This document shows positions 1-64,000 of a stretch of 64,000 nucleotides of DNA, in pieces. Each line of letters opens with the position of its first letter. Position 1 is the stretch's first letter. The position numbers and the translations under genes were made by a program. This DNA comes from Thelephora terrestris (lineage: Eukaryota; Basidiomycota; Agaricomycetes; Thelephorales; Thelephoraceae): NCBI GenBank assembly GCA_015956445.1, contig WIUZ02000019.1, positions 248,001-312,000 on the forward strand. Reading direction: 5' to 3'. The notes below the pieces were generated by a model. That model had not been told where the DNA came from, searched no databases, and saw only the letters and a list, made by a program, of their open reading frames with translations.

Positions 1-1044
1 TGGTTTTGGAGCGGGAAGGGGAGGAGGATTTAACGAGGGAGTAGGATCCGACCAGATTGCGTAGAATCGGGACTCGGTCGAGGACGTTTTCGGTTTTGAA
101 GGTACGATGCGGCCTTGCCTGATCGCACGAACGATTTTCATGACCTACGCCATCCTGTTAGTGGACGAGTAGCTTTGGGTCGTGATGTTACCTTTTGCTT
201 CTCCCACTTGCTCGGTATCCATCTACGCTTCGGTTCGGGTGCTGCAGAAAGCGGCATAATCTCCTCCTTCCCTTTGCCAGTAAACCACTCGACCGTGGGT
301 TCATATGGGTCGTATCCAGCGTCAGGGTTTTCGCCCTGATACAGTCTGCGGATGAGGTCGAGTTCTTCCGGAGATAACTGTTTTTCTGTTTGGGTGTTTT
401 TGTCCAGAGCAGACATCCTGCAACCTCGAAGTTAGAAAGCGTAACTGCGTGTCCCAGCCGAAACTAACCATGCCGACGGATCCTCCTGCGTTTTCAGGAA
501 TTTGTCCAACTCGTCACCAACGAGCGGACGCAAAACTTTCCTTCCGTTGATATCGTATCCTATGTGCGGCATATCATCATACCAGTGCATAGGGACGTTC
601 CCGACTCGATTAGGGTCCTGTAGACGGTGGAGTTTGTAACCCTTTCTTCAGAGGAGGAACTGTGGACGTACTCACGTCCTCCGTCGACGAGTCAGAGTCG
701 TAGTCGGGCTCGATTTCTGGATAGATTTTTTTCGGCTCGCCAGTAATATCGGATATAACCACCTTCGCCTTGGGGAAGATGGGCAGCTGTGTATCGCTTC
801 CAGATGCGTCGGAAGAATAGTCTTCCTCCTCCTCATCCACGTCCTCGTCTTCTTCATCATCGGTATCGCTAGCTATGTCGATTTCAGGAAATTCCTCGTA
901 ATCCCCGTCGTCAGATTCAGGCTCCTCGTCTTGTTCGTCCTCACTCAGCATTTCGAGGGCACTAGCAGAAAGTTGTTGTTCATCCTTAGGCACAGGTGCA
1001 GCAGCAGTAGCCTTCCGTTTCCTCGAGTTGGAGACCGAAGCCAT
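1..1044 (-). CDS. ERB1: Ribosome biogenesis protein ERB1/BOP1 (N-terminal part, cut by window edge)
   Basis: Erb1/Bop1 forms the PeBoW complex with Nop7 and Ytm1 in the nucleolus and is needed for 27S pre-rRNA processing and 60S assembly. Exons on the minus strand are 1044-676, 617-469, 417-192 and 144 to beyond base 1. Phases agree at every junction and the introns are 46-58 bases. After a basic start and a long acidic stretch, the protein reads VGNVPMHWYDDMPHIGYDIN, then LSPEELDLIRRL, YDPYEPTVEWF, EPKRRWIPSKWEKQKVMKIV and RAIRQGRI, which is the BOP1NT domain in its usual order. The WD40 propeller lies off the left edge. The start was chosen at 1044 because the M-A-S-V-S reading leads directly into the acidic region. 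It is divergent from ARP4 with only 105 bases between the start codons. Confidence 0.93.
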
Positions 1045-1149
1045 TCGAATACCGAGGAAAAGTTTATGAAGTGATCGAAGGGATGCAAGTTTGTTTGCGC
1101 TTGTTGTCCAAAGGCTTTGACCGATCGCCCTCGGACGCGTGCAATCATC
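1045..1149. promoter_or_regulatory. Very short bidirectional promoter between ERB1 and ARP4
   Basis: Only 105 bases separate the two divergent start codons, so both 5' leaders and both core promoters must lie here or overlap the neighbouring coding sequence. I see no clear TATA box. Its role as a shared promoter is inferred from layout alone. Confidence 0.5.
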
Positions 1150-2955
1150 ATGGTTCAATATGGCGGAGGTACGGGACGTGTCTATTCTCGTGGGTGTTCG
1201 AGGACAGTTGCTGATTGGGATGATTAGACGAGGTTGCTGCTCTCGTCGTCGATATTGGTTCTTCCACGCTTCGTGCTGGTTACGCAGGAGACGATACACC
1301 CAAGGCCATAATCCCAACCTACTACGGATACAAGTCCCAACCCCCAGATGCAGACGTGTCAATGAGCGGGATAGGTGATGATCCCAGTGCTCATAACTCA
1401 AGGATCGCCAAAATGTTCGTTGGTCAAGATGGTCCCTCGATCTACAGGGAGGGAATGGAGGTGGGAAACCCCATGAAGGAGGGACTCAGTACGTCTTTCC
1501 TTTCTATGGTTACCCGCTCGGTTCTCACAACAACTCAGTTGAGGATTTTAATCCAATAACTCCACTCATCCGCCATGCATTGGAGGACGTGATGTGTATC
1601 AGACCCGCCGACCATCCCATTCTCGTCACAGAGCCCGCGTGGAACACCCCGGCCAACAGGGAACGTATGGCAGAAATCATCTTCGAGGAATTCAATGCCC
1701 CCGCTTTTTACATTGCCAATACCTCCGTACTCAACGCGTGAGACCCCCTCTTACTGCACCTATACAGCCCGTAACGCCGCCGTAGGTTTGCTGCAGGAAA
1801 AGGTTCTGCGCTTGTGATTGATATTGGTCACTCAGAGGCCAGTGTAACCCCGGTGATTGATGGGTTTGTACTCAGGAAAGGTTCGTCTTTGATATATCCC
1901 CAAAGAACTGTTTTTTGAGCAAGAGACTGCGTAGGACTCGTACATTCGTCTTTACCGGCATTGGTCCATAAAAGAGCCAAGCATGTACTCACTCAGCCGG
2001 ACCAAAACCGTCGGGGTATCAATCTGCTCCCACACCAATTGGTCGCCAACAAAGCTGTGAGTTCGCCCAGCAGGGCACCATTTCGTTCACTTATCGATGA
2101 TGCTGTCCCCAAGCCTGTAGACCCAGGCTTTGAACCACAGTTCAACGTACGTGAGGATCGCCTTCAAGGCATCACAAAAAGTTGGCGAAATTGGGCCGAG
2201 AACCGGGAAGCTAGTGAATGGATCCACAGTGTTGCCTCGGTCTTAGACCAGGGATGGAACGAACAGTAGGCGCTTTCATTCATTCATCTCCCTCGACGAA
2301 CTCAGTTCACATCAACCGCCGTAAGGGCCGTTGCTGCACGCGGTGCGAGGCAATACGAATTTCCAACGGGGTACAACTATCACTTCGGCGCCGAGAGATT
2401 CGAGATCGGAGAACTCTTCTTCGCGCATCCTCAACACCTCCAGGCGAGTATTCGTTCCATATGAAATTTCTATGCGCCCTACCGGGTTTATTAAGCGTTC
2501 GGATCCAGGCGGCCAACCCTAACCTTCCAAAATCCCTTCCTCAATTGATCAGTGCTTCCGTGACCTCATGTGAACCCGACATTCGTCAAGTTCTACTGAG
2601 CAACGTCGTGCTCGGCGGGGGAGGAAGCTTGTTTGCAGGCCTCGCGGACAGACTGAACAATGAACTGAACAGGATATTCAACCATGTGGGTCAATGGCAA
2701 CTTTCCAGAATCACGCCGTATCTCATCATTCGCTAGGCTAAAATTCACGCCCCTGGTAACCCAGCTGAGCGGCGTTACGGTAGTTGGCTTGGGGGTAGTA
2801 TACTCGCAAGTCTGGGTACGTTTCACCAGCTTTGGATAAGCAAAGAAGAATGGCAGGTATGCACCTCTGTCTTGTGCTCTTAGGCGTACGTAGGGTGTTG
2901 ACGATGAATTTCACAGGAACACGGCCGACCTATCGTCGGCCAACGTTGTAAATAG
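1150..2955 (+). CDS. ARP4: Actin-related protein Arp4 (INO80/SWR1/NuA4 subunit)
   Basis: Arp4 is the nuclear actin-related protein shared by the NuA4, SWR1 and INO80 chromatin complexes, where it pairs with actin and binds nucleosomes. Exons are 1150-1168, 1228-1488, 1539-1737, 1786-1880, 1935-2265, 2326-2443, 2509-2685, 2737-2856 and 2917-2955, giving 452 residues. Landmarks in order are the phosphate-1 loop [20 protein letters not shown], the second nucleotide-binding segment [51 protein letters not shown] and the C-terminal [20 protein letters not shown] with [11 protein letters not shown]. The intron at 2444-2508 needs a GC donor (CAG|GCGAGT). The 2266-2325 acceptor was chosen because it restores phase on both sides. 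Identity is firm from the actin fold plus Arp4-type C-terminus. Confidence 0.92.
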
Positions 2956-3373
2956 GTCGTTGATTAGATGCAGAATAACTACCGTGCTTTGCCGCCGCGC
3001 CTCCGCTGATTTCGAAGGCTTCTGAGTGGATGTGATGTCCCACCCGATGTACCATTGCGTCATGAGAACGGTCTCGTTGCCACCGTCTTCGGCTCCCGCG
3101 GACCTTATCAGCCAAGGCAGACTTGATGGTTACTGTGAGGTTCGCCGAGGTGATCTCCGCCATGGTGATTGGATGGGTCAGGCTGTCAGGTTTCATGGGA
3201 GCTCGTAAGCTTCGGTGAAGTTGTGCGTGTACGGGATTAGGCTGCGCCGGAAAGTGGGCTGCGGTCATTGAGCTACGTTGTGGTATTTCGGGGGGTCTGT
3301 GAAGTGAGTTACTGTAATCAGCCCATGAATAGGATCTTTAGACCTCGGGATGCTCGTACCGCTTGGCCACAGA
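2956..3373. other. Interval without a supported gene
   Basis: A minus-strand open frame starts near 3268 and runs to 2930, overlapping the 3' end of ARP4. I could not connect it to a family or find a splice pattern that restores one. Nothing else stands out. Confidence 0.4.
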
Positions 3374-3721
3374 TTATGGTTCCGGTTGTGAGTTTTTAGA
3401 ACCATCGTTCTCTTTCGTCTCTCCCTCTGCTTCTAACGAGCTCAGCAATCCATCAAGGTGTTCCAATATCCCATTCAACTTGTCCTCCACGCCATCTGCA
3501 ATACCATTTGCGGCTTCGATTCGATTCATCAGTTCCTCCACCTCCTCCATCCCCAGTTCGTCGGTATCTTCATCGGCAACAGCTCCGTGGTCGCTCGTTC
3601 TGGCGCCATTCGTAGTGGAGATCGTAGTAGTTGAGGCGATGAGAGACGCAAGGGTAGACATATCAATTTCGAGGGAAGATGTTTCGTTGCGTTCGTTGGA
3701 GGTATGCTTATCTGAAGACAT
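3374..3721 (-). CDS. Small acidic helical protein, unknown
   Basis: A single-exon reading frame of 115 residues, divergent from HPR1 with 135 bases between start codons. The first half is rich in Ser, Thr and acidic residues and looks disordered. Residues about 55-95 (EEVEELMNRIEAANGIADG followed by VEDKLNGILEHLDGLLSSLE) form an amphipathic helix with heptad-like leucines, which suggests a small subunit that packs by coiled coil. I do not recognise the family. Support is an intact ORF in a sensible position, with acidic composition matching real protein rather than a shadow frame. It may have further 3' exons. Confidence 0.5.
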   Translation of the reverse strand: MSSDKHTSNERNETSSLEIDMSTLASLIASTTTISTTNGARTSDHGAVADEDTDELGMEEVEELMNRIEAANGIADGVEDKLNGILEHLDGLLSSLEAEGETKENDGSKNSQPEP

Positions 3722-3856
3722 CGATGATCAAAAGGGGAGGGAAAAGCAAAAGCGTAGCAATCGTGGGAAACATCAAACTCGCTCCTGCACGTCACGCCGA
3801 TTACACTCACCCCAACCTCAGCTAGACTTAGTTCGTCGGGTTCACTAGGGCGAGAG

Positions 3857-6420
3857 ATGGAGGTCGCGAGGGAAGAACTCCAGAACATATTGAAGTCAAT
3901 ACGCGGAAGGCGCGTTGAGAAAGCCGAATTGGATGCTTTGGTGCAAAAGGCCCTCGATGAGACGAAAGCCAAAGCAGATGGGGTTCCTATTCCGAATACC
4001 ACTTGGGAGTATTTGTTAAGGACCGAGGTCCTATCCCTAGCTGTATGTCTCTCGTTGAACTCTCTTCGTCTCTGATCGCTAAGAAGTTACCATGACGGTC
4101 TCATTCTACCCGTTTCTCCCTCGAATAGGCCACTGAAGGGCAAGCCCTCCAGGACCCAACATCCTTAGCCACATACTACGCCTCCCTCTCCCTTCTTCTT
4201 GATCTCACCCTCACATTCTCCGAATATGGTGCATGCGAGCCTTCGGCACCTCTCTCAACCTGTCAAGACCTCCTCGAAACCCAAACGATCTCCTCTTGCT
4301 CCCATATCTTCTCCTGGATCCAGTCTCGTGATGGACCCTTGACCAAAGACCTGGTACCTCAAAAAGGCAAAGCCCTGGTCATCCTACGCACGTTGAACGA
4401 GCTGTTGAGGAGGTTGTCGAAGATGGGAGAGAGGAATACCGAGTTTTGTGGGAGAATCTTGATTTTCCTGAGTCAGGCGTTTCCACTTGGGGAGAGGAGT
4501 GGGGTGAACCTGAGGGGTGAGTACGGGCCCCCGTGGGATGGACCTGTAGCAAAACCTGTGAAGCCGAAGGAGGAAGAAGGAGAGGACAAGAATAAGATGA
4601 CTGTCGACGAAAGCCCCGAGGCACTTGAGGAGGCAAAGAAAGAAGGTGCGTCTTCGTTGTTCAGAAATCTCCGCCCTCGTCGTTGACTTATACACCGCAG
4701 ACTTCTATTACACATTCTGGTCGCTGCAGCAGCCGTTCGCCCGACCGAACGTGTTCGCAGACCCAGCAGCCTTACCGGCCTTCAAAGAATCAGTGAATAA
4801 GGTCCTGCCGTTCATCAAGGAGGCCACTGCCAAAGAGCGTGCCATGATGGGCAACAAATCCGCGTCGGGAAATGGAAACAATCTTGCACAGCCAGCTCAG
4901 ACAGTGGTCTCTGCGGGATCCAAACGGAAACGGGATGCCACTGAAGGGGTCGAGGAATCCTCTTCTTTGAAGAGTTATTTCTTTGCCAAGTTTTTGACTA
5001 GTCCTGATCTATTGGACCTCGAGGTGTGACTCTCCTTGTCTGGCCCAACTTTTCGGTTCTTGACTCTGACGCCCCCTCAGATCGCAGATACACACTTCCG
5101 ACGGCAGTTCCTCTTCCAGCTCTTGACCATTCTCCAGCACCTCCTTACCCACACGAAGGCTGCCAAACAAGCCGCTTCGAAAGCAGGAAGCAAGCCTCTG
5201 CATATCGCCGAATTCACCCTCGAGCCGACGGACGCGCAATGGGTCCAGGAGACCCAGCTCAAGTGCATAGAAGAGCTGAAACAAACTGCACCCAACGGCC
5301 GTTTGTTCGCCGATTCTGTGGCCTCCGTGTTGGAGAGGGAGAAGAGCTGGGTTAGGTGGAAGAATGAGCAGTGTATGCCGTTCGATAAGGAGCCGTGGAG
5401 TGAGGAGATTGTTGTTGATATCGGTGATGATGAGGCTGGAGAAGACGAGGGTGAGGGTAAGGTGACGAAGAAAGTCGGGTTCGAAGACGCGACGAGGAAG
5501 AAAAGGGCGGAGATGATGGCAGATCCAGATGAATGGGAACATAAGTTTGGGACCGCTCCTCTAACAGAGATTTGGGAGATGGGGTATAGAGACCTGACGG
5601 ACTTGCAAAGACCATTCCAGTGCGTAACCTCTTTCGTTTCCTTCTTGTTTAACTGCTAACAGACGGTTGCGTCGGTAGGCCTGGTGGAGTGAAAGACTTC
5701 GCGAAAAAGATCAAGATGGAAGACGCGAGGATAAATCTACGAAGACAGCAACTGGAGAAGGTCGCTCAACAGAGAGCTCGTGCCCTCGCTCAAGCCCAGC
5801 AGAAGGCTGAAACAGAGACGAAGGACGTCAAGATGTCGGATGCTACATCTGAGCCCACAGCGACCACGACGACGCCGACTCCACCGGTGATCGTCCAACC
5901 GGTCCCAACGACCCCAACGCCAAACACTTTACATCCTTCATTACCGCTCAAACCTGGTTCTTCACCTGTGCCTGTCCAAGCCGCTTCCCCCTCTCCCGCT
6001 CCAGCGCCTGCGGCAGTCGCCCAAGTCCAGGTTCAACCCCCAGTCCGATCGACACCACCACCTGCTGCTCCGATCCAACACACCAACCTCCCGCCAGACT
6101 CGATAATAGCCAGACACGAAGAGTCGAAACACAGGTGGAGCTGGATTGCCCTTCGAACGGCTCGGGATCGGTATCTACAGCATTTCGGGAAGATTGGATC
6201 AGGGGATATCGTGCAATTAGAGGTGGAGATCGAGAAGGAGAAGAGGGAGAGGGAGGCTGAGGCTGCAGCGGCCATGAAGGTCGACTCAGCTGCGCAGAAT
6301 GGGAATGGAAACGATCATGAGGACCACGGGGTGTCAGGCTCGTTGGAGGTGAACGGGAGTGGCACAGCGAGAATTGAGACGATAGCGCAGGCGGATGGGG
6401 ATGCCAAGATGGAGGGGTGA
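3857..6420 (+). CDS. HPR1: THO complex subunit 1 (Hpr1/THOC1)
   Basis: THOC1 is a core THO/TREX subunit that couples transcription elongation with mRNP packaging and nuclear export. Exons are 3857-4042, 4129-4645, 4701-5023, 5081-5619 and 5679-6420, giving 768 residues, with all phases consistent. Diagnostic stretches are GKALVILRTLNELLRRLSK, FCGRILIFLSQAFPLGERSG, DFYYTFWSLQQPFARPNVF, YFFAKFLTSPDLLDLE and HFRRQFLFQLLTILQHLL, all in the order found in animal THOC1. A basic acidic-rich segment follows, with EMGYRDLTDLQRPFQPGGVK. The last exon encodes a long Pro/Ala/Thr-rich tail (residues about 560-670) and then a charged helix. I see no death domain, as expected for a fungal protein. The start at 3857 is the first ATG of the frame. 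Confidence 0.93.
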
Positions 6421-8475
6421 TGGGGTTTAGTATTTTTCTTGATCCCATTCATGAACCCAATGCCTTATACCGTCTTCCCCAAAGCCTTTCCATGCCATCA
6501 GCTGACATCCTGTTGTTATCATGCATCTTAGTCCCTCACTTGTTGTTTATTCGTAGCACGCCACTGGAAAAATTATTGGAAGTCTTACCCAACATGACCT
6601 ATCTGTTCACCTATTTCTCTAGACAGGTGCTATAACTTAATCTGTGGGTGAGGGCCCGATCGGCTGTCACTGCAGCTAGATGGCCTTCTGCCCATTTAAA
6701 AATCATTCTGGGCCTCTCTTTGGTTCATACAACCTTCACAGTTTGGATTCCGTAGGAGATCGTTAAGGCAATAAGTTAATGTACAACACTGTCTACAAAG
6801 TTTTTAGGGTCACGCTGCCATCCTGTGCACGATCTCTCATACTGACTTTGAAAGTAGATCAATTTATCTCTCTTGCTCCAAATATGGCCCGGATTTTAAA
6901 GTGGGCACTCTGGGGCACCCTCTATGAAGCTGCCAGGTCTCAAGGGATGGATTTAGATACATGACTCTCGATGATTTACCTACGATCGTGCATTTTGGGG
7001 TGGACCTGATCGATACTAAGTACCTTGTATCGTCGCACCCGGGCCACGAATCAACACAATACACCCATGCCGTCATAGATGTCAGTATTGGTATGACCAC
7101 CACGGAGGTGGGAGATAGTCGCTCAACGGCTGTTATGTGGCAACATTTCTTCCATGTTGTTGGACGGCGGTTGTGGACCTGGAAAGGCGCAACCGGCAAT
7201 TCAGGAATTCTCCTAAGGTTCAAGGATTCCGAATTGACTGTTTCATTGCGTAAACAGGTGCCCTCGCTCTGTCGATGAGGAGGCGTTCCTTTCGGTTCCA
7301 ATGCGAATTTTGGGTCTAAGGGAGCCAGCACGAAACCTCTGGTCCTATTCAGCTGTACGAGAGAAGTGTCGCCGATGCGCCGAGCAGCCACTATCGGGCA
7401 CGCGTTAGGTCGTGGGACCAGCTCACTCAAGTTCGGCGGTTACCAAGAGCTTCCCGAGGTCAAGTCCGTGACCCTGGCCGGGCGGTTATCCCCTGAGCAA
7501 CAAGGGAGAAAAATCTTTGCTGGGCGGGGTCAGAGTGGGCGCCGTCGAGCGCCGTATATGCGCCAGTTTGTGCTGCGTTAAGACCTTGGCGTTGAGGATA
7601 AAAGGCGTGTATATCGGTGGTGTCAGTGGGGTATACTAAATACCAAAGCGGCCACCACAGAAGGTAGCTCATTCCCGTTTCTTGCAACAAATTTTGTCTG
7701 AGCCCATACCACAGCTAAGTGAATTAGCGGACCATACACGCTCCAGCGACGTCAACCTAGCCAATTCAAGATTATTGGTACAATCCGAACATCTGCAAAC
7801 CGGGTCAGCAAGAACGAGGCAACCTATACGATGTTTCCTTGAGCGAGTCACAGGAGACGAAGTGTATCCCAAGCACGAAGCTGAGACCCCGAAGGAATAT
7901 ACCGAGGGCGACCGTAGACCACGAGATGGAAGGATACGGCCTGGAATCCGCAGAGAAGGCATGGGAATACTTCTTCCACCAGTGATACCGTGATGGATCC
8001 TGTCGTACCCTCAGTGTGGCTCAAGTAAGAGCACGCTTTTGGAGTTAACAATTGACTCAACTCACCTCAAGGATGCACTCGAGATGGTCCGTTGCGTTCC
8101 ACAACATGGGCAAAGGAGACAAGGCTGGTCTCTTTCCTTCCTGTTTGAGTAGGCTTAGTATACCATTCACCCGTGCGCGTAATAGGATCGCCCGGCTCGT
8201 CTGAGCGTCACAAGCGCTGATTGACACACCAAACCGTCGTTTAGCAGAGGAACACTTAGTCCATCGTGAATGCGGCGACGGAGGGCGACGGCTGCGCGGA
8301 GATCTCGTTGGGTGACGTCAAGTCCGTTCGCGTCAGGCGCCCAGTCCAAACGATCTTACTGTCAACTGTCCAACCGCGGCGGACCTTGTTTTTTTGGCCC
8401 ACTTGTGTGGGTGAAATACTGTCTGATGGAAGTCCATAGGCAAGTAGATACACGCTGCAGTAGTAACTGGGTGAA
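6421..8475. other. Gene-poor interval of about 2 kb
   Basis: It contains the HPR1 3' region followed by many short open frames on both strands, none with recognisable motifs, consistent composition or splice-linked extension. The longest, minus strand 7430-6864, shows no domain I know. I see no transposase, terminal repeats or RNA gene. Confidence 0.4.
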
Positions 8476-9027
8476 TCAAGCACCGCCCTGGCCACGTCGT
8501 CCAAGCTCAATCTTCAGTCTTGTAATCTCATCCTTCAGCCTGTTGTTCTCTTCCCTGAGCTGCAACTCCCCCCGACGAGATCTTTCCAACTGCTCTCCCA
8601 AATTCTTTACAGCGACCTCTCTATCCCTCTTAACCTCTTCAATCCGGGCGTCCTTCTCTCTCTTCAACTCCTCGATCCGTTCATCCTTCTCCCTCTTGAT
8701 CTCCTCAATCCGCGCCTCTTTCTCTCCTCTGATATCCTCGATTCGAGCATCCCTCTCCTTCACGAGCTCCGCAAGCCGTACGTCCCTCTCCCGCTTGAGC
8801 TCCTCTATCTGCGTGTCCTTCCCTTTCCTCAGCTCTCCCATCCGCATATCCTTCTCTCCCAACAAGAGTTGATAACCATGTTTTAATTCTTCGATTCGTC
8901 GGTCGCATTCAGACTTGTGTGGAGGTGGGTGGGGCACCGGGAACGGACGGCGGTCCCGGTGAGTGTCTGGACCGGAGCCGCGGGGTCTTTCTGCAGGCTG
9001 ATCGACGATTGGATCAAGGTCGTGCAT
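8476..9027 (-). CDS. Charged coiled-coil / single-alpha-helix protein, unknown
   Basis: A single-exon reading frame of 183 residues. After a Pro/Arg/Asp-rich start of about 40 residues it becomes almost pure helix former. From residue about 43 to 150, eleven-residue units such as RIEELKREKDA and RIEEIKREKDE follow each other with alternating Arg/Lys and Glu, with the hydrophobic Ile/Leu at fixed spacing. The tail (LRGELQLREENNRLKDEI-type heptads, residues 150-178) is a classical leucine-zipper-like coiled coil. The 11-residue period predicts a hendecad coiled coil or an ER/K-type single alpha helix, a rigid spacer in cytoskeletal and adaptor proteins. The function is unknown. I see no introns, and the ATG at 9027 is the only in-frame start before the helix. 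Confidence 0.6.
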   Translation of the reverse strand: MHDLDPIVDQPAERPRGSGPDTHRDRRPFPVPHPPPHKSECDRRIEELKHGYQLLLGEKDMRMGELRKGKDTQIEELKRERDVRLAELVKERDARIEDIRGEKEARIEEIKREKDERIEELKREKDARIEEVKRDREVAVKNLGEQLERSRRGELQLREENNRLKDEITRLKIELGRRGQGGA

Positions 9028-9455
9028 GATTCAAAGGCGACCTGCAGTGAAGGCGGGGCACTCGGGAGGTTGGTGAGACTATCGTCTTGAGAGATGGTGA
9101 GAGTAACGACCCAAGATGGATGTGCCATGCCGTTTAGGTTGGTGAAAACACGCGATGTCCACGCCACGTCTGCACATCTACGCCAATTTTGGAAACGAGG
9201 GAGGGAGAGCTCTTCATTTCCTAAAATCTTCTTATCTGTCGCTTCTGGCCCCCGGCACTCCCCTCATATACTTCATTGCCCACGTGGAACCTGGTTTGTG
9301 GTGACTGGTGATAACCGCATCAGCATTGCAACAGAAAGGTCACTTGAGATGGCATGAAGGCCTTCTATTCGTCAGCTGGCGTCACCGGTCGTGATTACAT
9401 GACTCTAGTCCGATGCGAAGATAACGTGCACATCACCTTCACGTTCTCCCAACGC
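9028..9455. other. Interval between coiled-coil gene and TMA22
   Basis: It holds the presumed promoter of the minus-strand coiled-coil gene and the 3' region of TMA22. No further gene or RNA is visible. Confidence 0.4.
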
Positions 9456-10324
9456 CTAGCTGTCGCCTTTCTTTTTCTTCTCTTCCACTTGTACAACGTT
9501 GTCGGGAGGAATCCCCTTCAGGAGGCCAACTTGATCCTCAATCATCTCGACGATGTCTCCGCTGACATCGCCTTGAACGACGATCTCGTCCAGCCCCTGT
9601 GGGTTCTTCGTCACAGAGGATCCGCACGCGAACTTGGTGGCGAAAAACTTTGCGGCTTTCTTCAGATCTATCCCTGTACCGATCCAGTCAGTCGTCCACC
9701 GTCGAGTAAAAGTTCCCTTGGTTACGCACCGAACGCTTCCAACCCGTGTATTGATGTCACGTACTTGTTCTTGTTGCGTTGTATACGTTTTATCGTGACC
9801 GTGGACGCCTGCGGATGGTTCAGGGGGTGTGGAGGCATGCAGGAATAGGAAGAGCACAGACCTCTTTCTTCTTAGCCTCTGCAAGAGCCTTGGCTTCCGC
9901 TTTTGCTTCTTTCTTTGCCGTGTCCTTTTCCAACAGCGCCTGTCCCTCCAGACTCAGCGTGCCGATCTTGGCTTGCAGCGCCTCTGGTGAATCTTCATCA
10001 GATCCCAACGGCGAGAATCCAAACAGCAAGGATGTCACCTTCGGAGTAGTACCGGTTGAATATTTCAGGCTGCTCGTCCTTCAACCACTCCTTACATTTG
10101 GAAAACCGAGACCCGAATTCGCAGTACTCGAGCGGGAATGTACATACTGACGATGTTGAGCTGATTCTGTATGTCTCGGTTGGTTATCACTGACCTTTAC
10201 AGTAAAAGACGTCGATTGGTTGGATCGGTTGGGGGGTTTCAGTCGTAGTCTCTTCCGATGCAGCGGCGTCTGTGGGAGGTGGAGAGGACGGAGGTGGTTG
10301 GTTTCGTTTCTTGTTGGGTGCCAT
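9456..10324 (-). CDS. TMA22: Translation machinery-associated protein 22 (DENR family)
   Basis: Tma22/DENR pairs with Tma20/MCT-1 to recycle 40S subunits and release deacylated tRNA after termination. Exons on the minus strand are 10324-10195, 10146-10039, 9992-9862, 9808-9730 and 9673-9456, giving 221 residues. The N-terminal zinc site is visible as VFYCKVCTFP with EYCEF and KCKEWL. Next comes the helix LEKDTAKKEAKAEAKALAEA. The SUI1/eIF1-like domain follows as VTIKRIQRNKNKYVTSIHGL, GIDLKKAAKFFATKFACGSS, TKNPQGLDEIVVQGDVSGDI and EEKKKK at the end. The intron at 9993-10038 is only 46 bases but is needed to bridge two frames and contains a CTGAT branch-like site. It is divergent from the MSM1 gene, with 296 bases between starts. 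Confidence 0.92.
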
Positions 10325-10620
10325 CGTAAAAGGGATCGAAGATTCGCGAGATCCCGAAGGGGCAAATGTTACCGATCCCACTGCCGGATAACCTTTCCGG
10401 TTTCCCCAGAGGTGATCCTGGCCACTTCGTGTCCTAGAGGTCAGCGAGGCGACGGTCGTGTTAGCTACAAGTAAAATTGGAATGTCTACTGCAGAGTCCT
10501 GGAGTGTGGCCGTCCGCCTTATGAGCCGCGTTCATAGTATTCGGTCCTTCGCCAATCTCGGATCAATCGTCCGGGTGCTCTTCCGAACGCTGACAGTCAC
10601 TACCAGAGACCGCGACTTGT

Positions 10621-12669
10621 ATGTTCTGTCGACGGCAACTGTTTTCGGACGCGTTTCGCTCTGGTGGTCGCCTGAACCGCCGTCTCCTATCCTCCACCCC
10701 AAACGACATCAAGCCGTACTACGTCACAACTCCGATTTTCTATCCAAACGCAAGTGTGTCTTCCTCCCGTTTCCTTCTCCCACCTCGGACTAAGTATCTG
10801 CGCGGATGCAGTACCACACATCGGACACCTCTATACTATCGTAACTGCGGATATTTTCGCGCGGTATAGCCGGCTGACGGACCCGAACCGGCCAGTTCAC
10901 TTCGTCACCGGAACGGATGAGCATGGACTCAAGATTCAACGGGTCGCTCACGGTTCTTCTCGGGACCCTCAAGCATTTTGCGATCTTTTATCAACGAATT
11001 TCCGGGTGTGCTCTTACGATGTCACGAACTCCTCTGCACACAGCTGATGACTTGGTGGGCAGAGATTAGTGAAAGAGGCGGATGTTTCCGCAACCAGGTT
11101 CATCAGGACAACAGAAATAGGCCACCATCGTGCCGCCCAGCATGTTTGGGTACGTGCCAAACATTCGGTACTCCTCTCGTCGCTCACCCATCCGAAAAGA
11201 ACATCCTCAAGGAGAAGGGCCTCATTTACAAAGGGAAGCACTCCGGGTGGTACTCCGTCACAGACGAGTGCTTCTATACCAACGCCCAGGTTGCAGAGAT
11301 CTCTACGTCAAATAACACTCTCGGAGGCCGTTACCTCTCGATCGAAACCAAGTCTCCAGTCGAATGGACCATGGAGGAAAACTACATGTTCAGATTGACT
11401 TCATTTCGTGACAAGCTCCTTGAGCACATCAAGAGCAACCCGGATTTTATATACCCTCCGGCTCGATACCAGGAAGTCCTGGAATTTTTTGATACCTATA
11501 TGCAGGACGATCTGTCTATCTCTCGTCCTAAGAGTAGGCTTTCTTGGGGCATCCCCGTGCCAGAAGACCCAGGTCATACCATGTACGTATGGTTTGAGGC
11601 ATTGGTAAACTACCTCACTGCTATCGAATATCCCTCCCCCACCACGGCAAACGGAACCACTGCAACGTGGCCGCCTGACCTCCAAGTAATGGGAAAGGAC
11701 ATCATCCGGTAGGTCGTTTGCATCCTCCTCATTTCTACACTGGAATGCTAACCACACCGGCAGGTTTCACTCCCTATACTTCCCCGCCATGCTTCTGGCT
11801 CTTGATCTCCCGCTGCCTAAACGACTACTCGTACATTCCCATTGGACAGTAGAAAAGAGAAAGATGTCCAAATCGGTTGGGAACGTCGTAGACCCGTTCG
11901 AGATGATGGACGCCTACGGGACAGACTCCGTCAGGTACTTTCTCGCCAGGGTTGGCGGTCGTTTTAAGTACGACGTCGGTGCGTCTCTTCCCACCTCTTA
12001 CCGCGGGAACCGCGTTAACAAACTCCCTCTGTAGACTGGTCAAAGGGCCAGTTTGTCAAGCACAGCTCAGAGCTGATGTCCCTCGTCGGAAACTTTTATT
12101 CTAGGATTACCGCCCAGAAGATAAAAGAGCTCCTCGGTCCGTCAGCTATCCCCACCATCGTCGAGCTTCAGGAGGCCGTCCTCGATGGCAAGCAAGTGCA
12201 AGGCTCTGAAATTCTCCTACGGCTCGGTGGGCTTCGGCTGAGAGTACAGGAACACATGCGCAATCTCGTCGTAGGTGACGCTATCCAAGAGATCGTCGAC
12301 GTCTTGGCATTGGTGAGTTTTCAGATACAAAATCCTGAAAGGGGGGAGTTATTCACTGCGATTTCCCTTGATTCACAGGCCAACAAAATCTACTCTGAGA
12401 CGCAGCCGTGGCTTCCATCCACCGAACCTTCACAACGTGCTCAAATCCACGCGATCTCCGTAGAGACACTTCGAATCTGCGGTATCCTCCTCCAACCGTT
12501 CATCCCGGGAAAATCCGTCGAGCTCTTGGAAGCCCTCGGAACCCGACCGAAGGAAAGATTCTGGGATTGCGCTGAACCAGGGAAAGGTACCACCAGGAAT
12601 CTCAAACAGGGCGTGAGGTTATTCATCGATCCAGCGCTGGTGAGGAAGAAACCAGAGCCAGAGTCCTGA
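10621..12669 (+). CDS. MSM1: Methionyl-tRNA synthetase, mitochondrial
   Basis: This class I synthetase charges mitochondrial tRNA-Met. Exons are 10621-10753, 10812-11005, 11063-11149, 11200-11708, 11764-11978, 12035-12312 and 12379-12669, giving 568 residues, the size of yeast Msm1. The first about 30 residues ([20 protein letters not shown]) are Arg-rich and lack acidic residues apart from one, as expected for a mitochondrial presequence. Catalytic motifs are the HIGH signature in [18 protein letters not shown] and the KMSKS loop in [14 protein letters not shown]. Other family blocks are [51 protein letters not shown] and [12 protein letters not shown]. The Zn-knuckle cysteines of cytosolic MetRS are absent, as usual for the bacterial/mitochondrial type. 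It is convergent with the downstream esterase. Confidence 0.94.
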
Positions 12670-12954
12670 GCACCTACCTACCCTCTACAAAACGAAAAAT
12701 CCCCTCTTTCCGCTCAGTCGTCCGCGAACTATGACTTCTGACATCAATTGCGACGTGGTACAGTATTTTACACGAGGGTAATGGAGCTGAAAAGGGCGAA
12801 AGCTGCTACGGACGAGAAATATGTGTGTGATAGAGCTCGAGATACAGTGGTGGATGGGTATACAACGGTACTAACGATCTAAGCAAATAGAGGGTGCAAT
12901 AATTAAGCTTTGGCACGGAGGCCCTCTGCCAGTGGAATGGCGTTTCGTCACCCG

Positions 12955-15434
12955 TCAGGGAGTAGCGGGCACTTCCAACACCAACCGATTCCAATTGTCC
13001 AAGGCATCCTTCCTATAGTCGTCCATGCCCAATGAAGCGGGTATGTCGTCGTGGAAGAACCTCATCACGGATGGGAGTTCATTTGAGTATCTCGGCCAAG
13101 GCAGGATCGAACGAGGTGACATGGAGCGGCCGTTCGGGTCCATGTGGGTGATGAACTGGATGAAGTAGTCCGCCGTGATTCCGCCACTAAACGGATCCGC
13201 GAGGTCGCTGCTGTGAGCTGCACCAAGGTGTTCGAGACCTTTAAATCTCTCGCTCACTAGTTTCAATGATAAGATAAACGAGTCGGAAGGTGGAAGGAAG
13301 ATATTGGACATACAAAATACGTAGACGGGCTGCTTGTCGGATCGAGATTGGGCGAAATACCGACGGGCAGCGATGAACGCCATATCGCCGATAAACGCAG
13401 CCATGCGCTTGAATTGTGGTGAGAGCAGGTTCCGATCGCCTGTGTTAAACGGAGAGCCTTTCGTCGGGTCTGAACGAAACCGCGTCAACGCCAGCACGAG
13501 TACGACATCATGAATGTGTTGCCTACCATTTGGATATAAGCTCATGACCCTGTCCACTTCAGCCTCTGGCGCCCCTTTCATGTATGTCTCTTGAACGTAT
13601 TCTCTGACCTGAACGTCCGTGCTGGAAGGAAATTCAGTAAACTTGAGCAATAGGATGGAGATGGATGACCTTACGTGATGTTGGCGACTGCCAAAGCGAA
13701 CAGTGTACCTTCGTCATCCACATTGCCTGCGGAGGTTAAAAGTCAGCGTTTTGCAGATTATACCTCCTAAAGACCCCTTACCGATGAGGACGGGAACTTT
13801 TGTCACGCTCCCAGTCCGAACGAGAGAAATTGGGGTATCTGACAGGAAATCATTGTCGACGGTGATTGGCCATGTCAACGACAAGCCCTGCCACACGTCT
13901 GTCAGTTTTGAAGATCACCGGTGGTCAACACAACGAATAACCTTGTAGGTGAACATTCCTGGGCTCATATCTTCCACCCCTTGCTTCAACTTCTTGTATG
14001 GCACATCTCTCAAACATTCCAGCGTGTCATCCGCCCTAGCGCACCCCATATCACTCACAAGTCTGTCATAGTTTCGTTGACCACCTGAGATGTCCGTCGC
14101 CGTTTGGGGTGAGCCGGATTGCATGATCGCACCGCGGAAGAGTCCTTCGTTGTCACCTTGATTAGTGACAATTTGACTGCCAACGCTGATACCCCCCGCG
14201 CTCTGACCCCATCTGGATCCCGCAATGATTCCGAGTGATTAGTAGGAATCAAAAGATGAGATGAATGTGAATCGACGAACAGCGTGACCTTGGTGGGATC
14301 ACCGCCAAAGGCGCTGATATGCCTCTGCACCCATCGTAAGGCTTCTCGTTCTGATTGAGCCAGAGATCAGCAATCAGAGATCGGGGTACGGGGCTCAAAA
14401 CAACTAGACGTACGGTCTCGGAGTCCCAGGTTGCTCACGCCAGCCGCCTTCACTTCCTTCCCCGCAAGGAACCCAAATGCTGGTGGGGAAGGAAAGGTCA
14501 ATAAGCAAGATTACGTGGACCATGTGACGGACTTGCCGTTGAGCCTGAGGTGAAATTTGAAAGAGGGTAAACATCAATTGATGGGGAGGAGATCCTGTCC
14601 TCACCTATAGTTCATAGCCACAAAGATGATCGGTGTTCCCATCTCCACTGATCGAGCAACCACAGGTATACCATTATTTCTTGAAATACCGCCGAATTGT
14701 AGGCCGCCTGTGACAGATTGAATCCTTTTCACCCGATGTGGCGCATCCAATGAGAATGAACCAACCTCCAAAGAACCACTAGCCCCATCGTCACGTCAGT
14801 GCAACCTTTGAGAAGTGCAATGAAAAATATGACATACAACAACCACAGGAAATCTTGAATCTGGGGTCGCGCCCGCTGGCCGCACAATATCCAAATTCAG
14901 ACCTATGCAGTGGGAAGATCAAGAGGGTTTAATATGTCAAGCTGCGAACACAACTCACAATCTTCTGAGTCAGGATAAGCAGCCCTAATCATCTTGGTGT
15001 ATCCAACGGCGCCATCAGACAAGCCCTCAGGTGGGATGAGGTTTGGTGGCATCTGGGGGCAAGAGAACCCCGATTGGGTGGCAAGGATCCTGCCGGCATA
15101 AGAGGGAATGGGTTCCGGTTTGCGAAACCGTAATTTTCCAACGCTGTTTTGGCCATGAGATTATTTGGAGCGATTGTGGGCGAAAGGGAACACACGGCGG
15201 TCGGGCATATGGGATCCCCTGAAATGTCTCCGTTTGCCCTTGATGTTTTCCAACCAAAGTAGCACGATCGAGTCTGACCGTCGGCAGTGATGGGCCATCG
15301 TCCAAGGAATAGTGGGGCCTGCGCCCAAACCAGAAGGTATACCCACTCAAGACGATCAGCAAGCAGAGAAGCGATATTGATCCGCTAGAAAGGCGTTCGT
15401 TCAGAGAGTTCATATGGTCTCGGCTGACTGCCAT
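12955..15434 (-). CDS. Type-B carboxylesterase with N-terminal membrane anchor (copy 1)
   Basis: A carboxylesterase/lipase of the alpha/beta-hydrolase family. It has 14 exons: 15434-15196, 15143-14959, 14902-14838, 14778-14766, 14707-14605, 14544-14537, 14479-14414, 14350-14281, 14212-13942, 13887-13782, 13726-13675, 13621-13527, 13469-13314 and 13256-12955, giving 576 residues. An uncharged segment (ISLLCLLIVLSGYTFWF, residues about 19-35) followed by a basic patch suggests a type II membrane anchor. Then come FQGIPYARPPVGKLRFRKPE, SEDCLNLDIVRPAG, WFFGGGLQFGG (oxyanion loop) and MNYRLNAFGFLAGKEV. The nucleophile elbow is WGQSAGGISVGSQ, with Gln in place of the usual Glu, the acid is in GNVDDEGTLF, and the His is in AAHSSDLADPF. 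Exons of 13 and 8 bases are conserved in the paralogue at 34201-36852, and the intron after the 8-base exon uses a GC donor. The substrate is unknown. Confidence 0.88.
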
Positions 15435-16260
15435 ACCATTTGATCGCGACCCTCCGTTTTTGTGCTCTCAGGTATTTTTCGGTCACCCTGAAGTGCGGGG
15501 TAGGCAGACCTGTGGGCGGAGAAACGAACGGGAGATGTGCCCATGGAGCCGCTTCCTCCAATGGAGAACTTTCTCCCAAGACAAGTGGGACACGCTCAGA
15601 GCTAAGCGATGGACCATTTCCGTGTCCACTGTAGGTTGTCAGTTTGCCACCGGCTGGCTTAGCTGGCCGGCTCACCTAACGCGCGACGACCGCGATGTTC
15701 TGGTTAAGAGATTAGGCAAGGGGGACGTCAAATTGATCGAAAGGCCACAACTCACAAGCCTGCGGTTTTTTTGGGGCTGCAGGGAACGTCAGCCTCTGGA
15801 ATCTCGACTGAGTCGCCGATAGACAGCGGTAGCGGCCTCTGACGTTCTCTGTTGTTTCTGGGAGCCATTTGGAGGAAGGTCTTCGCCTGGGAGTGGATTG
15901 GAGAAAGGGGAAGCTAGTTCGGATTAAAGGTGTCCATCGCGGTGTTAGTGAAGTAGAATGATACCCCGGCCATCGGTCAGCTTTCTGTATGTCAAGGCAG
16001 TGGAAGCCTCTGAGGGCTCAGTTGATATCGATGGGTATCATATCAATGCATCACCGTAACTGAACCGGTCATCTCCCACGTTTGCTCCCCGTGGCCGAGG
16101 TTATTGTCCACAGGAGGATCGCTTCCATGAAAAGCACCGAAGAGTCGTACATCATAGCCCGGCTAGGGCCGACGGCTAGTAGCGCATAAACACGAGCGCG
16201 CTGTCCCTAGGACTCAAAGATCTCTCGTACTACTACTAGTACCCTCAATCCACTACCGCC
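15435..16260. other. Divergent intergenic region, esterase and DUF4139 genes
   Basis: About 0.8 kb between two divergent starts. Short open frames in it show no motif. It presumably holds both promoters, but I see no strong TATA box or repeat. Confidence 0.4.
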
Positions 16261-18103
16261 ATGGTTACGTCTCCCACTATCACCCAGTTGAGCTTCAAGG
16301 CTGAGGACTTGCCGATCAAGTCTGTCACTGTCTTCAGACCCTCTGGCGCTCAGATCATCAAGGTCCTTAAAGCGAACCTCAAGGTGCGGTGTTCTCGGGC
16401 ACAATCTCCGACTCTTGCTGAGGTCCAAAGATCTGATTACCCTCCATTGTTGTACAGGCCGGGAACAACCTCATCGAGATCACTGGATTATCATCCACGA
16501 CTGATACGGAGTCGCTGCGCGTAACTGGCTTGGGAAACGCGAGGCTTTTGGTTCTTGTGTGCAACTTCGACAACCACCCCGATATTCCTGAGTCGGACCC
16601 TGTCCGTGCCGCCCAGAAGGAGTTGGCCGCATTGAAGACAGAGACAGATGCCAGACGTCAACAGCTCGAACTGCTCAGCAGCTATGGAAAGAGCCTGGCA
16701 GACAAAAAGCATGTGACCCCAGAAGACGCCACTACATTCGCCTCGCAACTCGTGAAGAAGACAATTGAAAATCAACAGGCAATTAAGGATCTCGAGTCCA
16801 AGGTTGAGATACTATCCCGATGGATCGAGCGCACACAGCAAGAGAAGCAGGGTACCGCCCAGTCTAAAGCCTCTGTTACGATCGTTGCTGAAGAGGATGG
16901 GCCTGTGGAATTGCATGTCTCGTACCGTAAGTCAAATTCCCGCCTTGCTACGATGCGTAAACTGAGTCGACGATAGGTGTCTCCAACGCTCAATGGTATC
17001 CTGTTTACGATCTACATGCCGGGTCAGAGAATGGGAAACCTTCCACCTCAGTTTCCCTCCAGTATCGGGTCGCCTTGAGTCAGTCAACTGGTGAAACCTG
17101 GAATAACACCGACCTCATCTTGAGCACCTCTGCCACTGATGTCCTCAATGCCGGGATTCCGACGTCCCAAAGTCTCTCCATCGAGCCCGTTGAGAAACTC
17201 CAAACCCGGCAAATCTCGGAATCGTTTGGCATGGCCGCTATAGGGTCCACGCGACGCGTAACTGGCCTTGCTGCGCCAAGAGGTGTCGTTAGCAAGAGTC
17301 CCCTGTCAGTCACTTACACTGTCGAAGGGAAGACTACCATCCCGACAGATGGACAGTCACATAAAGTCCTTGTGGCCAGTCTCCCCTTAGAGGCCACTGT
17401 AACCCACGTAACAACCCCACGAAAGTCCACCGTTGCTTACCTCCAGGTAAGCGGTCTGGTGTACAATGCATAAATTGTCAAAGCTAATCGTCCCGAACAG
17501 TGCGCGGTAAAGAACACTAGTGATTACCATTTGTTACCGGGAACCGTGAATGTATTCTTGGACGGTTCCTACGTTTCCAAGGCGGACATCTCTGATATCA
17601 ATACCGGAGACTCCTTCCGATGCACTCTTGGCATCGACACGTCTGCCAAGGTAGCGCATACCCTCGTTTCGTCCTCAACAACCTCTACTGCCTCTTCTTT
17701 CGTGGAACAATACAAGACCACAACGTATACCTCCACTACTACCATTACAAACCGACACACCGGAAATTACCCAATCCAGATTGTGGAAAGGTCCAGCCTT
17801 CCGGTTGCGTCTCCTCAGGATACCAGAATCAAAGTGTTCCTTAAAGAACCCGAGGGCCTTGCCGAGGGAGAAGAAGGGGCGGATATCGATCTTGGTCGGC
17901 TTGACGGCTTCAAGGTTAAATGGGGCACCGATGTGGATGAGGCCAAGGACGGAAAGAAATCCGGAAGATTTATCTGGTGTGGAACTATCAACCCTGGAAA
18001 GGAGGTCGTCCTTGTCAGCAAGTGGGAGGTCAGGGCTCCTGTGGATCTGGAATGGATCGAGAAATCTTCGGTGAGTTACCAGACCCTCCAATTGAAAAGA
18101 TAA
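16261..18103 (+). CDS. DUF4140/DUF4139 protein (mucoidy inhibitor A-like)
   Basis: Exons are 16261-16383, 16458-16926, 16977-17446 and 17501-18103, giving about 554 residues. Residues 1-100 resemble DUF4140: SVTVFRPSGAQIIKVLKANL, then NNLIEITGLSSTTDTESLRV. A charged coiled coil follows (ELAALKTETDARRQQLELLS and on to residue about 190). The rest is the DUF4139 beta-rich region: YRVSNAQWYPVYDLHA, ETWNNTDLILSTSATDV, KSPLSVTYTVEGKTTIP, and SFVEQYKTTTYTSTTTITNR near YPIQIVERSSLPVA. These families are widespread in fungi and bacteria and have no established biochemical role. The end is uncertain: a splice from 18069 would place the stop directly after the acceptor, so the last about 11 residues may not be translated. 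Confidence 0.82.
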
Positions 18104-18626
18104 GTACCCTGACGGTTCAATTCCCTTGCTGTTCAGTAAACTGGTTATTGTAATCCACCGCTGTGTATCATTGTGTATTTGTAGAAAAGCGTCCAGAAAC
18201 GGACTCCAGTGCCCGAAAGAGTTGATCCGATTGTGGGCGCTTGTCTGGGCTCAAAATCCTCCGAGCTCGAAATTTCTCTCTTCTTCTTTACAGTCATTTC
18301 GGATGTATCTGGGGGTAAATCGCCCTTAGACATGCAGCCTCCGTTTGCGTGTTCTTTCCCGATGTATCACGATAGAGAGAGAGCCGAGAGCTGGGCATGC
18401 CGTTCCCCAAACTTTTTCTTCATTGGTCAAACGGTTAATCAGTTCTTGGGACATTTTATTCTACTACTGCTCTGAAGCAATAAAATTCACTTGCGGTCGA
18501 AACTGTCGAGTACCAGAATGATGACCTTGACTCTGCCCGTGTCACCGGTCCGGGTCCGAGCAGCCAGGGCGATAACCGCCTTCACCTTCCACTGCCACCA
18601 CCTTTATTCCCCAGACGAGCAATTTC
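18104..18626. other. Intergenic region before NUP42-like gene
   Basis: It holds the DUF4139 gene 3' end and the promoter/leader of the next gene. There is a short GA-rich run near 18370. No gene is supported. Confidence 0.4.
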
Positions 18627-20621
18627 ATGGTACGCTCACGTTGCCTGCGTGTTTATCGACGCAAATTTCGACCCGTCTTTTGTTCAGACCGTCTGTCAAT
18701 ACTTCCAACGAGGGGATTGTCGGTTTGGCGACAGGTGCAAGTATGAACATCGTCAAGACGGAAGACCACAGTTCGGTAGTGCGTGACAACTATCCTACGC
18801 CAATCCTCAATTCCGTCTGCTCATTTTTTCGATCCTTTTTAGATAAGACGTGGGTGAACAACAAGAACAATGCAAGCGAGTATGCATATGGGTGAGTACG
18901 GTGTCAGACCCTGCCCTTATCCCGTCGCAACCCTAACGAGACCCGTAGAGAGGATACAATGGGGAAGGACTTGAGACCCGGTGTGGAGAAACCTCTGTGG
19001 GGATTGTCATCATATGGTCCGGCAAAGTTCGAGCCCAACCTAATCTCCGGCTTGGATATGTCATTTGAGGAACTTCGGGTCAACGCAGTCACGGCCCTCC
19101 AGAGCGGTACACCTGCAGAATACGTGCGTCTTCATTCCTTTAGCATCTCCTGATCTCCCAGAGCGACTTGTTGAACGTGAAGGCCAAGTTTAGATGAAAT
19201 TCGAAGCAGAGAAGGTGGCTGCTGCTGATCAGGTCTACGCGAACGCGTTCAGCAATCTGAAGGACGCGTATAAACAAGCCACGGCCAACTCTGACAATCA
19301 AAAAGCAACTACAACATCAACCCAGCCAGCCTCGACGATAACACCGAGCCCTTTCGGACAGCCGCCAGCCGCTACAGGCTCGGGTTTCGGAGCGTTTGGA
19401 TCCACGACAGGTTCTGCATTTGGGTCTGGAAGTAGGACCTCAGCGTTCGGTTCTGGAGGAACCGGCTCCACGTTCGGATCTAATCCCCTCAGTCCGACCC
19501 AACCAAAACCCCCAGTTTTCGGCCAAACTCCCCAAACGGCGTCTGCGTTCGGTAATACCAACCCGCTCGGATCATCAGGTTCCGTCTTTGGGCAATCATC
19601 CATGTCGACACCAGCCCCTGCCTTTGGGACTACCAACACGCCCGGAACCTCTGGCGGTGCATTCGGCACAGGTTCTGGGGGTGGGTTCTCCGCTTTTGCC
19701 GGTTCTCAACCATCGGCGTTCGGGCTTTCAGCTGCGAACAACGCTGGTACCTCGGCGTTTACGCAACCCCAAAACAATACCCAGACAACCTCCGCTTTCG
19801 GCAACACTCCTACAAACACCTCGGTCTTCGGTCAGACCAGTCAACCGACCAGCGTTTTTGGAGGGGCTGGAGCCAATCCGCCTCAGTCCGTCTTCGGAAC
19901 GTTGGCCAACACAACAACTTCGGTATTCGCCAACCCCCCTGCGAACCCGCCGACCTCTGTGTTTGGAACGCCCCAGGACAACACTGCAGCTGTTTTTGGG
20001 ACCGCACAGAACTCCACCACGACCCCTGCCTTCGGCCAACCCTCAAATCCCACGCTATCTGCGTTCGGTAACACGCCACAGGCACCAGCATTCGGGCAAC
20101 CGTCCACACTGGGATCTGGAGGGTCGCAATCGGGAACAATCACACTCTCCGCCTTCGGTCCACCACCACCGACGTCGGTTTTCGGCACAACCTCGCAACC
20201 TACCACTTCCAGCGCATTTGGTACCACACCCGCAAACAATCCACTGAATCCCCCGGTCAGCTCTACGTTTGGAACGCCCCAAACGTCCTCAGTGTTTGGG
20301 CAAGCGACGCAGACAAACTCTCCGTTCGGGGCGCAACCCAGCACCTCTGCCTTTAGCAACCCGAACGCTTCCCAGCCTTCAGCATTTTCGGCGTTCGGGA
20401 GTACCCAGAACAAACCTTCGAAACCTGATCGCCCGAAGTCCGGCCCCCCAGATTTCCAAAACGCACCATCGAAGTATAAGCCTGGGAACTGTAAATACGA
20501 TGGGATGCTACCTCCGAACTACGCGGAGATGTTACCTGCGGACGTAAAGGCTGCTTTCGAGGCCCCCAAGTTTGAATGGGGACAGGTTCCGGAGTGGATC
20601 CCACCCGTGTCGTTCAGATGA
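18627..20621 (+). CDS. NUP42: FG-repeat nucleoporin with N-terminal CCCH zinc finger (Nup42 type)
   Basis: Nup42/NLP1 sits on the cytoplasmic face of the nuclear pore and works with Gle1 and the helicase Dbp5 in mRNA export. Exons are 18627-18629, 18688-18775, 18843-18891, 18949-19123 and 19194-20621, giving 580 residues. The first coding exon is the ATG alone. The finger follows at once as VCQYFQRGDCRFGDRCKYEH, a C-x8-C-x5-C-x3-H pattern. Residues about 45-110 hold RPGVEKPLWGLSSYGPAKFE and a helical segment. From about residue 155 to 510 the protein is Asn/Ser/Thr/Pro-rich with dozens of FG dipeptides, mainly SAFG, SVFG and AFGQ. It closes with APSKYKPGNCKYDGMLPPNY and FEWGQVPEWIPP, the conserved C-terminus that in this family contacts Gle1. 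Confidence 0.88.
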
Positions 20622-21125
20622 TCGCATAACCTCTCGAGGACGATGGCGCAACCCACATGCTAGTAGGATATATTTTTCAGTCGATTTGTATATATACTCT
20701 GTACCATTTGGCACTTCATGCCACCTCTATTGGCTGTGTGGATGGGGGTACAACGAATATCATGTAGGATTAGATTCTCGTTCATAATTCCTGATGACAG
20801 GCAACAAGAAACTCGTGCATTTGGTCTTGAGACAGTTGGGAGTGCTACGCGCAGCTTGCAACATCCGCGCGCAAAGGATATGTAATCACGCACAGCCGTG
20901 TACACGACCTCCACCGTCCACTCGGGGGATCGATTGCCTTGTTGTACAGGTGGGAACAATAAAATTCCCAAGGCTAGACCCTACTCTACAACACGTGGTA
21001 TCTCGTCTGCAAGCGTGCGAGGAAACCATGATTAATTTGTCCTCCTTGTCGTGTCCGAGTGCCACCATACACCCACGTGATTACCCGAAATGCACACTGA
21101 GAAGCCCGTGGCCCACCCACGCTGT
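20622..21125. other. Convergent intergenic region, NUP42 and SWA2
   Basis: A shared 3' region. An open frame runs through part of it, but it overlaps the last SWA2 exon and shows no motif, so I read it as chance. Confidence 0.45.
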
Positions 21126-23878
21126 TCACGGTCTGAAAGCATTCCATGCCTCGTTCAACGCTCCAAAAACCGCGTTGGCTATCATCCTCTGTTCGACCGT
21201 AGTGTTATTTGAATTTAACTATATGAACACGGCACAACCGTCAGCACACGAGGGGAGAGGGGAGGTTCATGTCACGCTTCTCGTACCTTGTCAGGATGCA
21301 GTTTCGCAATCGCCTTCGTATACCTGATCTTGACCTGATTGGGAGCGACCAACTCGTGCATCCCGACCTTTTGCCAATTCAATCCCGGCCACAGAACGTT
21401 TTCCAAACTCGCAATCAACGCGCGGATGTTCTGCTCCTTGCCGCCCTTCCAAGCGATGATCTTCGCGTCCACGGCGTCCTTTAACTCGTGCTTGGCTTGA
21501 TCCTCCGCATCGGCGGCGTCTGTCACAGCCCGTAACTTCGTCAGAGCTTCTGAAGGTGGCGTCGGGCCCCTATTGACTGCTTTGGGCGGGGGTCGCTTAA
21601 CGGGAGGTTTCGGTTTCGAGGCCGCCCGTTCTGGTTGAGGGTTCAATATCTTCTTGCATCTCCTGATACCCGAGATAGCCTCGTTCCTCATCTTCCCGTT
21701 CGCCCAGTCCGTTCCAGCGATGACCTCCCAGTCTTTGCTAGCGTCTTCCCACCTCTCTTTGCCCTCGTACGCCTCAGCGCGCCGCTTATGAGCCTTCATT
21801 AAGCCGTCCGCAAGGTCCACGCCCGATCCCTCGTTCTCCTCCTTAACTTTCGCCTCCCGCTGCGGATGGTATGAGGGCCCAATCAGTGAGATGATAAATG
21901 AACAATCTTCGATCGTCCCATTGTGTTCTCCTGTCTTCAGACGGGACAACGCCCTATTGTTGCGGAGCTGTACTTGTATGAGATGATTCTCTGGAAGGGA
22001 GGTGATGGCAGAGGTATAGGCTGTATCTGCTTCTCCGAACCGACCGAGCTTGAACATCTCCGTACCGATAGCCTTGTGTTTCATGCAAGCAGCGATCACA
22101 CTGGCTGATGCAGGTACGGCCTGACGGCGGGTGACGGGGATCGGGGATGGGGTTCGCCGAGGAGCAGGCTTGGAAGGAAGGGGTTGGGGAGATTGAGTTC
22201 GTGAGGACGGACCGTGGCGGAACGGTGATCTGTAAACTGGGATGGGCTCTTCTGCGAGAAGATCTCCGGTCTTGACCTGAGGTCGAGGTGGTTGAAGGGA
22301 GGGCCCTTGCGCTGGTTTCCTTTTCGGTTCTATAGGCCGTTTCGGCGGAGGCCGACGTTCTTCCTCATCGTCTGAGTCCTTGAATCCAGTTCCAGCGATA
22401 CCAGCTTCGTGGTGGTCGCCGTCGTCGTCATCTGTCACCTCCTGCATCCATCGTGGACGACCATTCTCTTTTTGCTGCGTCGTGGCTTGGGTGACATTGA
22501 CCCTTTCTACGTATGCCTTCTGCACCTTTTCCTTCCCTTGACTCCATAAGGCGTTTGCTCTACTGAACACATTCATCCCAATCTCACTGGCCTGAGCGAG
22601 AATTTTATCGGCTTGATCTTGAACACTGGAAGGCCCTTCATTCGGGGGATTATCGCGTGTCGCTGCAGGATCGGTCGGTCGACGCCGTATGGGAGGTCTG
22701 GGTTCGTTGTCTTGAGGGTCCCGGGGGCGTGGAGGGTTACGCCTCCTCTCGGGTGGGGCTGGAGAAGGATTGGGGATCTCTCGTTCCGCCAAAAGCATTT
22801 CTAGAGCCGCTTCAACGTTTATACCTGTGTCTGTAGCAGCGAGCGCGTTCCGAGCTTCTATCGGTCCAAAACCCATTTCAACGATTCGTCCAATGATATG
22901 TGGAGGCGGGGAGTTTGTGCGGGTCTTGGAAGCGGACTCTCGAGTTGAGGTCTAGGAAGACTGTCAGCGGGCAGCTGGTATTGATGGATCCAAGAGACTT
23001 ACGGGAGGCCGCCGAGGTGGGGCACTGCCGACCGGTTTCGATAAACCAAGCATGTCATCCTCATCATTAGAGTCGTTATCCAATAACCCATCTTCCCTAC
23101 CCCCGAAATCGAAGTCATCTCCTGGGGAGTTTGGGCGGTTAGCCTTCTTTGGCGGGGGCGAAGGCCGGCTCGAGTGATCTACGTCCTCAATGTCCCAAAT
23201 GCTGGAAGGTTTCGTGGCCTGTATCCGCCGCGCCGGGGGTGCGGGAGCAGGGGTTGATTTGGGCGCGAAGTCTGATAATCCCCAATCGTCATCCTCATCC
23301 GGGATTACCAGCGGCTTCTTGATCGATGGTGGGGGAGGTGCGGGTTTGGAAGTAGAGGCGAGGGCGGGGGTGTCGAAAAGCCAATTGAATTCGTCCTGTT
23401 TCTGCTGGGTCGCCTGCTTTAAGGGAGGCGTGAAAGTCGGCGTAGTCCCAAGAGAGTCTAAGCCGACCCACGCGGACGACTGAAATTTCGTGGTTGGTTG
23501 CTTGGGCAGATTCAAAAGTTTATCTCTTCTCTCTTTCTCAGCTTTTGCTGCCTGTTCCGCCATGGACAGGTTTCCGGGGCTGCCATTCCCAAAAGAGCCA
23601 GAGAGGAGCCCACTGAACGCATCGCCGTTAGTAGGGGGTGTGAGATTGGGGCCGTTCGACTTGAGGATGGGTTGATTCGCTATTCTTGGGCTGTTCGTCC
23701 GTGAGTTAGAGTTGGAGCTCGAGTTTGACGCGGCCAGGAGGGCAAAGACGTCGGTCTGCGGGCGTAGCTGTTGAGAGGGAGCAGTTGACGAGATGAGATC
23801 GTTCAATTTCCGTGGTTTTTGAGGAGCAGAACTGGACGGCGCTGCGGTCGACCAAAGATCAGCGAAAGAGTCGGCCAT
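21126..23878 (-). CDS. SWA2: Auxilin-like clathrin uncoating factor (UBA-TPR-J domain)
   Basis: Swa2/auxilin recruits Hsp70 to clathrin coats and drives uncoating of vesicles. Exons on the minus strand are 23878-23003, 22951-21287 and 21218-21126, giving 877 residues. Residues 1-290 are disordered with short acidic/hydrophobic clathrin-adaptor-like motifs (DDDWGLSDF, DDFDFGGRED, DEDDMLGL). A UBA domain follows at about 308-350 (IIGRIVEMGFGPIEARNALA). After a proline-rich linker, a TPR block lies at about 575-700 (KHKAIGTEMFKLGRFGEADT, NNRALSRLKTGEH, KAHKRRAEAYEGKERWEDAS). The C-terminal J domain spans about 785-877 with WPGLNWQKVGMHELV, the Hsp70-stimulating HPD in AIAKLHPDK, and ALNEAWNAFRP. 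The last exon completes helix IV and was found by splicing past a stop. The start at 23878 is the first ATG; 23881 would be TTG. Confidence 0.93.
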
Positions 23879-24347
23879 CAACAGAGTAGGCTGGCAATGA
23901 TACGTCTTGAGCTTGAGGGCGAGGTGGTCGGCTGAATGACCGGAAGCAAGTGGGAAATTTAAGTAGCCACCATATGCGAGTGTATGCGGTCGCTGCCCAT
24001 AACTCCTTCTGGACGCTCACCATCTCCTCTGAACTTGGCACACTCAGAGCGATGATGTCAAACAAAACCGTGCGATGTGACCAGGGAATCTTGCTGCATT
24101 TCTGTGGGGAGCTGTGTGCGAAATACTCAGGGTATTCTCATTTACCGCCTTGGTCGGCGTCGCCGCTCAGTTACAGATTAAATGGGCCAGCATGGTCCGT
24201 CATTGTTTTCATTCTACGTCCCCCATGCTGTACTGCAGCGGTTGCTTCTCATGGCTTAACAACCTTCTTCTAACCTCGAGAGTGTCCACCACGTCCAACT
24301 CTCTACCCGATATCGGTTCATACCAAACAGGGAACAATGATGAGTCA
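23879..24347. other. Promoter side of SWA2 up to duplication block B
   Basis: Just under 0.5 kb with no supported gene. It runs up to the left edge of the duplicated region. Confidence 0.4.
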
Positions 24348-24802
24348 TTAGTTACCCATCGCAACCGTCCAGACGTCCAAGGCTCTCATGGCTCGAGATT
24401 GACCGCTGTTTGTCCATCTTTCCACTCACTTTGGAATAGGGTCCAAGGGTAACATCCTCCTTTTCGCGTTCGCCGCCTAGGCAGTGTCTGCATCACGTTA
24501 CTTATCCCCATATGGGTCACGGCTTTCCAAAGACAGACTTCGCTTTCGGCTTCGTTCGAAACCACCGCCGACTCTCCAAGATGGCCCGCACCACTTTGAC
24601 TTGGTCTCTTTTGTCTCCTCGGACGGATTTCTTTTCTGCGTGGTTCCACACATCATGGACGGCCCAGCGAACACACGAAGCCACAGAATTTCTTGAGCTT
24701 TGTTTGCTCCACGGCAGCTTCCCGCACTTCTAAAGCTACTCGACCGTGCTCGTTGTTCTCCATGGCTCTCACATCTCGTCCGCTTGGCCACCCCAGCTCA
24801 GG

Positions 24803-24809
24803 TATAAAT
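24803..24809 (+). promoter_or_regulatory. TATA box of 191-residue gene, copy B
   Basis: TATAAAT lies 100 bases before the ATG at 24903 and is conserved at the same distance in the second copy (31486). The surrounding GGTATAAATCTCAGCGG is identical in both. Confidence 0.65.
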
Positions 24810-24902
24810 CTCAGCGGAAATGCAGCTCATACCGACATCTTCACCTCACAACCCACTCCTCGTCTTCACTTGCACTTCAGAGCTTAGCTCCTCCGCACAG
24901 AA

Positions 24903-25612
24903 ATGACACTCCATCAACCCGTTAAGATGCAGCAATCCACATCTTATTCTACCTTGCTACCCTATCCTAACCTCCCACCCCCGATGGTTGATGGGCCGGT
25001 AGGAGCTCGTGTCGTTCCAATTATCCCTTACAAGCACTCCTCGAAATGGAACTCCACCGTAGGCAGACACCGCGAACCGTTCGTCGTGACCTTCGACACG
25101 CGTGGCATGCCGGAAGGTTATGGAGTTAAGCACGGGGATTTGACTTCCTACAGCTTGATGATCATGAACACTGTGATCGTCCGCGGCGGCGATACCGTAC
25201 GCTTCCCAACTCCGGGCAAGAAGATCCAGCTCAGAATAGTGGTAAGTTACACCGGGAGCGCTCAAACCGTCAGTGGGCAATTTGTCTGACGTGTGTATAT
25301 CGTTTTATTACAGTGGCCAGGATACGATTCGGTAGACTTTTCATCTATGATCGATATCCAAGAGATCACAGTCAGCGAATTGGCCGGGAGAGTTGCCTCT
25401 CTCTACACAGATTATTTCCAGGTCCGATCCCCCGCTGCATCTTTTCATGACTGCTGGCTGATGGTGCGACTCTTTCCTTTTAGATTGCACGCCAACGCAA
25501 CTGCACTGAATACGGATGGTCCTTCACTGCCGAAGCGCTCGCGACTCTCCGTGTCCTCAACATCCGTAACGTGTATGATAACGTTTTCCAGGCTGAAGTT
25601 GCTTTCGGTTGA
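24903..25612 (+). CDS. Conserved fungal protein of unknown function, 191 residues (copy B)
   Basis: Exons are 24903-25241, 25314-25421 and 25484-25612. The protein has no signal peptide or membrane segment. It starts with a variable 20 residues, then NLPPPMVDGPVGARVVPIIP and KWNSTVGRHREPFVVTFDTR, the GMPEGYGVKHGDL motif, GKKIQLRIVWPGYDSVDF, IDIQEITVSELAGRVASLY and RQRNCTEYGWSF, ending in VYDNVFQAEVAFG. It looks like a small soluble beta/alpha domain known as a lineage-specific family in Agaricomycetes, for which I cannot name a function. Both copies are intact with identical exon lengths (339, 108 and 129 bases), while their neighbours decay, so the protein is likely under selection. It is convergent with the DM9 gene remnant. 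Confidence 0.78.
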
Positions 25613-25850
25613 TCAGTCATCCTGGCCGATTGGCTCTCGCGGACCCACGACCGAGAGAACGAGCGCAAGAGCTCATAAGAACAACACATCTATATTTATT
25701 CCAAGCTCTCGCTGGCACCAGCCGGCGACTACACTCCTGCATCCACATTTTCTTATTTAAACGGCTTTTATTTGCACCCGTAGTTTGTAGACAGACCACT
25801 CATCTTCCATTCGCAAAACACCCTTTTTGTTGTTGTAGTTGACAGGTTCT

Positions 25851-25885
25851 CTTCGCATTTCTCCTTATGAAGGAGAAATGCGAAG
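25851..25885. repeat. Perfect 16-bp-stem hairpin, copy B
   Basis: CTTCGCATTTCTCCTT is followed by the 3-base loop ATG and then the exact reverse complement. It lies about 240 bases after the stop of the 191-residue gene. The same stem is present at 32535-32569. Confidence 0.9.
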
Positions 25886-26030
25886 ATAATCGAAGTCAGA
25901 GAGTTGACCCCCATGAATAAATGTATTTTTGACCATATTTCGAGGTTGTGACGGCGAATTTGAGAGATTTAGCAAGGGTGGCCTATCGATCTTGGTGGGC
26001 CGCGAAGTCAACACGGCCAGAATCCTAAAC

Positions 26031-26934
26031 TTGGCGCCCGGACGCTTCCGCGCTAACCTCCACGTGACGAGCACCGAAGTTTTGAGGGTTCGGCACCCCA
26101 CGGGTCTCAATCTAGCGAACCGCGCGTGGGTCGGGGCCGACCAGGATCTCGTACTCGTTGAAGGCGTGGCTCATGTGCTGTCGTCCGATTTCTGCACCCT
26201 GCCTCAGATGCTTTCCCGCCTTCCCGACGTTTAAAACCAAGAATGCGTCAGGTAAAACACAAAGAAACTGACGCCGCTTGTGAAAGGGAAAGCCATAAAT
26301 ATTCCGTCCTGAAAACACAGGTAATCCTCAATCACGCCACTTCATCAAGAAGGCAACGATAAGGACCGAACGCACCCCACGTACGCTCTCGCAACGTACA
26401 GCACGTTACCGCCCTCCTTTCCCGCCTCGACCGCGCCGCCAGGACTTTCGTGTCCCTTCACCAACACCCACGTAGTAGGCGCACGGGGACCGCTCCGACG
26501 AAACTCGTCAGCACGCTTCCGAGCATCCTTCATCCACCTCTCGAGCGAATCAGGGATTTGCGCGGGTACTGGAACGGAGAGGGCGGATGCAATCGGTATG
26601 AGATCGATCGTGGAGAATTTTGTAGGATGTTTCACTCACCTTGTGAGTGCTCATACACACCGCGGGATGCTTGGCATTGTTGAGGAGGCTCGCGATGTTC
26701 TTCTGAGCCTAGGCGCTGGTACAGCGCACTGGTAGAAACCCCTGGAATCCAACCGCTCTGCGGTAGATACGATGATCGCGATTCCCGATGGCCGTCAGAT
26801 CTATGTCGGATGACAGGCAGGGAGAAAGCTCATACCTGGGAGGTATGGCTCTGGGCAATCCTGAACTTCTGTCCTTGGTACTCTACCACTTCTCCAGTGT
26901 CGTACGCAACCCATGCTTCCCATTGGCGTGTCAT
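26031..26934 (-). pseudogene. Decayed CBM5/12-DM9 gene (copy B)
   Basis: Homologous to the intact gene at 32822-33966. The first three exons are still readable: MTRQWEAWVAYDTGEVVEYQ, then SGWIPGVSTSALYQ, then the stretch ending LYVARAY. After that the gene is broken in several ways. One base is missing at the exon 3 donor. The acceptor of exon 4 has changed from GTAG to TTAA. A TAG replaces a Trp codon after PDPRAVR. The last part of exon 4 and the two final exons are deleted near 26031. All lesions are absent from the other copy, so this is a pseudogene by comparison within the window. Confidence 0.78.
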
Positions 26935-27208
26935 GATGGTGGACGCTTAGAACATACGGTGGCTGAGATGAGATTGGGCGGTCAATTTGCGCCTAGTACT
27001 TAAGCTTATCAATCCTGTGTCCATTCCTCAGGCGAATCCCCGAGGTTCTCTCTCCTGGGACCAGCTCTCTCCTCGCCTTTTTCTCTATTTCTAGCGTGGT
27101 GCGCTCACTACGCCTCAACACAGCAGTCACCTTGCACATTCGCCAGGACGTAGGCCAAGCCACATTAAGGTTATCGTAAATGTCTCGGACTACAACGAGG
27201 ATTATGAG

Positions 27209-27215
27209 TATAAAC
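27209..27215 (+). promoter_or_regulatory. TATA box of the esterase pseudogene
   Basis: TATAAAC lies 105 bases before the ancestral ATG at 27314. The intact inverted copy has lost it: the equivalent bases near 37257 read GCATAAGC. Confidence 0.5.
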
Positions 27216-28432
27216 TCTCTCTGCTGCTCTAAATCCCTTAATCAGCCCCAGATACTACTACCGGTCACAAAGGCTTTCTTCTGAAACCACTGCTAGCAGT
27301 CCGTTCCGCTCAGTATGTCTCCATCGACAGCTTTCGCTTCCTACTCTCTAAACCCACAAAGTTTATATCATGTACCTTCGCCCTCGTCTCCAAACTACCA
27401 ACTACCCTTCGCTCCCCAGCGCGAAAGTGGTCAACAACTCTAACCGCGGACCAACTTTGTTCCCGTTCTCACCTCAATGTTCAGCCTGCTCGCCGATATC
27501 ACCCCATGTTACCGCAATAGCTACCTTCTCTGCCTGTGAAATCCCCACGGTCTGCAACATTGCTCTTTACCTCACACTTAACCCTCTTTCCCATTGAGAA
27601 GGTGAAGACGGTGGCGGACAGCGTTTGGGATGAACACCCCGACGCAGACCCCATGGATTTCGAACTGGGCTCAAAAAGGTCTTTCTGGAGCAGAACATAC
27701 AGGTGGGAAGTCTCTTGATCCCACGATACAAATCTGGTCGAGTTTGCACATCAGCGCTCTGCGCATTTGCTGATGAGTGTTGACGAGGGTGAAAGCGGTG
27801 TTCTCTGCAGGCCCCGTGATCTCACCGAAAATGCCTTGTGGGACATACTTACGAGAAAAGGAACGGAAGACCGGCGCTCTCCCATCTGTTGCAAACTAAT
27901 CACCGCAACGCCAAGGTGTGGCAATGCGCTTGTTTCCTATTGTTGCAGTATTCGTGACGCGGCCTTCGAACCGTTGCTGACTGCAGACTCAATCCTCGGG
28001 GAAACGTCCTTACTGGCAGAACGAATGCCCCGAATGTGCTATCTACGTCGGGTTACCCATCTAGGACCCGCTCGACGCGGTACCGGGACGACAGCTCCCT
28101 CGGAACATCCGCGAGGCATCCTGAGAGTGTGGCTAGCGGTTTACCACTACTACCAAGGGGAGCGGTACGCGGAACTCAAATCCATCCGGTGAAAACTAAA
28201 CAGGTCACCCTGATTGAATCACCATGCAACGTGGCATCGACATTACTCTTAGAAACCCGCTTAAAGCTTTAAAGGCGCACGAGACTTTGGTAATCGAACG
28301 AGAGATTGAGAAACACATCGTAAGGGCTTTTTTTTTTCAATTTCAAGGTTTACAGCTTAGCCTAAATGGCGATACAGAGAAGACTATAAAGAAGGCATTT
28401 TTGCCGTGCTGCGTGGTGCGCGCGCTTAGCGC

Positions 28433-28575
28433 TTAGCAGTTGCAGTTATCCTTGGTGCAGGAGCAGCTGTGGGTGCGGGTCAGCATAGGTCCCGCACGTG
28501 AACACAAAACCGGGTGGCATACTTCTGGGAGCATCCACAGCTGGATTGAGCACAGTTGCAGTTAGAGCAGGCCAT
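28433..28575 (-). CDS. Metallothionein (short Cys-rich metal-binding protein)
   Basis: Two exons on the minus strand, 28575-28511 and 28466-28433, joined by a 44-base intron with a CTGAC branch-like site, encode 32 residues. Nine are cysteines, arranged C-x2-C-x-C-x4-C-x-C-x7-C-x-C-x4-C-x-C. The protein starts MACSNCNCAQSSCGCS and ends CSCTKDNCNC. There are no aromatic residues except one Tyr at the splice region. Such C-x-C patterns bind Cu(I), Zn or Cd by thiolate clusters and buffer metals in the cytosol. The intron donor (GTTTTG) is not ideal, but it alone restores the C-x-C reading with a proper stop. A TATA box lies 160 bases upstream. Metal preference cannot be told from sequence. Confidence 0.8.
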
Positions 28576-28733
28576 GTTAATGAGCAAGAAGGGGTTTGCT
28601 GGTAAGAGGGAGGGAGGGAGGTTAGAATATGCCGTGGCGAAAAACAGAGGTGCTGACTGTTTGTTAGACGATTTGGTGGTTGAGAGTGAGAGAAGGTGGG
28701 AGACTGAGGAAAACTTGGGGAGTTTCTGGTGAA

Positions 28734-28741
28734 CTTTTATA
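28734..28741 (-). promoter_or_regulatory. TATA box of the metallothionein gene
   Basis: TATAAAAG on the minus strand, 160 bases before the ATG, followed by a pyrimidine-rich leader. It is a strong consensus TATA, as expected for an inducible gene. Confidence 0.6.
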
Positions 28742-31485
28742 GCCTGAGCTGCCCTGGTTTCTCACGTTTGGAATAGTGCCCCTGCCATTTGGGATGGCTC
28801 GGAGGCGGATCGCCTTTCCCCTTCCTGCCACTCCGAAGCGTTCTAGCGTCATTTCCACATGCTCGCCCGGCCCGCAGCAAGATATACAACTTACTGCACG
28901 ATCCTTCAACACATCCCGTGATTCGAGTCTCCTCAACCTCAAACGACCCCCCGCACACACACTGGGGCATCCTTCACGCCCCAGGCAAGAGCTGCGTTCC
29001 ACTGACTACGGCCAATTCGCTTCGGTCTCAGTCTTCTACAATCACTTTATGCCACTCATGTCAAATGGAAAGCAGGTTTGTTATGGATACCCCGCCCCCA
29101 ACATCCTCCTCTTACCCTATGCGGTGAGCCGAAAGCCCTAGCCTACCCCACACGCGATTACGGCAGAAAGGAACAGGGGCAATTCTGTTCTTGATACTTA
29201 CGACCGGTTGGCATGTTTCGCATCCTCCCCAATTCCAGGACCAGTGGAAAACATGAGAGACGGGCGGGGACCTTGTTGTTCCATGGCCATACTCACTCGA
29301 TCTTTCTTTCGTCGTCGGGCCGCTGAAACTGCAGGAATAACTAATCAAATATTGCTCTTGGATCACCACAAGACTTTCGCTGGAGAGCCACAGTTCTGAC
29401 TTCGAAGTTCGCCGTGAGCGTTACACCAAACATAGTGTGGTAGCTCATCCCCGAAATTCACACTAGCCTTACGTTACAGTGCTGATATGATGTTGATGCC
29501 CCAACGAAACACGCAGGAATTCACATGGTCCTTCAAAAAGTTTTTTCAGCCAACCGCCATCCCATAAACGCTGACTTAATTTACGGAGTCTCTTCATTTG
29601 AGTGCCTTCCAAAGACGTTGGTCCCATTACGGCCAACCCGGCGCTGAGCGGCCACCAGCCTTCTCTACAGCCAATTCCGAATTGGTCGTACGTTTTACAC
29701 TGTCTCGGGGAACTTTCTCCTCGTTAGGGATCGTTTTCCTGGAAGAACTTCTCCCTGAGTATGTGAGGTCGCCTATACTTGTCTCATGGAAGCACTTAGG
29801 ACTCCGCCTAGCGTTATCGGTGGCATGTGAATATGTAAGTTGCCGGGCTTTCCAAGGTTTCAAATTACCCCGCCCTCATGAACTTCTTAGAATGGATTAC
29901 ATCATCTATCTTCAATTCCCCGCGCTTCTGTGGGTAGAGTTGTTATCTGACCTTCCTAGGAATCCTTGCCATAACCACGATATTTCGGCTAAGTATCAGC
30001 GACTCCCGACCGGTAGACATCATAACTCCACACCCAGAGATTCAGGTAGATGCTGCGACCTTCATTGGTACATGATCTTCCGGTGGCGTAGACGATTTTT
30101 TCGGCATTCCGTTCGCCAAGCCTCCGTGAGTCGGGACCTGATGGCACATGTAAGGTTTTTCCGCAATCTCAGTGTCACACAGGACTGGGGACCTCTGATT
30201 CCGCCATCCTGAACCATACGACCTATATTCCGGTACAATCGACGTTACAAAGTCCGGCTATCTTGCACCCAACTTCGACCCAAAGTCGTCATCCCCGAGG
30301 GCCCCTCTATACCAGCAACCAGTTATGCGGGGGGAATACATGCAGTCGACGACGACTCGGAAGATTGTAAGCCTCGACCGCCTTCATCTGATCTTTGGCC
30401 TGACATGGGATGCACACCGCGGCGTTCCATGCTTGACTCTGGACGTAATAAAACCAGCCTTCGTTGATCCAGACGTGAGGCTTCCCGTCGCTGTTGTAAG
30501 TGCATCCGAACCCCGACGTTTATTTTCTGACCTCCTAGTCCTCTGCTCCAGTAGTTCTTCGGAGGTGTGTATACCCATGAGGCGCAACCCTGCAGGTCGA
30601 ATATCAATTCATGTTTTCTTCCCACAGGCGGGTTTAAATTCGGCGGCACAATCAAGAACAACGGCATCCCCGTGGTCTCACGATCCTTAGAGCTGAGAGA
30701 GCTCATCATCTTTGTGGTAATGAACTATCGATGAGTGGAGAGTATACATGATCCCTCAAACTAGAAGTTGACCGACAGCCCCTCAGACTCAACGATGCGT
30801 CCCCTTCCATATTACCAACTCTCCCCCATCTTTACGTTAATCGTCCATCACTAGCTTTCGGGTTCCCGGGAAGCCAGGAAGTAAAGGATGCATGGATAGG
30901 AAATTTCTGCCTGGATGACCGTCAGTCCCGAGACTCGGTCTCGTCGTTACATTCGGAGTTTACTTATTGCCCCTTTCGTTCAGAGCGTGAGGCACTGCGG
31001 TGGGTACAACGACATATTGAGTCATTCGGTAGCGATCCCACAAAAGTTTACTCATCACAACTGTTCAGACGTCCAAGACGCACTCACGGCTCGAGATTTA
31101 CCGCTGTTTGTTTATCTTTCCACTGACTTTAGTATAGGGTCCAAGAGTAACATCCTCTTTTACGCCGCCATGCAGCGTTTACATTACCGTGTTACCTATC
31201 CGCATATGGGTCACGGGTTTCCAAATGCAGACTTCGCTTTAGGCTTCGTTCGAAACCACCAACGACTCTCTTAGATGGCCCGCACCACTTTGACTTGGTC
31301 TCTTTTGTCTCCCCGGAAGGATTTGTTTTCTGCGTGGTTCCACACATCATAAACGGCCCAGCGAACACACGAAGCCGCAAAGTTTCTTGAGCTTTGTTAG
31401 CTCCACGGCAGCTTCCCGCACTATCAAAGCTACCCGACCATGCTCTTTGTTCTACATGGCGTCCGCATGGCCACCCCAGCTCAGG

Positions 31486-31492
31486 TATAAAT
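31486..31492 (+). promoter_or_regulatory. TATA box of 191-residue gene, copy B'
   Basis: TATAAAT, 98 bases before the ATG at 31584, with the same flanks as in copy B. Confidence 0.65.
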
Positions 31493-31583
31493 CTCAGCGG
31501 AAAGGCAGTCCATACCGACATCTTCACCTCACAATCCACTCCTCGTCTTCACTTGCACTTCAGAGCTGAGCTCCACCACAGAA

Positions 31584-32293
31584 ATGACTTCATATCAACT
31601 TCTGAGGACGCAGCCATGCCTATCTTACTCCACCTTGCTACGAAATCCTAACCTTCCACCTCCGCTGGTTGCTGGGCCGGCAAACGTTCGTATCGTTCCG
31701 ATCCTACCTTACAGGCACTCTTCCAAATGGAACTCTACCGGAGGCAGACGCCGCGACCAATTTGTCGTAACCTTCGACAAGCGCGGCATGCCAGAAGGTT
31801 ATGGAGTCAAGTACGTGGATTTGGCTTCCTACAGCCCGATGGTCATGAAAACTGCGATCGTCCGCGGCTGCGATATCGTGCGCTTCCCAACTCCGGGAAA
31901 GAAGATCCAGCTCAGAATCGTGGTAAGTTACACCGGGAGCATCCAAACCGTCAGTGGACAATTTCTCTGACGTGTGTATATCGTTTTATTACAGTGGCCT
32001 GGATATCATACAGTAGACTTTTCGTCGATGATTGATGTTCAGGAGATTACAGTCGGCGAATTGGCCGTGAGAGTCGCTTTTCTCTACAGAGATTATTTCC
32101 AGGTTCGATCCACCGTTGCATCCCATCATGACTGCTGACTGGTGGTATGACTCTTTCCTCTTAGGCTGTATGCCAACGCCTCAGCACTGAAGACGGATGG
32201 TCCTGTACTGGCGAAATGCTCGACACTCTCCACTTCGTTTGCATCCGTAATTTTTACGACAATGTGTACCAGGCTGGAGTCGTCCTCGGTTAA
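31584..32293 (+). CDS. Conserved fungal protein of unknown function, 191 residues (copy B')
   Basis: Exons are 31584-31922, 31995-32102 and 32165-32293, with the same lengths and phases as the copy at 24903. Motifs are kept: NLPPPLVAGPANVRIVPILP, KWNSTGGRRRDQFVVTFDKR, GMPEGYGVKYVDL, GKKIQLRIVWPGYHTVDF, IDVQEITVGELAVRVAFLY and YDNVYQAGVVLG. Differences from the other copy are mostly scattered single substitutions, many changing residues, with no frameshift or stop. The two are therefore diverging functional paralogues. The function is unknown. It is convergent with the intact CBM5/12-DM9 gene, with the hairpin between them. Confidence 0.78.
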
Positions 32294-32534
32294 TCAGTCT
32301 TCCTGGCTGATTGGCTCTCGCGGACACATGACCGAGAGAACGACCGCGCGAGTTCATAAGAATTTCTATTTATTCCAAGCTCTCGCTGGCGCCAGCCGGC
32401 GACTACACTCCTGCATCCACATTTTCTCATTTGAACGGCATTTATTTGCAGCCGTAGTTTATAGGCAGACCACTCATCTTTCATTCGCAAACCACCACAA
32501 ACCACCATTTTCGTTGTTGTAGTTGACAGGTTCT

Positions 32535-32569
32535 CTTCGCATTTCTCCTTATCAAGGAGAAATGCGAAG
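32535..32569. repeat. Perfect 16-bp-stem hairpin, copy B'
   Basis: Same stem as at 25851 with the loop ATC instead of ATG. It lies between the convergent 191-residue gene (ends 32293) and DM9 gene (ends 32822). Confidence 0.9.
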
Positions 32570-32821
32570 ATAATCGAAGTCAGAGAGTTGACCCCCCTGA
32601 ATAAATGTATTTTTAACCATATTTCGAGGTTGTGACGGCGCCTTTTGAGAGTTGGCAAGGGTGGCCCATCGATCTTTGTGGGACGCAAAGTCAACACGGC
32701 TGGAACTCCAGAATCTAAACTTCGAATCGGTGTAGGCGTGCCACGTGTATTTTTCTTCACGTATGTAGTTTTACAATTTTCTTCCTGGCCTGTATTTACT
32801 CCACGCTCTCTCTCTTGGATA

Positions 32822-33966
32822 TCACGCATAGCAAAGAACACGATACTCCTGTAATGAGCAGGTTCAGCGATCGGGAAACATCACACCTCCTGAGCGCAAA
32901 ACAAACCTGGAACGCCAACTCTCCGTCGCCATAAACAAGGTATGCGCCTACGGGAAACGAAGTTAATAATCCCAGCGAACGATCAATAAATTCCCGCATC
33001 GAGGGAAACCAAACGTACCAGATGCACCCCCGCTGGCTCTTGCGGGATGGATACCACCGTTATGGCTGACCTGGGTGATGAAGATTTGGCGCCCGGACGC
33101 GTCCACACCAACCTCCACGTGGCGAGCACCGAAATTTTGAGGGTTCGGCACCCCACGGGTCTCAACCCAGCGAACCGCGCGTGAATCGCCGACCAGGATC
33201 TCGTACTCGTTGAACGCGTGGCTCTTGTGCTGTCGTCCGATTTCCGCACCCTGCCTCAGATGCTTTCCCGCCTTCCCGACGTCTACAACCAAGACCACGT
33301 CAGGTGAAATGAATGGACGCCAGTTGTGAAAGTGGAAGCCATACAGATTCCGTCCTGGAAACACGTACGATGGTCAATCACGTTCATCGAAGAGACAACG
33401 ATAAGGACCGAACACACCTCCACGTACGCTCTCGCAACATACAGCACGCTATCGCCCTCCTTTCCGGCCTCGATCGCGCCGCCAGGAATTTCGTGTCCCT
33501 TCACCAACACCCACGTAGTAGGCGCACGGGGACCGCTCCGACGAAACTCATCGGCGCGCTTCCGAGCATCCTCCAACCACCTCTCGAGCGAATTAGGGTT
33601 TTGCGCGGGTACTGGAACGGAGAGGGCGGATGCAATCGATATGAGATCGATCGTGGAGATGGTTTTGTCGGATGTTTCACAGTTCACTCACCTTGTGGGT
33701 GTTCATACACACCGCGGGATGCTTGGCATTGTTGAGGAGGCTCGTGATGCTCTTCTGAGCCTAGGTGCTGGTACAGAGCAGCGGTCGAAATCCCCGGAAT
33801 CCAATCGCTCTGTGATAGATACTGTCATCGCGATTCCAGATCCAGGAGGTCGGATATCAGCTCATACCTGAGAGGTATGACCCTGGATAATCTTGTACTT
33901 CTGTCCTTGGTACTCTACCACTTCCCCAGTGCCGTACGCAACCCCTGACTCCCAGTGGCGTGTCAT
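32822..33966 (-). CDS. CBM5/12-like chitin-binding plus DM9 (DUF3421) repeat protein
   Basis: Six exons on the minus strand, 33966-33868, 33809-33692, 33611-33414, 33282-33019, 32947-32907 and 32848-32822, give 248 residues. Residues 1-50 look like a family 5/12 carbohydrate-binding module: HWESGVAYGTGEVVEYQGQK, YKIIQGHTSQSDWIPG, ALYQ. The rest is a pair of DM9-type units: TTWVLVKGHEIPGGAIEAGK, LYVARAY, VGKAGKHLRQGAEIGRQH, AFNEYEILVG, then a second unit with GRQIFITQVSHNGGIHPARA and a final FQEYRVLCYA. There is no signal peptide, so an intracellular lectin-like role is possible. DM9 proteins in animals bind mannose; no fungal role is established. The exon 3 donor (GTTCGG) was chosen because it alone fits the phase. 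Confidence 0.75.
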
Positions 33967-34200
33967 GATGGTGGACGCTTAGAACACACCCAATCCAAAA
34001 ATTGGCGTATATGTAATACTCCACGATTTCTCAAACTCAAGCTCAAGCTCTGGTCACGGGTGCTGGCAAGCACGTGGATACAGCGCACCCCCTTGCACCC
34101 GCCATGGATCCCAAGCGGGAATGCAGAGAAGTTGGAAGCAAAGAAAAGAATGTATATGATGCAAAGTTTAGAGATTCTCACTCGAGATAAATATCATGCT

Positions 34201-36852
34201 CTACATCCTATAGCGTTTTGCCATCTCAACAAACAATTCTATCTGTTCCTTTCTGAAATTGTCGTCCGTCACGATCACAGAGGGCTCATTGTAATCCGGT
34301 AGGAACGTTAACAACCGTAGATTTTCTGTGTCGTACGTTGGCCATTCGACCTGGGCGCGAGGACTTGAGGAGCCGTTCGGATCGAGCGTGTTGATGAACC
34401 GAATGAAGTAGTCGGCCATGACCCCTCCTCCAAAAATGTCCGCTAAGTCGCTGCTGTGCGCCTACAAAAGTGACATAAGTTCATAGGTTATCGCCGGAAT
34501 CTGAAATCGAAGGAACCACGTACGGTTCCAAGATCCGGGAATCCGTCAAGCTGCCTGCTTACTAAATGGGACGCTGGTGGTTAGTCATGCGACCCGGGAA
34601 AGCACATAGAAGGTAGCTTACAGTATGACCATGTATTTTGTCTAGGTGAGAGGTTTCTCAAAAGCATGCGACGGGGGGCCTGAAATACCAGATCTCCTTG
34701 AATCGAAGACAATCGTTTCCACTGAGCTGTGACTTGATTCGCTTCTCCGGTTCCGTAGGGAGACCCTTGGGTGGGGTCTGCAATATAACGTTGAGAGTGG
34801 AGGCGCAGGACCAGCAACGAGACGTACCATAGGGATAAAGTTCCAACAGCCTGACCATCTCCTCTTCCGTTGCGTTTGGTAGGTGGAAGTGACGAAGATA
34901 CCTCACGAGCTCTGATTCCGTCCTAAATGCATGATCAAACTCCCGAAGAATGGGGCCCTCCAGCAGATAACGTACTTGATACCACCCAGTGAGAGAGTGA
35001 ACAGTGTCGCCTCATCGTTCACCACGCCTACCATCACGTTTGAACCGATACACATCGAAGTAGAGGAACACGAATTACCATTGATGACAGGAACTCTGGC
35101 TACCCGCCCGTCTTGGATCATATCCACCGGTGAACTTGCTATGAAGGCACCGTCCGGTCGAGGTATCCACGAAAGGGCCATGGACTACAATAAATGATAA
35201 ATCCAGGTGGGCCATATTTTGTGTGGCAAGAGCCCCTACCGTGTAGTCAAAAATCCCCATACTCGCCTCAATCGCAGTTCTTAGGGTCTCGTAAGGTGTG
35301 CGCCGAAGACAGTCCAACGTATCATCCGTATGAAGGCAGGAGGTACGCAAAACCAAGTCATCGTAGTGCTTCTGTCCGAGTGTTACGTCACCGATAGGAA
35401 GTGGTGCACCTGATTGCATGATCGCCCCACGAAACAACCCTTCCGGATCGCCTTCGTTTGCGACAAGTTGGAGTGACACCGACATAGCCCCAGCGCTTTG
35501 GCCCCATCTTCACGAGCGAATCAGGATGAGCCATGTAAACCTGAGACGTGTCCAGTGATGGGCACCCACATGGTAACTTTTGTGGGATCGCCACCGAATG
35601 ATCCAATATGCCGCTGTACCCACCGCAGCGCCTCACGCTCTAAAAGAAAGGGGCAATGAATAAACTCGGAATGTAACGACGAGACCGAGGCTCGGGACTG
35701 ACGGTCATGCAGGCCGAGGTTTCCTATCCCTGCATCCTTTACTTCTTGGCTTGCCAAGAACCCGAAGGCTAGTGATAGGCGCTAAACGTAAAGATGTGGG
35801 AGAGTTGGTAATACGCAGGAGACGTACCGTTGAGTCTGAGGGGCAGCCAGTCAACTTCTAGTATGAGATCATGTATAATCTCCACTCACCGATAGTTCAT
35901 TACTACGAAGATAATGGGCTCTCCCAACTCTAAGGATCGTGAAACCACGGGGATGCCATTGTTCTTAATTGTGCCGCCGAACTGAAACCCGCCTGTGGGA
36001 AGAAAACACAACCGAAATTGGTATTTGACCTGCAGGGTTGCGCCTCATGGATATACTCACCTCCGAAGAACCACTGGAGCACAGGGCTAGGAGGTCAGAG
36101 GAGAAAGGTCGGGGTTCGGATGCACTTACAACAGCGACGGGAAGCCTCACGTCTGGATCAACGAAGGCTGGTTTTATTACGTCCAGAGTCAAGCCTGGAA
36201 CGCCGCGGCGTGCATCCCATATCAGGTTAAAGATCAGGTGAAGGCGGGCGAGGCTTACAATCTTCCGAGTCGTCGTCGACTGCATGTATTCCTCCCGCAT
36301 AACTTGTTGCTGGTATAGAGAGGCCCTCGGGGATGACGACTTTGGGTCGAAGTTGGGTGCAAGATGGCCCGGACTTTGTAGCGTCGATTGTACCGGAATA
36401 TAGGCCGTATGGTTCAGGATGGCGGAATCGGAGGTCCCCAGTCCTGTGTGACACTGAGATTGCGGAAAAACCTTACATGTGCCATCAGATCCCGACTCAC
36501 GGAGGCTTGGCGAACGGAATGCCGAAAAAACCGTCTACGCCACCGGAAGATGTACCAATGAAGGTCGCAGCATCTACCTGGATCTCTGGGTGTGGAGTTA
36601 TGATGTCGACTGGTCGGGAGTTGCTGATACCAAGCCGCGGTGCGTAAAAATAAAATATCGTGGTTATGACAAGGATTCCTAGGAAGGTCAGCAGAGCGCT
36701 GATGTGCAAACTCGATCAGATCTTCGTATCGTGGATCAAAAGACTTCCCACCTGTATGATTTTCTCCAGAGAGACCTTTTTGAACCCAGTTCGAAATTCA
36801 TGGGGTCGGCGTCGGGGTAGTCATCCCAAACACTGTCCATCACGGACTCCAT
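34201..36852 (-). CDS. Type-B carboxylesterase with N-terminal membrane anchor (copy A', intact)
   Basis: Sixteen exons: 36852-36752, 36710-36501, 36443-36259, 36194-36130, 36073-36061, 35992-35890, 35835-35828, 35768-35703, 35639-35570, 35507-35240, 35184-35079, 35027-34976, 34922-34828, 34777-34622, 34561-34524 and 34461-34201, giving 598 residues. A short acidic/basic N-terminus is followed by a transmembrane segment (ALLTFLGILVITTIFYFY, residues about 39-56), so the catalytic part should face the lumen or outside. Family blocks are FFGIPFAKPPTGDLRFRHPE, SEDCLTLDVIKPA, WFFGGGFQFGG, NYRLNAFGFLASQEV, nucleophile elbow WGQSAGAMSVSLQ, acid in NDEATLF and His in AHSSDLADIF. Eight exon lengths are identical to the gene at 12955-15434. 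The upstream ATG at 37160 is followed by a stop after nine codons, so translation probably starts at 36852. Confidence 0.85.
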
Positions 36853-37549
36853 CTTCTCAATGGGAGAGAGAGCTCCTAAGTATGAGGTAACGAACGATGT
36901 TGCAGACCCTGGGGATTTCACAGGCAGAGAAGGTGAATATTGCGGTAACAGGGGTGAACCCGGCGAGCGGGCTGAACATTGAGGTGAGGTCTTCGGGGAG
37001 AATGGGAACAAAGTTGATCTGCGATTAGGGTTGCCGACCACTTTCGCGCTGGGACGGGGAGCAATGGGTGGTTGATAGTTTGGAGACAAGGGTGAAGGCA
37101 CATGGGGTAAACTTTGTGGGTTTAGAGCTTAGGAATCGAGGGCTATCGATGGAGACATACTGAGCGGAACGGACTGCTGTTTTCAGAAGAAAGCCTTTGT
37201 GACCGGTCGTAGTGGTATCTGAGGCTGGTCAAGATATTTAGAGGAGCAGAGAAAGCTTATGCTCACAATCCTCGTTGTAGTCCGAGTCATTTACGTTGAC
37301 CTCAAGGTTTCTTGGCCGACGTCCTGGCGAATGTGCACGGTAACTGTTGTGTTGAGGCGTAGTCATAAGTCTGTCTCGAACCTAGAGCGCACCGCGCTAG
37401 AAATAAAGAGGAAGGAGAGGAGAGAACTGGACCCAGCCAGCTAAAGAAAAGGACAAAGGGAGAGAGAGCCTCAGGGATTCGCCTGAAGAATGGACATAGG
37501 ATTGACAAGCTTAAGTAGGCGCAAATCGACCGCCCAATCTCATCTCAGC
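34201..37549 (-). repeat. Duplication block A' (inverted, complete esterase copy)
   Basis: Inverted relative to block A (26962-31043). It covers the former promoter, the N-terminal tail region and the whole esterase gene. Downstream parts (34201 to about 35570) have no counterpart in block A because that copy is truncated. Confidence 0.85.
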
Positions 37550-37655
37550 TGATGCGGATCATGCTTTATGCACAGTTCGGTGATCGCACTAAAACACTCC
37601 TTGAATATGTGTTATCAAATGCCCGCTATTCTACCCATGAACAGCATCAAAACTC

Positions 37656-38135
37656 TCAACCTGCAACATCATTTCTTCCCTCCTGTTCCTCTCTTTGCTG
37701 GCTGGAAACGGCGCTTGCTGTTTGCGTTCGCTTGGTAGCATCTTCGAATGATGGCGGGTTCTCGTAGGGGGGTGGAGCCGTGACCAACGGGGCGGGAATG
37801 GGAGTGACTCTAAACTCTTCATCCGTTCTCCCTCTCTCCACTTGTCCTCGGCTCGCTGCTCTTCTGCGGTTCACGAACTTTGCATACAACACAGAGGCCA
37901 AGAAGAGAAGCACGATAACGCCTATGCTGACACCGACGATAAGCCCAGCTGTGTATCTGCCGTTGGATCGATCCCTGTCCTGGAGAGGAGGTTGGTGATG
38001 CTGAGCCAAGGCGAACCTTCCCCAGTGTGAGCCTAAATGGAGAACACAAACGAAGGAACACTTACGGGAGAAACAGTGGTATCCAAGCTGTTGGCCGAAG
38101 TAGAAGGAAGAAGACCATCTGTTCTGGTGTCGAGG
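37656..38135 (-). CDS. Single-pass membrane protein with PPxY tail (3' part of model)
   Basis: The last exon, 38000-37656, encodes a juxtamembrane HHQPPLQDRDRSNGR and a clear transmembrane helix (GLIVGVSIGVIVLLFLASVL). A basic stop-transfer (KFVNRRRAASRG) and a cytosolic tail with APPPYENPP, a PPxY motif that WW-domain Rsp5-type ubiquitin ligases bind, follow. An upstream exon ending at 38066 (GLLPSTSANSLDTTVSP) joins in phase and is Ser/Thr-rich, as expected of an extracellular stalk. I could not rebuild the N-terminus or signal peptide, so the start coordinate is a working limit. Agaricomycete genomes contain many such stalk-TM-PPxY proteins of unknown role. Confidence 0.5.
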   Translation of the reverse strand, partial: PRHQNRWSSSFYFGQQLGYHCFSRKCSFVCVLHLGSHWGRFALAQHHQPPLQDRDRSNGRYTAGLIVGVSIGVIVLLFLASVLYAKFVNRRRAASRGQVERGRTDEEFRVTPIPAPLVTAPPPYENPPSFEDATKRTQTASAVSSQQREEQEGRNDVAG

Positions 38136-38757
38136 CGGCTGGGAGAGGGTATGTGTGTGGGTCGTGGTGGTGATGACCGAGAGTTAAGGCTGGCTCAGGG
38201 GCTCAGGGGATGCAGAGGACTAGAAATGCCCCTTGGAACCGTTCTCCATTTCTGTAGAGACCTGAGAACCAGCTACAGTCCTCACCAAGCTTGACCACTC
38301 CCCCTCAGCCTCCGAGTTCACTAGGCCTGCACCAGCGAAACAACTCCCAAGTTTATCGCCACCGTCCCCGTTCGCGATAAGACACGATAGGGCATCAAAG
38401 ATTTGCGGGACAGTGAGAAAACGCCAAGCGGACCAGTTGATGATGAATCTGAGCATGAACAGTAAATGCGAAAAGTGAAATATGTATAACCAGGCCCAAA
38501 TAGCGGGATGCAGGGTGTTCGGGACGGCCGATGGATTGAATACGCACATCCGAATGAGAAAGAATAATGGAGCGTTTGAGGCCTGAATGAAATGAAGTCA
38601 CCAACGAAATGGGCCATGGTTACCTTTTCTTCAGCCACGATGTCGCTCGCTTGCAAAAGGGTGTTCAAGTCACATGATCGGAAGGCGCGTTACGAATTTT
38701 TGTCAACCTCAAGCTCAACATCGGCTCTGGCCCACGAGCACGTCGTCCCCCGCCGTC
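38136..38757. other. Upstream part of the membrane protein gene, unresolved
   Basis: It probably contains the 5' exons of the minus-strand membrane protein and the promoter of the Myb gene. Several frames are open (for example a hydrophobic stretch near 38480), but I could not link them with confidence. Confidence 0.35.
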
Positions 38758-41700
38758 ATGGCCCATGATCCCCCTCCTCTCGCCCTCTCCGACATTATGC
38801 GCTCTTTTACACCATCTCCAGGCCACGAAGGGGAAGTCGACGAGGACCATGAGCGTGCCCATCCCAAGAAATCTCGCACAGCGTCCCCAGAACCTCTGGA
38901 ACAGTCGGAAATCGACTCCATGAAATCGCGACTGCTAGAACTGGGCATAAGCACCTCGCGCGAACCGTCTTTGTCTACCAGAGAACGAGAGTTAGCTGAT
39001 ATGGTACCTGGAATCTTACCTCTTCCTCACCCTTGATCTAACCTTCTCAATCACAGCTCCTCCGATTCACCTCTTCCGTCGGATCGGACTCCTCGCAGCT
39101 TGTGGCGCAAGCTGAGACTATCCTCCAGCTTACGCAACAACGTGACCAGTTATTACAACAAGTCCAGGAGGAGAAACTGCGGTGGGATGCGGAAAGAGAC
39201 TTATGGGCGAGGACTTCCGAAGCATTGCTCATAAAACGGCGTGCGGGCGCAGAGACGTCAAAATCCGAGGTACGTTTCTATCTGGGTGCCCAGGCTTCAA
39301 TCTATCCGTGTGTGTCCCACGCTATGGGCACACCAGACCTTTGCACCACTGCTCACTTCATATCTACTTAGGGAACGGAAAGTAAGATTTCGTATTTCGA
39401 ATCCGAGAATAAGGCGCTGCGAACAAAGGTGAATTGATCGCCTCTTGGGGGTGTCCTGCGCTAACACAGCCTCTATAGGTCACGGACCTCCAGAACAGGT
39501 TGATTCTTATGGAAGCCGAGGTTATGAGCCTTCGAACCGCACTTAAGCTCACTGCGGCTTCGCACGTACGTTCGACGGCTCCAGCACCCCACAGGCAACC
39601 TTCTGGTCGACCGCCACGGAAGCCGGAAGTCCTAGTCCCACGCTCGAGTCAAAATACAAGTAAAGGCAAGAACAAGGAGATTGAGGTCCCTCGTTCGGAC
39701 GAGGAGATTGATGAGTTGATTGACGACGACGACGCACCTGCTGGTGAAACTCCCAAGATTACCAAGCCGCAAACCCTCAAGCCCAAAGGGAAGACACGGG
39801 CGGTTTACGAGAAGGGAACGCCACTTATGACGGATGCTCGAGCAGAGCATGTGCTGCTTGCTGCGAAGAAACTTGGTAGGGAACGTGCTGGGCAGCTATC
39901 AGGGATTGGACGACGTGCCTCTGCAGAACCTGAAGAGCCACCGTCATCATCGACTCCTCGTACTCCACACAGGCCAAACTACGGCACACCTGTTGCATCC
40001 CAGGCTCGTTATCACCAAGAAGGATATTCATACACGGGCAGCCCAGCTGTCGGTTATCTGTTTCCAGTCGGGGCTAGCTCGTGGCCGCAGCCACAAACAC
40101 CTATGGTACATCGGGATCCATCCGGGTCCACTAACCCCCAGACACCCTTTGACGACCTGGTTTCCGTCGCTTCTCGTATGCTCGATGAGGAGACTCCTGT
40201 CAGGAATTCACCGAACAAGCGCTCTCGAAGACTTGCAGATGAATCAGACAGTCCTCTTCCAAGGAAGCGTCGCACTTCGAATGACCAGGGGATCGGAAGG
40301 ACGCCAACTCTCAGTTCCCAAAGGTCTGCGTTGGACGTTTTGGCGGACCAGGCCACGAAGGAGTTTGACAGTGAAACTTCCCGGTCTGCTTTCGACTCCG
40401 GTGATGAACGAGGAGGTACTACAGAAACGGGTAGTCCTAGGCGAAGGAACGGTCGGAACATAGTGACCAGAGAACTTACTGCGCGTAGTACTATGGAAGC
40501 TTCGGATCGTCCGCCTGCACTGCACCCTTCGAGCACTATGGAAACATTGTCCCGTCCCGCAATACCGACCCCTGTCCCACCTCGCAGGGCTAGTACTGAT
40601 TACCGACCACTCGCTCCCGCCCCAATGATTAGCTCCCGGACTCGATCGCAACCGTCAGCGACAGACGATCATTACCCTGGGTCATCACCGCGAGTGGCTT
40701 CCTATCCGAGACCTCTGCTCGCTGCACCACCGTATCCGCGCTTAAGTGGAGGGCCCCATCATCCGCCACATGATTTGCCACAGGGTATGTACGGGGATCC
40801 TCGGTATGCTCTGGCTTTTGGGCAGGGATATCCGCTTCCGATGGGGTACGGAATTCCGCCGCATCAGTATCCTCCTCCGGATTATAATTCTTCGAGGGGG
40901 GCGAAAGTTTCGATTGATGGTGCTTCTCCTTCGAAGAAGAAGCGAGCAGATGATAAGAGAGCCAAGACGCCGTACAAGAAGGTGAGGTCGATTTGATGAT
41001 GTTTCCGATGATCGTGCGAGCTCACGGTGATGCTGTAGTGGAGTAAAGAAGAGGACGAAGTCCTTGCACAGGTAATGTCGATTTCTCTCTAGCGGCAGTC
41101 GTGTGATTCACACCGGTTCACAGGCCGTTGCAAAGTATGGTCAGAAATGGGACCAAGTGCAAAAGGCTCTGCCGCAACGAGGATACCATCAAGTCCGACA
41201 ACGATGGTTAAGGAGGCTCCGTGAGTACCCGAGGAATCACGTAGATTTTGCATCTTAATGGAATCTTCAGGGACTATGGAGAACAACAAGGCCACGGAAA
41301 CTGGTTCCATTTCCGCTGTGGGTGTCATGACTGGACAAACTATGAACGGCAACGAAGGGGCCAACACAGACCCATCCGCGATACCGAACCCGAAACTTGG
41401 CATGGCCCCGTTGAGCAGCGAACTCGCAGTCGCGGCCGCATCGAACAACGTTCCAGCAGAAGGACATCAGCCGTCGAGCCGACCTCCACCAGATCTCTTG
41501 CGATCTGCTGACCCCCAAAGCAGACCGACTTCGATGCCGCCGCCGATTGATCCTTTCCGATCGGAGCCAGCTGCTACTGAACTTCCCCAAGTTGCAACGA
41601 TCCCGTCATCTCCCAGCGAGCCGGAACTGGCTTCTCAAGCAAACTATCCACAACCCACCCTCCCAGAAACTACCACTCCGCCCCCAGATCCCGCTCCTGC

Positions 41701-41833
41701 GACCGACCTGGTGGAACGATCTCACTCTCCCCATCCCAATCCTACCCCACCCGATCCTCCACCCGCAGATCAACCAATCGGTGCTGACTCTCATCCTCCC
41801 GACGTTGATTGTAACGCAAAAGAAAAGAGTTAA
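38758..41833 (+). CDS. Myb/SANT-domain protein with N-terminal coiled coil
   Basis: Exons are 38758-39003, 39057-39269, 39372-39428, 39479-40981, 41039-41071, 41124-41220 and 41271-41833, giving 903 residues. Residues about 80-190 are coiled coil (QAETILQLTQQRDQLLQQVQ, RWDAERDLWAR, FESENKALRTKVTDLQNRLI). A long disordered Ser/Pro/Arg-rich region follows, with an acidic DEEIDELIDDDD patch. Exons 5 and 6 encode one Myb/SANT repeat at about residues 674-717: KWSKEEDEVLAQAVAKYGQK, WDQVQKALPQRGYHQVRQRW, LRRL. The two Trp are spaced as in Myb, and the third helix is basic and lacks the telobox VDLKDKWRN. The C-terminal 185 residues are Pro-rich. It is likely a DNA-binding transcription or chromatin factor; the target is unknown. 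Confidence 0.8.
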
Positions 41834-42737
41834 TTCGTCCTCATCGCACGCTGTGTATGCGCAATTTGTCATCGCTCTCGTCTTCATCGTTCCGTTGTCA
41901 TTTCGGTAAAACTTGCTTTAGCCTTTCCCACGCCTTTTTGCTTCCTTTCGTTGTTCCAAGTTGTATCTCATGTGGATAACTAACTGTATGCAGGGACACT
42001 AATGCTCTACGAACCCCCACACCTGTATCGATCACAAACAATATTTTCCCCCTCTGCTATGATGTTGATGATTATGGTATACATTACTCATGAATGTTCA
42101 GCTCTGCTGTCTCAGTTGTTATCGCTCCGAATTCGGCGCAGGATCATGAGGGATAGAACTTGCTTACGTCTGTGACTGCGCATAGAAATTCAGGTTACCC
42201 CTGAGACGGGGCCACAGATCATCGCCCTCCGGCCCTGGGGGGTCGAAGGAAGATTGGGCATCGGTTTCGACCTCGAGCTGAGGCGGGAGAAAGACGCAGG
42301 TAAAGGAAAGGTGTTAAAAAAATCATAGGGAGAAAGAGAGCCGGGTTGAGAGGATGAAGAGGGACCGAGGAGTTCACATCAAGTACAACATGACGAGTTC
42401 AACCGAGAGGCATTCCAGCTAGAGGATCGGATTCCGGACTGGGGAGTTCGCCTACATTGGACGACGATGGCAGTAGGTACATCTAGCTGGTGAAAGAGGG
42501 TAGCGGACGTGTGAGTGCGTGCAACTCGGAGCTGCTGTGTGGCCCCGTTCACAGAAGTCTAAAGTCAGGCTCCTGTGGAGAACAACGCATCGGGGAATAG
42601 CGGTCGATTATAAATGTATCTCCGGTGAGCAGGAATGCCCGGACTTCCCCAGATGAACGCGAGCGCTGCGCAGGTCCTAAGCCAGGCGGTGATGATCATG
42701 TTCAAGATGCTTTGTTCATCTCGATCACACCTTGAAA
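41834..42737. other. Intergenic region, Myb gene to MED1
   Basis: A 3' region followed by the MED1 promoter. No gene, repeat or strong regulatory motif is evident. Confidence 0.4.
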
Positions 42738-45088
42738 ATGTCCTTCAGCGACCCTTCGTTGCCTCCGACACTGCAGTCTACTTTACACCAATTTATAGCC
42801 TCGGACGCGCTTCCATCTGAGCCCACTCATCCATTTTCGAATGCGGAAAAACCATGGTCAACGTTGAACGACATCTTTGCCGCGACCTCTCGCATATCTG
42901 AATCTCTCAACGCGTACCTCTCCTTCACTCTCGAAAACACGAAGCTGACGTCTCTGCTACGCCAACACACCGCAGCGTCGCACTCTTTAAACCTTGTTCG
43001 CACATTTATACTAATTTTTTTCGATGCGCGTCCTCATCGTCGTCAGGCAGAACAAAATGTTCGCGAAACCGTCCAGGCCTTGCGGAAGGAGATCGGAGTC
43101 AGATACAGCGCAGACGTGCCAATGGACCAAGTTGATGTCGTAGACTGGTGCGTCTCACAATTGGAAGAGTGCGGAAAGAAGGCGGGGATGGAAGCGTTCA
43201 AGGAGGCGGAGGATAATGGCAAGATCACGCTCATTCTTGGAGGCAAGGTCCTCGTTGTGGACATCGAGCTTGCCGTGGACCGCAGCGATGAGGAGCGCCC
43301 CAAACTGACCGTAACCACTCTCAAGACCTCATACGCCTCACCCGTCAGCGGGGCAACGACGGAGGGTTCCGCTTCTATGAACTGTTTCCTGATGGATTGC
43401 ATCCGGGAATTTATCGAGGAGGCGCACAAACCACTGGGAGAACAGGACACTAAGAAGGCCGGGAAGTTGATTAGGGAATTTTTTGCGCACATGCAATACT
43501 TGATGAAGTTGGACGGAATGGCGACCCAGGAAGGAGACAGTGGTCTGCGATGGTTCAATAACATTGACGGGCTTGCGCTGACCGCCGAGGGTAGAGCAAA
43601 GTCTGAAGCTCAGACTATCGCCAGGTAGAATTGAATGATGGTCTACCTATCCTCGGCTGACCCTAGCACAGGACACTTTCAGTATCGAAGGCACCCCTGG
43701 ATATCTATTTGCTCAAATCGCAGCCTCTTCCCCTTCCATACTTGTCCTCCCCGTCCCTCCACTTTCTCATATTCCTCTCCCCATTAGCATATCTCGATCT
43801 CTTGCGCAAGCCAACCACTAAGTCAACAACTCCGTCGCACCTCCCCAACTTCGATATACCAATGGAAGTTCTCCGCGCAGGGATATCTTCTCGTCCCCCT
43901 CCTCGCGGCGTCACCACCGTGACTCTGAGGGTACAAGACGTATCGAAACCGCGAAGCGACATGGACGACACGATGATGTCAGACTTTATGGGGCCACTCG
44001 ATATGGATATGGAGTTCGAGCACGACTACCCGCAGGTTCCTACCACAACCGTCCTTTCTGCACCAACGAAGCCGGTGTGGGTGTTGGATTTCACAAGCGA
44101 TGGAAGCCCGAACGGGATTGCGATGGGTCAGTCTCGGATGCGGGAGGTCGAGACGATAATCCATCCATTTGGGCACGGGGGAGTGAGCTCACATTTGGGG
44201 ATCATTGACTCTACGACGATTGCGAGTCCGAGCTGGGTTGATCTTGCGGTGAGTGATTTTTCTGTTTCTTGATTGACTTGGAGAGAATCGACGTGTTGTG
44301 CAGTTGAACCCAGACAGTCCAGTAACACCCGAACGCTATACTTCGGTCTACGTGAGTAATCTGGGGATCATCATCCCTGAATTCGCTGAGGCAGTATCTC
44401 CAGGTTTCTCCTTCAACAGCCCATCCGCGGTTGAACCTGCGTTTGACTTCACCTCCCGAACCTGGGTTCTTCCTGCAACGGGTCCAAGTGAAGAGCATCA
44501 AAGAGACGTGGAGGGTGTTGGAGGTACGTTGTCCGACCCACGTATTAGGCACTGTTCCTTAACGCCTCGACGAAGATCGTCAAGAGGCAATGCTGGCTGA
44601 ATGAGATCCTTCGTGGCCACTCCTGGACGCCAGAAACCTCTTGCTCGTCCTCATCGAAGGAGCCAATGGTCTCCAGCGATGAAGATCAAGCTAGGGAAGC
44701 GGACCTCCAGGCTGTTCTCACAGGTCTGTCCTGGTTGTATCTTGCGCCTTCAGCTGTCCTGATTACAACCATAGGATCCTATCAACCAACACAAATCCCC
44801 GTTAACGTTTACTTCCCATCTGAAAGCGCCTCGAACTCGGAGTCACTTTTTGAGCCAGCAGCGGCCAACTCACCCTGCATAAAGATGACTATCCCTGAGC
44901 GACCTCCCATATCCGGTTTAGTCGAAATCTCGGTAAGGATGGATCTGGCGAAACGGAAGGGGGTTTCCGTCGACGTCAGCGGTGCGTTGTCTGCTGACCT
45001 GAATATGGATGTGTTGGAAGAGGTCTGTCGACGTGGAGGAACTCTAAGCTTGCCAGGGAGGATCTGGAATGGAACCCGGCAGTCGTAA
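42738..45088 (+). CDS. MED1: Mediator complex subunit 1
   Basis: Med1 is a middle-module Mediator subunit that relays activator signals to RNA polymerase II. Exons are 42738-43624, 43672-44248, 44304 to about 44500, and about 44578-45088; the last intron is the least certain because several phase-compatible donors exist. Family features are the N-terminal helix SRISESLNAYLSFTLENTKL, RQAEQNVRETVQALRKEIGV, the core KITLILGGKVLVVDIELAVD with LTVTTLKTSYASPV, and AHMQYLMKLDGMATQEGDSG. Later come APLDIYLLKSQPLPLPYLSS and VWVLDFTSDGSPNG, ending in FPSESAS and SPCIKMTIPERPPISG. The order and spacing match fungal Med1. The ATG at 42738 is preceded by an in-frame TTG only. The assignment rests mainly on the LGGKVLVVDIEL region and overall architecture. 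Confidence 0.8.
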
Positions 45089-45476
45089 CGTCCTCATTCT
45101 GCCGACAGCTTAGCGTACGAAAAGTTCTCTAAAGCGGTGTTTTCATATTACAATCGTCACCGTCACCACGAAAGGCGCACACGTGTCATTCGTTAGGGTG
45201 TTCACGTATCTTCGCCACCTGTCCCTTAAAACAGCTACACGTGTCTCTCTTAGAGGCAGTTGAATGTGTTGGCCGCAGCACTCCGGCAATGACCGAGGAG
45301 GGCGGCGGTGAGTCAGGCCGACAAGCGGCGTGCTTTAAAACTCCGCCCGCCGGACGGGACGAGACAGCGTTCAGCCAGCAAACTTCGACTACCTCCAACC
45401 TCCATCAAGCTCACTGCCTTCGACTCAACCCATTCCTCCCTTTCTTTCCATTTCACGTTAACGTCCCACTCCAACC
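45089..45476. other. MED1-ARF1 intergenic region
   Basis: It contains the ARF1 promoter with a pyrimidine-rich stretch ending in the leader CCACTCCAACC before the ATG. No TATA box is obvious. Confidence 0.4.
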
Positions 45477-46330
<854 letters not shown>

Positions 46331-46851
46331 TGGGTATTGTGTGTTGGATTCCCTCATCACGAAACAAGTCACTAGATGTTTCACGATTCCTTTGCCTTCT
46401 CACTTCACGACGCCGACATACACAAAACTTTCCCGTCCCCGCCTCCCCTCGTGTTCTCTCTTCAGTCTTACACTATACTTGTGAATTCCCTCTTCACGGA
46501 CGGATGTTTCAACGTATCTATGCCATCTGGTACGAATGATTCTGATACAGCGCGTCCTGAATTGTAATGGCCATCATCGAATCTGACGTGTGACTTGCGA
46601 GAACGATATGAGAAACGGCACACGCGCAAGACTCCCCAGATTAAATGCCCAGTTCACACGTGTCGTGCACTTCAATCTGTTGCAATTCTAAGTGGGATCT
46701 CCAATTCATACATGATCATGGCACAAGAATTTCTGACAGGCGACACTCGTCTTACGAGTAAGGGTTGCAATGGGACAGACTAACGCGAGTCGATCTGCCC
46801 CCAATCTTATCGCTCTCTCATCACAGCGCTCCTCCAACTTCCGATCCGACC
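46331..46851. other. ARF1-BNA6 intergenic region
   Basis: ARF1 3' region and BNA6 promoter; nothing else is seen. Confidence 0.4.
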
Positions 46852-48071
<1,220 letters not shown>

Positions 48072-48559
48072 TGCTAGCAATAAACTAATACATCTATCAT
48101 GCGTGATTCAAAGTGCAGTCCTGGGGTTTGCGCGCCCCGGAAAAGAAAAGAATTGGGGATTTGGTGCGGGGATTGAAGCTGATCCGAGAAGAGTCTGGGT
48201 TTCCTCCTGGTACCGGTTCAGCCAACAAGCAACTACTTCAAATAACTGACTGTCGTACGGCGTAGGTTTGACGATACTTCGCGCCTTGAGGAGAGGAGCA
48301 GGGTTTACGAGCACGCAGCGCTCGAGTGTCAGCACTCTAGCATTATTCCTGAAATCCAGATATGCAAATTTCCGGGTGAAGCTCCTCAAAAAAAACACAA
48401 CGAAGGAGAAACTAAACGGTTAGCGTTAAAGTGGTACGTGAGTTGGTTGACGACATGAAGGAAGTGAGTATAGTAACTAAGTTGGAGGGGTGGGGTAAAG
48501 TGAATGGAACGGAAGGGTAACGACCGATTCTACGGAAGAGAGGACGGCAGTGGGAGTAT
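48072..48559. other. Convergent intergenic region, BNA6 and beta-tubulin
   Basis: A shared 3' region with short A/T-rich stretches. No gene is supported. Confidence 0.4.
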
Positions 48560-50301
<1,742 letters not shown>

Positions 50302-51152
50302 TCTAGAAGATCGGGAGAGTGAGAAACGGGTGTTCAAGAAGGAGTTAGAGAAAAAGAAAGACGGCGACGTGGTAAATGCGCCTAGACGCCGCTGGTCGTT
50401 TTAGATTGGGAGAGAGGGTAGAGACGCGTCAGATGGAGATTTTTAAAAACATACCTCGAAGGTTTTGTTTAAACAAAGGATGAAGGGTCGTAAAAGAAGA
50501 TGGGAGGAGGAAGGAGAAGGCAATGGACGGAACGAACAAGGATTGCACGAGTGACCAGAAAACTCGTTGTCCGTCGGCCATCCCCGATGGATTTTATTCT
50601 CCGCTGATCGCTGAGTGGCACGCGCTTCCAAGCGGAGAGTGAACATCACCACGCACTTAACACGAGTAATATCGGCAGTGGAGGGTGTTGGCTGAAGACG
50701 TACAACTTGTACAATGTGAGCTTTTAACGAAGACATCAAGGGGACAAGCTCATCATCCGCGGTTGTTATGAAACTCTAACAGTTTTTGACGCCAACAGTT
50801 CGCAAAATAGCACACGCTCAGCTTTCGGAAGGCTTTCCGTTTCTGTACGCCTTGCAACACCCGTGGGGCAGGCGGTGCGTCCGAACAGTCGGATTTACCG
50901 TATAAGCTCGCCTAACTCTCAAAATCTCACGAGCTGCATTGCCCGAGCAAGAATCACGATTCACAAAGCAAGCGAATGCAAATGTAATTTATTTGGGGAA
51001 AAACGGAGTACGTCATGAACCCGTCACAGTGATAGGGAGGAGGATACAAATTTCAATGTCCGTAAATCGAAGCGTTATGGGGATGTGTAGAATATTCGAC
51101 GTAACCCAGAGTTTGGCGTGTATCATTATAATCCATACCCAAGCAAAAGAGT
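50302..51152. other. Beta-tubulin promoter region
   Basis: About 0.85 kb upstream of beta-tubulin that also holds the 3' region of the minus-strand GPI protein gene's downstream side. Open frames here lack motifs. Confidence 0.4.
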
Positions 51153-51792
51153 CTAAGCGAGCAAAGCACCGACGATGGCGAGGCCGGCAACGAAACCGGT
51201 CTGGACGGTAAGGCCAACGGCACCATTCTTGCCGGTCGATGTGGAACCGGGTGAGGTACCGCTGAGAAACAGAGTCAGCTTGGTGAGAAACGTGTTCGGA
51301 ACGCAAAACTCACGTAGAAGTGCCGGAATATGACACGGAGGAAGAGAAGGCAGTGGTGGTGCCGTTGATGGCGAACTGAGGGGACTGGGCGAGGATCGCG
51401 GTTCCATTCGAACTGATTTGGACAACATTGACTTGGAAGCCGTTGCCAGTGGGCCAGCCGGAGGAAGGGGCGGTCACCATGGTGGAACCAGCGGCCGTGG
51501 AGACATTGTTTTTGAGAATGATGCTGATACTGGGGCTTACTGCCTATTGTGCGCGAATAGTGCGGACAGTGAGTAAGCGTTATCTCTACCTTGCAAGGAT
51601 GCGATAAATACTAACCATGTTAGCCAGCTGGAGTGAGAAGCTGTCAGGATCCGTTGGAACAGAAGTCCAAGCGATACCCTGGGCATCGTTGTTTGCACTC
51701 CAGACGGTTGTTGAGGAAGGCTCGATGATTGTTGCAGCCCAGGCGTTGACGGAAAGGAGGAGGATTGCGGAGAAGACAGAGAAGGCACGCAT
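51153..51792 (-). CDS. Small secreted GPI-anchored Ser/Thr-rich protein (Kre9/Knh1-N-like)
   Basis: Exons on the minus strand are 51792-51616, 51543-51314 and 51261-51153, giving 171 residues. Residues 1-19 are a signal peptide (MRAFSVFSAILLLSVNAWA). The domain that follows (TTVWSANNDAQGIAWTSVP, SFSLQLANM, then GFQVNVVQISSNGTAILAQS) matches the beta-sandwich of the Ser-Thr-rich GPI-anchored family (PF10342 type), in which a WxxGxxxxIxW pattern is typical; here it is degenerate. A Ser/Thr/Gly stalk leads to a GPI signal: small residues (GKNGAVG) and a hydrophobic end (GFVAGLAIVGALLA). The location is the plasma membrane or cell wall. The exact role is unknown; Kre9 relatives take part in beta-1,6-glucan assembly. 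Confidence 0.82.
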
Positions 51793-52230
51793 TTTGTAGG
51801 CTGGAAGAGAGGGAAAGAGAAAAGGGGGAATGGGGGCAAGGTGTGCACAAGGTTCGGCTTTTCAAGGGGATCAACAAGCACTATAGACGCCCACGCAGGG
51901 CTAGGCTCAGCCCGAGCCTTGGCCAAAAACCGGCTGGGCAGGCAACACAAACCTCCCGGACACCGCCCAACGGCCTTCCGACCCGTTGGGCGGCCACACC
52001 GCTTTTAGTAAGTTTACACTGGAATGGTTAGGGGCCTCTATTTTTACGACGGCGCTGAAGAAGAGCTGTCGGGTGCTTTTCGCATTTCCTTGAGCCTCGC
52101 CCCTCAAGCACACCAAGGGCAGCAGTGCCAGTGAAATAAGAGTCACGAAACAGGAGTGGCGGCAGCCGGAAAAGTGATCCGAAAACAGAACACAGCTCGA
52201 TCTTAATACTCGCGACCTTCGCTGCTGTCC
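51793..52230. promoter_or_regulatory. Divergent promoter region, GPI protein and CFT2
   Basis: 438 bases between two divergent starts. Role inferred from layout; no specific site is identified. Confidence 0.35.
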
Positions 52231-55200
52231 ATGATCACCTTCACGCCGCTTTCAGGCTCGGCGCATTCTCAAAACACTTCCCCTCTCGCTTATCTCTTAC
52301 AGGTCGATGATGTGCGCATCCTCCTAGACTGCGGTTCACCGGACTGGCGGCCAGAATCCTCCTTTTCAGCGGAAAGCTACGACAAGTATTGTCAAACCAT
52401 CAAACAGTGCGTCCCACATCCCTTGCTGTGTCCCGTGTTCGGGTTGAACTGTTCCTCCAATTCAAAGGATCGCGCCCACGATTGACCTTGTTCTCCTTTC
52501 GCACGGAGATCTTCCACATGCTGGTCTATTTCCGTACGCGTTCTGTCGATGGGATCTCAGGGCCCCATGCTACAGCACCATTCCCGTCCAAGCTACGGCG
52601 CGTATTGCGGTCACAGAGGACGTTGAAGGGCTGAGAGACGAACAAGAAATGGACGACAGCGACATGGGAGGGGACGTGAATGATCCGTCTTCCTCGGATA
52701 CCGAAACGAATCAGCCCGCCAACCCGGATGGTGAGCCGATGGACACTGAGGAGGAGACAAAACCATACGTCAGGGAACCGAAGCGGAGATTCGTCGCTAC
52801 GATACACGAAGTCAACGAAGCATTCGATTCCGTAAACACGCTAAGATACTCACAGCCAACCCACCTTCAGGGTGCGTTCCCGTTTCCCTACCCCGCCGGA
52901 CTTACCGCTCACCGGTAACGCAGGGAAATGTCAAGGTCTCACCATCACACCCTTCAGCGCTGGTCACTCCCTTGGTGGCGCGATCTGGAAAATCCGCTCT
53001 CCGTCCGCTGGAACTATAGTCTATGCCGTGAACCTAAACCACATGAAAGAACGTCATCTTGACGGAACCATTCTCTTGCGGCCCGGTGGTGGTTCTGGCG
53101 TTTTTGAACCTCTGGTCCGACCCGATCTGTTAATCACCGATGCTGAGAGGGCCTCATCGATTAGCAGCCGACGGAAAGATAGGGATGCCGCTCTCTTAGG
53201 TGCGCAACTGCTCAATAAATACAGAGAGGTCGATATCATACCCCAGCTTTAGATTGCGTAACCGCCACACTCTCTTCTCGTCACTCCCTCCTCCTCCCAT
53301 GTGACTCCAGCACTAGAGTCCTCGAGCTACTCGTCCTTCTTGACCAACACTGGAACTATTCTCGTCTGAAGTACCCCATTTGTCTGCTCTCACGAACGGG
53401 GGAAGAGATGCTGACCTTTGTTCGGAGTATGATGGAATGGTTAGGCGGGACGGTGAACAAGGAAGACGTGGGCATGGATGGATCCAAACCACCTGGGAAG
53501 GGCGGAAAACGGAAAAGGGACGACCACGATGACGAAGCCATTGGCGCGTTCGCTCTTAGATTCAGACACTTGGAGTTCTATACCAGCCCGGCCGCTCTTC
53601 TTGCAAAGCACTCTTCCAAGGACGCGAAGCTCATCCTCGCGGTCCCCGCCTCTCTTTCTCATGGACCCTCGAGAGCGCTTTTCGCGGATTTCGCTTCCAT
53701 CCCTGGGAATGTAGTCTTGTTGACCCAACGAGGCCCGGAGGGGAGCCTCGGGAGGGTCCTCTTTGACAAATGGAACGACTCTCAACGAGCCGATGACAAG
53801 TGGGACAAGGGAAAGATTGGTAGTAACATAATGCTGGATGGCAATATGCTTCTTCGGGTAGGCACTTTCCAAATGCTGGAAAATCGAGTACTGTTAACGA
53901 GCGATATTTTGGCCCGCAGATGTATGCTAAAGTCCCACTTCAAGGCGCAGAGCTCGAAGAATTCCTTCAGAAAGAACGGCAGGAGAAGGAGAAGGAGGCC
54001 GCTCACAAGGCCGTACAAGAACGGAAGGAGAGGATGCTCGAGGCCGACGAGGACGATGACGATGATTCCGATATCGAGGACGACAGTGATGAGGAGAACG
54101 AGGTCGAGATGCAGCTTGCTGGAGACATGGATGTAGACGAAGACGAAAAACCGGACAACCGGCTCACGCGGAAAAAGAAATCGTCAGGAGCCGGGGGTGC
54201 TGGGGGTTTAGGGGCCTCGGATGAATGGGATGCGGCTGGAGAGGACGGGGCCCTCTCGAAACACCTCTCTTTCGACATCTATCTCAAAGGGAATGTCTCG
54301 AAGGCCACATCCTTCTTCAAGTCTGCTGACGGACAAACGACCCAGAGGTTCAGGATGTTCCCGTATATCGAGAAGAAGAGGAGAGTGGATGAGTATGGAG
54401 AGACTATCGACGTCGCGTTGTGGTTGAGGAGGGACAAGGTGTTCCAACATGAAGGACGAGATGAGGAGAAGGAGAAAAAGAGAGTCCTAGATGAGGACGC
54501 AAGAGTGCGATCCGTTCATGTTCTTTACCACGTTTTTTTGCGCTGACCTGGCTCTATTTCCAGAACACCCCGAGAGAGCCTCCTTCCAAGTTCGTGACCT
54601 CTACTGTGGAGGTACAACTGGCGTGTAGGCTCTTGTTCGTGGACCTCGAGGGTCTGAACGATGGTCGGGCGGTGAAGACGATCGTTCCCCAGATCCACCC
54701 CCGTAAAATGGTGAGAAATCAGGCTCCCGGAACTACGACGGCACCCCTGACCTCTTGTAGATCATCGTCCATGCCTCCCCAGACGCCACGAACGCACTTA
54801 TTCAGAGCTGTGGAGACATTAGGACCATGACGAAGGATATTTACGCACCCCTCCAGGACGACACCATACAGATCGGTCAACAGACAAACACGTTCTCCAT
54901 TTCGTTGAGCGACGAGGTGCTGGCGTCGATCAAGATGTCAAGGGTCAGCATTTCCTCCGTATCGTCGCTGGTAACCTTAACGGCTAATCGCTTCTTTTTA
55001 TTTCTCCGCTAGTTTGAGGATAATGAAGTTGGGTTTATCACCGGTCGGGTGACGAACCTCGCGACGTCCGTCGTCCCCGTTCTCGAACCGTATACACCCT
55101 CTCCCCAAACGGCGACACCGACGCAGGAGGCGCCTATCCTCCCCACCGCCCGGCGAGTTCTGGGCGCTCGACCTCCCGTGGATTTACCGAAATCGATGAT

Positions 55201-55477
55201 GATCGGAGACCTCAAACTGACCGCCCTCAAAGCCAAGTTATCCGCCGTCGGCGTCCAAGCGGAACTCGTCGGAGAGGGTGTGCTTATCTGTGGGGCGATG
55301 GAGAATCCAGGGAGGAGGGTCGGTGGTGGCGTCAACGCTATGCAGAGTGATTTGGGGAAGAACGTCGCGGTGAGGAAGACGGCGAGGGGGAAAGTTGAGA
55401 TTGAGGGGAATGCGTCGGATGTGTATTATGTTGTGAGGAGGGAGGTGTATAATATGTATGCGGTCGTGGCCGCTTAA
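52231..55477 (+). CDS. CFT2: Cleavage and polyadenylation factor subunit CFT2/CPSF100
   Basis: Cft2 is the inactive metallo-beta-lactamase/beta-CASP partner of the nuclease Ysh1 in pre-mRNA 3'-end processing. Exons are 52231-52406, 52468-52871, 52924-53199, 53253-53857, 53920-54504, 54564-54710, 54761-54943 and 55013-55477, giving 946 residues. Family pieces are MITFTPLSGSAHSQNTSPLA, ILLDCGSPDW, VLLSHGDLPHAGLFPYAFCR, CQGLTITPFSAGHSLGGAIW, VYAVNLNHMKERHLDG, TRVLELLVLLDQHWNYS and VVLLTQRGPEGSL. Near the end are GFITGRVTNLATSVVPVLEP and GVLICGAMENPGRRVGGGVN. The HxHxDH zinc motif of the active subunit is replaced by SHGDLPH, as expected for Cft2. Acidic insertions at about residues 145-185 and 545-600 look disordered. 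Phases agree throughout. Confidence 0.93.
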
Positions 55478-56157
55478 TCTTCGTGGTGCTTAGTAGTTGA
55501 GTCTCTAATACGCCTATCTCGCTCATTTCATCCCCACGACCGTAAGGAAGGGGGTCTTGATGCATGATACATGATGTGTATCGATGTTTTGTTCTTCCCG
55601 CTCTGGCTCGAGGACCCGAATCCCCTGTAAATTTAGAGTCGATTTTGCCCATGTTTGTGATTCGTTGCGTAGTTGTTGCGGCTATTGCGCCGATGCATCT
55701 TCAGGAGTTTCTGTTCCCCTCTCACTTCGTCCGCCGCGGACGACCTTTGACTCCTAGCTAGCTCTATATGACAGGAAAGGCTAGGATGTGAGGGACAAGT
55801 TTGGTGCAAATTTAAGACAGGATGCGCTAATTGAAGGACATGAAGTGGGAGCAACAATGGTGAATGTTAGGACCTCATAAAACGAGGCGGTAAGGTCCAA
55901 AAGTGAGCTCGTGGGCCATGCCGCTTGTCGGCGCTCCTACTTATCCGGTTGCGCCGGCCCACTCGCCGCGGAAAGTACATGTAAAATTGAACTCGTACGC
56001 TGAGGATTTTTATACGTGCACAAGGCGTACGAGCATGCAAGTTCAGCGGAGCCCACAAGCGAATCGCAAGCGGCGCCGCAAAGCGACTCGTGGAGCCGCG
56101 ATGCGGCGGCGGTTTGCGTTGCTGAACCCGCGACCGCGACGAGGAAACGTCGACGAC

Positions 56158-56205
56158 TTCAATCTCTGTCTCCTTCAATCTCTGTCTCCTTCAATCTCTG
56201 TCTCT
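56158..56205 (+). repeat. Tandem repeat, 16-bp unit x3
   Basis: TTCAATCTCTGTCTCC occurs three times in a row, the last copy ending in CTCT. It is followed by more CTGT-type sequence. Confidence 0.9.
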
Positions 56206-59200
56206 GTGTTCTACGACATGTCTGCGGTGCATGCTCTGCGTGAGCCTGGGGCGAGAAAAGAAGCATTTAATTGTGTTGGATTGTGGACTGGGCCAGGATC
56301 GCCGAAGGAGCGAGGGCCCGAGTTCCTCACTACTACCCAGGCGGATCCGGTGGTGAGCGCCAAACAAAAGTGAAGGGGGATACTCCCCGAGCCACCCCGT
56401 GCTCTCAATTGCAGCGATAAATAGCACAGCTGTGGGTTGCAAGAAGGTGTGGACCGGTGTATTTGTCTTTTTTAGATCTCCCTCCCATATCTCCAGCAGA
56501 ATCCCCTACTGGCCGCCGTCAACAGCTTTCTTATCTCGGGTACGAGTCTGAGCAGGTGGGCCTTGCTCCCCAGCAAAAAACCCTGTGAGGCTACTTTAGA
56601 ATGGCCCACGCGGGTTCACGGGCAGTAGGCGATGTCGCTACGCAGCCTCACGGTAGTGTGTGATAATGCCAAAGGTGCAGATGCAGGGTAAGTTACGATG
56701 GGTATTACAACGCAGAGTCCACAAGGTCTGACATCTCGGAGACTTTTCCAGGCCCTCACCGCGTAATTGTAACGCCTCTATGAGGCAAACTCGTTCCGTG
56801 GCCACCTCAATCGTGACTGGGATATCGTTGACGCGATCCACAAAACCTGCCGCAGTTTGCTTCCGAATGTAGGGGACTGGACGCCTTAGCTGCCGACGGT
56901 CAATTCCGAGGAATACGCCGATGGCATGTATGAGCACGTTCTGTCTGGCCGACGTCTCACTCGTATCCACCACCGCTAACTCGGCAGCACCCTCATATAG
57001 CCACCTCTTCGCCGCGGCCTATTAGGGTTGAGCGTGAATTGCGATACCAGAAGAACTTGACAACTAGCACGTCAAACCGAGAAGTCTGGCACTTGACCTC
57101 GTGGCCATGGAGTCTATCCCGTATTACTTGGTGTCGTGGAGTCTATGTGAACCAACAGTTACCTGCTTCGCCAGAAAAGAATCAAGAAGGTAAGCACGAG
57201 TATAAACCAGTGCGGCATACTTACAGCCGTTTGCAATTTGGCGGCCCGTTTTTCAAGGGTTTTAGTTTACGTGGGGGCTCACCGCTGGGACGCACGAAAA
57301 GTCGCTGCTGCGGGAAGCCCTACTACGCAGTAGCAATACACGTAGCTTGTGCCCCGCTCTGTTTTGGCCTATGGACACCGCGTTTCCTGAGGCCAAGTTA
57401 CTGTCGACACACCACTATTCCTCGTAAGCGGCAAATGGCCGTAATGCGTTGAGTGTACACACACGGTACTCGAGCCGGGGACCACAAGGTTGGTCGATGT
57501 GCACCCATCTACGGTACTGCGCGCGGTCGAGAAAACGCTGAAATGGTGTTACCAAGGCGATTCGGTCCGAGTTCTGGGACGAGGAGGAGGGATAGACGCC
57601 GTTTATTGCGTGGTAGGCTGAACAGAGAGTGGCGTTTATCGGCGCTCAATACAGACCCGCCCATCTGCATCATTCGTGGGCGTTCTGCCTTATTGTCAGG
57701 GTCACAGGCTCCACATGCAAACTGGAAATCCCGTGTGCGCTTTTGAAAAAAACGAGCTATCGTATCAGAAAAGGCTGTCATCGTACTTGCTGCGCTGAAC
57801 CTGGAAGATTCAACGGCAAACTTTGATGAGGGAGACCTCGTCAGGTCTTATCGAATAAGGGACCAACCCTGGGGCCTGAGTTCTGGACCTTCTCGTCGAA
57901 CTCGACCAGAAGGCATTCCAGCTTCGGAATGGGGGCAACCTAAGAAACCTAGATCTGGGGTGGCTGCCGGGATAATTGGTTTCCGATGATGACGATACTT
58001 ATTGGAACTAACGAACCAAAAGGGGGCTAGGGCTAAGTTCCAATCATGTCCGTGTAAGTAAGGCCACTTACATACCTGAATGGAGTCGGACTTTCGATGA
58101 CAGGCTAACTTCAATGATAACCCAGCGTGTGCCAGCGGAATGGAATTTCTCTGCAGAACAATCAATACATTGCACCATTGTGGCTCCGACTCGTGTTCCC
58201 AGACCCGGGGAACTGAGTGCGCACCGCACCTCGCGTGGTACGTTGCATGACGAAACTCTCTTTCTATTCCATTGGTCTCTCGGCTTGACAAGTGGTGCGA
58301 TTGTACCTGGAGATCATCGAGAACTTCCAAACGCAGAATGTAGACCCAATGTGGCAGCACCGTTACCCGCGAACTTGGAGCCATGCGAAACGGTCCCCAA
58401 CCTCCACATCCCTGGGCCCGCGAGCCTATGCGAGGCGAAATGTGTGCGTCGATCAAGATTCGCGGCGTCTCACGATGACACACTACGCGCCACAAAAACG
58501 TGGCGTAAGGCTAGTGACCACGTAAATCGACTCTGTGAGACTCTGTGGCCAGGCTAATCGCCCTTTGCGTACCCATCGATTAAGATGTTCCAAACCGGGT
58601 TCGTTAGAGGCACACTTTGAGTGTGTAATCTGTCCCTCGAGGCTAACCTCAGATCCTACAGGCAGCGCACTGCGGCCATTTGTTCAGCTGAGGGCAAGCA
58701 AATCTATGCGGCTCAGATTTGTTATTGATTCTGGGGTCGTCCAAGTGAAATACCGGTGAATGATCTTAATCGCTTTGACACCCCGTACTTCAGTGAGCTC
58801 TGTCGAAGTTCCCCTCGTCCTTTGTCCCGAGCAGGCGTTCTCCAGGACTACTCCGTCCTACGGATGGATTCAGCGTTGAGGACTGACCACTGGGGAATTC
58901 CCGGGGATCCATCGTGCATCCGACTTAATCTGGGATTCCTTGAACCCCACTGACGCACATTATCGATCAATCAGTGAGCCTATGATTGGGCAAAATCGCA
59001 TCCTTGACTATTGTGACAGTGGAACATAGTCTCTCTGAAATGGCGGACGGCGTTACTGTATTTCCTTTGATGAAAACCTCACTTGGGAGGAACCCACCAC
59101 CAGATTGATCCAATCAGCCCATGCACGATATTGTACAGCCATCGTTACGAACTTGCCATAGTCTTAAGTTATTTCCTGGCCTTTACGCGTTACGGGTTAG

Positions 59201-59708
59201 TCGCTGTACACGGGGTTCCGCGCACCTGCACATATTTTTGGGGCAGTTACCTAACTGTCTAAAATACCAGGCGCCGGGGTTCATGAATCCATGCTCCTAC
59301 CACCAAGTTTGTGGGGAGATAGAGGGGTTTGAGCGTCGAACCTCTTTTACCAGTTTTCCCGTATTTGAAGCTGCCGAAGGAGGTTTTGCTGGAATCATAA
59401 TAATGTATCACTGTTCAAGCTCAAGACCCATCGGGGACACTCGACACTGCATTGGTTCGGGCCAGGCGAGCAGGTGGTGGAGGCCACAACATATACTAGA
59501 TCCCTAAGTATATCCTAACAGCGTTAGCGATCAAGAAACTCTGTTGAGAACGGTGTATAACACTTGCGGTTAGAATGGTGTTGGCAATCGTTAAGATCAT
59601 AATGATTGACGTTAGGAACGGGCCACCTCGCGCACGCTGGTTACTAGTAACAAACAGTTATGATCGTCGGCAAACCGTCGGGGAATTCCTCATGGGGCAC
59701 TAGTTTTG

Positions 59709-59730
59709 AGATACGGTGTACACCGTATCT
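59709..59730. repeat. Perfect 22-bp palindrome upstream of the pseudokinase gene
   Basis: The half-site AGATACGGTGT is followed directly by its exact reverse complement. It lies about 210 bases before the start codon at 59940. Such uninterrupted dyads often bind a dimeric regulator, but no regulator is identified here. Confidence 0.7.
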
Positions 59731-59903
59731 TGATCTGCACGGACGCTCGCTCACCAAATTACCGACAGTGAGATATCGATTGGCAGGGTTAATGCTCAAC
59801 ATTGCGCATTTGTTCTATCCGATCACGGCCTGGGCATATTATCAATTCCATTCCTTGTGATTTTTCGTCACAAATAGCGCCTGTCGGTAGGTGGGGGGAA
59901 TGA

Positions 59904-59910
59904 TATAAAG
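59904..59910 (+). promoter_or_regulatory. TATA box of the pseudokinase gene
   Basis: TATAAAG lies only 36 bases before the ATG at 59940, implying a very short leader or a start codon further downstream. Confidence 0.45.
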
Positions 59911-59939
59911 CCCCCGACCGTTCTCACAACCCCATCCCC

Positions 59940-61225
59940 ATGCCTTTTTTCTCTCGACTTTGGGCCCTCATTGAAGGAAATTCCTGGCTCGTTGGGAATC
60001 ACCTTTCGCCACAGTCACCCCACCGTCTGCTGGTACCACCCCGGCTGGGGGTTGCGAATCCACCTACTCCAGACATAGATGTGGTATCCTTCCCTCGGCA
60101 CTACGCGCAGATTGCTCGGGTCCTCCAGTCATTCATGCCATCTGCCTGCCGTTTCTTCAACTCAGAGGACGTCAAACCCACCGGCGTTCACCCAGTGGCT
60201 GCCGGGGGGTTCGCTGATATATGGGAAGCGATGCATGCCGGTCGCAAGGTCGTCTTGAAGTCCTATCGTTGCCATGTAACATCCGATGTTGCTCAGGTCG
60301 TAGAGGTACGTGGTGACCATAACCTACTTAAAGTGGTACACTGCTGACATCTCACAGAGGTTTTACAATGAGGTCCGCGTATGCGGCCTCCTTCGCCACA
60401 GAGACGTGAATGCTGTGCCATCCATAGGAGTCTACTCTACTGAGACTCATCCGTTCGCTCTCGTCTACGAGTTTATGGACGGTCTCGACCTGAAACAATA
60501 CCTGAGGAACGAACCCAATGCCAGGAGGCTGGAGCTGGTAATTATTCCCTTGTGCGCCCGCTCCATGCTAGGCATCCAACCTCTGATGCTTTTTGACAAC
60601 AGCTGACAGATGTTGCTCAAAGCTTGCGCCGCATGCACAATCTTGGGATTGTTCATGGAAGTCTCCAGGTGGTAAGTCACCAGTCCATTCATTATGTTTA
60701 TGTCACTGGATTAATGCGAGTCTCACCTCTCAGGCACACGTCCTGGTCGACAAAGATGGTGCTGCCCACATTTCCGGCCTTGGAAACGCCTATATACTCC
60801 CCCACTCCACGGCTTGGGCAGCAGAGGGTGGGATGGGCGCTGATCGACTCGGGCCAGGGCTGGCGCCAGATGTGACTGACTCTACACAACCCGCTGAGGC
60901 CAGCGATGTGTATGCCTTCGGTGTCATGGCTTTTGAGGTGCGGAAGAGTTGAATGATAATTACACTGTTGGCTCACTCAAGACAGATTCTCACAGGACAT
61001 CCCCCGTTCTTTGAGTTAACCGGGATCGCCGCAAGGTACTCAATGCTCAAGGGAAATAGGCCGCCTAGGCCAAGCCGTCAGGAAATCTCGGATCGCCTGT
61101 GGTATATGGTTGAACGTTGCTGGCACGCCGTGCCCACGCAGCGCATTTCGATCGGAGAGTTGGTTGATCTCCTGGAAACAGAGCTACGACACCTGTCCAA
61201 CCCCCAGGCTTTATCCTGCGACTGA
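59940..61225 (+). CDS. Protein kinase-like protein, predicted pseudokinase (TKL-like)
   Basis: Exons are 59940-60305, 60358-60537, 60603-60671, 60734-60937 and 60986-61225, giving 352 residues. The fold is clear: Gly-rich loop VAAGGFADIWEAMHAG, beta-3 Lys in KVVLKSY, alpha-C Glu in RFYNEVRVCGLLRHRDVN, hinge ALVYEFMDGLDLKQYLRN, and C-lobe helix F ASDVYAFGVMAFEILTGHPP with VERCWHAVPTQRISIGELVD. The catalytic machinery is lost: the HRD motif reads HGS (GIVHGSLQVAHVLV) and DFG reads GLG (HISGLGNAY). Both the catalytic base and the metal-binding Asp are absent, so phosphotransfer is unlikely. Agaricomycetes carry large expansions of such TKL-like kinases, many apparently inactive. The partner and pathway are unknown. 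Confidence 0.85.
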
Positions 61226-62247
61226 TAGCGGATAAGCGTTAGCGCCGACGAGCGGCATAGCCCACGACGGGGGGCCGTTGTTTCACACAAGCTTCCACAT
61301 CGAATACGAGCGTGTCGCCCACCCGCCTGGAGTAATAGTACTGGGAGAGCCCGCGGAACATTTCATCGAGGAAGAGTCCTGGGAAGCTCCGCGAGCCTTC
61401 GGAGTGGATCACATTGGAGAGGAGTTGCCGGAAAAGGAGGAGGAGAGCAGCGAGGAGGAACTCAAGACCGACGAACCTTTCTTGTAAGCTGGTCGCAAAT
61501 GGACACGTATTGTAAGCCTAGTCATGCTATATTCGTTAAAAAATGTACACTCTCGAAACACGAAAGGGTGAACAACAACATGGGGGTGAGGAGGACGCTT
61601 GAACGCTCGCAAGCAGGAAATAAGGGGGACTGCAAAGCTGTATGCCTGCGACTACTACATACTGCGAGAGGTACATAAAAGGGCCGTGAAAAAGAAGGAG
61701 ATACGGATTGTATAAAGGAAACAGGCTCTTGAAAGAGCTGTTGGTCCCCCGGTACCCAGACTCGACCGGGAAAAACCTAGGCTCAAAAAGGACCATGGGA
61801 AAAAAACCCCTAAACTTCCAGGGGATTTGGGTCGTTGGGCCAAGGACGGGAGAATTAAAACAACAGGGGGAGCACGGCGGCCAGCAGCTTTGGCGTTGAC
61901 GTTTCTCAACGCCAAAATGATACCTAACTCTTCGCCTCAGCGTCCGCGCTTTGATTCCACCAAAACCACTCGCCACCTTGCTAAAAAAGGCCGAACAACA
62001 ATAATGTGGGCAAAGTCTGGACGTTCCTATCAATGTCTTCCGACGCGACTGTGCAGGCCCTTTGTTGCCGAAGTTGAGCGCTGAGCGCTGAGCCTTTATC
62101 ACCTTCCTTCAAGGACGCAAGGACCATCCACCTCCGTCCGCAATGCTTAGACGTGCGGCGCCACAGCCCTTCAGTATAAGACATCGAGCTTAGCGAGGGT
62201 GGCGAGACGCAACTCCCCTTCCCCTCTCCCTCCCTCCAATACCCTGA
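61226..62247. other. Intergenic region, pseudokinase to DUF6699-like gene
   Basis: An open frame of 69 codons at 61278-61487 ends in an acidic stretch (EELPEKEEESSEEELKTDE). It could be an extra small gene or an alternative 3' exon, but it has no homologue I know. The remainder is promoter of the next gene. Confidence 0.4.
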
Positions 62248-63712
62248 ATGGCCGGACGTCCTGAACCTCAACTATGTTGCGTTGGCCGAGCCCTGCAGAA
62301 GCTCGGATGCTTGCCAAAAAGGTCCACCACGAATACTCAGGTCTATTATCCAATAAGTGAGAACTCTCATCGCCTTCTCATCATACCTCCTCTGACCCTT
62401 CGTAGCCATACAACCTATCGACAACGGTCCTGGTTACGGCTATAATGACGATATCAAGTTTGAGCCCGGCCCACAGTTTCCGCTTCCGCGGCCAGACCGA
62501 CTTGTGCCGCAAGTGAGATCATATGCTGCGATACATCAACAGATCCCCAAGACCCCCAAGAAGACCCCAATTGTCCAAACGGTTCCACTGAGCACACAAT
62601 CGAAACACATGCAATTCCCCAGAAGTCCCAAGAAGACTCCTGTTGCTCAAACGGTCCCACTGATCACACTGCCATCCACATACCACCAGAGACCCCTGCA
62701 GGTCCCCTTTGCCCAAACCGCTCTGCTGAGCACACTGCCGTTACCAGGTACGCTCGTCGTTTCCATAGCAAACTAAACCCTGAATCGTCCGCCCTTGTCG
62801 GTAGTCAACGCACTTCCAGACTGCACCCCAGCGACAACTCGTACCGCCTTAAACGTAGACCCCCCTCCAGCTCATCCCATTGTACAAATTACTCAGACCC
62901 CTTACTTGACCCCGCACTCCGCCATTCCGCAACTTCCGGACCAAAGCACAATCCCCGATTCGATCCTACAAGGTTTGGGGAGCATCACACCTACTCAATA
63001 TGTTTGGAATACACCGCACGGCGCTCTGACATATAACCCCACACCTTCATCTGCACGCTCCATGCCCAATGCGTTGGCAAGCCTTAGTCCACGTTCTGCC
63101 ACTATCTTCGGTTTGGGGGACGGGGATGGCAACCCCACGAGTCCAGGCCTCATTCCAAGCCCTATCTCATCAGATGCGTCTGGCCTCTTTGATCGATCCC
63201 TCGACGGTCGCCTGTTGGGGATTGCACTCAATCCATTGCTTACGACGGCGATCGAGTGGAATGTCTCCCATCCTGTCGACAGGGTGAGGCATGCATTAGA
63301 CGATGCGGCCTTCATCGCGAACGTATCCGAGCCGGCCACGAACCCTCCAATAAGTACGTTGTGCGTCGAACTTCACTTCTTCGGCTATTCGGGCGTAACC
63401 TGGAACTGGGATCCAATTACCATACGAAAACGTCGCCCGGTTCAGATAACGGACCTCTTCCATGCGATTTACGACTACTTCCAGACACCACTCACGCGCG
63501 GCGAGTACGATATCATCAAGTCACACGGAAAGGCCAACGCGAAGATTGTGAGGGACTCATGGCGCGAACGTGTTGCTTCGCAGGCGGTGGGAGCGGCTCA
63601 AACCGCGGTCTACCATGGCGGCCTCAGGCGCGTGGATTGTTTAGGATCATCAAAACACTTTGTCAGATTGTGGGTCGATGAGTCTCAGCTGAAGCTCGGC
63701 TTGCGCGCATGA
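62248..63712 (+). CDS. DUF6699-like Agaricomycete protein with internal repeats
   Basis: Exons are 62248-62356, 62406-62747 and 62805-63712, giving 452 residues. Residues about 80-150 consist of roughly 24-residue repeats (PKTPKKTPIVQTVPL, PRSPKKTPVAQTVPL, a degenerate third). A Pro/Ser/Thr-rich disordered stretch follows to about residue 300. The C-terminal domain, about 305-450, reads TAIEWNVSHPVDRVRHALDD, PATNPPISTLCVELHF, WNWDPITIRKRRPVQITDLF, HAIYDYFQTPLTRGEYDIIK and GGLRRVDCLGSSKHFVRLWV. This matches my recollection of the DUF6699 domain common in mushroom-forming fungi (aliphatic strand, P-A-T-x-P-P, then a late G-x-R-R-V-D). The function is unknown. There is no signal peptide or membrane segment. 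Confidence 0.68.
62540..62745 (+). repeat. 72-bp tandem repeat coding for 24-residue units
   Basis: Units start at about 62540, 62612 and 62684, exactly 72 bases apart. The first two are close (CCCCAAGACCCCCAAGAAGAC versus the equivalent with substitutions), and the third is degenerate and shorter. The period is a multiple of three, so the frame is kept. Confidence 0.75.
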
Positions 63713-64000
63713 TGCCCATAATTATATCCATTACGCACACGTCTTACTTACGACCATTCGCTCCCATCCCACACTATCCTTGTAGAGTACACCATAATAA
63801 TGAGATCATGTACCATGGCTATCCATCTGAAGGAACGCTGAGCCAGAGCGCGTCTTCAACTTTCGCGGCCACTGGTTATGTTGGTTTCCAGGGGATTATT
63901 ATTGCTCAAATGCGACCTTTCGTACATCTCGCAGGGGTGAAGGTTAGAATCGAGTCACTACAGAATGTCTTGCTCTCAGCCTATACGACGACTCCGTGGG
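63713..64000. other. Right edge of window
   Basis: The 3' region of the last gene; no supported gene before the edge. Confidence 0.4.

Follow-up and report, generated by a model that had tools for sequence, protein, structure and literature searches.

The locus described here is best explained as an old incomplete tandem duplication that was rearranged later, a reading to which we give a probability of about 0.8. Within the window, by which we mean the whole 64 kb stretch of DNA from Thelephora terrestris that was analysed, four segments follow one another in the order B (direct), A (direct), B' (direct), and A' (inverted), with B and A belonging to unit 1 and B' and A' to unit 2. An incomplete tandem gene duplication leaves direct units with a breakpoint inside a gene; the truncated copy of that gene decays and the other copy is retained. 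The direct repeat units, the in-gene breakpoint, and the decay of the truncated copy are all found here, but unlike the usual case, half of unit 2 is inverted and unit 1 contains an insertion from another contig. A literature search for incomplete tandem duplication combined with inversion found no paper. The features of the locus are collected in Table 1.

Table 1. Features of the duplicated locus, in window positions
Feature	Position	Strand	Basis
B, unit-1 copy with the 191-residue gene and the DM9 gene region	24352..26957	+	blastn match to 31048-33989
191-residue gene, copy B; exons 24903-25241, 25314-25421, 25484-25612	24903..25612	+	open spliced frame
DM9 gene, copy B, broken	26027..26700	-	alignment to B'
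A-left, dead esterase copy, 5' part	26962..27762	+	inverted match to 37549-36691, indel list
Insertion, 2184 bases copied from C17:499096-501245	27763..29946		blast match; A' is the empty site
Metallothionein gene; exons 28575-28523 and 28466-28433	28433..28575	-	open, 28 aa, 9 Cys
A-right, dead esterase copy, middle part	29947..31048	+	inverted match to 36691-35575
Tandem-duplication junction	31040..31056		esterase followed by B'
B', unit-2 copy	31048..33989	+	blastn self-match to B
191-residue gene, copy B'; exons 31584-31922, 31995-32102, 32165-32293	31584..32293	+	open spliced frame
B' copy of the DM9 gene, probably intact; 5' end unsettled	32963..33760	-	PF11901, frames read
Unit-2 segment in inverted orientation, carrying the full esterase gene	33990..37549		A' opposite in orientation to A
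Open esterase gene, 18 exons, 735 aa	34201..37366	-	hand-made model, PF00135

Repeat geometry and the order of events

We performed blastn of the whole 64 kb window against itself, which gave four main self-matches with scores of 812 to 1854 bits. Two of these were direct, pairing 24352-26017 with 31048-32700 and 26031-26957 with 33086-33989, and two were inverted, pairing 26962-27762 with 37549-36691 and 29947-31048 with 36691-35575. The B and A segments join B' directly at 31048, and the copies are therefore adjacent and head to tail, as in a tandem segmental duplication. B and B' were 84-85% identical when gaps were counted and 87.0% identical ungapped (2214/2545), with about 390 bases of B' missing in B; the ungapped identity to A' was 87.5% for A-left (692/791) and 92.2% for A-right (1011/1096). 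The A/A' match falls into two parts because 2184 bases of A (27763-29946) are absent from A'. Positions 33990-35574, which contain the 3' half of the esterase gene, are single copy at the sensitivity of our own-genome search. A preliminary description of this DNA had claimed direct B/B' and inverted A/A' diagonals, and we found both in the self-comparison with the right coordinates and orientation; the tandem and inverted duplication with unequal fates of the copies that it proposed is likewise borne out by the self-match geometry and the gene states. It had also stated that A and A' align over kilobases: the inverted match is indeed present, but it is discontinuous, being split by the 2184 bases in A.

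We then searched the organism's own genome (40.6 Mb in 60 contigs, with the window on contig C11), scoring the best candidates only, such that the match counts are lower bounds. Among these best candidates, the matches of B (24348-27000) were to itself, B', and short stretches within the locus, and those of 33990-37549 were to itself and both parts of A. A matched A' and at least six places on contig C17, with weaker matches on C59, C16, and C58 that cover the metallothionein part of A; a pattern scan of the C59 match region found no metallothionein gene. As a control, a 4 kb neighbour stretch matched itself and one further stretch of 92 bases.

With copies that are 87-92% alike ungapped, the duplication is not recent, contrary to what the preliminary description had suggested. 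B and B' differ at 208/1956 sites outside the exons of the 191-residue gene, and A and A' differ at 79/701 non-coding sites; the 16 indels between A and A' and the dS of 0.43 in the 191-residue gene speak further against a recent origin. These divergences give a relative order of events; an age in years needs a clock.

The tandem junction itself is informative about how the duplication may have formed. The seven bases AGTTACC are present at the junction place in both parents, namely the A' esterase and the left edge of B. Two randomly drawn places of the window have seven or more bases in common with a probability of 0.00038, a figure that holds for one fixed pair, and the present junction sequence is slightly changed from the shared seven bases.

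By parsimony within this one genome, we infer an ancestral order of 191-residue gene, DM9 gene on the opposite strand, and esterase gene. As the junction suggests, a head-to-tail duplication would have joined B at its left edge to a point midway through the esterase, leaving unit 1 with an esterase truncated at its 3' end and unit 2 with the whole gene. The whole esterase gene of unit 2 (33990-37549) would then have been inverted, a step that is suggested by parsimony; the identity of the inverted unit likewise follows from parsimony in a single genome. The inversion could still belong to the same event as the duplication. After the duplication, a metallothionein gene with its intron was copied from a metallothionein array on C17 into unit 1, where it came to lie within the dead esterase copy. 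In unit 1 both the esterase and the DM9 gene decayed, and the 191-residue genes remained open in both units.

Fates of the esterase and DM9 genes

All gene models were spliced by hand from genomic DNA, and the splice sites of the esterase were chosen to follow the family. The model of the A' esterase, which is read from 37366 to 34201 and is composed of A' and the single-copy stretch 33990-35574, has 17 introns, all of them GT...AG, and no stop in frame. Its product matched the COesterase family (PF00135) over residues 223-705 with 285.3 bits (cut-off 27, E=1.5e-84), and its best solved relative is the sterol esterase 4be4 (E=3.9e-111). The COesterase domain and the GxSxG motif are common to this product and to the family of fungal sterol esterases and C. 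rugosa-type lipases (PF00135; PDB 4be4, 1crl), whereas a tail of about 175 residues at the N-terminus and the hydrophobic stretch between this tail and the catalytic domain are extras of the A' esterase. Among the best 60 of 158 PDB matches, all start at residue 212 or later, except for two cholinesterase rows that start at 184. Judged by eye, the predicted protein is likely a membrane-anchored enzyme. A minus-strand open reading frame at 37101-36736, considered as a gene of its own, was rejected as such because it is an N-terminal exon in the esterase model.

In A, the start codon of the esterase is absent, and the sequence has a break at 27762 and reaches no further than 31048. Nine of the 16 indels between A and A' fall within the coding exons of A', three of these nine are not multiples of three, and in our hand-made models A' alone has an open esterase frame. 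With its breakpoint at 31048, upstream of the exon with the GxSxG serine, the duplication would have left the A esterase without its catalytic half from birth.

For the DM9 gene, the last open reading frame of the B' copy matched the DM9 repeat (PF11901) with 33.3 bits (cut-off 26.2, E=5e-8), and the upstream DM9 pieces of B' and B scored 15.2 and 14.8 bits, under the cut-off of this profile. We infer that the B' gene is intact, although its upstream intron requires a non-consensus donor to hold the frame. In the alignment to B', the B copy has a frameshift, an altered intron acceptor, and an in-frame stop, and its C-terminal part is gone. A DM9 match on contig C12 was considered as a close paralogue and set aside because its translation was not close by eye.

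The preliminary description had the esterase intact in A' and broken in A, and the DM9 gene broken in B. The open A' model and the truncated A copy with its coding indels support the former, and the lesions in the alignment to B' support the latter, with the B' gene as the presumed intact reference. It had further viewed the copies as now being sorted. The fates are indeed unequal, but the A esterase was not lost by later sorting alone, as the breakpoint at 31048 had already cut it.

The insertion from C17 and alternative histories

The esterase sequence is uninterrupted in A' where A has a copy of sequence from C17. Specifically, 27774-29948 matches C17:501245-499096 at 91%, and homology to the donor stops at the right border of the insertion and 11 bases inside its left border. 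The possibility that the extra piece of A reflects a deletion in A' is ruled out by the donor on C17 and by homology that ends at or near the insertion borders. The empty site in A' and the donor thus show that this sequence was copied into unit 1, and by divergence the copying is younger than the duplication: insertion and donor differ at 136/2129 sites, which is lower than the divergence between B and B' (p=1e-6) and between non-coding A and A' (p=5e-5), placing the insertion later than the duplication if rates are alike. By eye, 27763-29946 has neither the target-site duplication nor the terminal repeats of a transposon insertion; its borders share 1-4 bases at most, its ends are unrelated, and no clear target-site duplication was seen. 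A mobile element that lacks both features is a possible source. This insertion and the open metallothionein gene within it were missed in the preliminary description.

In the C17 stretch, no fewer than three metallothionein genes of 28 residues are open, and one more is doubtful. The 28-residue product encoded in the insertion is, by eye, a fungal metallothionein with the heptaCys motif, which an excerpt of PMC12508003 gives for agaricomycetes as C-x4-C-x-C-x2,3-C-x-C-x4-C-x-C; a Pfam search with a 32-residue reading of the gene gave no match. Compared with the agaricomycete short metallothioneins of that excerpt, the fit to the motif (by eye) and the small introns are in common, and the length of 28 residues, the array on C17, and the dispersal of a copy to C11 are the points of difference. 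The intron in the copied gene argues against an mRNA route. None of the 87 coding sites differ from the donor, compared with 136/2042 in the rest of the insertion (p=0.006), and this identity is a sign of either constraint since the copying or a later conversion.

Could the repeat structure have arisen otherwise? Two-nucleus fungi can carry very diverged haplotypes, and the locus might then be an assembly artefact in which two such haplotypes were placed end to end. A join of this kind predicts co-linear copies with matching ends, whereas here the ends are different and one half is inverted; moreover, the junction parents have seven bases in common, decay is one-sided, one copy contains a piece from another contig, and the neighbouring 4 kb is single copy. 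We therefore regard an artefact as very unlikely. Only slightly easier to credit is a history that starts from the inverted order, with unit 1 flipping and later losing the 3' part of its esterase by deletion. Such an order would fit a second esterase gene, at about 15.4-13.0 kb, which shares its minus-strand orientation with A'. The history would, however, require an additional deletion whose end coincides exactly with the left edge of B', and it gives no reason for the bases that B has at its left edge in common with the esterase exon.

The shared bases at the tandem junction would also suit a single complex template-switching event that produced both the duplication and the inversion, and template-switching repair can copy in distant segments. 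Against a single event, the duplication predates the C17 copy (136/2129 compared to 208/1956 and 79/701), so that at least the insertion came later, and we consider this history unlikely, though not negligible. Gene conversion was considered as a cause of the low divergence in the flanks; it is possible, but we found no long identical tracts, the longest run being 61 bases.

The retained 191-residue gene pair

The three-exon frame of the 191-residue gene is open in both B and B', and the preliminary description was right in calling both copies intact. The DUF6741 profile (PF20526) did not recognize the gene, with 13.8 bits for copy B (cut-off 27) and no match for B'. It does resemble a DUF6741 gene on contig C9 in gene structure and local similarity: in the hand-made models the two introns are in corresponding places and phase, and local alignment gave scores of 52 (B) and 53 (B') over 36 columns, which none of 1000 shuffles reached (best shuffles 50 and 51, respectively). 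The gene is probably a diverged relative of DUF6741, this kinship being likely rather than strong. A PDB sequence search with the 191-residue protein (E up to 10) gave no match, no further copy was found in the organism's own genome (E up to 0.01), and a literature search for DUF6741 or DUF6699 found no paper.

The preliminary description had named dN/dS as a check on the gene pairs; for the 191-residue pair, dN was 0.178 and dS 0.431, yielding a ratio of 0.41 (codon-bootstrap range 0.27-0.63), which means constraint on at least one copy. The two proteins are 69% identical. The exons differ at 116/576 sites compared to 208/1956 in the rest of B/B' (p=1e-8) and are thus twice as divergent, a contrast with the surroundings that the preliminary description had missed. 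Differences per site at codon positions 1, 2, and 3 were 0.15, 0.19, and 0.26, with 21/69 at fourfold sites. Position 2 was above the surroundings (p=0.0008), position 1 was not clearly so (p=0.07), and position 3 (50/192) was above the corresponding position in the DM9 and esterase pairs (51/516, p=2e-7). Intron 1 differs at 5/72 sites and intron 2 at 11/62 (exons versus introns, p=0.03). A scan in 60-base windows showed identity falling from 0.97 to 0.69 at the start codon and recovering at the stop codon, from 0.67 to 0.88. The limit to exons is not pure: identity is as high as 0.93 in one exon 1 window and as low as 0.72-0.78 in three windows that lie outside the gene (26272-26331, 26752-26871). 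CpG hypermutability of the exons was also considered and rejected, as the excess persists when CpG sites are left out (79/460 compared to 158/1630).

The faster amino-acid change in this pair could reflect diversifying selection, which alone leaves the raised synonymous rate unaccounted for. Older allelic divergence or gene conversion limited to the flanks may possibly lie behind the divergence. A dS of 0.43 next to 10-11% in the surroundings does not fit a single duplication date. It is also conceivable, though in our view improbable, that the genes were selected to differ and that their coding divergence predates the duplication, which may have joined long-separated alleles under balancing or diversifying selection; if so, both old alleles would be fixed in one chromosome, and the neighbouring genes would simply have been sorted out. 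An excerpt of PMC2474615 describes viperid three-finger toxin genes in which exon segments are switched and introns are more alike than exons, as in our pair. The 191-residue pair has only point differences and no indels, and the likeness to the toxin genes of that excerpt is one of pattern, with no kinship.

As an old incomplete tandem duplication that was rearranged later, this locus is a well-preserved example of known processes and, except for the fast 191-residue pair, represents ordinary genome evolution. It offers a compact case of duplicate-gene fates, set by breakpoint position for the esterase, by decay for the DM9 gene, and by retention with fast divergence for the 191-residue gene, and it presents a dead gene copy as the landing site of a functional-looking metallothionein gene. 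The exon-limited fast divergence of the kept pair is the feature least accounted for by this history. In working terms, one esterase and one DM9 gene would serve the locus, the two 191-residue genes would be growing apart in sequence and perhaps also in function, and an extra metal-binding gene copy may be provided by the metallothionein gene.

Related genes in the window and elsewhere in the genome

A second COesterase gene lies about 20 kb from the open esterase gene of the inverted copy A', on the same strand, and the two proteins are about 30% identical. In a search of the organism's own genome, COesterase matches were clustered at 1.88-2.14 Mb of contig C23. The genome search for DM9 reported two matches in all, the sole one besides this locus being at C12:2593164-2593460. 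The region C17:488500-504500, on the contig that holds the donor of the insertion in copy A, is a metallothionein gene array and also contains a 2 kb repeat with copies 82% alike.

Genes and ORFs by location
Feature	Sequence	Position	Strand
Second COesterase gene	window	12997-15407	minus
FG-repeat-rich ORF	window	19194-20621	
ORF adjoining A' on the outside, sub-threshold SARAF match	window	37656-38009	minus
Open 28-residue metallothionein genes	C17	490735, 496987, 500451	
Doubtful metallothionein gene	C17	494177	

Neighbouring ORFs

The ORF adjoining A' scored 21.8 bits against the SARAF profile, below the cut-off of 30.8. Judged by eye from its FG repeats, the FG-rich ORF appears nucleoporin-like.

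Inverted match between B and B'

Self-comparison of the window found 43 bases alike in inverted orientation between the direct duplicates B (25847-25889) and B' (32531-32573), downstream of the 191-residue gene; this may be a hairpin that both copies have retained.
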